This document shows, piece after piece, positions 1 to 42,446 of a DNA stretch of 42,446 nt. The notes beneath the pieces were generated by a model. It was not told where the DNA came from, searched no databases, and worked only from the letters and a program-made list of their open reading frames with translations. A program made the translations under genes and the position numbers. Position 1 is the first letter of the stretch. The number at the start of each line of letters is the position of its first letter. Origin of the DNA: Bacteroidota bacterium (GTDB lineage Bacteria > Bacteroidota > Bacteroidia > Chitinophagales > Chitinophagaceae); assembly GCA_005883765.1 (NCBI GenBank), contig VBAQ01000068.1:1-42446 (forward strand), read 5' to 3'.

Positions 1-1536
1 CCAGCGTTTCATGAGTTGGTTGTGAATGCAAGGGTAGCCGGTGTGATGTGTGCATACAATGCCTATGCAGGTCAGCCTTGCTGTGGCAGCGACAGATTAA
101 TGATAAAAATTTTGCGGAATGATTGGAGGTTTAGCGGCTATGCTACTTCAGACTGTGGGGCAATTGATGATTTTTGGCAAAGACACAAAACAGATTCTAC
201 GGCCGAAGATGCTGCCGCAAATGCAGTGTTGCACGGAACTGATGTGGAATGCGGGAATATTACTTACAAATCTCTGGTGAAGGCTGTAAAGGATGGAAAG
301 CTGAGTGAAAGAGATCTCGATGTTTCATTAAAGAGGCTATTTACCATTCGCTTTCGATTAGGGATGTTTGATCGCGTTGAAATGGTAAAATATGCACAGA
401 TACCTATCACCGCTTTAGAAAGCAAGCCGCACAAGGATCACGCGTTGAAGATGGCGAAAGAGTCTATCGTGTTACTTCGCAACGAAAATAATTTATTGCC
501 TCTGAGCAGGAGCATAAAAAAAATTGCCCTACTTGGTCCCAATGCGGACAATGCAAATACGCAGTTGGGAAATTACAATGGTCAGCCCTCGGTTGTAATA
601 ACTGTTTTGCAGGGACTGAAAGATAAGTTGGGTAACTCTACAGAAATTTTTTATTCCAGAGGAACAAATTTCGTTGATACAACCCATCCTGAATTTAGCA
701 AGCTAATTGATAGCGTCAAGGACGCCGATGTGTTGATTTATGTTGGAGGAATTTCTCCGCGACTTGAGGGAGAAGAGATGCGAGTGAGTCAGCAGGGATT
801 CAGCGGAGGCGATCGCACGACAATTGCTTTGCCAGCCGTGCAAACGATTTTTTTAAAAGCTTTAAAGGAAACAGGTAAGCCGGTGATTTTTGTGATGATG
901 ACCGGAAGTGCTATTTCGATACCGTGGGAAGCGGAAAATATTCGAGCCATCCTAAATGCATGGTACGGTGGACAGGCTGCGGGCCAGGCGGTTGCTGATG
1001 TTTTGTTTGGTGATTACAATCCTTCAGGAAGATTGCCTGTGACATTTTACAAAAGCGATAATGATCTTCCTCCATTTGATGATTATTCAATGGCAAATAG
1101 GACCTACCGTTACTTTAAGGGAGATGCATTGTACCCCTTTGGTTTTGGGATGAGCTACACAAATTTCAAATACAGCAATTTGAAGTTATCAAAACCAGCT
1201 ATCAATAAAAATGAATCGGTCCAGGCCCAGGTAATGGTTACCAACGTAGGAAAATACTGGGGCGATGAAGTAGTACAACTTTATATGACGCATGAAGGTA
1301 TCAGCTACGCGCCGTTATTTGCTTTGAAAAGTTTTAAAAGGATTACGCTTGAACCAGGCGCATCACGAACGGTGAGTTTCAATATTACAACAGATCTCCT
1401 GACATTAATAGATTCCAATGGCAGGCCTGTCTTTAATCCTGGCAAAGTAAAAATAATTGTGGGCGGTTCATCACCGGGGAAGAGAAGTGAAGAGCTTGGC
1501 TCTAAAAGAACTGAGGCAATATTAGCTCTAAAATGA
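1..1536 (+). CDS. Glycoside hydrolase family 3 (beta-glucosidase/beta-xylosidase type), 5' truncated by window edge
   Basis: The reading frame is open from base 1 (P-A-F-H-E-L-V), so the N-terminal half of the TIM barrel lies outside the window. The visible part starts at the barrel motif VAGVMCAYN. It contains GYATSDCGAIDDFW, in which the Asp encoded at 151-153 sits where GH3 enzymes have their catalytic nucleophile. Next comes the alpha/beta sandwich domain (ESIVLLRNENNLLPL; the EGEE stretch near base 770 is where acid/base residues lie in the family). A C-terminal fibronectin-III-like domain follows YPFGFGMSY. GH3 enzymes remove terminal beta-linked glucose or xylose from oligosaccharides. 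Arrangement and length resemble xylan 1,4-beta-xylosidase-like members, but substrate cannot be fixed from sequence. The frame is intact to the TGA at 1534. Confidence 0.93.
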   Translation, partial: PAFHELVVNARVAGVMCAYNAYAGQPCCGSDRLMIKILRNDWRFSGYATSDCGAIDDFWQRHKTDSTAEDAAANAVLHGTDVECGNITYKSLVKAVKDGKLSERDLDVSLKRLFTIRFRLGMFDRVEMVKYAQIPITALESKPHKDHALKMAKESIVLLRNENNLLPLSRSIKKIALLGPNADNANTQLGNYNGQPSVVITVLQGLKDKLGNSTEIFYSRGTNFVDTTHPEFSKLIDSVKDADVLIYVGGISPRLEGEEMRVSQQGFSGGDRTTIALPAVQTIFLKALKETGKPVIFVMMTGSAISIPWEAENIRAILNAWYGGQAAGQAVADVLFGDYNPSGRLPVTFYKSDNDLPPFDDYSMANRTYRYFKGDALYPFGFGMSYTNFKYSNLKLSKPAINKNESVQAQVMVTNVGKYWGDEVVQLYMTHEGISYAPLFALKSFKRITLEPGASRTVSFNITTDLLTLIDSNGRPVFNPGKVKIIVGGSSPGKRSEELGSKRTEAILALK

Positions 1537-1570
1537 CCGCTTATTTAGTCGCTTATGCTTCGAGTAGCCA

Positions 1571-1906
1571 TTAGAATCTCCGGCGATTTCTGTCGTTGCC
1601 GTATTTATTGTAACCGCCACCTTTTTGGCCACCTCTGTAGCCGCCACCTCCGCTGCCGCCGCCTTGCCGATCTTCTGCCGCTTTTACTATCAAAGGTTTT
1701 TTACCCAATGAAATATTGTTCAGGCTTTCAATAGCATCTTTAGCCTCGGCTTCGACGGGCATTTCGACAAATCCAAACCCGCGACTTTTGCCTGTTTCTC
1801 GGTCCATTGCAACTTTGGCGGAATTGACCTTGCCAAATTTTTCGAATATTTCTTCCAGTTCAGCATCGTCAAGATCGTATGGTAGACCGGCAACAAAAAT
1901 ATTCAT
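1571..1906 (-). CDS. Small RRM RNA-binding protein with Gly/Arg-rich tail
   Basis: This 111-residue protein has one RNA recognition motif at about residues 1-78: RNP2 is IFVAGL and RNP1 is KSRGFGFVEM, with the aromatic residues that stack on RNA bases. The rest is a Gly-rich, Arg/Lys-containing tail (GGGSGGGGYRGG and onward to NRRRF). It matches the short RRM proteins found in Bacteroidota and cyanobacteria, which resemble eukaryotic glycine-rich RNA-binding proteins and are often linked to cold response. That role is an inference here. It lies convergent to the GH3 gene. A candidate -7 box TATTTTTG lies just upstream on the same strand. Confidence 0.93.
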   Translation of the reverse strand: MNIFVAGLPYDLDDAELEEIFEKFGKVNSAKVAMDRETGKSRGFGFVEMPVEAEAKDAIESLNNISLGKKPLIVKAAEDRQGGGSGGGGYRGGQKGGGYNKYGNDRNRRRF

Positions 1907-1920
1907 GGGATATTTTTTTG

Positions 1921-1928
1921 CAAAAATA
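1921..1928 (-). promoter_or_regulatory. Candidate -7 element of the RRM gene
   Basis: On the minus strand this reads TATTTTTG, matching the Bacteroidota -7 consensus TAnnTTTG. It is 14 nt upstream of the RRM start codon. No clear TTTG -33 box was seen, so this is a partial match. Confidence 0.45.
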
Positions 1929-2086
1929 CAGAACTTATGCTGGTAATTATTCCATTATTTTTTTTGCGGTTGTCGTGAGCTCATCCAAGATGCAGAAAGG
2001 TTCTGACAATGGAAAAAGAAATCTGTTTTAACAATGGATTGTGAAAAATAGGAATTAAAGAATAATTGTCAACACTGACATCCAGG

Positions 2087-2335
2087 TTACGCTTCTTCTT
2101 TTTCGACCATGATAGTACATTCGCCTACCAAGGCTGCAAGTGCACCTACGGCTGCGAGTACAGGGGCAAAGACGGCGCCGACAACTCCAACCGTCAACGG
2201 AAAGGTCATTAACTCTTTCCCGGTCTTGTCTTTGATCGTGATCTTGCGGACGTTCCCTTCATTAACAAGTTCTTTTATTTTTTTGAGCAGCTGTTCTCCA
2301 TGGATCGAAAAAGTCTCGTTTGTTGTTTTAGGCAT
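2087..2335 (-). CDS. DUF4342 family small protein
   Basis: This 82-residue protein fits DUF4342: an N-terminal helix-rich stretch (EQLLKKIKELVNEGNVRKITI), a short beta segment (KELMTFPLTVGVVG), then a hydrophobic Ala/Val-rich segment at about residues 48-72 (VGAVFAPVLAAVGALAALVG). It ends in a charged tail (MVEKEEA). The hydrophobic segment could insert in or lie on the membrane. The biochemical role of the family is unknown. It is a single gene, divergent from the DUF2911 gene downstream. Confidence 0.85.
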   Translation of the reverse strand: MPKTTNETFSIHGEQLLKKIKELVNEGNVRKITIKDKTGKELMTFPLTVGVVGAVFAPVLAAVGALAALVGECTIMVEKEEA

Positions 2336-2495
2336 ATGCGCTTTTTTTACGCGATCAAAGTTCGTTTATTGTCAGACAAAACGCCTCTCGGACAATAACT
2401 GACTTTAAAAGTTCATTTTCCCTTCACTTTCACATTTGGGTAAATCAGTAACTTTATCCAAACAAAAAATAATTAACAACGAAACTATTACTATC

Positions 2496-3035
2496 ATGAA
2501 AAAACTAGCGATTATTCAATGCCTGGTTTTGGCAGTAGCTGGACTATTTTTATCTTCCGCCGTGCTGGCGCAAGGTGATAAATCAAACAGGCCGAGTCCG
2601 CCTGCAACGGCAACCGGTAAGGTAGATGGAGCATCCATTACGATTAACTACAGCAGCCCGGCAGTTAAAGGGAGACAGATCTGGGGTGCATTGGTTCCTT
2701 ACGACAAAGTTTGGAGAGCAGGAGCAAACGAGGCCACCATTTTTGAAACGGACAAGGATATTAAAGTAGAAGGAAAATCGTTGAAAGCAGGAAAGTACAG
2801 TCTTTATGCTATTCCGGGCGAAAAGGAATGGGCGATTATTTTCAATTCTCAAACAGGCCAGTGGGGAGTAAAAATGGATGGCTCTACTACAGAAGATCCT
2901 GCAAAGGATGTACTGCGTGTGAATGTTAAACCAAAAAAGTCAAAGAGTTTTAGTGAGCGCATGACCTACAGGGTCGACAAAGAAGGATTTGCCCTTGTGT
3001 GGGAGAACCTGGAGGTGCCAGTGTCTGTCAAATAA
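2496..3035 (+). CDS. Secreted DUF2911 protein
   Basis: I place the start at ATG 2496 (MKKLAIIQCLVLAVAG), because it begins a clear signal peptide ending near SSAVLAQ. The upstream extension of the open frame to 2436 has no homology-like features. The mature part (about 155 residues) carries the DUF2911 pattern: a segment with ITINYSSPAVKGRQIWG, then PYDKVWRAGANEATIFE, then LKAGKYSLYAIPG. This is a periplasmic or exported beta-rich domain common in Bacteroidota; its function is unknown. It is followed by a strong intrinsic terminator and looks monocistronic. Confidence 0.9.
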   Translation: MKKLAIIQCLVLAVAGLFLSSAVLAQGDKSNRPSPPATATGKVDGASITINYSSPAVKGRQIWGALVPYDKVWRAGANEATIFETDKDIKVEGKSLKAGKYSLYAIPGEKEWAIIFNSQTGQWGVKMDGSTTEDPAKDVLRVNVKPKKSKSFSERMTYRVDKEGFALVWENLEVPVSVK

Positions 3036-3058
3036 TTTGCTGAACTACACTAAAAGTA

Positions 3059-3088
3059 AAGCCTCTGCAGAAAGCGGAGGCTTTTGTA
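3059..3088 (+). terminator. Intrinsic terminator after the DUF2911 gene
   Basis: AAGCCTCTGC and GCGGAGGCTT pair over 10 bp with one G-T wobble and a 5-nt loop, followed by T-rich sequence, 24 nt after the stop codon. Confidence 0.85.
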
Positions 3089-3089
3089 T

Positions 3090-5186
<2,097 letters not shown>

Positions 5187-5392
5187 TGATCCGGCGGTTG
5201 AAAAACGCTTCACAAAAAAGAAATGTATAACTGGCTTACCAGATTTGCCTAGTCAGGTCGAAAAAGAAATAAAATACTCTCACCGTAATATGTAATGCTT
5301 CATTAAGTGGCCTTGTAATTCTAAAAAAATTTTGTGGCTTTTTCATTGTGCGAGCTATCGACCTTCGACAGAATACTGCGGACTGAAACGCT

Positions 5393-5400
5393 TATCTTTG
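5393..5400 (+). promoter_or_regulatory. Candidate -7 element of yidC
   Basis: TATCTTTG matches TAnnTTTG and ends 20 nt before the yidC ATG. The 234-nt gap after pyrG supports a separate promoter. A good TTTG -33 box is not evident. Confidence 0.5.
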
Positions 5401-5420
5401 CCCTTCTTAAAAAATAATGA

Positions 5421-7274
5421 ATGAATTTTGATCGCAATACGATTATTGGTTTTTTGGTGCTTGCTCTTTTATTTGTTGGATATTTTTGGTATACGGGCAA
5501 GGAACAGGCAGCCTTTCGCAAAGAAAAAGCAAGACAGGATTCAATTGCAAACGCGAATAAGCCAAAAATTGATACGACGGCGCTGAAGTCCGAGTCTGCA
5601 AAAAATGATTCAATAGCGAGGGTGAAATCCGGAGGCAGTTTTCAAAAAGCAACAATTGATTCAGAGCGCTTATTTGCCGTCGAAAACAATGTCTTTAAGA
5701 TTACATTTAGCAGTAAAGGCGGTCAACCAAAAAAAATTGAGCTAAAAAAATTTAACGGACGCGACAGTAGTCCTGTAAAACTTGCGAGCACTGATTTTGA
5801 TAAAATTGACTACACCATCAATACTGGGCCAAATGCAAGCGCCTATATTTCCGACTTAAATTTTCGTCTAGATACGGCAATAGAAAATGCTGATCACAGT
5901 CACCTTATTAAGTATACATTGAGGCCGGACAGTTCGGGTCCCTCTCTACAACATCAATTTCTTGTGAGGCCGGACGACTACATGATCGATTTCACTATAC
6001 AAATGAACGGTGCAGACAAATTACTTAGCCAGGGAAACCTGAATTTGACCTGGCAATACAAGGCCGTTCAACAGGAATCGGATCTGAGTTTTGAAAAACA
6101 AAACACCCAGGTGGGCTACATCATGGAGGGCGACTTTGACTATAACACCATCGGCCGCCGCAGCAGCAAGGATTTTGATAAGCCTGTAAAATGGATCGGT
6201 GTCAGGCAACGCTTCTTCAACACTTTTTTGGTAGCAAAAAATAATTTTTCATCAGGGAGAATGGAATGGCTCATTCCGGCAGATACTGCAAAAACGGTGA
6301 TGGAATCCATTGCGAATATGAAATTACAGCTACCCGTTGCCAGTTCTGTTTCGGTACCGTTCAGTATTTTATACGGGCCTGCAGATTTCAAGATGCTCAA
6401 GCAACATGACATGCATTTTGAAAAGCTGATCAACCTCGGGCAAGGAGCTTACGCCTTTGTGAGACCGATTAACAGGTTTGTTGTTATGCCTGTTTTTGAT
6501 TTTATCAGGAGTTTGAGCGGCACTAGCCTGGGATTGGCCATCGCCTTGTTGACTTTCATTATTCGTTTGGTCATTTCCCCCCTTACTTACAGCAGCTACC
6601 TGAGCGGAGCGAAGATGAAAGTGCTGAGACCTGAAATAGCCAAGCTGAAAGAGAAATACGGAAACGATCAGCAACAGATGAGTGTCGAACAAATGAAATT
6701 ATTCCGCGAGGCAGGAGTAAATCCTTTGGGTGGTTGTATTCCGGCACTTCTGCAAATTCCCATTTTCTTCGCGTTATATAGTTTCTTTAGTTCGAGTATA
6801 ACCCTGCGCGGCCAAAGCTTTTTGTGGGCTCCGGATCTTTCAGCCGCCGACAAGGTGATTCATTTCGGAAACATTCCGATCATAAGCTATATCCTGGGCG
6901 ATCACCTAAGCTTGTTTACTCTCACTGCTGTCATAACCAGCTTTCTAATTTCTGTATACAGCATGAGCATGTCGCCTGATCAATCGAACCCGGTGATGAA
7001 ATACATGCCCTACATTTTTCCATTTTTTCTTTTATTTATTTTTAATCGCCTTCCTTCTGCTCTGACGTGGTATTACACCGTTTCAAATCTCATTACGCTC
7101 GGTCTTCAGTTCGTGATTCAAAACTATATTATCGATCATGATAAAATATTGGCCAAAATGGAAGAAACCCGGAGGAAGCCCAAGGCCAAATCGAAGTGGC
7201 AGGAGCGAATGGAACAAATGCAGGCCCAGCAGAAAAAAATAAAAGAGATCCAGCAAAAGGGCAACCGGCGCTAA
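5421..7274 (+). CDS. yidC: Membrane protein insertase YidC
   Basis: YidC inserts and folds inner-membrane proteins, alone or with SecYEG. The 617-residue protein has an N-terminal transmembrane helix (IIGFLVLALLFVGYFWY, residues 8-24) and a large periplasmic beta-rich domain (about 60-350). The conserved membrane core follows: LGLAIALLTFIIRLVISPLTYSSY carries the conserved Arg that lines the hydrophilic groove. After the cytoplasmic hairpin (KMKVLRPEIAKLKEKYG) comes the motif NPLGGCIPALLQIPIFFALY. The C-terminus is a basic tail rich in K, Q and R, seen in many YidC proteins and thought to contact ribosomes. The first ATG with a hydrophobic N-terminus was used as start. Confidence 0.97.
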   Translation: MNFDRNTIIGFLVLALLFVGYFWYTGKEQAAFRKEKARQDSIANANKPKIDTTALKSESAKNDSIARVKSGGSFQKATIDSERLFAVENNVFKITFSSKGGQPKKIELKKFNGRDSSPVKLASTDFDKIDYTINTGPNASAYISDLNFRLDTAIENADHSHLIKYTLRPDSSGPSLQHQFLVRPDDYMIDFTIQMNGADKLLSQGNLNLTWQYKAVQQESDLSFEKQNTQVGYIMEGDFDYNTIGRRSSKDFDKPVKWIGVRQRFFNTFLVAKNNFSSGRMEWLIPADTAKTVMESIANMKLQLPVASSVSVPFSILYGPADFKMLKQHDMHFEKLINLGQGAYAFVRPINRFVVMPVFDFIRSLSGTSLGLAIALLTFIIRLVISPLTYSSYLSGAKMKVLRPEIAKLKEKYGNDQQQMSVEQMKLFREAGVNPLGGCIPALLQIPIFFALYSFFSSSITLRGQSFLWAPDLSAADKVIHFGNIPIISYILGDHLSLFTLTAVITSFLISVYSMSMSPDQSNPVMKYMPYIFPFFLLFIFNRLPSALTWYYTVSNLITLGLQFVIQNYIIDHDKILAKMEETRRKPKAKSKWQERMEQMQAQQKKIKEIQQKGNRR

Positions 7275-7364
7275 GACACTTGCCTGTGTTCCCCCAAGCG
7301 GAAAAAGCAACTAATTCACTAATTTGCCGCGTCTTCTAACTGTCAAAAAATAATTGTACCGCTA

Positions 7365-8024
7365 ATGAAAGGAAAGATCGTAATAGTATTTGGATTCGCC
7401 CTGTTCTCTTTCATTCAGACCTTTGCCCAGAGAAAATTTTCAGAAGGAAGCATTGTTTACAACGTCACCGTAAATACAAATGACCCTAACCCCAAATTGG
7501 CCGATGGTTTTGATGGGGCCACTAACACCATTTATATCAAAGGAAAATTGAGTCGTTCTGAACTCGTAAGTGTCTACGGCACTCAATCAACCATTATCGA
7601 TGGACGAACGGGGAAGGTAACGGTATTGAAAGAATATGGCGACAAGAAGTACATGATCAACATGACGCCGGCTGATTGGATTGAAGCCAATCAAAAATAT
7701 GACAGTGTCTCGTTTACTTATGAAAATGATTATAAGACCATCGCCGGATATAATTGCCAAAAGGCGATCGGAAAATTAAAAAATGGAGAAAGTTTTACTG
7801 TTTATTTCACCAAAGAATTAATTCCTGAAAGCCGGGACTTCCAGTATAGCAACAGATCACTTCCGGGGATCGCTTTAGAATACGAGTCAACCCTTAGCAA
7901 AAACAAAGTGACTTTCAGTGCTTCAAAAATAAGCTTTGACCCGGTGCCTGTAGCAAAATTCGATTTGCCGAAATCAGGCTTCAGAGTAATGACGTACCAG
8001 GAAACTAAAGGTTCAGGTAAGTAA
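7365..8024 (+). CDS. Secreted GLPGLI/DUF4412-like protein
   Basis: This 219-residue protein has a signal peptide (IVIVFGFALFSFIQTFAQ, cleavage near residue 22). The mature part is predicted beta-rich: GSIVYNVTV near the N-terminus, then an IDGRTGKVTVL turn, YNCQKAIGKLKNGESFTVYFT in the middle, and LPGIALEYES near residue 180. That last element resembles the L-P-G-[L/I]-[I/A]-L-E signature of the GLPGLI family, exported proteins of unknown function in Bacteroidota. The family call comes from pattern, not a profile search. It follows yidC by 90 nt and may share its transcript. Its stop codon lies 1 nt from the end of a convergent gene. Confidence 0.72.
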   Translation: MKGKIVIVFGFALFSFIQTFAQRKFSEGSIVYNVTVNTNDPNPKLADGFDGATNTIYIKGKLSRSELVSVYGTQSTIIDGRTGKVTVLKEYGDKKYMINMTPADWIEANQKYDSVSFTYENDYKTIAGYNCQKAIGKLKNGESFTVYFTKELIPESRDFQYSNRSLPGIALEYESTLSKNKVTFSASKISFDPVPVAKFDLPKSGFRVMTYQETKGSGK

Positions 8025-8025
8025 A

Positions 8026-8376
8026 TTAGTGATTGATAGTAAATCCAGCGTTGCTGGTCGTGATGAAAATCTTTTTCTTCAGAGGCACTATGTAAGTCGT
8101 GTTTCCTTTTTGATAGGTGATCGTAGTATTGAGGTCAATATACTCACTTGATCTGGCAGTGTTGATAATTTGACTTCCTCTAAAATTATAGTTTGATTTT
8201 AATGAGAAACTAGCGGTATTTATCGTGAGATGTTGATTTGAAAGAAAGGAATGGTTCCTCGGTGTTCTTCCCTTGTCGCCCAAAATCGCAAAGGCACTGA
8301 TTGCAGATGCTGCCAGCAAGAAAAAAGCTGTACATCTTCTCGCAATGAGTAGTATGGTTGATTGGTTAATTGACAT
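8026..8376 (-). CDS. Small exported hypothetical protein
   Basis: This 116-residue protein has a hydrophobic N-terminal segment (LLIARRCTAFFLLAASAISAFA) that looks like a signal peptide or anchor. The beta-prone remainder includes FSLKSNYNFRGSQII, LNTTITYQKGNTTYIVPLKKK and a C-terminal FTINH. The TYQKGNTTYIVPLKKK stretch looks familiar from uncharacterised Chitinophagaceae proteins, but I cannot name a family. It is convergent with the GLPGLI-like gene. Its start is preceded by TATTTTTG on the minus strand (8395-8402), a good -7 match. Confidence 0.65.
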   Translation of the reverse strand: MSINQSTILLIARRCTAFFLLAASAISAFAILGDKGRTPRNHSFLSNQHLTINTASFSLKSNYNFRGSQIINTARSSEYIDLNTTITYQKGNTTYIVPLKKKIFITTSNAGFTINH

Positions 8377-8394
8377 TCCTTACAAAATTAAAAA

Positions 8395-8402
8395 CAAAAA
8401 TA
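8395..8402 (-). promoter_or_regulatory. Candidate -7 element of the small exported protein gene
   Basis: The minus strand reads TATTTTTG (TAnnTTTG), 18 nt upstream of the ATG at 8376. No convincing -33 box was seen. Confidence 0.45.
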
Positions 8403-8523
8403 ATCATAAATCAAACCGTCCGTCACATCTTTTAATATTTATTTAACGACAAAAAGTAAAAAATGTTACGGAAACCTGTGAATTTTTATTTTTATATGGT
8501 AACTTTCCTAAACTGCTGATTTC

Positions 8524-9945
8524 ATGAAAGAAAATCCATATCGGGAAAATAAAGAAGAAATAAATGAGCTGCTAAGGCAATATGACAACCTCAAAACGGG
8601 CCGCAGCCATAAGTTCCTCGACGAAGAAGCCTTTGAGAAGATCGTTGAGTTTTTTGACGAGAAAGCAGATCTTCAAAAGGCTCTTGAAGCGGCAGAATTT
8701 GGTTCAGAGCAATACCCTTTTTCCTCCTCACTCCTCATAAAAAAAGCCGACATTTTACTTTCTTTAAGGCGCTACCAGGACGCATTAAAGATTTTGGAGC
8801 AGGCTGAGCTGTTCGATGGCGGTGACATCAACCTTTACATTTTAAAAACCGATGCATGGCTGGCTCTTGACCAACAGGAAAAGGCAGTGGAATTACTTGA
8901 AATGGCCCTGCACTCGTTTGAAGGAGAAGAAAGAATCGAATTGTTGTTTGAGCTAGCCGATGTTTATGATGATTATGAAGAATTCGATAAGGTATTTGAC
9001 TGTTTAAAGTTGATCCTGGAGCAAGATCCAAACAATGAAGAAGCCCTTTACAAAATTTGCTTTTGGACGGACTTTACGGGTAACAACGAGGCAAGCATCA
9101 AACTCCATATAAAGATAATTGATGATTTTCCTTACAATGAACTGGCCTGGTTCAACCTTGCCGCTGCTTACCAGGGATTAAAGCTTTTTGAAAAGGCGAT
9201 CGATGCCTACCAGTACGCCATAACCATTGACGAAAAATTTGACTACGCATACCGCAATATGGGTGATGCCTACATTCGTTTGCGAAAATTTAGAGACGCG
9301 ATCGAGGCTTTGGAAAAAGTGTTGGAATTGTCCAAGCCAGAGGACGTGATCTTTGAGGCGATTGGTCATTGTTACGACAGGTTGCACAACTATGCGCAGG
9401 CGAGATTTTACTATAGAAAGGCATCACATATGAATGCCGAGGAAAGCAAGATCTTCTATAAAATAGCATGCACCTATTATAACGAAGGCCAGTGGGAGAG
9501 CGCAATCAAACAATTGGATAATGCCCTAAAAATTCATCGTCTTCAGCCAGAGTATAACCTCTTAATGGGCGAATGTAAATTCCAGGTCGGCGCTTTTAAA
9601 GAGGCGATTCAATATCTTTCAAATGCGGTGCGTGTTCGCCCAAAAAATTTATCCGGGTGGGAAGCATTGATCCGCTGTTTGTATAAGGCAGATTTTTTGG
9701 ACGAAGCCAGAGAGCAGGTGATGGCGGCCTTGCAGGTGACACAGGGCAAACCTTTATTCATGTTTTACCTGAGCAATATCTTATTTGCGATGGGCCGATC
9801 AAAAGAAGCTATTCTCTACCTCGAAAGAGCAATGGAAAAAGCTCCACGAATGTTAAAGAGATTTGTTGAACTCAACCCCTCTATTCTCCAAAATCAACAA
9901 GTTGTCGATATTCTGGCAAAATTCAAACGTAACAAATCAATCTAA
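8524..9945 (+). CDS. Tetratricopeptide repeat protein
   Basis: This 473-residue protein is built almost entirely of TPR helices; no signal peptide is visible, so it is probably cytoplasmic. Several repeats show the usual W/L-G/A-Y-F-A-P pattern, for example LAWFNLAAAYQGLKLFEKAIDAYQYAI, then FDYAYRNMGDAYIRLRKFRDAIEALEKVL, then PEDVIFEAIGHCYDRLHNYAQARFYYRKA. It should act as a protein-interaction scaffold. The partner is unknown. It lies upstream of the phosphosulfolactate synthase and aroE genes, an arrangement I recall as recurring in Bacteroidota, which would hint at a shared context more than a shared pathway. The 213-nt gap to the next gene includes that gene's promoter. Confidence 0.92.
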   Translation: MKENPYRENKEEINELLRQYDNLKTGRSHKFLDEEAFEKIVEFFDEKADLQKALEAAEFGSEQYPFSSSLLIKKADILLSLRRYQDALKILEQAELFDGGDINLYILKTDAWLALDQQEKAVELLEMALHSFEGEERIELLFELADVYDDYEEFDKVFDCLKLILEQDPNNEEALYKICFWTDFTGNNEASIKLHIKIIDDFPYNELAWFNLAAAYQGLKLFEKAIDAYQYAITIDEKFDYAYRNMGDAYIRLRKFRDAIEALEKVLELSKPEDVIFEAIGHCYDRLHNYAQARFYYRKASHMNAEESKIFYKIACTYYNEGQWESAIKQLDNALKIHRLQPEYNLLMGECKFQVGAFKEAIQYLSNAVRVRPKNLSGWEALIRCLYKADFLDEAREQVMAALQVTQGKPLFMFYLSNILFAMGRSKEAILYLERAMEKAPRMLKRFVELNPSILQNQQVVDILAKFKRNKSI

Positions 9946-10130
9946 GACCATACTAGGATCCTGTATAAATGGTGATGTGATCAATGGAACGATTGCGATG
10001 CAAAGGACTTTGAATCGAAGCACAAAGCCTGTGAATCAGAACTAAAGTTGTATCGCATTCTCTGTTTGCTCCCTTTGCATATTCTTGTGCCTCGTACCTT
10101 GCGCCTTGTTCCTTGAACCTACTTTCTTAT

Positions 10131-10138
10131 TTTTGCGC
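10131..10138 (+). promoter_or_regulatory. Promoter of the phosphosulfolactate synthase-aroE pair
   Basis: A TATTTTTG -7 box lies about 20 nt before the start codon. Candidate TTG elements about 12 and 19 nt upstream occur in the phrase CCTTGTTCCTTG. The upstream bases are a degenerate tandem of CCTTG words (10089-10120). Confidence 0.55.
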
Positions 10139-10158
10139 CGCTTAAAAAAATACTTCAG

Positions 10159-10926
10159 ATGAATTTTAATCTAACGCAAATTCCCGAGCGTCATTTAAAA
10201 CCCCGGGCTGCTGGTATTACGATGGTAATGGATAAAGGATTAAGTGTTAACGAAACTCAGAATTTTTTAAGTGTCTCTCATCCCCATGTAGACATTGTCA
10301 AACTCGGCTTTGGAACCTCTTTTGTCACTCCCGGATTGAAAGATAAACTGGAGGTCTATAGCTCCTACAACATACCTATTTATTTTGGCGGCACCTTGTT
10401 TGAAGCATTTCTTATTCGTGACCAGTTTGATGATTATATCCAGGTATGCAAGGATTTTGGCGTTCACTATATGGAAGTCAGCGACGGCTCTATAACTATT
10501 CCCCACGCTGAGAAATGCGGGTATATAGAAAAGCTGACAAAATATGGGACCGTATTGAGTGAAGTGGGGAGTAAAGATGCAGAACACATCATACCGCCAT
10601 ACAAATGGATAGAACTGATGCGGGCGGAGTTGAACTCCGGTGCTACTTATGTAATTGCTGAAGCCAGGGAAGCCGGTAACGTTGGCATTTATCGCGGTAG
10701 TGGCGAGGTTAGGGAAGGTCTGGTGCAGGAGATCCTGACACAAATACCCCAGGAAAAAATTGTCTGGGAAGCTCCTCAAAAAGGCCAGCAACTTTATTTT
10801 ATTGAATTGTTGGGATGTAATGTCAATCTGGGCAACATCGCTCCTTCGGAAGTATTGCCCCTGGAGGCGATGCGTATTGGTTTACGGGGCGATACGTTCA
10901 GTTTATATTTAAATCACAAAAGCTGA
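10159..10926 (+). CDS. comA: Phosphosulfolactate synthase (ComA family)
   Basis: The family condenses sulfite with phosphoenolpyruvate to give (2R)-phospho-3-sulfolactate; in methanogens this is the first step to coenzyme M. The 255 residues form a TIM-barrel-like pattern with all the blocks I associate with the family: KPRAAGITMVMDKGLS, DIVKLGFGTS, FGGTLFEAF, MEVSDGS, SEVGSKD, AEAREAGNVG, VWEAPQKGQQ, NVNLGNIAPSEVLPLE and RIGLRGDT. Coenzyme M is not expected in this phylum, so the product probably feeds another sulfonate, such as the cysteate-derived sulfonolipids known from Bacteroidota; that link is inference. The stop overlaps the aroE start by one base (TGATG), so the two are probably translationally coupled. 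Confidence 0.92.
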   Translation: MNFNLTQIPERHLKPRAAGITMVMDKGLSVNETQNFLSVSHPHVDIVKLGFGTSFVTPGLKDKLEVYSSYNIPIYFGGTLFEAFLIRDQFDDYIQVCKDFGVHYMEVSDGSITIPHAEKCGYIEKLTKYGTVLSEVGSKDAEHIIPPYKWIELMRAELNSGATYVIAEAREAGNVGIYRGSGEVREGLVQEILTQIPQEKIVWEAPQKGQQLYFIELLGCNVNLGNIAPSEVLPLEAMRIGLRGDTFSLYLNHKS

Positions 10927-11657
10927 TGCTCCTGTTCGGACTGATCGGTTATCCTTTGTCACATTCTTTCTCCAAAAATTATTTTACTGAAAAATTTAAG
11001 AAGGAAGGAATAGAAAATTGCCGCTATGAAAATTTTCCATTAGCAGATATCCAGGAGCTTCCTAAGCTTCTCGCCGATAATCCTGACTTACGAGGCCTGA
11101 ACGTGACGATTCCCCACAAGGAAACTGTCTTGCAGTATCTAAGTGATAAGGATGAACTCGTCAAACAGACGAGAGCATGTAACTGTATGAAGATCGTCGA
11201 TGGCAAATTGATCGGATACAACACTGATGTCACAGGTTTCGAAAGGTCATTGCGCCACAAACTCGATCCTTCACACAAAACTGCATTGATACTTGGAACA
11301 GGTGGCGCTGCCAAAGCGGTTGAATTTGTATTGAGGAAAATCGGGATCCATTACGGATATGTATCCCGTTATCCGTCTCTAAAAAATCTTTCCTACGAAC
11401 AATTGACACCTGAGGTGATGGAAAAAAACACGCTGATTATAAATACAACTCCTCTCGGCATGTATCCTAAGGTTGCCGAGGCACCACCTTTACCTTACCA
11501 TTTATTGACGCGGCGACATTTTCTTTTTGACCTGGTCTATAATCCTGAAAAAACTTTATTTCTTAAGAAAGGGGAAGAACAGGGGGCTGCGATTCAAAAC
11601 GGTTATGATATGCTTGTTTACCAGGCCGAGGACAGTTGGAGGATATGGAATCAATGA
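10926..11657 (+). CDS. aroE: Shikimate dehydrogenase
   Basis: AroE reduces 3-dehydroshikimate to shikimate with NADPH in aromatic amino-acid synthesis. The 243-residue protein shows the substrate-site motif PLSHSFSKNYF (10-20). The catalytic Lys is K65 in NVTIPHKETV and the partner Asp is D101 in NTDVTGF. The Rossmann loop is GTGGAAKAV (from 124), and NTTPLGMYP is also present. It is slightly shorter than the E. coli enzyme, as usual for Bacteroidota forms. The ATG overlaps the upstream stop codon. It is followed by a five-unit heptamer repeat and a convergent gene. Confidence 0.97.
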   Translation: MLLFGLIGYPLSHSFSKNYFTEKFKKEGIENCRYENFPLADIQELPKLLADNPDLRGLNVTIPHKETVLQYLSDKDELVKQTRACNCMKIVDGKLIGYNTDVTGFERSLRHKLDPSHKTALILGTGGAAKAVEFVLRKIGIHYGYVSRYPSLKNLSYEQLTPEVMEKNTLIINTTPLGMYPKVAEAPPLPYHLLTRRHFLFDLVYNPEKTLFLKKGEEQGAAIQNGYDMLVYQAEDSWRIWNQ

Positions 11658-11662
11658 CAATG

Positions 11663-11697
11663 GGCAATCGGCAATTGGCAATAGGCAATAGGCAATT
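11663..11697. repeat. Five tandem 7-bp units GGCAATN
   Basis: Units GGCAATC, GGCAATT, GGCAATA, GGCAATA and GGCAATT run head to tail in the 47-nt gap between the convergent aroE and thioesterase genes. Only the last base of each unit varies. Confidence 0.9.
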
Positions 11698-11704
11698 ACG
11701 CGAA

Positions 11705-12160
11705 TTAATTAGGTCGGAGGGCTGATTCCAGCGTCTGTCTTACTTCGGTGGGAATTGCTGCAATTTTTTTTGATGAGTAGTCATAACATACCATGCCGGT
11801 TTTTGCGATTGCAACAACACTCCTTTTGTCGCTTTGTGGCTGGTGAACTTTTTCCAGTTTGTAATAGACCTCGAAAGCAACTTTTGAAAATTCACTTGCG
11901 GTAACAGAAGCGATGATTCTTTCACCGTAAAAAATTTCACTCTTGAATTCGATGGCTACGTCGCTCATGATCAATCCCAGGCCTCCAAAGTCCAATTCTC
12001 CATATCCAAACGATTTGAAGTATTGAACTCTCGCCTCATGAAGGATCGATAATATTGTATCGTTGCCAACATGATTGCCGTAATTCAGATCAGTAATGCG
12101 GATTGGAATAATCACTTCAAAAGAAAAGTTTTTTGGTAGATCAATCTTTACTCTTGCCAT
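11705..12160 (-). CDS. Acyl-CoA thioesterase, 4HBT hot-dog fold (YbgC-like)
   Basis: This 151-residue protein matches the 4-hydroxybenzoyl-CoA thioesterase-like family. Near residues 22-45 it has ITDLNYGNHVGNDTILSILHEAR, the helix-capping region that carries the catalytic Asp in related enzymes (usual form D-x-D/N-x-x-G-H-V-N/G). It continues with beta strands AIEFKSEIFYGERIIASV and AKTGMVCYD. Such enzymes hydrolyse short or aromatic acyl-CoAs in the cytoplasm; the substrate is not readable here. It is the last gene of a minus-strand run and lies 41 nt after the anti-sigma gene. Confidence 0.85.
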   Translation of the reverse strand: MARVKIDLPKNFSFEVIIPIRITDLNYGNHVGNDTILSILHEARVQYFKSFGYGELDFGGLGLIMSDVAIEFKSEIFYGERIIASVTASEFSKVAFEVYYKLEKVHQPQSDKRSVVAIAKTGMVCYDYSSKKIAAIPTEVRQTLESALRPN

Positions 12161-12201
12161 GCCGCGGGTTTCTGATAAAATTAAAGGAAACCGGCAAATG
12201 C

Positions 12202-13134
12202 TCAGAGTTCCTTATCCTGAACCGACTTGATGATGTCAAGAATATCCATGAAATTATCAGGCGAAGAGCTTGCGGGAGACTGTGCAATTTTATCTCTCCA
12301 TTTTTTTATTTGCTCCTGGCACTGGTTGAATTCTTCGGAGTTACGATTTGTATAAATACATCCGAGGGTTTCCGCCAATTTTTTTGATATCCGGATCAGG
12401 TAGCCATCGGGATTGATGAACATCAGGTAGCGGTCAGCATCAGAGATCAGTGAGCAATTTCCCGGAACTTCGCCACTTAGACTCGCCTTTTGAAACGTAG
12501 CGGCCAGTGAGCTAACCGAAATGGCAGCCGGATTTACAGTCTGGGTCATGTAGCCTGCTTGAGGTAATCTTCTTTTCAGCTCAGAATTTGTCTTTGCCAC
12601 AATAACTCTTTCTTTCGGCAAATTATTACTCTCGGAAGGTAGGGGCTGCAAAGCAGAATTGTCCTGGCGTTGAGGCTGGATGATATTTGGCGTAGTATTT
12701 TTAGGAAGAACTGTTTTGTTGGCAACGCCACGCTCTGCTGTCTTTTGATTCAGCAATTTAAATGTTCCCAGGGCAACAGCGGCAATGATAGAAGCAGCTA
12801 TGGCATAGCGCACAATGGGAATGATCTTTCTTTTTGTCGGAATCTGGGGGACACGATTTTCTTCGTCAAGAGCTTCGGAAATTTGTGGCCACGCATCGGC
12901 CGGCGGGTTGACCTCAAGATCATAGAGCTTAGCAGGGAATTCGTCTTTCACATTCTCCAATGCAGACGCGATGTTGCTCCACGTCCCGGAAGGAGGCATC
13001 ACTTCTGCTTCATACAATTGTCGAGGGAACCCAGCGGTGATCTCTTCATCCAGGGCGTCAGCTATTTTGTCCCACACTATTCCGGGCGGGCTGACTTCAT
13101 AGTTAAGTAATTTTTTTTTCAGTTCTTCACTCAT
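12202..13134 (-). CDS. Probable anti-sigma factor-like membrane protein with three N-terminal repeats
   Basis: I choose ATG 13134 (MSEELKKKLLNYEV), 4 nt after the sigma-factor stop, over an upstream alternative that overlaps it. The 310-residue protein has three copies of a roughly 40-residue unit, L-x-x-x-E-V-x-P-P-x-x-x-W-x-x-I-x-x-A-L, at about residues 7-30, 43-66 and 79-102. A single transmembrane helix follows (IIPIVRYAIAASIIAAVALGTF, about 125-146). The C-terminal part is presumably periplasmic and contains CSLISDADRYLMFINPDGYLIRIS. Tight coupling to an ECF sigma gene and one-pass topology suggest an anti-sigma factor. It lacks a ZAS-type zinc motif, so this rests on context. Confidence 0.7.
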   Translation of the reverse strand: MSEELKKKLLNYEVSPPGIVWDKIADALDEEITAGFPRQLYEAEVMPPSGTWSNIASALENVKDEFPAKLYDLEVNPPADAWPQISEALDEENRVPQIPTKRKIIPIVRYAIAASIIAAVALGTFKLLNQKTAERGVANKTVLPKNTTPNIIQPQRQDNSALQPLPSESNNLPKERVIVAKTNSELKRRLPQAGYMTQTVNPAAISVSSLAATFQKASLSGEVPGNCSLISDADRYLMFINPDGYLIRISKKLAETLGCIYTNRNSEEFNQCQEQIKKWRDKIAQSPASSSPDNFMDILDIIKSVQDKEL

Positions 13135-13138
13135 ATCA

Positions 13139-13702
13139 CTACCTCTTACGTTCGTCAAGAAATCTTCTCACCATATCCTGCAATATCACTTTGGCTCTTG
13201 ACAGCTGGGATTTACTGGTGCCCTCGCTTATGTTCAACATATCCCCGATCTCTTTGTGCGTATAGCCTTCCACAACATATAAGTTAAACACTGTTCGATA
13301 GCCGGGCGAGAGTTCCTGTATCAGCTTCATGATGTCTTTTTCAGCCAGGTTATCCAACACAGATAGATTTTTGCCTTCTACTGTATTTTCATGTTGATCG
13401 GTAATAGGCTGCTGGTACGTTTTCCGCCTGAAATGCTCAATGGCTGTATTGACAAAGATTCGACGTATCCATCCTTCAAAGCTGCCTTCTCCGCGGTAAC
13501 TGTTTAATTTTTTATACACCTTGATAAAACCTTCCTGCAAGATGTCCTGTGCCTCTTCTGCATTGCCGGCGTACCGCAGGCAGACTCCATACATTCTTGG
13601 CGAAAAACGGCGATACAACTCCTCCTGCATCCGCCGGTCGTCTGCCAGGCACCCCTGTATCAAGTCGCTTTCTGAAATAATTTGGTTGCGTAGTGTGCTC
13701 AA
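13139..13702 (-). CDS. ECF-type RNA polymerase sigma-70 factor
   Basis: This 187-residue protein has region 2 (EELYRRFSPRMYGVCLRYAG, AQDILQEGFIKVYKKL, FEGWIRRIFVNTAIEHFRR) and region 4 with a helix-turn-helix (LSPGYRTVFNLYVVEGYTHKEIGDMLNISEGTSKSQLSRA). There is no region 1 or 3, as in ECF sigma factors, which redirect RNA polymerase to stress or envelope regulons. It sits 15 nt after rdgB and 4 nt before the putative anti-sigma gene, so the pair is co-transcribed. The regulon is unknown. Confidence 0.96.
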   Translation of the reverse strand: MSTLRNQIISESDLIQGCLADDRRMQEELYRRFSPRMYGVCLRYAGNAEEAQDILQEGFIKVYKKLNSYRGEGSFEGWIRRIFVNTAIEHFRRKTYQQPITDQHENTVEGKNLSVLDNLAEKDIMKLIQELSPGYRTVFNLYVVEGYTHKEIGDMLNISEGTSKSQLSRAKVILQDMVRRFLDERKR

Positions 13703-13717
13703 ATTTTTTGATTTTGC

Positions 13718-14344
13718 TCAAGTGTCTGAAAATCCTTCCTTAGACAAATAGGCTACTAGTTTGTCGATTGCCTTTTTCCGGTGACTGAATAAGTTCTTTT
13801 CTTCCAAACTCATTTCAGCAAATGTATGAATAGCTCCTTCAGGCACAAATACGGGATCATATCCAAAGCCAGCTTTGCCTTTCTTTTCCGAAATGATTAC
13901 CCCTTTACAGATTCCTTCAAACAGAATTTCTTTTCCATCTATTTGTAGCGAAATGATAGTTCTGAATCTCGCCTTGCGATTAGTGCTTCCCTGAAGCTTT
14001 TTCAAAAGCTTCTCAATATTTTTATCAAAAGATTTTTCTTCACCAGCATACCTTGCACTTTTCACTCCAGGCTCGCCATTCAGAGTCTCTACTTCAAGAC
14101 CAGTGTCTTCGCTGAAACATCCGATCGTCCCCATCGCTATCGGGATTGGATTCATTTTTATCAACTCATAAATCGTTCTGGATTTATTGCTCGCATTTCT
14201 CTCAAGTGTATCGTATGGCTCAGGAATATCCGTATCAATTCCGGCTTCCTTCAAGGTGACAATTTCTAAAGAAGATTTTTCGCCAATTGCTGAACGGATC
14301 TCGTCTATTTTGTGCTGATTATTGGTAGCGAAAATAAGCCTCAT
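13718..14344 (-). CDS. rdgB: Non-canonical purine NTP pyrophosphatase (RdgB/HAM1), with a palindrome-encoded insertion
   Basis: RdgB hydrolyses ITP, dITP and XTP to monophosphates, keeping deaminated purines out of nucleic acids. The 208 residues show the family signature: FATNNQHKIDEI (5-16), SEDTGLEVETLNGEPGVKSARYAG in the centre, and GKAGFGYDPVFVPEG, FAEMSLEEKNLFSHR near the C-terminus. Between helix NASNKSRTIYELIKMN and CFSEDTGLEV there are about nine extra residues (PIPIAMGTIG), where relatives usually go almost directly to the C/A-F-x-[ED]-D-[ST]-G-L motif. The DNA there is a degenerate copy of the TCCCGATAGC palindrome found elsewhere in the window. The frame is kept, so the enzyme is probably active. 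Confidence 0.95.
   Translation of the reverse strand: MRLIFATNNQHKIDEIRSAIGEKSSLEIVTLKEAGIDTDIPEPYDTLERNASNKSRTIYELIKMNPIPIAMGTIGCFSEDTGLEVETLNGEPGVKSARYAGEEKSFDKNIEKLLKKLQGSTNRKARFRTIISLQIDGKEILFEGICKGVIISEKKGKAGFGYDPVFVPEGAIHTFAEMSLEEKNLFSHRKKAIDKLVAYLSKEGFSDT
14119..14147. repeat. Degenerate palindromic element inside rdgB
   Basis: The right half (ATCGCTATCGGGAT) matches the intergenic element at 39626-39643. The left half (ATCCGATCG) is a decayed inverted copy. In the rdgB frame it encodes P-I-A-M-G-T-I-G. Confidence 0.65.
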
Positions 14345-14406
14345 GGATTTTTTGATTTCGTATCCAATTATTAATTAGTGATTATTCGACCTGACTGGCT
14401 GTGGCA

Positions 14407-14946
14407 TTAAGAAAGGCTAAACATTCTCCTTAGGCAAACCCACAGCTTGCTTTTCAGAACTTTGTCGGCTTCCAGGCTCTCAAGCCCTGGCGTATGCAAA
14501 AAAGTGCAGTTATTAAAACGCTGCACCTGGAACTCCGGGAAATTAACTGGCATTTCAAACTCCTGGGGCGTTATTCCAAACAGGATGGTGGTCGTGCTTC
14601 TAAATTTCTCCATGGCATCCTTATAAAAGGCCGGTGGCGCATTTAAAATATTTACAATTGCGACGTCCCCCAGGCTTAATTTGCAGGCTGCGAGAATAGA
14701 TGTCAAAAAATTCAACTGTTCGTCCGGCAAATAGGTGACCGTCGGATAGCGAACGATCATCAAAATATTTTTTTTAAACTCTCCTAAATATTTCCATTCG
14801 TGCTCCGGGTCTTTTTTTTTGATCACCTCTATGGGGGGCAATTCAGTCAAAACTTTCCGGTGGGTTTTGTCACCTACTTCTACCAAAGAATTTCTATACA
14901 TTTCCCTGAGAAGGGTTGAATTCAGTTCAATATTATTCAGTGTCAT
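14407..14946 (-). CDS. Conserved hypothetical protein, possibly related to DNA polymerase III psi subunit
   Basis: This 179-residue soluble protein is not confidently assigned. Its second half has a fold-like pattern of alternating strands and helices: KNILMIVRYPTVTYLPDEQLNFLTSIL, then AACKLSLGDVAIVNIL, then TILFGITPQEFEMP, ending in CTFLHTPGLESLEADKVLKSKLWVCLRRMF. That ending resembles the psi (HolD) C-terminus, where a strand is followed by P-S-L-x-x-L-x-x-x-P-x-L-K-x-x-L-W-x-x-L. If so, it would bridge the clamp loader and single-strand binding protein. The neighbour rdgB is also a DNA-maintenance gene. An unrelated uracil-DNA-glycosylase-like fold is an alternative. It is divergent from ilvE. 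Confidence 0.6.
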   Translation of the reverse strand: MTLNNIELNSTLLREMYRNSLVEVGDKTHRKVLTELPPIEVIKKKDPEHEWKYLGEFKKNILMIVRYPTVTYLPDEQLNFLTSILAACKLSLGDVAIVNILNAPPAFYKDAMEKFRSTTTILFGITPQEFEMPVNFPEFQVQRFNNCTFLHTPGLESLEADKVLKSKLWVCLRRMFSLS

Positions 14947-14984
14947 GGGTGATGATGCCTGGAAATGAGTCAGCTTTTTTTTCG

Positions 14985-14992
14985 TTTCTTTG
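14985..14992 (+). promoter_or_regulatory. Candidate -7 element of ilvE
   Basis: TTTCTTTG is one mismatch from TAnnTTTG and lies in the 65-nt divergent gap between the psi-like gene and ilvE. It implies a leader of about 12-24 nt. Confidence 0.35.
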
Positions 14993-15011
14993 CCTGCAAA
15001 ATAACTTATTT

Positions 15012-16073
15012 ATGATTGAGGCTATGGATATTTCAATCACAAAAACAAAACGAAGTAAACTGGAGGATCTGGATCTTGAAAATATTCCATTTGGCAAGTA
15101 TTTCACCGATCACATGCTTGAGGCTGACTATCGCAATGGCGAATGGACAAATGTTGAAATAAAACCTTATCAGTCCCTGTTGCTCGAGCCATCGCTTTCG
15201 GCTTTACATTATGGGCAAGCTATTTTTGAAGGCATGAAGGCATATAAGGACCAGCAAGGAAACGCCTTTATCTTCAGACCTCGTGAAAATTTCCATCGTT
15301 TTAATCTTTCGGCGGCGCGAATGAACATGCCGGAAATCCCGGAAGAAATTTTCATTGAAGGTCTACGACAATTGATTGACCTGGATAAGGAGTGGATACC
15401 GTCAAAGCAAAATCATTCTTTATACATACGTCCATTGATGATTGCTACAGACACCGCACTTGGCGTGAAACCGTCTGATAATTATAAATTTCTTGTAATG
15501 CTAAGTCCAACGGGACCTTATTATGCCGAGCCGATGAAAATTGCTGTGGAGGAAAAGTACACGAGGGCCGCTCCGGGAGGCGTAGGGTATGCAAAAAATG
15601 CCGGTAATTACGGAGGAAGTATGCTGGCGGCCACGGAAGCAAAGCAAACTGGCTACGACCAGGTCTTGTGGACCGATGCATTTGAACACAAGTGGCTGCA
15701 GGAAGTAGGGATGATGAACGTATTTTTTATTCTCAACGGAACCGTGGTCACTCCAACGGAAGATGGATGTATACTGGCGGGGGTAACCCGCAGTAGTGCG
15801 ATCACACTATTAAAAGAGATGGGACTACCGGTTGAGGAAAGGAGAATCAATATTGATGAAATACTTGACGCCTACAAACTGGGCACATTAGAGGAGATAT
15901 TTGGCACTGGCACCGCGGCGACGATTGCATTGATCCAGGAACTGAAGTACAAAGACTACATAATGGAATTCGACACGGATAAATGGAAAACGGCGCCCCT
16001 TTTGAGAAACTGGATTACGGATATTCGCGAAGGCAGGAGGGAGGACAAATATGGATGGATGTGGAAAGTGTGA
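15012..16073 (+). CDS. ilvE: Branched-chain amino-acid aminotransferase
   Basis: IlvE transfers amino groups between Leu/Ile/Val and 2-oxoglutarate with pyridoxal phosphate. I start at ATG 15012 (353 residues). ATG 15024 (MDISITKTKRS) is also possible. The longer open frame to 14916 overlaps the divergent gene and shows no conserved sequence. Fold-type IV motifs are present: LHYGQAIFEGMKAY (65-78), FRPRENFHRFNLSAARM, SLYIRPLMIATD. The PLP-binding Lys is in VGYAKNAGNYGGSM, K195 by this start. GTGTAATIALIQEL follows near the C-terminus. It is the type II (long) family form usual in Bacteroidota. Confidence 0.96.
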   Translation: MIEAMDISITKTKRSKLEDLDLENIPFGKYFTDHMLEADYRNGEWTNVEIKPYQSLLLEPSLSALHYGQAIFEGMKAYKDQQGNAFIFRPRENFHRFNLSAARMNMPEIPEEIFIEGLRQLIDLDKEWIPSKQNHSLYIRPLMIATDTALGVKPSDNYKFLVMLSPTGPYYAEPMKIAVEEKYTRAAPGGVGYAKNAGNYGGSMLAATEAKQTGYDQVLWTDAFEHKWLQEVGMMNVFFILNGTVVTPTEDGCILAGVTRSSAITLLKEMGLPVEERRINIDEILDAYKLGTLEEIFGTGTAATIALIQELKYKDYIMEFDTDKWKTAPLLRNWITDIREGRREDKYGWMWKV

Positions 16074-16099
16074 AGACCCCACGCAATCACAGCACAAAA

Positions 16100-16157
16100 T
16101 CTCTCTTCCCAGGCTTAAAAAATCTAAAATCTTAAATAAAAAATCTAAAATCTTTCC
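16100..16157. repeat. Short-period degenerate repeat before rpsL
   Basis: The words AATCTAAAATCTTAAATA and AATCTAAAATCTTT recur in tandem immediately upstream of the rpsL promoter. The same kind of sequence fills spacers in the S10-spc cluster. Confidence 0.6.
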
Positions 16158-16159
16158 CC

Positions 16160-16167
16160 TACCTTTG
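16160..16167 (+). promoter_or_regulatory. -7 element of the rpsL-rpsG promoter
   Basis: TACCTTTG matches TAnnTTTG and lies 24 nt before the rpsL ATG. The same TACCTTTG octamer precedes fusA. No TTTG box is seen at -33 because that stretch is the AATCT repeat. Confidence 0.6.
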
Positions 16168-16191
16168 CCGTCCTAAAATTAAAAGGTCAGA

Positions 16192-16578
16192 ATGCCTACA
16201 ATTCAGCAGTTAGTACGCAAAGGAAGAGATATTATAAGGGCAAAAAGTAAATCAAGGGCGTTGGATAGCTGCCCTCAACGTCGAGGTGTTTGCACGCGTG
16301 TGTACACAACGACTCCTAAGAAACCCAACTCGGCTTTACGTAAGGTAGCGAAGGTTCGTTTAACGAATAAAGTAGAGGTAATCGCTTATATTCCTGGTGA
16401 GGGACATAACCTGCAGGAACACTCAATTGTGTTGATCCGTGGAGGTCGTGTGAAGGATCTGCCAGGTGTGCGTTATCATATTGTGAGAGGATCATTGGAT
16501 ACTGCAGGGGTAAAAGACCGTAAACAAAGCCGCTCCAAATACGGCACTAAAAGAGAAAAAGCCGGGACGAAAAAATAA
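16192..16578 (+). CDS. rpsL: 30S ribosomal protein S12
   Basis: S12 sits at the decoding centre. The 128-residue protein aligns throughout with the family: [86 protein letters not shown]. The Lys residues in TPKKPNSA and GRVKDLPG, where streptomycin-resistance changes usually fall, are wild type. It is the first gene of the str cluster. Confidence 0.99.
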
Positions 16579-16589
16579 TTCAACAAATC

Positions 16590-16607
16590 CCGAAGGGACG
16601 CCTTCGG
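16590..16607. repeat. CCGAAGG/CCTTCGG inverted repeat (family copy 1)
   Basis: CCGAAGG, a 4-nt loop GACG, then CCTTCGG, followed by CAAA, in the 46-nt rpsL-rpsG spacer. A related element that also ends CTTCGGCAAA lies before rplR (36073-36090). Confidence 0.8.
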
Positions 16608-16624
16608 CAAATTTTATATAACTC

Positions 16625-17092
16625 ATGCGCAAAGCACAAGCAAAAAAACTCCCTTTAGCACCTGACCCCAGATTTAACGACAAACTTGTCACACGTTTTG
16701 TAAATAACCTTATGTGGGAAGGCAAAAAAAGCACAGCCTACGATATTTTTTACGATGCCTTAGAGAAAGTGAACAAGCAGACCAGTGAAGATGGCTATGA
16801 AATTTGGAAAAAGGCGCTCGCAAATGTGACACCTGCTGTTGAAGTTCGTAGCCGTCGAATTGGCGGGGCTACGTTCCAAATACCCTCCGAAGTGCGTGCC
16901 GATAGAAAAATTTCTCTGAGCATGAAATGGCTGATCCGTTACAGCCGCGAGAGAAATGGTCGCAGCATGTCTGATAAGTTGGCAAACGAAATTGTTGCAG
17001 CCAGTAAAGGTGAAGGCGCTGCATTTAAGAAAAAAGAAGATACTCATCGAATGGCCGAAGCCAACAAAGCTTTTGCACATTTTAGAATATAA
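16625..17092 (+). CDS. rpsG: 30S ribosomal protein S7
   Basis: S7 nucleates assembly of the 30S head and contacts E-site tRNA. The 155-residue protein has the family's blocks: [64 protein letters not shown], and [20 protein letters not shown] at the C-terminus. ATG 16625 is the natural start. In most relatives fusA follows directly; here a terminator and two unrelated genes intervene. Confidence 0.99.
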
Positions 17093-17117
17093 ACTTACAA
17101 GAACACGATTCCTCAAT

Positions 17118-17151
17118 GCCATCCTGACGCCGCGGTTAGGATGGCTTTTTG
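17118..17151 (+). terminator. Intrinsic terminator after rpsG
   Basis: GCCATCCT pairs with AGGATGGC (8 bp, with further inner pairing) and is followed directly by TTTTT, 25 nt after the rpsG stop. It separates rpsL-rpsG from fusA transcription. Confidence 0.88.
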
Positions 17152-17183
17152 TTTGCGCTGGAATGAGCCATGATTTGGTGACG

Positions 17184-17216
17184 TAAAAAAAGCCGCGTGG
17201 TGTTCCAAGCGGCTTA
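17184..17216 (-). terminator. Terminator of the Lys/Ala-rich protein gene
   Basis: AAGCCGC (17190-17196) pairs with GCGGCTT (17209-17215). On the minus strand the stem is followed by a run of T, 20 nt past the stop codon at 17237. Confidence 0.8.
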
Positions 17217-17236
17217 AAAAATCTTCATAAATAAAA

Positions 17237-17617
17237 TTACATACCACCGGAGGAGGGCATACCGTTTCCTTCGGATGAAGATTCCATGCCTGATGAAGTT
17301 TCAGCAGCCATTGGTTCTTCCATGGGCGGTGGTGCTGGTGGCTTAGGAGCTGATTTCTTTGGAGCAGCTTTTTTAGGAGCAGCCTTCTTTGGAGCAGCTT
17401 TCTTAGCAGCTTTTTTAGGAGCGGCTTTTTTGGGAGCGGCTTTTTTCGGGGCTGCTTTTTTAGCAGCCTTTTTCCTTGGAGCTGCCTTCTTTCTTGGTGC
17501 TGCTTTTCTTGCTGCCTTTCTCTTAGGAGCTGCCTTCCTCTTGGGAGCTGCCTTCCTTTTAGATGCTACTTTCTTTTTAGGAGCAGCTCTCTTTTTTGAT
17601 TTCTTTTTTGCTGCCAT
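17237..17617 (-). CDS. Lys/Ala/Pro-rich histone H1-like protein
   Basis: This 126-residue protein is almost entirely low complexity. Residues 1 to about 90 are variants of K-K-A-A-P, first with R-rich units (AAPKRK, AAPRKK), then K-only units (KKAAPKKAAP). A Pro spacer follows (KPPAPPPMEEP) and then an acidic Ser/Gly/Met tail (ETSSGMESSSEGNG). It resembles the AlgP/HctB and H1 C-tail type of basic DNA- or RNA-binding proteins. Likely roles are nucleoid compaction or RNA binding; no specific function can be assigned. It lies between rpsG and fusA on the opposite strand with its own terminator. Its antisense frame is open only because of the biased composition. Confidence 0.85.
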   Translation of the reverse strand: MAAKKKSKKRAAPKKKVASKRKAAPKRKAAPKRKAARKAAPRKKAAPRKKAAKKAAPKKAAPKKAAPKKAAKKAAPKKAAPKKAAPKKSAPKPPAPPPMEEPMAAETSSGMESSSEGNGMPSSGGM

Positions 17618-17696
17618 ACAATAACGGGTTTTGGTAGTTTTAAATTTTTGAGATGAAGTTTGTTTGTAAGGAAGTTCAAGTTACAAACAATGAAAT

Positions 17697-17737
17697 GTAA
17701 TTACAAAATTTTACAATGCTTTTGTTGTAATTTTTTT
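17697..17737. promoter_or_regulatory. AT-rich inverted repeat in the divergent gap
   Basis: TGTAATTACA is a perfect 10-bp palindrome, and AATTACAAAA can pair with TTTTGTTGTAATT further on. The element lies between the divergent Lys/Ala-rich gene and the DUF4846 gene, so it could be an operator. No regulator is identified. Confidence 0.3.
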
Positions 17738-17756
17738 TCTTGGTGAATGGAAAAAA

Positions 17757-18626
17757 ATGAGTCAAGCATCTATATGCAAATCATTATGCATGACCAGGAC
17801 GACCAACTACTTTATATTTTTATCACTCACTATTTCGTTTTGCAACGGCAACAAGCAAAGTCTGAGTAAACAACTCCGTACCGCTTCGCAGGCAACGTCC
17901 GGTTATGGGAATATCGGCGAAATCCCGGTTCCCGAAGGATACCAAAGAACAAAAATTGATGAACATTCATTCGGTGAATGGTTGAGACAGATTAAGCTTA
18001 GGAAAGATTCGAATGTTTACCTGTACAATGGAATGCTAAAAAGCAATCAATTGTCCCAGTATGTCGTGTTGGACATACCGGTGGGCAATTCTGATCTCCA
18101 GCAATGTGCCGATGCCATTATGCGGCTTAGAGCGGAATATTTCCTCAATGAAAATAGCACAGGAGCGATCCATTTCAGAACAACAGGCGGTACTGAATTA
18201 TCCTTTGGCCCGTGGTTACATGGCGAGCGCTACGAACTTAAAGGGAGCCGGCTTTGTGCTTATGTCACGAGTCCGTCGACGGCAAATAAAAGGACTCAAC
18301 TCGAGCAATTTTTAAAGGTTGTTTTTACCTACTGCGGCACCTCATCATTAGTTAAAGAAACCAGACCAATCAACGTAAACGATATGGAAATTGGGGATGT
18401 ATTTGTGAAAGCTGGTGGGCATGCGATGCTTATTGTAGATCTTGCAACGAACGAAAAAGGTGATAAGGTATTTTTGCTGGCCCAGAGTGCAATGCCCGCG
18501 CAGGATGTTCACGTCGTGAAAAATCCGACAGATGGCAGATTGAGCCCGTGGTATAAGATTACAGCTGATTCAAAAATCATAACGCCAGAGTGGATCTTTT
18601 ACAGGGATCAACTTAAAACATGGTGA
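17757..18626 (+). CDS. DUF4846 protein, probably exported
   Basis: The body of this 289-residue protein matches DUF4846: IPVPEGYQRTKIDEHSFGEWLRQIKL, SNVYLYNGMLKSNQ, VVLDIPVGNSDLQQCADAIMRLRAEYF, GDVFVKAGGHAMLIVDLA and KVFLLAQSAMPAQDVHVVKNP. The family has unknown function. Its conserved Cys, His and Asp residues (QQCAD, GGHAMLIVD) make a peptidase-like or hydrolase fold possible. The start may be 17757 or ATG 17790. The hydrophobic stretch NYFIFLSLTISFCNGN at the N-terminus is an export signal, possibly a weak lipoprotein signal ending at the Cys. It is an insertion between rpsG and fusA. Confidence 0.88.
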   Translation: MSQASICKSLCMTRTTNYFIFLSLTISFCNGNKQSLSKQLRTASQATSGYGNIGEIPVPEGYQRTKIDEHSFGEWLRQIKLRKDSNVYLYNGMLKSNQLSQYVVLDIPVGNSDLQQCADAIMRLRAEYFLNENSTGAIHFRTTGGTELSFGPWLHGERYELKGSRLCAYVTSPSTANKRTQLEQFLKVVFTYCGTSSLVKETRPINVNDMEIGDVFVKAGGHAMLIVDLATNEKGDKVFLLAQSAMPAQDVHVVKNPTDGRLSPWYKITADSKIITPEWIFYRDQLKTW

Positions 18627-18694
18627 TAACTTGTCCTTCTGATCTCACATTAAATTACCTCCATATAATCTTAAAAATTCCGCCTGAATTTACA

Positions 18695-18702
18695 TACCTT
18701 TG
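18695..18702 (+). promoter_or_regulatory. Candidate -7 element of fusA
   Basis: TACCTTTG is identical to the rpsL octamer. It would give fusA an untranslated leader of roughly 170 nt. Confidence 0.55.
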
Positions 18703-18709
18703 CCCGCCA

Positions 18710-18880
18710 AAATCATTATTGATTTTTTGACGAGATTTCAAACAAACCGAATAGCGTTCAGAGTGTCGAAGGGTCCGGAACAGCTTTTTGCGAGTGACAC
18801 CTGCCGGAAGGAACTGAGCGATGCCCGGAATTTGTACCTGGTAACACAATATTGATCCAAATTATTCAACATAAATAACA
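18710..18880 (+). other. Putative fusA 5' leader
   Basis: This stretch has no open frame of note. It is richer in GC than the flanking spacers and holds the inverted pair GTGTC (18763-18767) / GACAC (18796-18800). CCGGAA words recur near 18775 and 18804. It ends in an A-rich start region (AACATAAATAACA). It matches no riboswitch I recognise. Confidence 0.35.
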
Positions 18881-21025
18881 ATGGCTGATCTTAGATTTCA
18901 AAGAAACTTCGGAATTGCGGCTCACATCGACGCTGGTAAGACGACGACGACCGAGCGAATACTTCGCTATACCGGTATGATCCATAAAATCGGCGAAGTG
19001 CACGAAGGTGCCGCTACTACTGACTGGATGGAACAGGAAAAGGAAAGAGGGATTACGATCACTTCCGCTGCAGTGAGCTGTCAGTGGAATTTTCCTACAG
19101 ATAAGGGCAAACCCACGACCGACACAAAGAAATATTATTTCAACATCATTGATACTCCGGGCCACGTTGATTTTACTGTAGAAGTTGAACGTTCAATGAG
19201 AGTTTTGGATGGTTTGATCGCCCTGTTTTCTGCTGTTGATGGTGTGGAGCCACAGTCAGAAACGGTTTGGCGACAGGCAAATCGTTATAATGTTCCCAGG
19301 ATCGGCTTTGTAAACAAAATGGATCGTGCAGGGGCCGACTTTTTAATGGTGGTAAACCAGGTAAAAGAAATGCTTGGTTCCAAAGCTGTGCCTCTTCAAT
19401 TGCCCATAGGTGCGGAAGACAATTTCAAAGGTGTTGTGGACCTTATAAAGATGAAAGGTATCATCTGGCATATGGAAACTGAAGGGATGACCTTCGATGA
19501 GATTCCTGTACCTGAAGACATGAAAGCCGAGGCCCAGGAATGGAGGGCGCATTTGGTTGAGGCTGTAGCGGAATATGATGATAAGCTCCTGGAAAAATTT
19601 TTTGAAGATCCTAATTCCATTAGTGAAGACGAAATTCATGAAGCGGTTCGTAAGGCTACAATTGATCTCAGTATTGTGCCCATGCTTTGTGGTTCGTCAT
19701 TTAAAAACAAAGGCGTTCAAACAGCCCTTGATGCTGTTTGCAGGTATTTGCCGAGTCCAATGGATATAGAAGCCGTGAAAGGCACTGATCCTAACACAGG
19801 CAAAGAACTCTCAAGGAGACCTGATCCCAAGGAACCATTTGCTGCTCTTGCCTTCAAGATCATGACGGATCCTTTTGTTGGTCGCCTCGCTTTTTTCCGT
19901 TGCTACTCCGGTCATCTTGATTCAGGTTCTTACGTGCTCAACGTAAGAAGTGGCAGAAAAGAAAGGATCAGCCGTATCATGAAGATGTTTGCGAACAAAC
20001 AAAACCCAATTGACTTTATAGAGGCTGGTGATATCGGGGCTGCTGTTGGATTTAAAGAAATAAAAACGGGAGATACTCTTTGTGATGAGAATCATCCCAT
20101 CGTCCTCGAGAGTTTATTTATTCCGGAGCCAGTTATCTCCGTAGCAATCGAACCTAAGACGCAGGCCGATGTCGATAAGATGGGTATGGCGATCGGAAAG
20201 CTGGTTGAAGAAGATCCAACGCTACGTGTAAAAACGGATGAAGAAACGGGTCAAACCATCTTGAGTGGTATGGGTGAGCTGCATCTCGAGATCATTGTAG
20301 ACAGAATGAGAAGAGAATTCAAAGTTGAAGTAAACCAGGGTGCGCCACAGGTAGCTTACAAAGAGGCATTCCAGGCAACCGTGGAGCATCGTGAAGTCCT
20401 GAAGAAACAAACTGGTGGCCGCGGTAAGTTTGCCGATATTGTTTTTGATATGGGCCCGGTTGATGCCGAATGGAGAGCAGAGAATCCTGATAAACATTTT
20501 CAATTTGTGAATGATCTGTTCGGAGGCTCGATACCACGTGAATTCGTTCCCGCTATTCAAAAAGGTTTTGAGCAGGCTATGACCACAGGAGTACTGGCAA
20601 GTTACCCGGTCGACAACATGAAGGTTCGTGTGTTCGATGGTAGTTTCCATGCTGTGGATTCAGATTCGATGTCATTTGAGCTTTGTGCTAAAGCAGGCTT
20701 CCGCGACGCAGCAAGAAAAGCAAAACCCGTCTTGCTTGAGCCCATCATGAAAGTCGAGGTAGTAACTCCTGATCAATATATGGGTGATGTTACGGGTGAT
20801 CTGAATCGTCGTCGTGGAATGTTAGAGGGAATGGACAATCGTGCCGGTGCACAGGTGATCAAAGTGAAGGTACCGTTGAGTGAAATGTTTGGATATGTAA
20901 CACAATTGCGCAGCCTATCATCAGGTCGTGCATCCAGCACCATGGAGTTTTCGCATTATGCGCCTGCACCGGCAAATATTGCGGAAGAAGTTATTGCTAA
21001 AGTGAAGGGTAAAGTTTCGGCTTAA
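18881..21025 (+). CDS. fusA: Elongation factor G
   Basis: EF-G is the GTPase that drives translocation and, with RRF, ribosome recycling. The 714-residue protein shows G1 [15 protein letters not shown] (14-28), the switch region [18 protein letters not shown]3 DTPGHVDFT and G4 [10 protein letters not shown]. Domains II to V follow, with [22 protein letters not shown] and [14 protein letters not shown]. An insert of ordinary size ([13 protein letters not shown]) is present before DTPGHVD. The gene stands alone, with its own promoter, a long leader and a downstream terminator. Confidence 0.99.
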
Positions 21026-21079
21026 GAGCAATGACAGGCGACTGCAAATAAATAAATATAATTTCAATTCGTAATAATG

Positions 21080-21110
21080 TCCCGCTCCAAAGGCGGGATT
21101 TTTCTTTTAA
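21080..21110 (+). terminator. Intrinsic terminator after fusA
   Basis: TCCCGC (21080-21085) and GCGGGA (21093-21098) form the stem, followed by TTTTTCTTTT. Confidence 0.85.
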
Positions 21111-21165
21111 CAAATCCTTGCGCTGATCTTCATCAAATCCTTGATAGCCGCGGCTTCGAGGGCAC

Positions 21166-21325
21166 TATCTTTGTGCTTAAATTATTCATTAGCCCCGTTT
21201 TTAAAGTCCGGCAGGTCCGTTCACGGAATATGAAAAACACTTGCCCTACTAAGAATTAACAACAATAACAACAATGTATCGACGGTGGGTAATGTAATGA
21301 GGGATTCGGAAGAATCCCTTTTTTT
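21166..21325 (+). ncRNA. Possible short independent transcript (sRNA or micro-ORF mRNA)
   Basis: A -7 box TATCTTTG lies at 21166-21173, with TTG 22 nt upstream, and transcription from it would run about 145 nt into the terminator at 21301-21325. Two micro-ORFs lie inside: MKNTCPTKN (21230-21259) and MYRRWVM (21273-21296). The second has an A-rich upstream region (ACAATAACAACA) typical of starts in this phylum. It ends 4 nt before the terminator stem. The product could be a small RNA, a leader peptide or nothing. Confidence 0.4.
21301..21325 (+). terminator. Second intrinsic terminator downstream of fusA
   Basis: GGGATT and AATCCC form a 6-bp stem around a 6-nt loop, directly followed by seven T. 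A second terminator about 200 nt after the first implies a transcript between them, or read-through backup. Confidence 0.85.
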
Positions 21326-21432
21326 ATTACGATTTTTTCCTATTTTTTATCATGACGATTTCATTTTTTAATGTATGAATATGTTTTGGCATCAATCTTG
21401 GGTGCAAGAGCACGGACCAAAAAATAGTAAAT

Positions 21433-22230
21433 ATGAAAACAAACACCCTGTATCCGGCCGTTTTGCTAACCTTGATTTTTTCTCTTGCCTTGCTCTCCTG
21501 TTCTAAAAACGAAAATTCTTCTTCTGGAAAAGCCAAATTACAAGTCTATCTTACTGATGCCCCCGCTAGTTACGACCAAGTTGTAATTGATGTGAAGGAC
21601 GTGCAGATTAATTTGACCACTGATTCGACCGGCGGATGGCAAAGCCTGTCCACAGTTAAAGCCGGCTCCTATGATCTTTTAAGATTGGTTGATGACAAGG
21701 ACACATTATTAGCCAACTCTGATATTGCCACAGGCACTCTGCAGCAGATGCGCCTGGTTCTGGGCCCTAACAATTATGTTGTGGTGAACGGTCAAACGAT
21801 TCCGCTCGAAACACCCAGTGCACAACAATCAGGATTGAAATTGAACATTCATCAAGATATCACCAGCGGGATTCTCTATACGATTACTCTTGACTTCGAC
21901 GCGGGCAAATCAATTGTAACAACGGGTAATGGTAAATACATATTAAAGCCTGTTATTCGCACGGTGTTTAATGCTGTTGGTGGAAGCATCAAAGGTTTTG
22001 TATTGCCTGATTCAGTTACTACCGGCGTATATGCGCTGCAAGGTCCTGATACCATCGCAAGCACATTTACCGGATCAAATGGTGGATACCTGATAAAGGG
22101 ATTAGCTGCGGGTTCTTATACTTTGAACTTTGTCCCAGGTGACACAACTTTTACCACGCAAACAAAAACGGGGATTGCTGTCACAACCGGAAACGTAACG
22201 ATTGTAGATACCGTTCACCTTCATCACTAA
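21433..22230 (+). CDS. DUF4382 lipoprotein
   Basis: The N-terminus has a lipoprotein signal with lipobox LLSC (MKTNTLYPAVLLTLIFSLAL then LSC; acylated Cys about residue 23), so it is exported and anchored. The DUF4382 domain spans about 33-175: KLQVYLTDAPASYDQVVIDV, VKDVQIN, LLRLVDDKDTLLAN, QMRLVLGPNNYVVVNG, TLDFDAGKSIV. A second beta-sandwich segment (GSIKGFVLPDSV to the C-terminus) resembles a carboxypeptidase-regulatory-like domain. Function is unknown; such proteins are probably surface lipoproteins. It is the first gene of the block separating fusA from rpsJ, and has its own terminator. Confidence 0.9.
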   Translation: MKTNTLYPAVLLTLIFSLALLSCSKNENSSSGKAKLQVYLTDAPASYDQVVIDVKDVQINLTTDSTGGWQSLSTVKAGSYDLLRLVDDKDTLLANSDIATGTLQQMRLVLGPNNYVVVNGQTIPLETPSAQQSGLKLNIHQDITSGILYTITLDFDAGKSIVTTGNGKYILKPVIRTVFNAVGGSIKGFVLPDSVTTGVYALQGPDTIASTFTGSNGGYLIKGLAAGSYTLNFVPGDTTFTTQTKTGIAVTTGNVTIVDTVHLHH

Positions 22231-22256
22231 AAAGATTACATCCTTGAGAAAAGAAG

Positions 22257-22282
22257 GGTCAGTTTTCAACTGGCCTTTTTTT
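22257..22282 (+). terminator. Terminator of the DUF4382 gene
   Basis: GGTCAGTT and AACTGGCC pair over 8 bp with one wobble around a 3-nt loop, followed by seven T. Confidence 0.85.
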
Positions 22283-22292
22283 ATTGGAAAAT

Positions 22293-22931
22293 TTAAAGCC
22301 AGTTTAGTTTTATATTTTTTATGTTTTTCTCCTGGATGGTTTGTTTGATTTTTTCTAATTCTTCTCTCTGCCCTTTTATTTTCGTTTCATGAGTTTCCAC
22401 ATACATCCTGTCGAATAAGTGATAAGTGTCGTCTCTAAGAATTTTTTGCAGGATCGCTATTTCAGCTCCCTCGACATCAAGCTTAATAAGATCAATTTTT
22501 CTGTCCAGGTTTCTTATGAAATCGGATAGATCAATTACCTCGATTATTTCATATTTTTCCTTGTCAACATTGATCTTGGTATTGATAATGGAAGAGCCAA
22601 CCGTGTAAGCCATCTCATCCCGCTCCTGGTCTTTATGTTTATACAAAACAATTTCCGCCTGCTTATCCCAAACTCCCTGACGATGAAGAATTACGCCTGG
22701 ATTTTTTTCAAATCGTTTTTTGAGAAATTCGTACGCTAATGGATCAGGTTCAAAAGCGTGAACAGTGGCGCCGGTGTCCGCAAATTTTTTTGTGATGTCT
22801 CCTGTGTTCGCACCGCAATCGATCACCAATGAGTTTTTGTTGAGCCTTCTTAGAACTGGTATCAGCTTGATATATGACAGCCACAGTGCTCCCTTATTAA
22901 GAATAATGCGTTTAAGCAGTTTTAATTTCAT
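22293..22931 (-). CDS. FkbM-family SAM-dependent methyltransferase
   Basis: The 212-residue protein has the SAM-binding motif VIDCGANTGDITKKFADTG (37-55), the acidic strand end VHAFEPDP and the FkbM hallmark IDLIKLDVEGAEIAIL near residue 140. These enzymes O-methylate sugars or polyketides; with an envelope protein as partner, the likely target is a surface glycan or glycolipid (inference). It overlaps the end of the upstream flippase-like gene by 20 nt, so the two are one translationally linked unit on the minus strand. Confidence 0.9.
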   Translation of the reverse strand: MKLKLLKRIILNKGALWLSYIKLIPVLRRLNKNSLVIDCGANTGDITKKFADTGATVHAFEPDPLAYEFLKKRFEKNPGVILHRQGVWDKQAEIVLYKHKDQERDEMAYTVGSSIINTKINVDKEKYEIIEVIDLSDFIRNLDRKIDLIKLDVEGAEIAILQKILRDDTYHLFDRMYVETHETKIKGQREELEKIKQTIQEKNIKNIKLNWL

Positions 22932-23817
22932 TTGTTTTTACTGTTCTTAAAGGATCGACAAAAATATAAAACACACCTCCCGCAGATGAAATTACTACTG
23001 TGATATAAACCAGGAACCCGATCAATACGGAAGTATGTTCATTGAGACCAAAATATTTTGAGAGCTCAAGAAAAACTATTTCTCTTGCACCCAAACCGCC
23101 CAGCGTTAAAGGAAGAACGGCAGCGATCGATGCTACCAGGAAAATGAAAATATATTTACTGAGATCATGATCGAGGCCAAGGGAAAGTATGATGGCATAA
23201 GCGCTAGCGTTTGCAAACAACTGAACAACCAATCCCCAAAGAAAGGTCGGCCAAAATCCTGGCAGAAAATCGCGAAACCATTTTTTGATGATAAAATATG
23301 AGGCAAGGGTTGCCAGTATTGCAGCTACTATCAATCCTAAAATGTAAAAACGGTTGTCGAGAACAAGCGCACCATAAAATGCCAGCACAAATGCAAGACC
23401 GAGTAGGCCAGTAACGCGATCCAGCAGGACGGCAGATGTTGTTTTTTTATAGGGGATTCCAAATTGTTTTGTCAATCGTATCACTTTGTAGGCATCCCCG
23501 CTAATGGACCCGGGAAGAAAAAGATTGTAGAATAAACCAAGCCAGTATAATTTCAGGTTTACGATCTGGGGTAAATGGATGTTAATATTCCGGAAATAAA
23601 TATTGAGGCGTATCGCGGCAAATACCTTTGATATCAGGTAAAAAATAATTCCGTACATAAGCAACAGCCATTTTGCATGGAATAGAGTTTCTGAAAGCTG
23701 CCTGAAGTCTATTTTTTTTGAGATGTACCAGATGCAAACGACCGTGATAGTTATCTTCAATAATAATTGTAGGTAGTTATTTTTTTTTGAGCCCACTTTA
23801 ACAGTAATGTCTTCCAT
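22912..23817 (-). CDS. Lysylphosphatidylglycerol synthase-like / UPF0104 flippase-type membrane protein
   Basis: The 301-residue protein has about seven to eight transmembrane segments (ITITVVCIWYISKK, WLLLMYGIIFYLISKVFAA, VTGLLGLAFVLAFYGALVL, YIFIFLVASIAAVLPLTLGGL and others). Family motifs are GSISGDAYKVIRLTKQFGIPYKKTTSAVLLDR and LTLGGLGAREIVFL. This is the MprF/AglD-type membrane domain alone, without the cytoplasmic aminoacyl transferase, as in lipid or polyprenol flippases. It is paired with an overlapping FkbM methyltransferase, which suggests a small glycolipid or polysaccharide modification unit. The substrate is unknown. It is divergent from the beta-helix gene. Confidence 0.88.
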   Translation of the reverse strand: MEDITVKVGSKKNNYLQLLLKITITVVCIWYISKKIDFRQLSETLFHAKWLLLMYGIIFYLISKVFAAIRLNIYFRNINIHLPQIVNLKLYWLGLFYNLFLPGSISGDAYKVIRLTKQFGIPYKKTTSAVLLDRVTGLLGLAFVLAFYGALVLDNRFYILGLIVAAILATLASYFIIKKWFRDFLPGFWPTFLWGLVVQLFANASAYAIILSLGLDHDLSKYIFIFLVASIAAVLPLTLGGLGAREIVFLELSKYFGLNEHTSVLIGFLVYITVVISSAGGVFYIFVDPLRTVKTNEIKTA

Positions 23818-23876
23818 GCCATTTCGAGATTCGTCGGAGGATGGGTAAATTTATAAAAGCAAAATCGCTTGCAAAG

Positions 23877-26105
23877 ATGAATAAAAAAATATTGTTGTGC
23901 TCAGCGCTGTTAGTCATGTATTATCTGTTAAGTGCACAAGTGCACAAGAGTCCTTCAGGAGAAAAAATATTAAAGAAGGGAATGGTGATTACCGAGAACA
24001 CGAAGATCAAAAAAGGAATCTATAAGCTAGATGGCGACCAGGGTTTTGGCGAGCCGGTCATCCTAATCGATGGATACAAAATAACTGTTGACTTTAATAA
24101 TGCAACTCTGCAAGGCAGCAACAATAAAAAAAACCCCGATGAATTTTTTGGGGTGGCAATAATCATTAGCAGCAAGAGCAGCAACGTTACTATCAAAAAT
24201 CTAAAAGCAAAGGGATACAAAGTCGCTTTGTTGGCGAAAGATGTGACAAGTCTTACGCTGGAAAATTGTGATTTCAGTTATAATTACCGGCAGCATCTTA
24301 ATAGTACGCAGGAAAAAGAAGATATTTCTGATTGGATGAGTTATCATCATAATGAGAATGACGAGTGGCTGCGTTATGGCGCCGCAATCTATCTGCGAAG
24401 TTGCAATATGCCAATCATCAAAGGTTGCACGGTAACGGGCGGACAAAATGCGCTCATGATGACGAACTGTAATGACGGGTTAGTTGTTAATAATGATTTT
24501 TCTTTTAATTCCGGCATCGGCATCGGCATGTATCATTGCAGCTACAATGAAGTTGCATACAACAGAGTTGACTTCAATGTTCGAGGATATAGTGATGGGG
24601 TCTACAACAGGGGCCAGGATAGCGCTGGCATTTTAGTATATGAGCAAAGCAGTAACAACTCTTTTTATAAAAACTCAGTTACACATAGTGGCGACGGCTT
24701 CTTCTTATGGGCCGGACAAACAACAATGGATAGCGGGCAGGGAGGATGTAATGATAATCTCATTTTCGGAAATGATTTTTCGTACGCCCCAACGAACGGG
24801 GTAGAAGTTACTTTCAGTCGAAACAAAATTTTGAAGAACAGGATCTTTGAGTGTGACAATGGAATCTGGGGCGGATACAGCTATAATACTCAGATTGGGG
24901 GAAACCAGTTTCGAAATAATAACGTTGGCATTGCTGTTGAGCATGGGCAAGAAAACAACATCTATAATAATTTATTTTTTAGAGACAAGGTCGCAGTAAA
25001 ACTTTGGGCAAGAAAAGAGCAGCCAGCCGACCCGATAGCTATCGGGTGGGGTTATGCAAAATTCCGTGACACGAGGAGCAGAAACTATAATTTATTTCTC
25101 AATAGTTACAATGAAAATAACACAGCCGTAGATGCTGTTCGTACAGATTCTATAAAAATTTTCGGTAATTATTTCTCTCACACGGATCAGTTGTTGAAAA
25201 TTGATTCAACGGTGACGAACATTGATTCTACCGAAGATGATTCACTGGTTGATAAATTTTCAAATGACACTACGATCATAGAAACACCATTCAAAGGTAC
25301 GGTTGACCCTTTTAGGGGACGAGGTATACTTAACGGCCGAAAAAATATTTTGATTACGGAATGGGGACCCCATGATTTTCGTTCACCTGTCATTTGGAAC
25401 ACAAATCCCGTTGACACGTCTGGCATCATGCAATTCGATATTAAAGGCCCAAAAGGAAAATGGAAAATTAAATCTTATAAAGGTGTTGACAGCTTTTCTT
25501 CAAAGAGCGGCAACTTGCCTGCGACAATTACAGTAAGAAAATTGAAAACAGAAAGAACAGACATTGACATTCAGCTTGAGTATTCCGGGGAAGAGGTAAA
25601 AACTCCGTTTGGCGAAACCATTCAAAAAGGAAAGCCATATGTCTTTTCCTATAAGAAATTCTTTCAACCGATCGATTTTACGGTGAATTGGTTCAGCCTG
25701 GATACCGCGATTTACAATCCAATTAAGACAGGCGAATTGTTTGCCGCTAATGTAAAAATGCGGCCTGTTAAGACTGAAAGGGCACAGAAGCTCGATTATG
25801 CCTGGTGGGGCGGCTTGAAAACAGATGAGGGACAGTTCACTCAATTTATAACAGTTGCGGAGGGAGAAAGTAATTTTCAAAAGGGGGACTATGAATTAGG
25901 AATAACGTGGGATGATGCGGTGAGAATTTATGTCGATAACAAGCTGGTTGTCGATGAATGGAACCCCTCGAAATACACTTTCGATGAATCGCCTCACAGG
26001 CAAGTGAAATTAAGCCTTGGAGATGGAAAGCATCTTTTCCGGGTTGAACATCTCGAACTGGGCGGCTTTGCGACGTTGTCCTTAAAGATCAAAAGAGCCG
26101 AATAA
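23877..26105 (+). CDS. Secreted right-handed parallel beta-helix protein with C-terminal PA14-like domain
   Basis: I start at ATG 23877, which opens a signal peptide (NKKILLCSALLVMYYLLSAQ); the open frame to 23841 would add a basic extension without features. The 742-residue protein has PbH1 repeats at about 70-400, seen as N-rich turns such as SSNVTIKNLKAKGYKVALLAKD, CNDGLVVNNDFSFNSGIGIGMY and NTQIGGNQFRNNNVGIAVEHG. This fold is typical of polysaccharide lyases, epimerases and NosD-like proteins. Residues from about 640 resemble PA14 (GDYELGITWDDAVRIYVDNK and LVVDEW). Substrate is unknown. A perfect 18-bp palindrome at 25030 adds D-P-I-A-I-G in frame. Confidence 0.88.
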   Translation: MNKKILLCSALLVMYYLLSAQVHKSPSGEKILKKGMVITENTKIKKGIYKLDGDQGFGEPVILIDGYKITVDFNNATLQGSNNKKNPDEFFGVAIIISSKSSNVTIKNLKAKGYKVALLAKDVTSLTLENCDFSYNYRQHLNSTQEKEDISDWMSYHHNENDEWLRYGAAIYLRSCNMPIIKGCTVTGGQNALMMTNCNDGLVVNNDFSFNSGIGIGMYHCSYNEVAYNRVDFNVRGYSDGVYNRGQDSAGILVYEQSSNNSFYKNSVTHSGDGFFLWAGQTTMDSGQGGCNDNLIFGNDFSYAPTNGVEVTFSRNKILKNRIFECDNGIWGGYSYNTQIGGNQFRNNNVGIAVEHGQENNIYNNLFFRDKVAVKLWARKEQPADPIAIGWGYAKFRDTRSRNYNLFLNSYNENNTAVDAVRTDSIKIFGNYFSHTDQLLKIDSTVTNIDSTEDDSLVDKFSNDTTIIETPFKGTVDPFRGRGILNGRKNILITEWGPHDFRSPVIWNTNPVDTSGIMQFDIKGPKGKWKIKSYKGVDSFSSKSGNLPATITVRKLKTERTDIDIQLEYSGEEVKTPFGETIQKGKPYVFSYKKFFQPIDFTVNWFSLDTAIYNPIKTGELFAANVKMRPVKTERAQKLDYAWWGGLKTDEGQFTQFITVAEGESNFQKGDYELGITWDDAVRIYVDNKLVVDEWNPSKYTFDESPHRQVKLSLGDGKHLFRVEHLELGGFATLSLKIKRAE
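25030..25047. repeat. Perfect palindrome ACCCGATAGCTATCGGGT inside a CDS
   Basis: An 18-bp perfect palindrome of the same family as the intergenic copies at 33473 and 36473, here inside the beta-helix gene and in frame (A-D-P-I-A-I-G-W). Confidence 0.95.
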
Positions 26106-26193
26106 AATTTTAAAGGTTAGCTGGTACGTATGGATTTTTTTTAAGAGATCATAACAACTTCCTTCAAAAAACGTTTTAGTAAAAAATGTGCTT

Positions 26194-26820
26194 ATGAAAA
26201 ATGCGATCATCCTTTCCCTTTTGTTTATTATTTCAATAGCGGCATTTTCACAGAGGAACATAAAGAACGACTTCGAAAAAGAAAATTTCTTCCGGGTAGG
26301 TTTTAATGCCGGGATAAATATCAACAAGATCCAGGGAAAGTCATTTAAGGATGAATTTAGCTACGACTATAGCCTTAGGGGGTTCATGCAATTTAATTTT
26401 TCCCGCAAACTGGGGGTTCAGCCCGAGGTAAGTTTTATCCAGGCTTCTTCGGAGCAGTCAAATGATTTTTCAGACATATATGACGACGTGTCGCTTGGAG
26501 GCAGTCAGCTAAAAGCAAAATTGAACTATTTGAAAATTGGAAGCATGCTCAATTTGAATGTTGGGCCAACTCAAAGGATAAAATTGCAGTTCGGGCCCCA
26601 ATGGGGCATTCTTTTAAGCGAAAAGGTTGATAGTCTTAAGACTTCTCAAAACATTTTCAAGAATGGAGACTTTTCGTTGGCCGGCGGTATCATGTTCCAG
26701 CTTCCTTTTGTACACTTTGGTGGCAGATTTGAACAGGGTCTGACCAATATCAATGACATCGATGACCGCGACAAATGGAAGACCCAGTCATTCCAGTTGT
26801 TTGCAGGAATAACCTTTTGA
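26194..26820 (+). CDS. Outer-membrane beta-barrel protein (PorT-like)
   Basis: ATG 26194 starts a signal peptide (KNAIILSLLFIISIAAFSQ); a GTG two codons earlier is less likely. The 208-residue protein has alternating amphipathic strands: FFRVGFNAGININKIQGKSF, YSLRGFMQFNFSRKLGVQPEVSFIQ, LKAKLNYLKIGSMLNLNVG, RIKLQFGPQWGILLSEK. It ends in Phe (SFQLFAGITF), the BAM-type C-terminal signature. It fits the outer-membrane beta-barrel domain family common in Bacteroidota. No ligand is evident. It is the last gene before the rpsJ promoter. Confidence 0.87.
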   Translation: MKNAIILSLLFIISIAAFSQRNIKNDFEKENFFRVGFNAGININKIQGKSFKDEFSYDYSLRGFMQFNFSRKLGVQPEVSFIQASSEQSNDFSDIYDDVSLGGSQLKAKLNYLKIGSMLNLNVGPTQRIKLQFGPQWGILLSEKVDSLKTSQNIFKNGDFSLAGGIMFQLPFVHFGGRFEQGLTNINDIDDRDKWKTQSFQLFAGITF

Positions 26821-26856
26821 TCGCGGTGGCAATGTTTTAAAAATTCACCTTAAAAC

Positions 26857-26888
26857 TTTGTCTGTTTAAGATCATCCACTTATCTTTG
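26857..26888 (+). promoter_or_regulatory. Promoter of the S10 operon
   Basis: TTTG at 26857-26860, a 20-nt spacer, then TATCTTTG at 26881-26888: an excellent match to the Bacteroidota housekeeping promoter (TTTG, 19-21 nt, TAnnTTTG). It lies 31 nt before the rpsJ start and is the clearest promoter in the window. Confidence 0.8.
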
Positions 26889-26919
26889 CGCTCCCAAATT
26901 CAAATGGGAAATTTCATAC

Positions 26920-27225
26920 ATGTCGCAGAGAATCAGAATCAAATTACAGTCTTACGATCATAACCTGGTAGATAAATCGGCCGAAAAGATCGTGAAGACC
27001 GTTCGCAGCACGGGTGCGGTGGTGACAGGTCCAATTCCTTTGCCCACTCGCAAAAAGGTATTTACCGTGCTCCGTTCGCCACATGTCAACAAGAAAAGTC
27101 GTGAACAATTTCAGTTGGCAACACACAAACGGTTGCTGGATATTTATACCTCTTCTTCGCGAACGGTGGATGCTTTGAGCAAGCTGGATCTGCCCAGTGG
27201 AGTTGAAGTAGAGATCAAGGCGTGA
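26920..27225 (+). CDS. rpsJ: 30S ribosomal protein S10
   Basis: S10 is part of the 30S head and, in other bacteria, pairs with NusB in antitermination. The 101-residue protein has [55 protein letters not shown] and [21 protein letters not shown], covering the whole family. It follows its promoter directly and heads the long operon, but an unusually long 318-nt gap separates it from rplC. Confidence 0.99.
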
Positions 27226-27543
27226 TCACGGATCAAACCGATTCGAAGGATTTCACGACAAGAAGTTCTTTTTTATAAACATTCATCTCTCAATCACGTC
27301 CGGTAGCGGATTGTGAAAAAAGAGCTCTGAAAATTTGCGGAAGGGATCAGCGAAATCTGACATAATCCCTAAATCCGCGATAAAATATAAACAAGCCCTT
27401 CGAGGTTTGTTTGTCGCCGGTACTTCTGAGGCCGATGGCCCACTAAAGTGCAAAAAGAAAAGGTCGGTGATAAACCAGGATTGAAGACCAATTTTTATTG
27501 TCTGGTCTGTCTTGTAAACCTTGCGGGGAAAAACCGTAAGAAA
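27226..27543 (+). other. 318-nt spacer between rpsJ and rplC
   Basis: This is the longest spacer in the operon and the only long one without a recognisable palindrome. It has no convincing gene; an open frame into rplC from 27448 lacks features. Local inverted pairs exist, for example GACCA (27487-27491) with TGGTC (27502-27506). It may be an untranslated control region or hold a second promoter. I cannot assign it. Confidence 0.4.
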
Positions 27544-28161
27544 ATGAAAGGTATTATCGGCAAAAAAATTGGGATGACGAGCATCTTCGATCCTACGGGC
27601 AGGCAAACCGCGTGCACCATCATCGAAGCGGGTCCCTGCGTGGTTACACAAGTAAGAACGAAGGATAGCGATGGTTACGATGCCCTCCAACTTGCGTTTG
27701 GCGACAAGAACGAAAAACACTCCAAAAAATCTGAAACAAATCATTTTGCCAAAGCAAGCACTTCCCCCAAAAAATTTGTAAAAGAATTCCGGGATTTTTC
27801 CATTGAAAAAAATATTGGTGAGGCTGTTACGGTCGACATTTTTGCTGAGGGTGAAAGCGTTGACGTAATTGGCACCACGAAAGGCAAGGGTTTCCAGGGT
27901 GTCATAAAACGTCATGGGTTTCATGGCGTCGGAGGTCAGTCTCACGGCCAGCATGATCGTTCAAGAGCTCCCGGTTCGATTGGCAACTCTTCGGATGCAA
28001 GCCGTGTAATGAAAGGTGTTCGCATGGCAGGCCGTTTGGGTAATGACCGTGTGAAATTGAAAAATCTGACAGTGGTAAAAATATTTCCCGACAAAAATTA
28101 CATATTAATCAGTGGCTCAGTTCCCGGCCATAATGGTTCGATCGTTTTAATTCAGAAATAA
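27544..28161 (+). CDS. rplC: 50S ribosomal protein L3
   Basis: ATG 27544 ([21 protein letters not shown]) is the conserved start, giving 205 residues; the open frame upstream is untranslated spacer. The core [19 protein letters not shown] and the loop [16 protein letters not shown] reach towards the peptidyl-transferase centre. The ending [18 protein letters not shown] is typical. L3 is an early assembly protein of the 50S subunit. Confidence 0.98.
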
Positions 28162-28169
28162 TATGTAGA

Positions 28170-28187
28170 GACAATACACGCATTGTC
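28170..28187. repeat. Inverted repeat GACAAT/ATTGTC before rplD
   Basis: GACAAT and ATTGTC flank ACACGC in the 47-nt rplC-rplD spacer. The surrounding TAGAGACAA resembles the AGACAAGGCA palindrome before secY (38094-38113), so they may be one family. Confidence 0.7.
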
Positions 28188-28208
28188 CCTGCTGATAAAA
28201 AGAAACAG

Positions 28209-28841
28209 ATGCAAGTTGATGTTTTAAACATAGAAGGAAAGAAGACAGGCAGAACGCTGGAACTGCCGGACGAAATTTTTGGTGCTGAACCCAATGAGCA
28301 TGTTGTGTACCTCGCGGTTAAGCAATTTTTGGGAGCGCAAAGACAAGGCACTCATAAAGTGAAGACACGTGCCGAGGTGCAGGGTGCCAGTCGCAAATTG
28401 CATCGTCAGAAGGGTACAGGTGGCAGCCGTAAAGGAAATATTCGTAATCCCTTGTACAAAGGTGGTGGTACCGTGTTCGGACCCAAGCCCCACGGGTATG
28501 ATATCAAGCTCAATCGAAAAGTAAAAGATCTCGCCAAAATTTCTGCACTCTCATACAAGGCAAAGAACAGTTCAATTTTTGTTATTGAGGACATCACTTT
28601 AGAAGAGCCGAAAACGAAGAGCTTTGTCGATATGCTGATAAGCCTCGAGGCATACGGTAAGAAAAGTTTGTTTGTTCTGCCTGAGTATAATGATAATGTT
28701 TATCTCAGCTTTCGGAATGTGCCAGGTGTCAATGGCATTTTACTAAGCGATATGAATACGTACGATGTGGTAAATGCCGATGTGGTCATTTTGACTGAAG
28801 GTGCAGCCAAGATTTTTTCTGAAGAAGAAGTTGAAGCATAA
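28209..28841 (+). CDS. rplD: 50S ribosomal protein L4
   Basis: The 210-residue protein has the exit-tunnel loop typical of L4: HKVKTRAEVQGASRKLHRQKG and GTGGSRKGNIRNPLYKGGGTVFGPKPHGYDIKLNRK. It ends in NTYDVVNADVVILTEGAAKI. L4 also represses its own operon in enterobacteria; whether that holds here is unknown. It is 20 nt upstream of rplW, one of the few tight junctions in the cluster. Confidence 0.98.
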   Translation: MQVDVLNIEGKKTGRTLELPDEIFGAEPNEHVVYLAVKQFLGAQRQGTHKVKTRAEVQGASRKLHRQKGTGGSRKGNIRNPLYKGGGTVFGPKPHGYDIKLNRKVKDLAKISALSYKAKNSSIFVIEDITLEEPKTKSFVDMLISLEAYGKKSLFVLPEYNDNVYLSFRNVPGVNGILLSDMNTYDVVNADVVILTEGAAKIFSEEEVEA

Positions 28842-28861
28842 TTAAAATAAAAAAGAAGGCA

Positions 28862-29161
28862 ATGAAACTTTCTGATGTATTGATAAAACCAATTTTGAGT
28901 GAAAAGGCGAATGCTCAACAAGACAAGTTGCGTCGTTATGCTTTCAGGGTGGCTAAGAAAGCGAACAAACTGGAAATAAAAAGAGCTGTCGAAGAATTTT
29001 ATGGCGTAACGGTGGTAGACGTAAACACAACAACTAACCCGGGAAAAAATAAAACGCGTTACACTAAGGCTGGTTTTATATCCGGACAAAAGCCTTCTTT
29101 TAAAAAGGCATTTGTAACCGTAGCTCAAGGCGACACAATTGATCTGTACGCTAATATATAA
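28862..29161 (+). CDS. rplW: 50S ribosomal protein L23
   Basis: This 99-residue protein has LSDVLIKPILSEKANAQQ, the fold core YAFRVAKKANKLEIKRAVEEFYGV and the tip region NTTTNPGKNKTRYTKAG. L23 forms the docking site at the tunnel exit for trigger factor and SRP. The conserved Glu contacting trigger factor is probably in KRAVEEFYGV. It follows rplD by 20 nt with no repeat between them. Confidence 0.98.
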   Translation: MKLSDVLIKPILSEKANAQQDKLRRYAFRVAKKANKLEIKRAVEEFYGVTVVDVNTTTNPGKNKTRYTKAGFISGQKPSFKKAFVTVAQGDTIDLYANI

Positions 29162-29180
29162 ATGAAGATTGATGTTTGAT

Positions 29181-29213
29181 GATTGCAGATTTTAAGCAAT
29201 AAAATCTGAAATC
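29181..29213. repeat. Hairpin in the rplW-rplB spacer
   Basis: GATTGCAGATTTT and AAAATCTGAAATC pair at 12 of 13 positions with a 7-nt loop. The word GATTGCAG recurs in other spacers (33007, 36494). Confidence 0.8.
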
Positions 29214-29231
29214 TTAAATCTTAAATAGAAT

Positions 29232-30071
29232 ATGGCAGTAAAAAAATACAAACCGGTTACGGCAGGCACTCGTTGGAGAATTGGAAATGCTTATGCAGAA
29301 GTCACAACCAACGAACCCGAAAAATCTTTGCTTGAAACAAAGAAAAGAACTGGTGGTCGTAACTCGTCTGGTCATATGACCATGCGCTATATTGGTGGCG
29401 GTCATAAGAAGAAATATCGTGTCATTGATTTTAAACGTGACAAAAAAGATATTGAAGCGACAGTAAAAACCGTCGAGTATGATCCGAACCGAACTTGTTT
29501 TATTGCTCTAGTAGAATATACAGATGGTGAATTACGGTACATCATCGCTCCACAGGGTTTGCAGGTCGGTGCCAAAATTATAAGTGGGAACGATGTAGCT
29601 CCGGAGATAGGGAATGCACTACCGATGAAGAATATGCCTTTAGGTACGAATATTCACAATATTGAAATGCAGCCCGGACAGGGAGGAAAAATTTCAAGAA
29701 GCGCTGGTGCTACGGCCCAACTCACCAACAAAGAAGATAGATATGCTATTTTAAAAATGCCAAGTGGTGAATTGAGAAAAGTGTTGATCAATTGCTACGC
29801 AACAGTGGGTGTAGTGAGCAACAGTGATCACAGTCAGCAAAGCATGGGCAAGGCGGGTCGCAATCGCTGGAAAGGAATTCGCCCACGTAATCGCGGCGTG
29901 GCAATGAATCCTGTGGATCACCCGATGGGTGGCGGTGAAGGTAAGGCGTCTGGTGGACAGCCACGCAGCAGAAACGGTCAATATTCAAGAGGGTTAAAAA
30001 CCCGCAAGCCGCACAAGAGCAGCGATAATTTGATCATTCAGAGAAAGAATGGCAGTAAATTAACTAAATAA
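29232..30071 (+). CDS. rplB: 50S ribosomal protein L2
   Basis: L2 joins the subunits and is needed for peptidyl transferase activity. The 279-residue protein carries the RNA-binding SH3-like domain and the C-terminal loop [17 protein letters not shown], which contains the conserved His of the family. The N-terminal block [25 protein letters not shown] is also typical. Its ATG follows the hairpin at 29181-29213 by 18 nt. Confidence 0.99.
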
Positions 30072-30077
30072 CAAAAA

Positions 30078-30122
30078 GCAAATTCCAAATCACAACCAGA
30101 GAACTGGGATTTGGGATTTGGC
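30078..30122. repeat. Imperfect inverted repeat in the rplB-rpsS spacer
   Basis: GCAAATTCCAAATCAC pairs imperfectly with GGGATTTGGGATTTGGC. The same CCAAAT/ATTTGG words form hairpins before rpsN and rplO. Confidence 0.7.
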
Positions 30123-30141
30123 AATTGGAATTTTAAAATAT

Positions 30142-30420
30142 ATGGCACGTTCGATTAAAAAAGGTCCTTATGTAGCCAGTCATCTTGAAAAAAAGGTGTT
30201 GGCAATTAACGAAGGCAAGAACAAGAAAACCGTTATTAAAACCTGGAGTCGTCGTTCAACCGTAACACCGGATTTCGTTGGTCACACGTTTGCTGTTCAT
30301 AATGGCAACAAATTTATACCCGTGTACATAACAGAATTTATGGTGGGACACAAGCTGGGCGAGTTTGCACCAACGAGACAGTTCAAAGGGCACTCGAGTA
30401 AAAAAATAGCGGAAGGTTAA
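30142..30420 (+). CDS. rpsS: 30S ribosomal protein S19
   Basis: The conserved start [19 protein letters not shown] is at ATG 30142, giving 92 residues; the frame upstream reads through the repeat and is not conserved. [42 protein letters not shown] is typical. S19 pairs with S13 at the 30S head near the A-site finger. Confidence 0.98.
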
Positions 30421-30423
30421 TAT

Positions 30424-30481
30424 AGTCCGGAGTCGGGAGTTACTAGTCAGAAGTTTGATTCAGAACCCGAACCCGGAATTC
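30424..30481. repeat. Inverted repeat in the rpsS-rplV spacer, related to the rpmC-rpsQ copy
   Basis: The bases GGAGTCGGGAGTT, GTCAG, GATTCAGAAC and AATTCAAAACT occur in the same order as in 32665-32725. The outer parts CCGGAGTCGGG and CCCGAACCCGG can pair. Confidence 0.7.
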
Positions 30482-30493
30482 AAAACTGAAAAA

Positions 30494-31045
30494 ATGGAAG
30501 CAGTAGCAAAACTTAAAAATTATCCCACATCGCCACGCAAGATGCGTTTGCTCGCTGACCTGATACGTGGCCATAAGGTGGAACGGGCATTGGCAATATT
30601 GGAACATAATCCAAAGCACCCGGCCGTACCGCTGCGCAAGCTGGTGTTAAGTGCGATCAATAACTGGAAACAGAAAAATGAGAGTGGTGATGAGAGCGAA
30701 TTGGTTGTAAAGACCATTTTTGTCGATGGCGCAAGGACGCTAAAGCGGATGCGCCCGGCTCCGCAAGGTCGTGGCTACCGAATACGCAAGAGGAGCAACC
30801 ACGTGACGATCATTGTTGACTACCCGGTGTTTGATGAAGAAGAATTGATCGATGAAGTGGAGGAAGAACAGGAGGCAGCAGAAGTAGAGGAAATGGTGGA
30901 AGAATTTGAAGAGCTGGCAGAAGAAAGTGGAGAAGAAATCAAGGACAGACCAAAAAAGAAAACACTAAAGAAATCTGCTGCGAAGAAAACCAAAGCGGCT
31001 CCGAAGAAAAAGGCTGCAAAGAAGAAAGGAACAAAGAAAAAATAA
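30494..31045 (+). CDS. rplV: 50S ribosomal protein L22 with a long charged C-terminal extension
   Basis: ATG 30494 ([20 protein letters not shown]) gives 183 residues, against about 110 in E. coli. Residues 1-113 are an ordinary L22 with the tunnel-lining hairpin ([28 protein letters not shown]). After PVF, residues 114-149 are strongly acidic (mostly Glu), then residues 150-183 are strongly basic in the style [14 protein letters not shown]. The acidic-then-basic pattern suggests the two halves may fold on each other or that the basic part binds rRNA or nucleic acids. The basic part resembles the Lys/Ala-rich protein at 17237. The 67-nt spacer after it holds a CAAGAA/TTCTTG inverted repeat. 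Confidence 0.97.
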
Positions 31046-31059
31046 TAAAAACAAAGAAC

Positions 31060-31096
31060 AAGAATCCGGTTGACCAATTGAGCCTGGTTCTTGAAA
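31060..31096. repeat. Inverted repeat in the rplV-rpsC spacer
   Basis: CAAGAATCC and GGTTCTTG can pair with a bulge around a loop of about 19 nt, ending some 17 nt before the rpsC ATG. Confidence 0.5.
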
Positions 31097-31112
31097 TTTT
31101 TAAAAACAAAAC

Positions 31113-31919
31113 ATGGGTCAAAAAGCAAATCCGATTGGTAACAGGTTAGGTATCATCCGTGGATGGGAATCCAACTGGTATGGTAATAAAAAAGATTTTG
31201 CTGCAAAGCTGATCGAGGATAACAAGATCAGAACTTACCTGAACGCCCGTATCAATAAGGGTGGTATTTCCAAGATCGTTATTGAGCGCACTCTTGGTAA
31301 GCTGATCATTACGATCCATACTTCTAAGCCAGGCATCATCATTGGTAAAGGTGGTGGCGAGGTTGACAGGATCAAAGAAGAACTAAAGAAGCTGACTGGG
31401 AAAGAAGATGTACAGATCAATATTCTCGAGATCCGTCGTCCCGAGCTTGACGCCATGATCGTTGCTGATACTATTGCCAGACAGATTGAGAATCGCATCA
31501 ATTATAAAAGGGCTATCAAGATGTCAATTGCTTCCGCACTTCGCATGGGTGCCGAAGGAATTAAAGTAAAAGTAAGTGGTCGTTTGGGTGGCGCTGAAAT
31601 TGCCCGTACTGAAGAGATCAAGCAAGGGCGTGTGCCGTTGCATACATTTCGTATGGATATCGACTATGCGAACGTGTTTGCATTGACAGTGTATGGTAAA
31701 ATTGGTATCAAGGTCTGGATCTGTAAAGGCGAAATATTAACGAAGAGGGATCTGAATCCAAACTTTGTTGGAGGCAAGAGCGATGTAAGTGATAGAAGAG
31801 AAAGAAGAGAACATGACAGACGTGACGATAGAAGGGATAGACGAGATGATAGAAGAGGGGGAGGTGGTGGAGACAGGCGCGGAGGCGGAGGTAATAGAGG
31901 TGGCGGAGGGAGAAGATAG
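31113..31919 (+). CDS. rpsC: 30S ribosomal protein S3 with an Arg/Asp and Gly-rich tail
   Basis: The 268-residue protein has the usual N-terminal KH domain with GxxG in [14 protein letters not shown] (76-89) and the C-terminal S3 domain ([27 protein letters not shown], then [11 protein letters not shown]), ending near residue 219. Residues 220-268 form an extension of R-R-D units ([18 protein letters not shown]) followed by Gly/Arg repeats ([20 protein letters not shown]). RGG tails bind RNA in eukaryotes; here it would project from the mRNA entry channel side, where S3 helps unwind mRNA. A similar tail ends the RRM protein at 1571. Confidence 0.97.
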
Positions 31920-31924
31920 GAAGA

Positions 31925-31997
31925 TTACCGGTTAATGGTTGCCGGTAGATTAAAATTAGGTGTTCACTACCGGTAGCAGGAAACTGGTACCTGGTAA
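31925..31997. repeat. CCGGT-word inverted repeat in the rpsC-rplP spacer
   Basis: TTACCGGT, TTGCCGGTAG, CTACCGGTAG and TACCTGGTAA are arranged as an imperfect long stem; CTACCGGTAG alone is a 10-bp palindrome. Related CCGGTTGC words lie in the rplF-rplR spacer. Confidence 0.6.
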
Positions 31998-32011
31998 CAA
32001 ATAAACTGAAT

Positions 32012-32431
32012 ATGTTACAACCGAAAAGAACGAAGCACAGAAAAATGCAGAAGGGTCGCATGAAGGGCGATGCAAAGCGCGGGACAACTATTGCTTTTGG
32101 TTCTTATGGACTGAAGGCATTGGATCAGCATTGGTTAACGGATCGCCAGATAGAGGCAGCGCGGCAAGCATTGACTCGTCATATGAAACGTGAAGGGAAT
32201 GTATGGATCCGCATTTTTCCTGACAAGCCGATTACCCGCAAACCGCTCGAGGTGAGAATGGGTAAGGGTAAAGGTAACCTGGAGTTTTGGGCAGCAGTTG
32301 TAAAACCGGGCCGCATTTTATTTGAAGTGGATGGAGTGTCTGAACAAACAGCTAAGGAAGCATTGGAATTGGCCGCGGGTAAATTGCCGATCAAGACAAA
32401 ATTTATAGTTCGCAGAGATTTAGTTGCATAA
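32012..32431 (+). CDS. rplP: 50S ribosomal protein L16
   Basis: The 139-residue protein has [24 protein letters not shown], the RNA-contacting block [29 protein letters not shown] and a regular C-terminus ending [16 protein letters not shown]16 lines the A-site tRNA path near the peptidyl-transferase centre. The ATG is preceded by AAATAAACTGAAT after the CCGGT repeat. rpmC follows after 20 nt. Confidence 0.98.
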
Positions 32432-32451
32432 TAAAATAAATCGTACTAACG

Positions 32452-32661
32452 ATGGGAAAGATCACAGATTTTCAAAAAAGCATTCATGGTATGAACGAAC
32501 AGGACCTGCAGGCTAAGATCAAAGAAGACGAATTGCGATTGAAGAAGCTGCAGTTTGCTCATGCCATTTCTCCGGTGGAAAATCCAATGACCATTCGCAA
32601 TCTCCGCCGGGACATTGCTCGCTTGAAAACAGAATTGAAGAAAAAAGAATTAGAAGCATAA
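32452..32661 (+). CDS. rpmC: 50S ribosomal protein L29
   Basis: The 69-residue protein is a helical hairpin, with the family pattern LQAKIKEDELRLKKLQFAHAIS and NPMTIRNLRRDIARLKTEL, plus a short Lys/Glu tail. L29 sits beside L23 at the tunnel exit. It is 20 nt after rplP, with no repeat between them. Confidence 0.97.
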   Translation: MGKITDFQKSIHGMNEQDLQAKIKEDELRLKKLQFAHAISPVENPMTIRNLRRDIARLKTELKKKELEA

Positions 32662-32664
32662 TTA

Positions 32665-32728
32665 GTTGGGAGTCGGGAGTTCAGAGTCAGGAGTTGATTC
32701 AGAACTGCAACTCAGAATTTAAAACTAA
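32665..32728. repeat. Degenerate repeat in the rpmC-rpsQ spacer, related to the rpsS-rplV copy
   Basis: GGAGTCGGGAGTT, GTCAGGAGTT, GATTCAGAAC and AATTTAAAACT occur in the same order as in 30424-30490. Words such as GAGTT and AACTC allow partial pairing. Confidence 0.7.
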
Positions 32729-32735
32729 ATAAAAA

Positions 32736-32993
32736 ATGGCTGAAAGAAATTTACGAAAAACAAGGATCGGTGTTGTCACCAGCAACCGGATGGCAAAGAC
32801 GATCATTGTCGCAGTAGAGAGAAAGGTAAAACACCCGATCTACGGAAAGTTTGTGAAAAAAACGACGAAGTTCCATGCTCATGATGAAAAGGATGAGTGC
32901 AGCATAGGTGATTTGGTGAAGATCATGGAAACTCGTCCATTAAGCAGGACAAAGCGTTGGAGATTGGTGGAGATTGTAGAGAAGGTTAAGTAG
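32736..32993 (+). CDS. rpsQ: 30S ribosomal protein S17
   Basis: The 85-residue OB-fold protein has [33 protein letters not shown] then [36 protein letters not shown], the complete family pattern. S17 binds 16S rRNA early in assembly. Confidence 0.98.
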
Positions 32994-32996
32994 TTG

Positions 32997-33069
32997 CGGA
33001 TTGTGGATTGCAGATTGTGGATTTTTTGCAACTGCTCTCAATCTGAAATCTAATTCCGATAATTATCGG
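32997..33069. repeat. Compound repeat in the rpsQ-rplN spacer
   Basis: CGGATTGTGGATTGCAGATTG (32997-33017, split as CGGATTG and two variant units) pairs imperfectly with CAATCTGAAATCTAATTCCG (33039-33058). The right arm runs into the palindrome CCGATAATTATCGG (33056-33069), a member of the TCCCGATA family. Confidence 0.75.
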
Positions 33070-33093
33070 GACTGAAATTTAAAATTATACACG

Positions 33094-33462
33094 ATGATTC
33101 AGCAAGAAAGCCGTTTAAATGTCGCGGATAACAGTGGCGCCAAAGAGGTGCTTTGCATCCGTGTATTGGGTAACAGCGGCCAGCGTTATGCAAGAATTGG
33201 CGATACAATAGTCGTTACCGTAAAAGATGCATTGCCCGCAGGTGGTATTAAGAAAGGAACAGTAACCAAGGCGGTCATCGTCCGTACCACAAATAAATTA
33301 CGTCGCAAAGATGGCTCTTACATCCGTTTTGATGACAACGCTGTGGTGTTGTTGTCAACTACAGACGAACCGAGAGGAACACGAATCTTTGGACCGGTGG
33401 CGAGAGAACTTCGTGACAAAGGGTACATGAAGATCATTTCACTGGCGCCTGAGGTGCTGTAG
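33094..33462 (+). CDS. rplN: 50S ribosomal protein L14
   Basis: The 122-residue protein starts [26 protein letters not shown] and carries [30 protein letters not shown], then [15 protein letters not shown] and [13 protein letters not shown]. It is the expected full length. L14 forms inter-subunit bridges and is the docking site for RsfS. Confidence 0.99.
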
Positions 33463-33501
33463 TGAATGGTGATCCCGATAGCTATCGGGAGTGAATGGTG
33501 A
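33462..33501. repeat. TCCCGATAGCTATCGGGA palindrome flanked by an 11-bp direct repeat
   Basis: The perfect 18-bp palindrome at 33473-33490 is bordered exactly by GTGAATGGTGA on each side (33462-33472 and 33491-33501). The left copy includes the last base of the rplN stop codon. The flanks look like a target-site duplication, though GTGAATG is itself repeated nearby. Confidence 0.9.
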
Positions 33502-33588
33502 ATGATGAGTAGTGAACAGAAAGTACAAGAGAGTGACACAACGAAAGTTGAATAGATAACAGAACGTTGATTTAATAAAAAACAAAAG

Positions 33589-33600
33589 TCCCTTTAGGGA
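33589..33600. repeat. TCCCTTTAGGGA palindrome before rplX
   Basis: A perfect 12-bp palindrome followed by TTTAGGG, ending 8 nt before the rplX ATG. A hairpin there would compete with ribosome binding. Confidence 0.8.
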
Positions 33601-33608
33601 TTTAGGGT

Positions 33609-33950
33609 ATGAAAAAAAGATTCAAACCGAAGTATAACATCAAAAAAGGCGATAGCGTAGTTGTTATTGCCGGCAACGATAAGGACCTGGCGAAGCCACG
33701 AACGGTAAAACAGGTGTTGGTTGATGAGGCCAGAGTGATCGTGGAAGGTGTGAATATGATCTCACGTCATACAAAACCTTCTGCGCAAAACACCAAGGGC
33801 GGGATCATCAAGAAAGAAGCTCCGATCCATATCAGCAATGTGATGTTGTGGGATGCAAAAGAGAAATCGGGTGTAAAGGTTAGCAGGGAGCGCAATGAAG
33901 ATGGGAAATCAGTTCGAATTTCAAAAAGATCAGGGGAGGTAATTAAGTAA
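33609..33950 (+). CDS. rplX: 50S ribosomal protein L24
   Basis: The 113-residue protein has the KOW motif ([26 protein letters not shown]), [37 protein letters not shown] and a C-terminal extension to about 113. L24 is an early assembly protein near the tunnel exit. Its stop codon overlaps the rplE start (TAATG). Confidence 0.98.
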
Positions 33951-34516
33951 TGGCAACGACAACTTATGCTCCAAGGCTGGAGAAAAAATATCATGACGAA
34001 GTGGTGCCGGCCTTGATGAAGAAGTTTGGGTACAAAAGCATCATGCAGGTACCGAGACTTGAAAAGATTTGTTTGAACCGCGGTGTCAATGGCGCCGTGT
34101 CGGACAAGAAATTGGTGGATACTTCAGTGGAAGAGCTTTCAACGATCAGTGGTCAGAAGGCGATGTCCACGATGTCCAAAAAAGATATTTCCAATTTCAA
34201 GTTGCGCAAGAACATGCCGATCGGCGCAAGAGTCACCCTGCGTAGTGATAAAATGTATGAATTCATGGATCGCCTGGTGGCCGTCGCGTTGCCACGCGTG
34301 CGTGACTTCAGGGGCGTGAATGAAAAATCTTTCGATGGCAGAGGTAACTACACGATGGGAGTGACGGAGCAGATCATTTTCCCGGAAATAGATATTGATA
34401 AGGTGACGAGGATCACTGGAATGGACATAACATTTGTGACTACAGCAGGAACAGATGAAGAAGCTTATGAGTTGTTAAAAGAATTAGGAATGCCTTTTAG
34501 AAACATAAAAAAATAA
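33950..34516 (+). CDS. rplE: 50S ribosomal protein L5
   Basis: The 188-residue protein shows [67 protein letters not shown] and [34 protein letters not shown]5 binds 5S rRNA and contacts P-site tRNA. Its ATG shares one base with the rplX stop, so the pair is translationally coupled. Confidence 0.99.
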
Positions 34517-34526
34517 AATCACAAAT

Positions 34527-34577
34527 ACCAAATCACAAATCTCCATAGGCAATAATCTTTGGAATTTGGAATTTGGT
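34527..34577. repeat. CCAAAT/ATTTGG hairpin in the rplE-rpsN spacer
   Basis: ACCAAATCACAAAT (34527-34540) pairs at 12 of 14 positions with ATTTGGAATTTGGT (34564-34577) around a 23-nt loop, ending 22 nt before the rpsN ATG. Confidence 0.8.
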
Positions 34578-34599
34578 TCCTGAAAATTTAAAAACAAGT

Positions 34600-34869
34600 A
34601 TGGCAAAAACATCAGTAAAAGCCAGGCAATTGAAGAAAGAAAGAATGGTGAAGCAGTATGCTGAAAAACGTGCTGCGCTAAAAGCTGCCGGTGACTGGAG
34701 AGCTTTGGACGAACTGCCGAAGAATTCTTCAAAGGTTCGCCTCAAAAATCGTTGCCAGATGACCGGTCGGCCGAGAGGATATATTCGCTATTTCGGCATT
34801 TCAAGAATAGCGCTTCGTGACATGGCTTTGAATGGAAAGATACCCGGCCTCAAAAAAGCGAGCTGGTAA
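34600..34869 (+). CDS. rpsN: 30S ribosomal protein S14 (zinc-free long form)
   Basis: ATG 34600 ([20 protein letters not shown]) gives 89 residues. It is the long C- form: the C-x-x-C motifs of the zinc-binding short form are absent. The conserved [30 protein letters not shown] is present. S14 completes the 30S head. The frame upstream of the ATG runs through the hairpin and is not conserved. Confidence 0.98.
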
Positions 34870-34873
34870 AACC

Positions 34874-34928
34874 GTGAGTTGTGAATGGAGAATGGTGAAT
34901 AATTTACAAGTGCCAATTCACAATTGAC
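34874..34928. repeat. Hairpin in the rpsN-rpsH spacer
   Basis: GTGAGTTGTGAATGG (34874-34888) pairs with CCAATTCACAATTGAC (34913-34928), with two mismatches and a one-base bulge. The left arm continues into AGAATGGTGAAT, like the GTGAATGGTGA flanks beside rplN. Confidence 0.75.
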
Positions 34929-34962
34929 ACACAAATTTCTGAACTGATCAACTAAAAATATT

Positions 34963-35361
34963 ATGGTAACAGATACTATAGCAGATTTCTTGACAAGAAT
35001 CCGGAATGCGCAAATGGCCGGGCATCGCATCGTCGAGATACCGGCTTCTAATTTGAAGAAACGCATGACCGAGATATTGTACAACCAGGGCTATATTCTG
35101 AAGTACAAGTTTGAGGATGATAATAAGCAAGGCGTCATCAAGATCGCTTTGAAGTATGATCCGCGCACAAAGCAACCAGCGATTCAGAGCTTGGAGCGCA
35201 TCAGTCGTCCGGGCTTGCGTCAATATGCAGGACCTGCTGACCTGCGTCGAGTGAAGAACGGCCTTGGTGTGGCAATCATATCTACATCAAAAGGTGTGAT
35301 GACTGATAAAGAGGCGAAAGCGCAGAATGTCGGCGGCGAGGTTCTCTGCTTTGTAGCTTAG
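34963..35361 (+). CDS. rpsH: 30S ribosomal protein S8
   Basis: The 132-residue protein starts [35 protein letters not shown] and ends with [23 protein letters not shown] and [11 protein letters not shown], the expected length. S8 binds the central domain of 16S rRNA and represses the spc operon in enterobacteria. Confidence 0.99.
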
Positions 35362-35382
35362 GGTAATGATGATAGCCGATCA

Positions 35383-35402
35383 CGTCGCTGGTCAGGGCGA
35401 CG
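35383..35402. repeat. CGTCGC/GCGACG hairpin in the rpsH-rplF spacer
   Basis: A 6-bp stem with an 8-nt loop. It is followed by the short-period TTTTTGATTTTTGACTTTTGAAA ending near the rplF ATG. Confidence 0.65.
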
Positions 35403-35451
35403 AGCAAATGCAAATTGGTTTTTGATTTTTGACTTTTGAAATTTTTAAATT

Positions 35452-36006
35452 ATGTCTCGTATAGGAAGAAAAGCAGTGACAGTTCCCGATGGAGTAACTG
35501 TAATGGTCGCCAATGATAATGTGGTCGTGGTAAAAGGTCCTAAAGGCGAACTGAAGGAGACGATTGATCGTGATATAACGGTGGAAGTAAAAGATGGACT
35601 TGTAAGTTTCTCTCGCCCCACTGACCAGATCCGCCATCGCGCACTACACGGCTTGTACCGGGCTCTTGTTGCTAATATGGTGAAAGGAGTAACACAAGGA
35701 TATAAAAAAAATCTTGAGTTGATCGGAGTAGGTTTTAAGGCATCAAACCAGGGCAACATACTTGACCTTTCTCTTGGCTACTCACACAATATCGTTTTTG
35801 AAGTGCCGAAGGAATTAAAAGTGGCAACGGCGCAGGAGAAAGGACAGAATCCCACCATTTCACTGGAGGGGATCGATCGCCAATTGCTTGGCCAGGTTGC
35901 CGCTAAGATCAGGGGATTGAGAAAGCCTGAGCCGTATAAAGGAAAAGGTGTTCGCTACGTAGGTGAAGTGGTGCGTAAAAAGGCCGGTAAAGCAGCGGGT
36001 AAATAA
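35452..36006 (+). CDS. rplF: 50S ribosomal protein L6
   Basis: The 184-residue protein has two related halves. The first is MSRIGRKAVTVPDGVTVMV with VVVKGPKGEL. The second is IVFEVPKELKV with the rRNA-binding C-terminus IRGLRKPEPYKGKGVRYVGEVVRKKAGK. L6 binds near the sarcin-ricin loop. Confidence 0.99.
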   Translation: MSRIGRKAVTVPDGVTVMVANDNVVVVKGPKGELKETIDRDITVEVKDGLVSFSRPTDQIRHRALHGLYRALVANMVKGVTQGYKKNLELIGVGFKASNQGNILDLSLGYSHNIVFEVPKELKVATAQEKGQNPTISLEGIDRQLLGQVAAKIRGLRKPEPYKGKGVRYVGEVVRKKAGKAAGK

Positions 36007-36009
36007 AAC

Positions 36010-36055
36010 TAGTTGCCGGTTGCCAGCTTCCGGTTGCTGGTAATCGGTTTCCAAA
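36010..36055. repeat. CCGGTTGC words in the rplF-rplR spacer
   Basis: TTGCCGGTTGCCAGC is followed by TTCCGGTTGCTGGTAATCGG: direct repeats of CCGGTTGC with partial pairing between GCCAGC and GCTGGT. They resemble the rpsC-rplP element. Confidence 0.6.
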
Positions 36056-36072
36056 ATAACCAGAGACAAGTT

Positions 36073-36090
36073 CCGAAGGAATAGCTTCGG
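36073..36090. repeat. CCGAAG/CTTCGG inverted repeat (family copy 2)
   Basis: CCGAAG, loop GAATAG, then CTTCGG followed by CAAAA, ending 19 nt before the rplR ATG. It matches the rpsL-rpsG spacer element at 16590-16607. Confidence 0.8.
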
Positions 36091-36109
36091 CAAAACCAGA
36101 AATAAAATT

Positions 36110-36472
36110 ATGAATCCGAAAGTTAAATCGAAGAGACGGCAGAATATTCGCTACAGAATTCGCAGAAGAATCGGTGAGGGTGTAGCAGTGAAACCCCGCC
36201 TGTCGGTCTATAGAAGCAACAATGAAATTTACGTGCAGTTGATCGATGATAGCAAAGGTGAGACCATCGCTTCTGCTTCATCCAAAGACAAAGACGTTGC
36301 TGCGCAGAAAGGCACGAAAATAGAAAAAAGCAAATTGGTGGGTGCTGCAATTGCAAGAAAAGCAACAGAGCTTGGATTAAAGGAAGTGAAGTTTGATCGT
36401 GGTGGATATTTATATCATGGTCGTGTGAAGGCAGTGGCTGATGGAGCAAGAGAAGGAGGGCTTCAATTTTAG
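36110..36472 (+). CDS. rplR: 50S ribosomal protein L18
   Basis: The 120-residue protein has the basic N-terminus KSKRRQNIRYRIRRRIGEG, then RLSVYRSNNEIYVQLIDDSKGETIASASSKDKD and FDRGGYLYHGRVKAVADGAREGGLQF. L18 anchors 5S rRNA in the large subunit together with L5. Confidence 0.99.
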   Translation: MNPKVKSKRRQNIRYRIRRRIGEGVAVKPRLSVYRSNNEIYVQLIDDSKGETIASASSKDKDVAAQKGTKIEKSKLVGAAIARKATELGLKEVKFDRGGYLYHGRVKAVADGAREGGLQF

Positions 36473-36546
36473 TCCCGATAGTTATCGGGATCAGATTGCA
36501 GATTGCGGATTTCTTAAGAATCAATAGGAATGCAAATTCCGAAATC
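36473..36546. repeat. Compound repeat in the rplR-rpsE spacer
   Basis: It starts directly after the rplR stop with TCCCGATAGTTATCGGGA (36473-36490, one G-T wobble). GATTGCAGATTGCGGATTTC-type words (36494-36513) follow and can pair partly with GCAAATTCCGAAATC (36532-36546). The order of parts mirrors that of the rpsQ-rplN spacer. Confidence 0.8.
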
Positions 36547-36573
36547 ATTATTCTAAAATCGTAAATCGAAATA

Positions 36574-37092
36574 ATGGCAAAAGTCAATTTAAACAGAGTA
36601 AAGCTGGGCGACCTCGAACTGAAAGAGAAAGTGGTAGCGATAAATCGTGTAGTGAAAACTACAAAGGGTGGTCGCGCATTTAGTTTCTCTGCGCTTGTAG
36701 TTGTGGGCAATGAGAACGGTGTGGTGGGACATGGTTTGGGCAAGGCAAAGGAAGTGCAGGAAGCAATCACAAAAGGGATAGAGGACGCAAAGAAAAATTT
36801 GATTCGCGTGCCGGTGATGCATGGAACCATTCCTCACGATCAGTGGGCCAAAGAGGGTGCTGCGAAAGTATTGATAAAACCTGCCGCAGCCGGTACCGGT
36901 GTGATCGCCGGAGGCAGCATGCGTGCGGTGTTGGAGAGCGCAGGCGTTCGCAATGTGTTAGCAAAATCATTGGGATCCGCTAACCCGCACAATGTGGTGA
37001 AGGCAACTTTCAAAGCTTTGGCAATGTTGCGTGAACCCATATCGATTGCCAAGACAAGGAATATCGGTTTAAAGAAAGTATTTAATGGATAG
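36574..37092 (+). CDS. rpsE: 30S ribosomal protein S5
   Basis: The 172-residue protein has [55 protein letters not shown], then [46 protein letters not shown]. It is complete. S5 controls decoding fidelity and mRNA entry with S3 and S4. Confidence 0.99.
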
Positions 37093-37307
37093 TGAACCGC
37101 TGTCGCCGCTTGAGGCGGAGACTTGGTTCGGTTCATACTTCCGTGAATAAAGCTCTTTAATAAGCAAATTGATGATTGTGTAACCAACTTCTGTTCCTTG
37201 ATTGGGCTTTCGTTGCGTCGCACTCTTCAACGCCTGGATAACGATCAACAATTTTAAAATAGATTTCAACCCTGCCCGCCAGCTGGCGGTGGAGATGGAG
37301 AACGCAA
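37093..37307 (+). other. 215-nt spacer between rpsE and rpmD
   Basis: In most bacteria these genes nearly touch. Here the gap holds an inverted repeat GTCGCCGC/GCGGAGAC (7 of 8 paired, about 37102-37122) and the perfect palindrome CCGCCAGCTGGCGG (37276-37289), which ends 18 nt before the rpmD ATG. No credible gene is visible. Confidence 0.5.
37276..37289. repeat. CCGCCAGCTGGCGG palindrome before rpmD
   Basis: A perfect 14-bp palindrome, GC-rich within AT-rich flanks, 18 nt before the rpmD start codon. Confidence 0.85.
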
Positions 37308-37487
37308 ATGAAGAAGATAAAAATAACTTTAGTAAAAAGCCCGATTGACAGGCCGGAGCGTCAGAAGCAAACACTCAAGGCTCTCGGTCTGAATAAAGCA
37401 AATGCGGCTAAAGAAGTGGATGCTACTCCGCAAATACTGGGCATGGTACGCAAAGTGGAACACCTGGTGAAAGTGGAGGAGGTCTAA
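37308..37487 (+). CDS. rpmD: 50S ribosomal protein L30
   Basis: This short gene (59 codons plus stop) starts at ATG 37308 and ends with TAA at 37485. It reads MKKIKITLVKSPIDRPERQK, then TLKALGLNKANAAKEVDATP, then ILGMVRKVEHLVKVEEV. The K-I-x-L-V-x-S-x-I motif and the G-M-V-x-K-V-x-H-L-V ending are those of L30, in its standard position between S5 and L15. Confidence 0.97.
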   Translation: MKKIKITLVKSPIDRPERQKQTLKALGLNKANAAKEVDATPQILGMVRKVEHLVKVEEV

Positions 37488-37559
37488 ATCACAAATAGCA
37501 AATCTCAAATCCCAAATAAGTAAACACCGGTTGGAATTTGGAATTTGATATTTGATTTT
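37486..37559. repeat. CAAAT/ATTTG hairpin in the rpmD-rplO spacer
   Basis: Tandem words ATCACAAATAGCAAATC and TCAAATCCC on the left pair imperfectly with GGAATTTGGAATTTGATATT and TGATTTT on the right. It is close in sequence to the rplE-rpsN element. The right arm is followed by AGCCCCCTTCGGGGTGC, a second small stem. Confidence 0.75.
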
Positions 37560-37606
37560 TTTTTCGCTAGCCCCCTTCGGGGTGCTGAGTGCAAAATCAA
37601 AAACAA

Positions 37607-38056
37607 ATGAAACTACATGAATTAAGGCCTGCGAAGGGCGCAACTCACAAAGAAAAACGGATCGGTCGTGGTGATGGGTCGGGTCATGGAGGCACTTCGA
37701 CAAAAGGCACCAAAGGCCAGCAAAGCCGCACAGGCTATAAAAGAAAAATGGCGCACGAAGGCGGACAGATGCCGATTCAACGTCGTATTCCCAAACGCGG
37801 GTTCAATAATGTTCTTCGTGTTGAATACAAAGTTTTCAATGTAGGACAGATCGACCATTTGAGCGAGACGTACAACATCAAAGAATTTTCGCTGGAGAAT
37901 CTTTATGTCAATGGATTGATAGCGCAAAACGACAGAGTAAAAATTTTAGGCAATGGCGAGATAAAGGCAAAGCTTGCTTTTAAGGTCAATGCTGTCAGTG
38001 GAAAGGCAAAATCAGTGATCGAGGCCGCGGGTGGCACTATTGAGATTGTAAAATGA
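37607..38056 (+). CDS. rplO: 50S ribosomal protein L15
   Basis: ATG 37607 (MKLHELRPAKGATHKEKRIG) gives 149 residues; the frame before it is not conserved. The Gly-rich region GRGDGSGHGGTSTKGTKGQQSRTGYKRK, MPIQRRIPKRGF and the C-terminal KAKLAFKVNAVSGKAKSVIEAAGG cover the family. L15 is a late assembly protein of the 50S subunit. Confidence 0.98.
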   Translation: MKLHELRPAKGATHKEKRIGRGDGSGHGGTSTKGTKGQQSRTGYKRKMAHEGGQMPIQRRIPKRGFNNVLRVEYKVFNVGQIDHLSETYNIKEFSLENLYVNGLIAQNDRVKILGNGEIKAKLAFKVNAVSGKAKSVIEAAGGTIEIVK

Positions 38057-38064
38057 TGTGCAGG

Positions 38065-38113
38065 CAGGGCAGGCCCTGTCTGTCAAATGGTGGAGACAAG
38101 GCATGCCTTGTCT
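38065..38113. repeat. Two palindromes in the rplO-secY spacer
   Basis: CAGGGC/GCCCTG (38065-38078) is followed by the perfect 20-bp palindrome AGACAAGGCATGCCTTGTCT (38094-38113). Both are trailed by CTGTC, so they are probably related copies. Confidence 0.88.
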
Positions 38114-38200
38114 GTCCAGCGATAGATTAAATTTCAGTAAATTGCAAGACTGAGGCTTGGTAACAAAAAATAATTAAGGCTCACAAATCTGTAAACTCTC

Positions 38201-39487
38201 GTGAAGAAATTATTTCAGACACTTAGAAATATCTGGAGCATTGAAGAGCTAAGAGCAAAAATTCTTTATACGCTCTTACTTATCCTGATATATCGCATCG
38301 GTACGCACATCGTGTTACCGGGCATTAATCCGACCACGATGAATGTCGGCACAAATTCTAATAATGGCCTGCTTGGATTGATCGATGCTTTTTCTGGTGG
38401 TGCCTTTAGCCAGGCTTCCATTTTTGCATTGGGCATTATGCCGTACATCTCCGCATCTATTTTTATGCAGTTGATGACGGTGCTCGTTCCCCAATTTCAG
38501 AAAATGCAAAAAGAAGGCGACAGTGGCAGAAAGAAGATCAATCAATATACCCGTTATCTGACAGTAGCAGTCACGGCTGTTCAAGCCTCCGCATATGTTG
38601 CCTACCTGAAACAAATACATGGAGGCAGTCTTTTGCCGGCTTATACAGGCTACTTCTGGTTGTCGACGGTGGTTATCCTTACTGCGGGGACATTGTTTGT
38701 AATGTGGATGGGCGAAAAGATAACAGACAGAGGCCTGGGAAACGGTACATCACTTATCATCATGATCGGAATTCTTGGCCGGCTGCCGAACTCGTTCATC
38801 AATGAGTTTCAGGCCAAATCGACACGGCCCGGATTTATTTTGATCTTCATCATTGAGCTGGCTATACTGATCGGTATCATTCTCGGATGTATCTTGCTTA
38901 TCCAGGGCACAAGGAAAGTCCCTGTGAATTATGCCAAACAAATTGTAGGGAACAGGCAGTTTGGAGGGGCCAGGCAGTTTTTGCCTCTAAAGGTCAACAG
39001 CGCCGGTGTAATGCCTATCATTTTTGCACAGGCTATTATGTTTCTGCCAACGCTATTCAATCTTACAAGTCTCGCCAGCACTGAAACCAAACAAGGGATC
39101 CAGAGAGTTTTTACCGATCACACAAGTGTTTGGTACATGCTGATCTATTCGTTTGTCGTGATCGGGTTTACGTTTTTATACACGGCATTAATATTTAATC
39201 CCAAACAAATAGCAGATAACCTGAAGCAGAATAATGGATTTATTCCCGGTGTGAAGCCCGGACAACCGACAACTGATTTTATCGGTGCTATCATGGATAA
39301 GATCACTTTACCCGGTGCGGTTTTGTTGGCTGTTGTGGGTATTTTACCAGGCATTGCTCAATTGCTGGGCGTGACGCAAGGCTTTTCTACTTTCTTTGGT
39401 GGGACCTCGTTGCTGATTATGGTGGGTGTTATTTTGGATACGCTGCAGCAAATCGATCGAGACACAGTTGTTGATGCGCCAGTATGA
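38201..39487 (+). CDS. secY: Protein translocase subunit SecY
   Basis: SecY forms the protein-conducting channel. The 428-residue protein starts with GTG at 38201 (MKKLFQTLRNIWSIEELRAKILYTLL), the position that matches the family N-terminus; no ATG fits. It has ten predicted membrane segments. The plug region is GLLGLIDAFSGGAFSQASIFALGIMPYISASI. The cytoplasmic loop before TM9 is FNPKQIADNLKQNNGFIPGVKPGQPT. The ending is DTLQQIDRDTVVDAP. It is the last gene before a terminator in this cluster. Confidence 0.98.
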   Translation: MKKLFQTLRNIWSIEELRAKILYTLLLILIYRIGTHIVLPGINPTTMNVGTNSNNGLLGLIDAFSGGAFSQASIFALGIMPYISASIFMQLMTVLVPQFQKMQKEGDSGRKKINQYTRYLTVAVTAVQASAYVAYLKQIHGGSLLPAYTGYFWLSTVVILTAGTLFVMWMGEKITDRGLGNGTSLIIMIGILGRLPNSFINEFQAKSTRPGFILIFIIELAILIGIILGCILLIQGTRKVPVNYAKQIVGNRQFGGARQFLPLKVNSAGVMPIIFAQAIMFLPTLFNLTSLASTETKQGIQRVFTDHTSVWYMLIYSFVVIGFTFLYTALIFNPKQIADNLKQNNGFIPGVKPGQPTTDFIGAIMDKITLPGAVLLAVVGILPGIAQLLGVTQGFSTFFGGTSLLIMVGVILDTLQQIDRDTVVDAPV

Positions 39488-39568
39488 TGGTTTGATGAAG
39501 AGTGGCCGTATACAGGGAAGGCAGACAGCTACTACTGTTCAAATGTAAATTGAATAAAAAATTTTTTT

Positions 39569-39600
39569 AAAAGCCTGGTAAATTTTCACCGGGCTTTTTG
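39569..39600 (+). terminator. Intrinsic terminator after secY
   Basis: AAAGCCTGGT pairs with ACCGGGCTTT (10 bp with one wobble) and is followed by TTG. An upstream run of A and the stem make it bidirectional in appearance. It ends the S10-spc unit here. Confidence 0.85.
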
Positions 39601-39625
39601 TTACCTCTTCCCCTTCCCCTCTCCA

Positions 39626-39643
39626 TCCCGATCGCTATCGGGA
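39626..39643. repeat. TCCCGATCGCTATCGGGA element between secY and map
   Basis: A near-perfect 18-bp palindrome of the TCCCGATA family, with one mismatched central pair, within a C/G-rich stretch that continues to 39675. Confidence 0.85.
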
Positions 39644-39702
39644 GAAAGGGGTGTCATCGCTTGCGATGACGGGGAGAAGTAAATAAATCAGATTTTTGCG
39701 AG

Positions 39703-40521
39703 ATGATCATTTTGAAAAATAAAGAGGAGATCGAATTAATGCGCCAGAGTGCATTGCTGGTTAGTAAAACCCTGTGCGAAGCCGCAAAGATGTTGAGACC
39801 GGGAATTACCTCTTTGACGATCGATAAAATGATCGGGGAATTTATTTATGATCATAAAGCTGTGCCGTCATTTTTAAATTACCGTGGTTATCCTTTTAAT
39901 TCCTGTATATCGGTCAATGACGTGGTCGTGCATGGGTTTCCAAATAATGACGCGCTGAAAGAAGGAGACATCGTGTCGATCGATATCGGCGTGATATTAA
40001 ATGAATGGCACGGAGATCATGCATACACTTTTGCTATCGGCGATCCTGGGGAAGAACTGGCGCAGTTGATACGGGCGACAAAAGAATCTTTGTATAAAGG
40101 CATTGAAAAAGCAGTGGCTGGAAACAGGGTCGGCGATATTTCCTTTGCGATCCAGGAGCACACTGAAAAAAAATATGGCTACGGCGTGGTGCGGGAATTG
40201 GTGGGACATGGAGTGGGAAAAAGCTTGCATGAAGATCCGCAGGTGCCCAACTATGGAAAACGAGGAAGCGGACCAAAGATGAGAGAAGGATTAGTGCTCG
40301 CGATTGAGCCCATGATCAACCTCGGTACAAGAAAAGTTTATACAGAAGAAGATGGCTGGACAGTGCGCACAGAAGATCATAAACCATCTGTCCATTTTGA
40401 ACACGATGTGTGTGTGAAAAAAGGGAAAGCTGATATTTTATCCAATTATGCGCCCATCGAAGCTGCAGAAAAAGCCAACGCAAATTTGTTTTCAGATTAT
40501 TACCGGCAGGTAGTACTTTAG
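39703..40521 (+). CDS. map: Type I methionine aminopeptidase
   Basis: Map removes the initiator methionine from nascent proteins. The 272-residue protein has all ligands of the dinuclear metal site: D94 and D105 (DIVSIDIGVILNEWHGD), H169 (GHGVGKSLHEDP), E202 (AIEPMIN) and E233 (HFEHDV), plus the substrate-site H77 (VVVHGFP) and H176. It usually continues with infA in this phylum; here an M20 peptidase follows after 13 nt. Confidence 0.98.
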   Translation: MIILKNKEEIELMRQSALLVSKTLCEAAKMLRPGITSLTIDKMIGEFIYDHKAVPSFLNYRGYPFNSCISVNDVVVHGFPNNDALKEGDIVSIDIGVILNEWHGDHAYTFAIGDPGEELAQLIRATKESLYKGIEKAVAGNRVGDISFAIQEHTEKKYGYGVVRELVGHGVGKSLHEDPQVPNYGKRGSGPKMREGLVLAIEPMINLGTRKVYTEEDGWTVRTEDHKPSVHFEHDVCVKKGKADILSNYAPIEAAEKANANLFSDYYRQVVL

Positions 40522-40534
40522 GGAAAATAAGAAC

Positions 40535-42061
40535 ATGAGATGTCTCATCCTTGTTATTTCTTTGCTGTTCTCTGCAATAGCGTTTGCTCAAACACAAGAT
40601 CTTGAAAAAATTCATTCTTACAGGGAAAAGAACGAAGCCTCCATCTACAGCGATTTCATTTCTTTTTTGAAAATTCCGAATGTCGCCACCGATACGGTAA
40701 ACATCAGGAAGAACGCCGAATTTCTTGTTCAATTCATGAATGCAAGGCGCATCAGCGATGTTCAGTTGCTCGAGGCCGATGATAAAAATGTGCCGCCCGT
40801 CGTTTATGGAGCGATAAAAGTTCCTGGCGCAACGGAGACAGTTATATTCTATGCCCATTACGACGGACAGCCCGTGAACCCGGCTCTGTGGGCAAATGGC
40901 CTGCATCCTTTCCAACCACAACTAGTGAGCGGAAGGATTGATGAAGAAGGTTCGATCCAAACATCTGTAAATTTTCCCGTGAACGATAATTGGAGGACTT
41001 ATGCAAGGGGTGCATCTGATGATAAGGCCGGTGTGATGGCGATTCTGAATGCCTTCACTGCCATCAAAGAGTCGGGACTAAAATTTCCATACAATATCAA
41101 ATTCTTTTTCGAAGGCGAGGAAGAGCAGGGTTCAACACATCTTCACCAAATCCTTGACAAATACAGATCACAACTGCAATCTGATCTCTGGATCATTTGT
41201 GATGGACCCGTGCATCAATCCGGCAGAAAGCAAATTGTTTTCGGTGCAAGAGGCGATGCACACCTTACACTAAAAGTGTATGGCCCTAAAAACCCATTGC
41301 ACAGCGGGCATTACGGCAACTGGGTCCCTAATCCTGTGATGATCTTGTCGAAATTGCTCGCTTCTATGAAAGATGATAACGGCAGGGTAACGATCAAAGA
41401 TTTTTATAATGATGTCATTCCGCTTTCTGCGACAGAAAAGCAGGCGTTGAAAAATATTCCCGCGGTTGATGAAGACCTAAAAAAGAAAATCGGATTTGCC
41501 AAAGAGGAGATGAACGGCAAGAGTTTAATGGAGAGTATCAATCTTCCTTCATTGAACATAAACGGAATTGAAAGTTCAAATGTTGGTACCATACAAGCCA
41601 ATGTAATTCCCATTTCTGCAACCGCAGTCATTGATCTTCGATTGGTGCTGGGTAACGATTGGAAAAGACAACAGCAGAAAGTCATCGATCATATCATCAA
41701 ACAGGGATTTTATGTAACGGAGAATGAACCGACCGACGAAGAAAGAAGCAGCCATCCAAAAATTGTCCAGGTGAAAAGAGGGATGGGTGATAACGCCGAG
41801 CGCACTTCCATGGATTGGCCGGGGGCAAAATCTGTTGTAGCTGCAGTTCAACAAACAACGAAAGATCGGGTATTGCAAGTGCCCACTTTGGGAGGAAGTT
41901 TGCCACTGGAAGATTTTGTAAAGGTACTTAACGCAAAATTTTTAATTATTCCCATTGCCAACTATGATAATAATCAGCATGCGGAAAATGAGAATATCAA
42001 ACTCAGAAATTTTTGGGAGGGAATTGACATGATGGCGGCGATCATGCTGATGAAGTTCTAG
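40535..42061 (+). CDS. Secreted M20-family metallopeptidase
   Basis: The 508-residue protein has a signal peptide (CLILVISLLFSAIAFAQ, cleavage near residue 19), so it acts outside the cytoplasm. M20 metal-site motifs are YAHYDGQPV (H108), GASDDKAG (D162 region) and FFEGEEEQGS (catalytic Glu then metal Glu near 194-195). The dimerisation domain follows (GARGDAHLTLKVYGP, HSGHYGNWVPNPV), and the C-terminal part has TLGGSLPLEDF and NQHAENENIKLRNF. It resembles dipeptidase/carboxypeptidase-like M20 members; the substrate is open. It lies 13 nt after map and is probably co-transcribed. Confidence 0.94.
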   Translation: MRCLILVISLLFSAIAFAQTQDLEKIHSYREKNEASIYSDFISFLKIPNVATDTVNIRKNAEFLVQFMNARRISDVQLLEADDKNVPPVVYGAIKVPGATETVIFYAHYDGQPVNPALWANGLHPFQPQLVSGRIDEEGSIQTSVNFPVNDNWRTYARGASDDKAGVMAILNAFTAIKESGLKFPYNIKFFFEGEEEQGSTHLHQILDKYRSQLQSDLWIICDGPVHQSGRKQIVFGARGDAHLTLKVYGPKNPLHSGHYGNWVPNPVMILSKLLASMKDDNGRVTIKDFYNDVIPLSATEKQALKNIPAVDEDLKKKIGFAKEEMNGKSLMESINLPSLNINGIESSNVGTIQANVIPISATAVIDLRLVLGNDWKRQQQKVIDHIIKQGFYVTENEPTDEERSSHPKIVQVKRGMGDNAERTSMDWPGAKSVVAAVQQTTKDRVLQVPTLGGSLPLEDFVKVLNAKFLIIPIANYDNNQHAENENIKLRNFWEGIDMMAAIMLMKF

Positions 42062-42079
42062 AGTCGCACCGGGTCCTAA

Positions 42080-42446
42080 CTAAAGCCGGGACTGATCTGC
42101 TGCTGATTGATCTTCCGTCGCCTCTGCCATTGCGAATATTTTTGTGGGTGACAATTTATGTTTCCCGTTTTCAAACTGCCAGGTCAAAAAGTAGGCTACT
42201 ATTATATTAGGTATCCAGCAAAGCCAGGCTACTGTCAGATAAGCTTTAGTGAAGTCATGAAATAGGATAGTTAAAAGCGGCAGGTATACTCTTAAAGTTA
42301 CTGCCGAGAAACAGGCAGCATAACTGTATGTCATCATTTTTCGATGTTCGTCAATGCGTTTGTTTTTTATTGCAATGTATGCTCTTGATGTAGTGTAAAA
42401 CCAGGTAATCCCTAAGCAAATAAATCCTAATGACGCAATCATGCCG
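42080..42446 (-). CDS. DUF2306 membrane protein, 5' truncated by window edge
   Basis: The visible 120 residues have about three to four hydrophobic segments (IASLGFICLGITWFYTTSRAY, LRVYLPLLTILFHDF, LTVAWLCWIPNIIVAYFLTW). The DUF2306 signature is present: R-I-D-E-H-R-K-M-M-x-x-S-Y-A-A-C-F-S-A-V-T-L-R-V-Y-L-P, with its conserved His/Arg. The frame continues upstream to the window edge (GGC before the first Met), so the N-terminal part is probably missing. Function of the family is unknown. It is convergent with the M20 gene. Confidence 0.8.
   Translation of the reverse strand, partial: GMIASLGFICLGITWFYTTSRAYIAIKNKRIDEHRKMMTYSYAACFSAVTLRVYLPLLTILFHDFTKAYLTVAWLCWIPNIIVAYFLTWQFENGKHKLSPTKIFAMAEATEDQSAADQSRL

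Follow-up and report, generated by a model that had tools for sequence, protein, structure and literature searches.

A short interspersed palindrome inserted in frame in rdgB and other conserved genes of a Chitinophagaceae bacterium

Introduction

The rdgB gene studied here lies in a 42,446-nt stretch of DNA from a Chitinophagaceae bacterium, the whole of which is hereafter called the window. Its protein raises the question of how a conserved enzyme came to carry a run of extra residues just ahead of its active-site motif. A first-pass annotation, made from the sequence alone, had proposed that about nine residues were added by a decayed copy of a palindrome that also occurs between genes, a situation established for Rickettsia and one that would be notable in Bacteroidota. 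Here we follow this proposal from the rdgB insert to the rest of the genome, to related genomes and to known families of palindromic repeats.

Results

The RdgB insert contains a decayed copy of an interspersed palindrome

The gene product belongs to the Ham1/RdgB family, as its match to the TIGR00042 profile (156.7 bits) exceeds the cut-off of 145.35 and the SEDTGLEV motif is intact in the alignment; it also matches PF01725 with 200.3 bits. Extra residues are indeed present ahead of CFSEDTGLEV, and their number is ten (PIPIAMGTIG) rather than about nine (Table 1). The core of the palindrome is the 18-bp perfect palindrome TCCCGATAGCTATCGGGA. The copy within the rdgB insert, TCCCCATCGCTATCGGGA (TCCCGATAGCGATGGGGA on the coding strand), matches it at 16/18 positions, and none of 20,000 letter shuffles of the insert reached its score, in agreement with the annotation's reading of the insert DNA as a decayed copy. 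On the coding strand, the copy lies between the arms AATCCAA on the left and CGATCGGA on the right, which appear by eye to resemble the AATCCGA-type filler at other copies (L164 and L150).

In an AlphaFold2 model of RdgB (mean pLDDT 85.5), whose fold agrees with solved Ham1/RdgB structures, the insert lies between the helix 47–64 and the SEDTGLEV-bearing strand 73–85, and is a predicted added loop near the active-site motif. A surface loop had been expected, and a loop is what the model predicts, except that the last three residues (73–75) join the next strand; model confidence drops just ahead of them (mean 70 for the block 61–70).

Table 1. Position of rdgB, its insert and the palindrome copies in the window.
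Feature	Position	Strand	Description
rdgB, Ham1-type non-canonical purine NTP pyrophosphatase gene	13718..14344	minus	208 aa; from ORF, TIGR00042, PF01725 and PDB homologues
30-nt insert in rdgB, encoding PIPIAMGTIG (residues 66-75)	14120..14149	minus	Absent from 28/29 fetched relatives and from 30/30 public RdgBs; AlphaFold2 model
Decayed 18-bp palindrome copy inside rdgB insert	14128..14145	no strand	2 mismatches
In-frame copy ACCCGATAGCTATCGGGT, read DPIAIGW	25030..25047	no strand	In 754-aa right-handed beta-helix/PA14 gene 23841-26105 (+)
Intergenic copy, 3 mismatches	33054..33071	no strand	
Perfect intergenic copy	33473..33490	no strand	10 bp past stop of ORF 33094-33462
Copy with 1 mismatch	36473..36490	no strand	Immediately 3' of stop codon of ORF 36110-36472
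Intergenic copy with 1 mismatch, TCCCGATCGCTATCGGGA variant	39626..39643	no strand	

The palindrome occurs at 95 sites with at most three mismatches in the 4.67-Mb genome (53 with at most one and 23 exact), and the reversed control occurs at none. Within the window, the half-site TCCCGATAGC with at most one mismatch gave 10 matches against 1.63 expected, a number that 0/100 shuffles reached. A chance resemblance to the palindrome is made very improbable by this half-site excess, by the 95 sites against 0 for the control and by the shuffles of the insert.

The perfect intergenic copy of the window is flanked by the 11-nt direct repeat GTGAATGGTGA. The window contains no tRNA and no Rfam family above the gathering score. 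Degenerate AAATCNN heptamer-like repeats are found at 16119-16151, 29201-29233, 30066-30091, 34508-34541 and 37486-37525, and a minus-strand reading frame at 17237-17617 contains repeats spaced 15/18 nt and looks lysine-alanine rich by eye. In L160, the TAG stop of a 115-codon reading frame comes from a palindrome copy (3003-3020).

The insert is missing from RdgB of relatives

RdgB was matched in 94/99 relative genomes searched. Matched length served as a proxy for the insert in the 92 genomes that span the site, a count that excludes the window's own genome and G075, whose match ends before the site; it exceeded 579 nt in just one of them, G001 (594 nt, against 624 nt in the own genome). DNA was compared for the best 30 of the 94 matching genomes, the own one included, and in 28 of the resulting 29 relatives the insert is missing; among these 28, L007 has a loop longer by one residue. 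G001, the sole same-genus genome, has five other extra residues (TLAIG) at the insert site. Similarly, the insert is absent from all 30 RdgBs of named public genomes that were aligned (30 of 80 loci kept). The alignment that the first-pass annotation had called for therefore supports a lineage-specific insert, and the opposite pattern, in which all relatives share the residues and lack the palindrome, was not observed.

A shared ancestral RdgB loop is rejected, as relatives other than G001 lack the extra residues by all three measures (29 relatives, 30 public RdgBs and 92 match lengths). The TLAIG stretch of G001 is weakly palindrome-like (473/20,000 shuffles score equally well), which is suggestive of a palindrome remnant and leaves the dating of the RdgB insertion uncertain.

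In-frame copies occur in 14 genes of the genome

We examined 60 sites in the window and in fetched stretches of the same genome, and dropped two with four mismatches (a RibD_C protein in L155, and L144). The remaining 58 comprise 23/23 exact, 29/30 one-mismatch and 6/42 two- or three-mismatch sites, so this sample is biased toward well-preserved copies. Fifteen of the 58 lie in frame, in 14 genes with Pfam-matching proteins: RdgB, the beta-helix protein, two MacB/FtsX-type permeases, an Lhr-type helicase (whose alignment ends just short of the insert), an RsmB/F-type methyltransferase, AroA, an AAA_28 protein that we read as NadR-like, a glycosyltransferase with two copies (a PDB search with it gave no match at E <= 0.001), kynureninase, GyrA (C-terminal tail), a metallophosphoesterase, an FG-GAP protein and an acyl-CoA dehydrogenase (N-terminal tail). 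In-frame insertion of the palindrome hence holds on a larger scale than the single rdgB case first noted: protein-coding palindromic elements do have a counterpart in Bacteroidota, and the RdgB insert is one of at least 15 such copies in the genome.

Eight of these 15 copies are read in a PDSYR-like frame, four in a PIAIG-like frame and three in frame 0. In the last of these the perfect palindrome has a TAG, and all three frame-0 copies have TCG, reading SRSLSG; as TCG is required for this frame to be open, its presence in the three copies is not independent evidence. Seven of the 15 are exact and therefore probably recent, and insertion of the palindrome looks recent and recurrent. The two FtsX-type paralogues, which are 33% identical, have exact copies at the same alignment position, which could reflect either a hot spot or conversion. 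As judged from the sequences, the palindrome adds a few residues to conserved enzymes without destroying the genes.

Filled, empty and altered sites in related genes

The comparison with close relatives covers five of the 14 genes, namely those for RdgB, AroA, kynureninase, the RsmB-like protein and the NadR-like protein. For AroA, we aligned 14 relatives (15 fetched of 36 matching genomes, own included), 13 of which have no copy within four mismatches; the AroA loop of L183 reads HPDVERE, and its DNA contains no such copy. In G001, the loop of AroA that carries the copy in the window's genome also contains a perfect copy, read in another frame. In kynureninase, the seven extra residues of the window's genome correspond to the 18-mer plus a TGA duplication; the segment is missing in 13/14 aligned relatives, two of which have a four-mismatch match elsewhere in the fetched stretch, and a decayed form of the insert is found in G001. 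No copy was seen in any of the 14 relatives compared for the RsmB-like protein (15 places fetched; 28/39 genomes match) or in any of the 14 for the NadR-like protein (15 places fetched; 30/39 genomes match); loop length varies in these relatives, some of which have other low-complexity loops at the site.

G001 itself has 50 sites with at most two mismatches, of which 15 loci were fetched, revealing in-frame copies in guaA, lpxB, aroA and the orthologue of the glycosyltransferase of the window's genome. The two glycosyltransferases are 75% identical and have copies in the same loop, with frame and copy number differing. For GuaA (59/59 genomes match; 30 loci fetched), we aligned 29 relatives and saw no copy within the aligned gene in any of them; in L306, an exact copy lies just beyond the matched stretch. 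The guaA gene of the window's genome has a bare heptamer array, ACTCACT-ACTCACC-ACTCACG-ACTCACG, and at the same place in G001 an array of this kind contains the palindrome, with the phase shifted by 4; E. coli GuaA is without most of this segment. Around the palindrome, an identical 43-nt stretch is found in both aroA and guaA of G001. Heptamer-period or low-complexity DNA in coding loops, with no palindrome in the gene, was also noticed in L305, L315 and L306 (guaA), L192 (aroA), and L214 and L220 (NadR-like); the loop of L315 was judged from the protein alone. By eye, the copies at L255 2001 and L265 2001 read PIAIG in apparent signal peptides of exported proteins.

The palindrome is thus multi-copy and lineage-specific, lies both between genes and in frame in conserved genes, and can occupy the same loops in sister species in another frame. 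We consider that the RdgB insert is very probably an old copy of a small interspersed palindromic element, one that is non-autonomous and multiplies in certain genomes of the Chitinophagaceae type.

Flanking sequences and candidate transposases

In the window's genus, direct duplications of at least 4 nt flank 4/47 de-duplicated sites against 0.4 expected (0/2000 shuffles), and in other genera 0/58 sites against 0.37 expected. Under strict flank de-duplication, duplications of at least 3 nt are found at 5/88 sites against 2.65 expected (124/1000 shuffles), which is not a significant excess; the excess is significant without flank de-duplication and, under the milder one, in the window's genus alone. 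These flanks give a weak signal of target-site duplication. Among MITE features, the palindrome shows no internal part and short duplications in the window's genus alone.

The heptamers around copies are ACTCACG, GTGAATN and AAATCNN, whose arrays often host the palindrome, also inside genes. The repeat phase in these arrays jumps by 4, as would be expected of a 4-nt duplication, and 11-nt duplications are present at 5/164 sites before de-duplication; the figure for kynureninase is 3. Outer inverted stems of at least 6 bp are found at 5/88 de-duplicated sites against 0.87 expected (0/1000 shuffles); two of the five are explained otherwise, by an adjoining second partial palindrome (L137) and by a tRNA-derived stem (L226).

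Several copies lie in tRNA-derived DNA. In L226, from 1144 to 2000 and beyond (G322:C7), an intact tRNA-Met gene adjoins tandem pseudo-tRNA copies of about 128 bp, in which the palindrome stands in place of the anticodon-loop region and the 5' part, and L229 (G236:C17) has flanks of the same kind beside a tRNA-Met. In G119, partial 5' tRNA copies (L231 2001, L237 2228 and L233 2001) have the GTT/GCT of the D-loop replaced by the palindrome, those in L231 and L237 adjoining intact tRNA-Asn and tRNA-Ala.

Copies might stem from slippage during replication, or from template switching, at short hairpins and in heptamer arrays, with no transposase involved. The arrays around and within coding inserts, the excess of outer stems and the pseudo-tRNA copies with the palindrome in place of loops would all fit such an origin. 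We nevertheless regard it as unlikely, given the identical 43-nt stretch in two genes of G001 and the occurrence of an identical 18-mer in unrelated flanks and distant families, which calls for a donor copy rather than local slippage. An insertion process, as favoured here, is well supported.

The element could also be a REP moved by a RAYT or IS200/IS605-type tyrosine transposase, as an ordinary REPtron product, since it is hairpin-forming and REP-sized. We compared hand-picked genomes rich in copies (14 or more; 19 genomes) with poor ones (7 or fewer; 21 genomes), and found Y1_Tnp (PF01797) in 32/40 genomes, comprising 17/19 rich and 15/21 poor; strong matches (E<1e-15, our own count of the table) showed a trend in favour of this origin, at 15/19 against 8/21. 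The GTAG tag, however, is present at 0/148 sites, eight Y1_Tnp loci fetched (six from rich genomes, most with flanks of about 1.5 kb at either end) contain no palindrome copy, and no Y1_Tnp was found in two copy-rich but incomplete genomes, G048 (73 copies, 83% complete) and G013 (52 copies, 72% complete). A mobilising gene was not found in this comparison, as the presence of Y1_Tnp does not separate rich from poor genomes, and a REPtron origin, which we keep as a rival, seems to us unlikely.

Patchy distribution across genomes and viruses

Allowing one mismatch, the palindrome is present in 78/294 genomes of the family, with the reversed control at 0 throughout, and at least 10 copies are present in 30 of the 294 (our own count of the table). 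Exact copies are found in 28/395 genomes of a phylum sample, the own one included, all 28 being among the 98 genomes of the same class and none among the 297 of other classes (again our own count). The distribution is patchy, also within genera: copy numbers within one genus are 46, 0, 49, 45 and 7, the 46 and the 0 being those of G119 and G195.

The palindrome could also be a chromosomal protein-binding site of the parS, matS or SlmA-site type, kept by selection also inside genes, that RdgB happens to contain. Its exact dyad symmetry, its dozens of copies over a chromosome, the 14 exact sites along a single contig of G275 and its occurrence as one and the same exact 18-mer in a number of families within the class are in line with this; yet wherever relatives were aligned the copies prove to be insertions and not point-mutated native codons, species of one genus range from 46 copies to 0, and copies are nested in pseudo-tRNA and heptamer arrays, all of which makes a binding site very improbable.

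In viral contigs, we found the palindrome in 37 stretches at 40 sites, a raw count without chance expectation. Five of the 40 sites fall within frames that run for 150 codons or more from stop to stop; all five are read in the PDSYR frame, and some are near-identical to each other. The viral copies may be a route between hosts, or may simply belong to prophages of these hosts. In viral contigs L336, L338, L344, L358 and L368, the palindrome sits within another hairpin-like repeat, CCTCACCCC[...]CTCTCC...GGAGAGG or its complement.

Comparison with known palindromic repeats

Like the palindrome described here, Rickettsia palindromic elements (RPEs) and those of Wolbachia are interspersed, occur between genes as well as in frame in conserved genes, and have altered forms in sister species. 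The insertion in frame in pre-existing conserved ORFs that characterises RPEs is found here. As to the solvent-exposed position expected of RPE-encoded residues, the observation is a single predicted loop (RdgB, AlphaFold2). The hosts differ, being Rickettsia on the one side and genomes of about 4-5 Mb from another phylum on the other, and the core is, we presume, a sequence other than those of the RPEs. RPEs are given as 100-150 bp in PMC3767692, in contrast to our 18-bp core, for which the measured units are 21 nt (kynureninase), 30 nt (RdgB) and the 43-nt stretch common to aroA and guaA of G001. PMC2229807 describes RPEs in RNA genes too (tmRNA and RNase P RNA) and reviews in-frame fusions of other small repeats. 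In-gene palindromes do occur in Rickettsia, as the first-pass annotation stated, but are not confined there: PMC3733652 describes intragenic GTAG and CGTC REPs from several species, lists CGTC repeats from Bacteroidetes among five phyla, and classes RPE-4 and RPE-6 with the short CGTC REPs.

These CGTC REPs (including RPE-4, RPE-6 and Neisseria dRS3) resemble the palindrome in being short and in lying also inside ORFs, and PMC3733652, where it treats them, knows of no dedicated transposase. They end in CGTC, TGTC or CCTC on one side and have a CCA-type tail, whereas the palindrome has no constant end of this kind and a perfectly palindromic core. CGTC is found at 17/148 sites, and any of the three ends at 67/148 with core overlap allowed, about as often as when the test is repeated 6-14 nt further out in the flanks (35-72). 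CCA lies beside the core at 7/148 sites, and a CGTC REP tag was not recognised among them. GTAG REPs with their RAYT transposases are likewise small, interspersed, hairpin-forming and sometimes intragenic, and differ by the tag.

The heptamer direct repeats TAACTGA, described by PMC4679880 from Beggiatoaceae, Cyanobacteria and Bacteroidetes, form mostly intergenic 7-nt arrays; they share this period and a patchy occurrence with the arrays found here, which consist of different heptamers and host the palindrome. A string search of the open-access literature with the palindrome gave no 16-mer among the matches listed and, by title, no paper on this repeat; for coding palindromes in Bacteroidota, only PMC3733652 was relevant by title or terms.

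Discussion

It is scarcely credible that the RdgB loop represents a lineage-specific extension of the ordinary kind, palindrome-like by chance. Loops at comparable places do vary among other proteins of this family, as in the AroA and NadR-like kinase alignments, but 0/20,000 shuffles matched the insert, 14 more in-frame copies lie in the same genome and the length of the RdgB loop is nearly fixed in relatives.

With the RdgB insert taken as an old copy of an interspersed palindromic element, copies would land anywhere in the genome, and those that kill genes would be lost. Copies in surface loops with a net length divisible by three would survive, since two of the three frames leave the core open, the hydrophilic PDSYR and the hydrophobic PIAIG, and the third frame would open once the internal TAG mutates to TCG (SRSLSG). 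The RdgB copy, which reads PIAMG, would since have decayed by two substitutions. Movement perhaps involves a short target duplication of 3-4 nt and would often take place within heptamer-repeat arrays. Most likely, the protein tolerates the added residues and does not profit from them.

More tentatively, the 18-bp perfect palindrome, which bears no tag, may be a unit that is actively mobile in the class Bacteroidia and moves by a mechanism of its own. Such a unit would favour arrays of heptamer repeats and the loops of hairpins, among them hairpins derived from tRNAs, would leave a short target duplication, would be carried between families partly by phages, and, because its sequence can be read as a hydrophilic peptide, would be engaged in an ongoing remodelling of essential enzymes at their surface loops.

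Selfish palindromes that lie in frame are known above all from the reduced genomes of intracellular Rickettsia, whereas here the unit is much shorter, the genomes are about 4-5 Mb and the phylum is another. The enzymes affected include AroA, GuaA, LpxB and GyrA, and sister species show filled, empty and decayed sites, which offers a tractable setting for two questions, namely by what means palindromes of such minimal size move, and with what frequency selfish DNA contributes loop residues to proteins.
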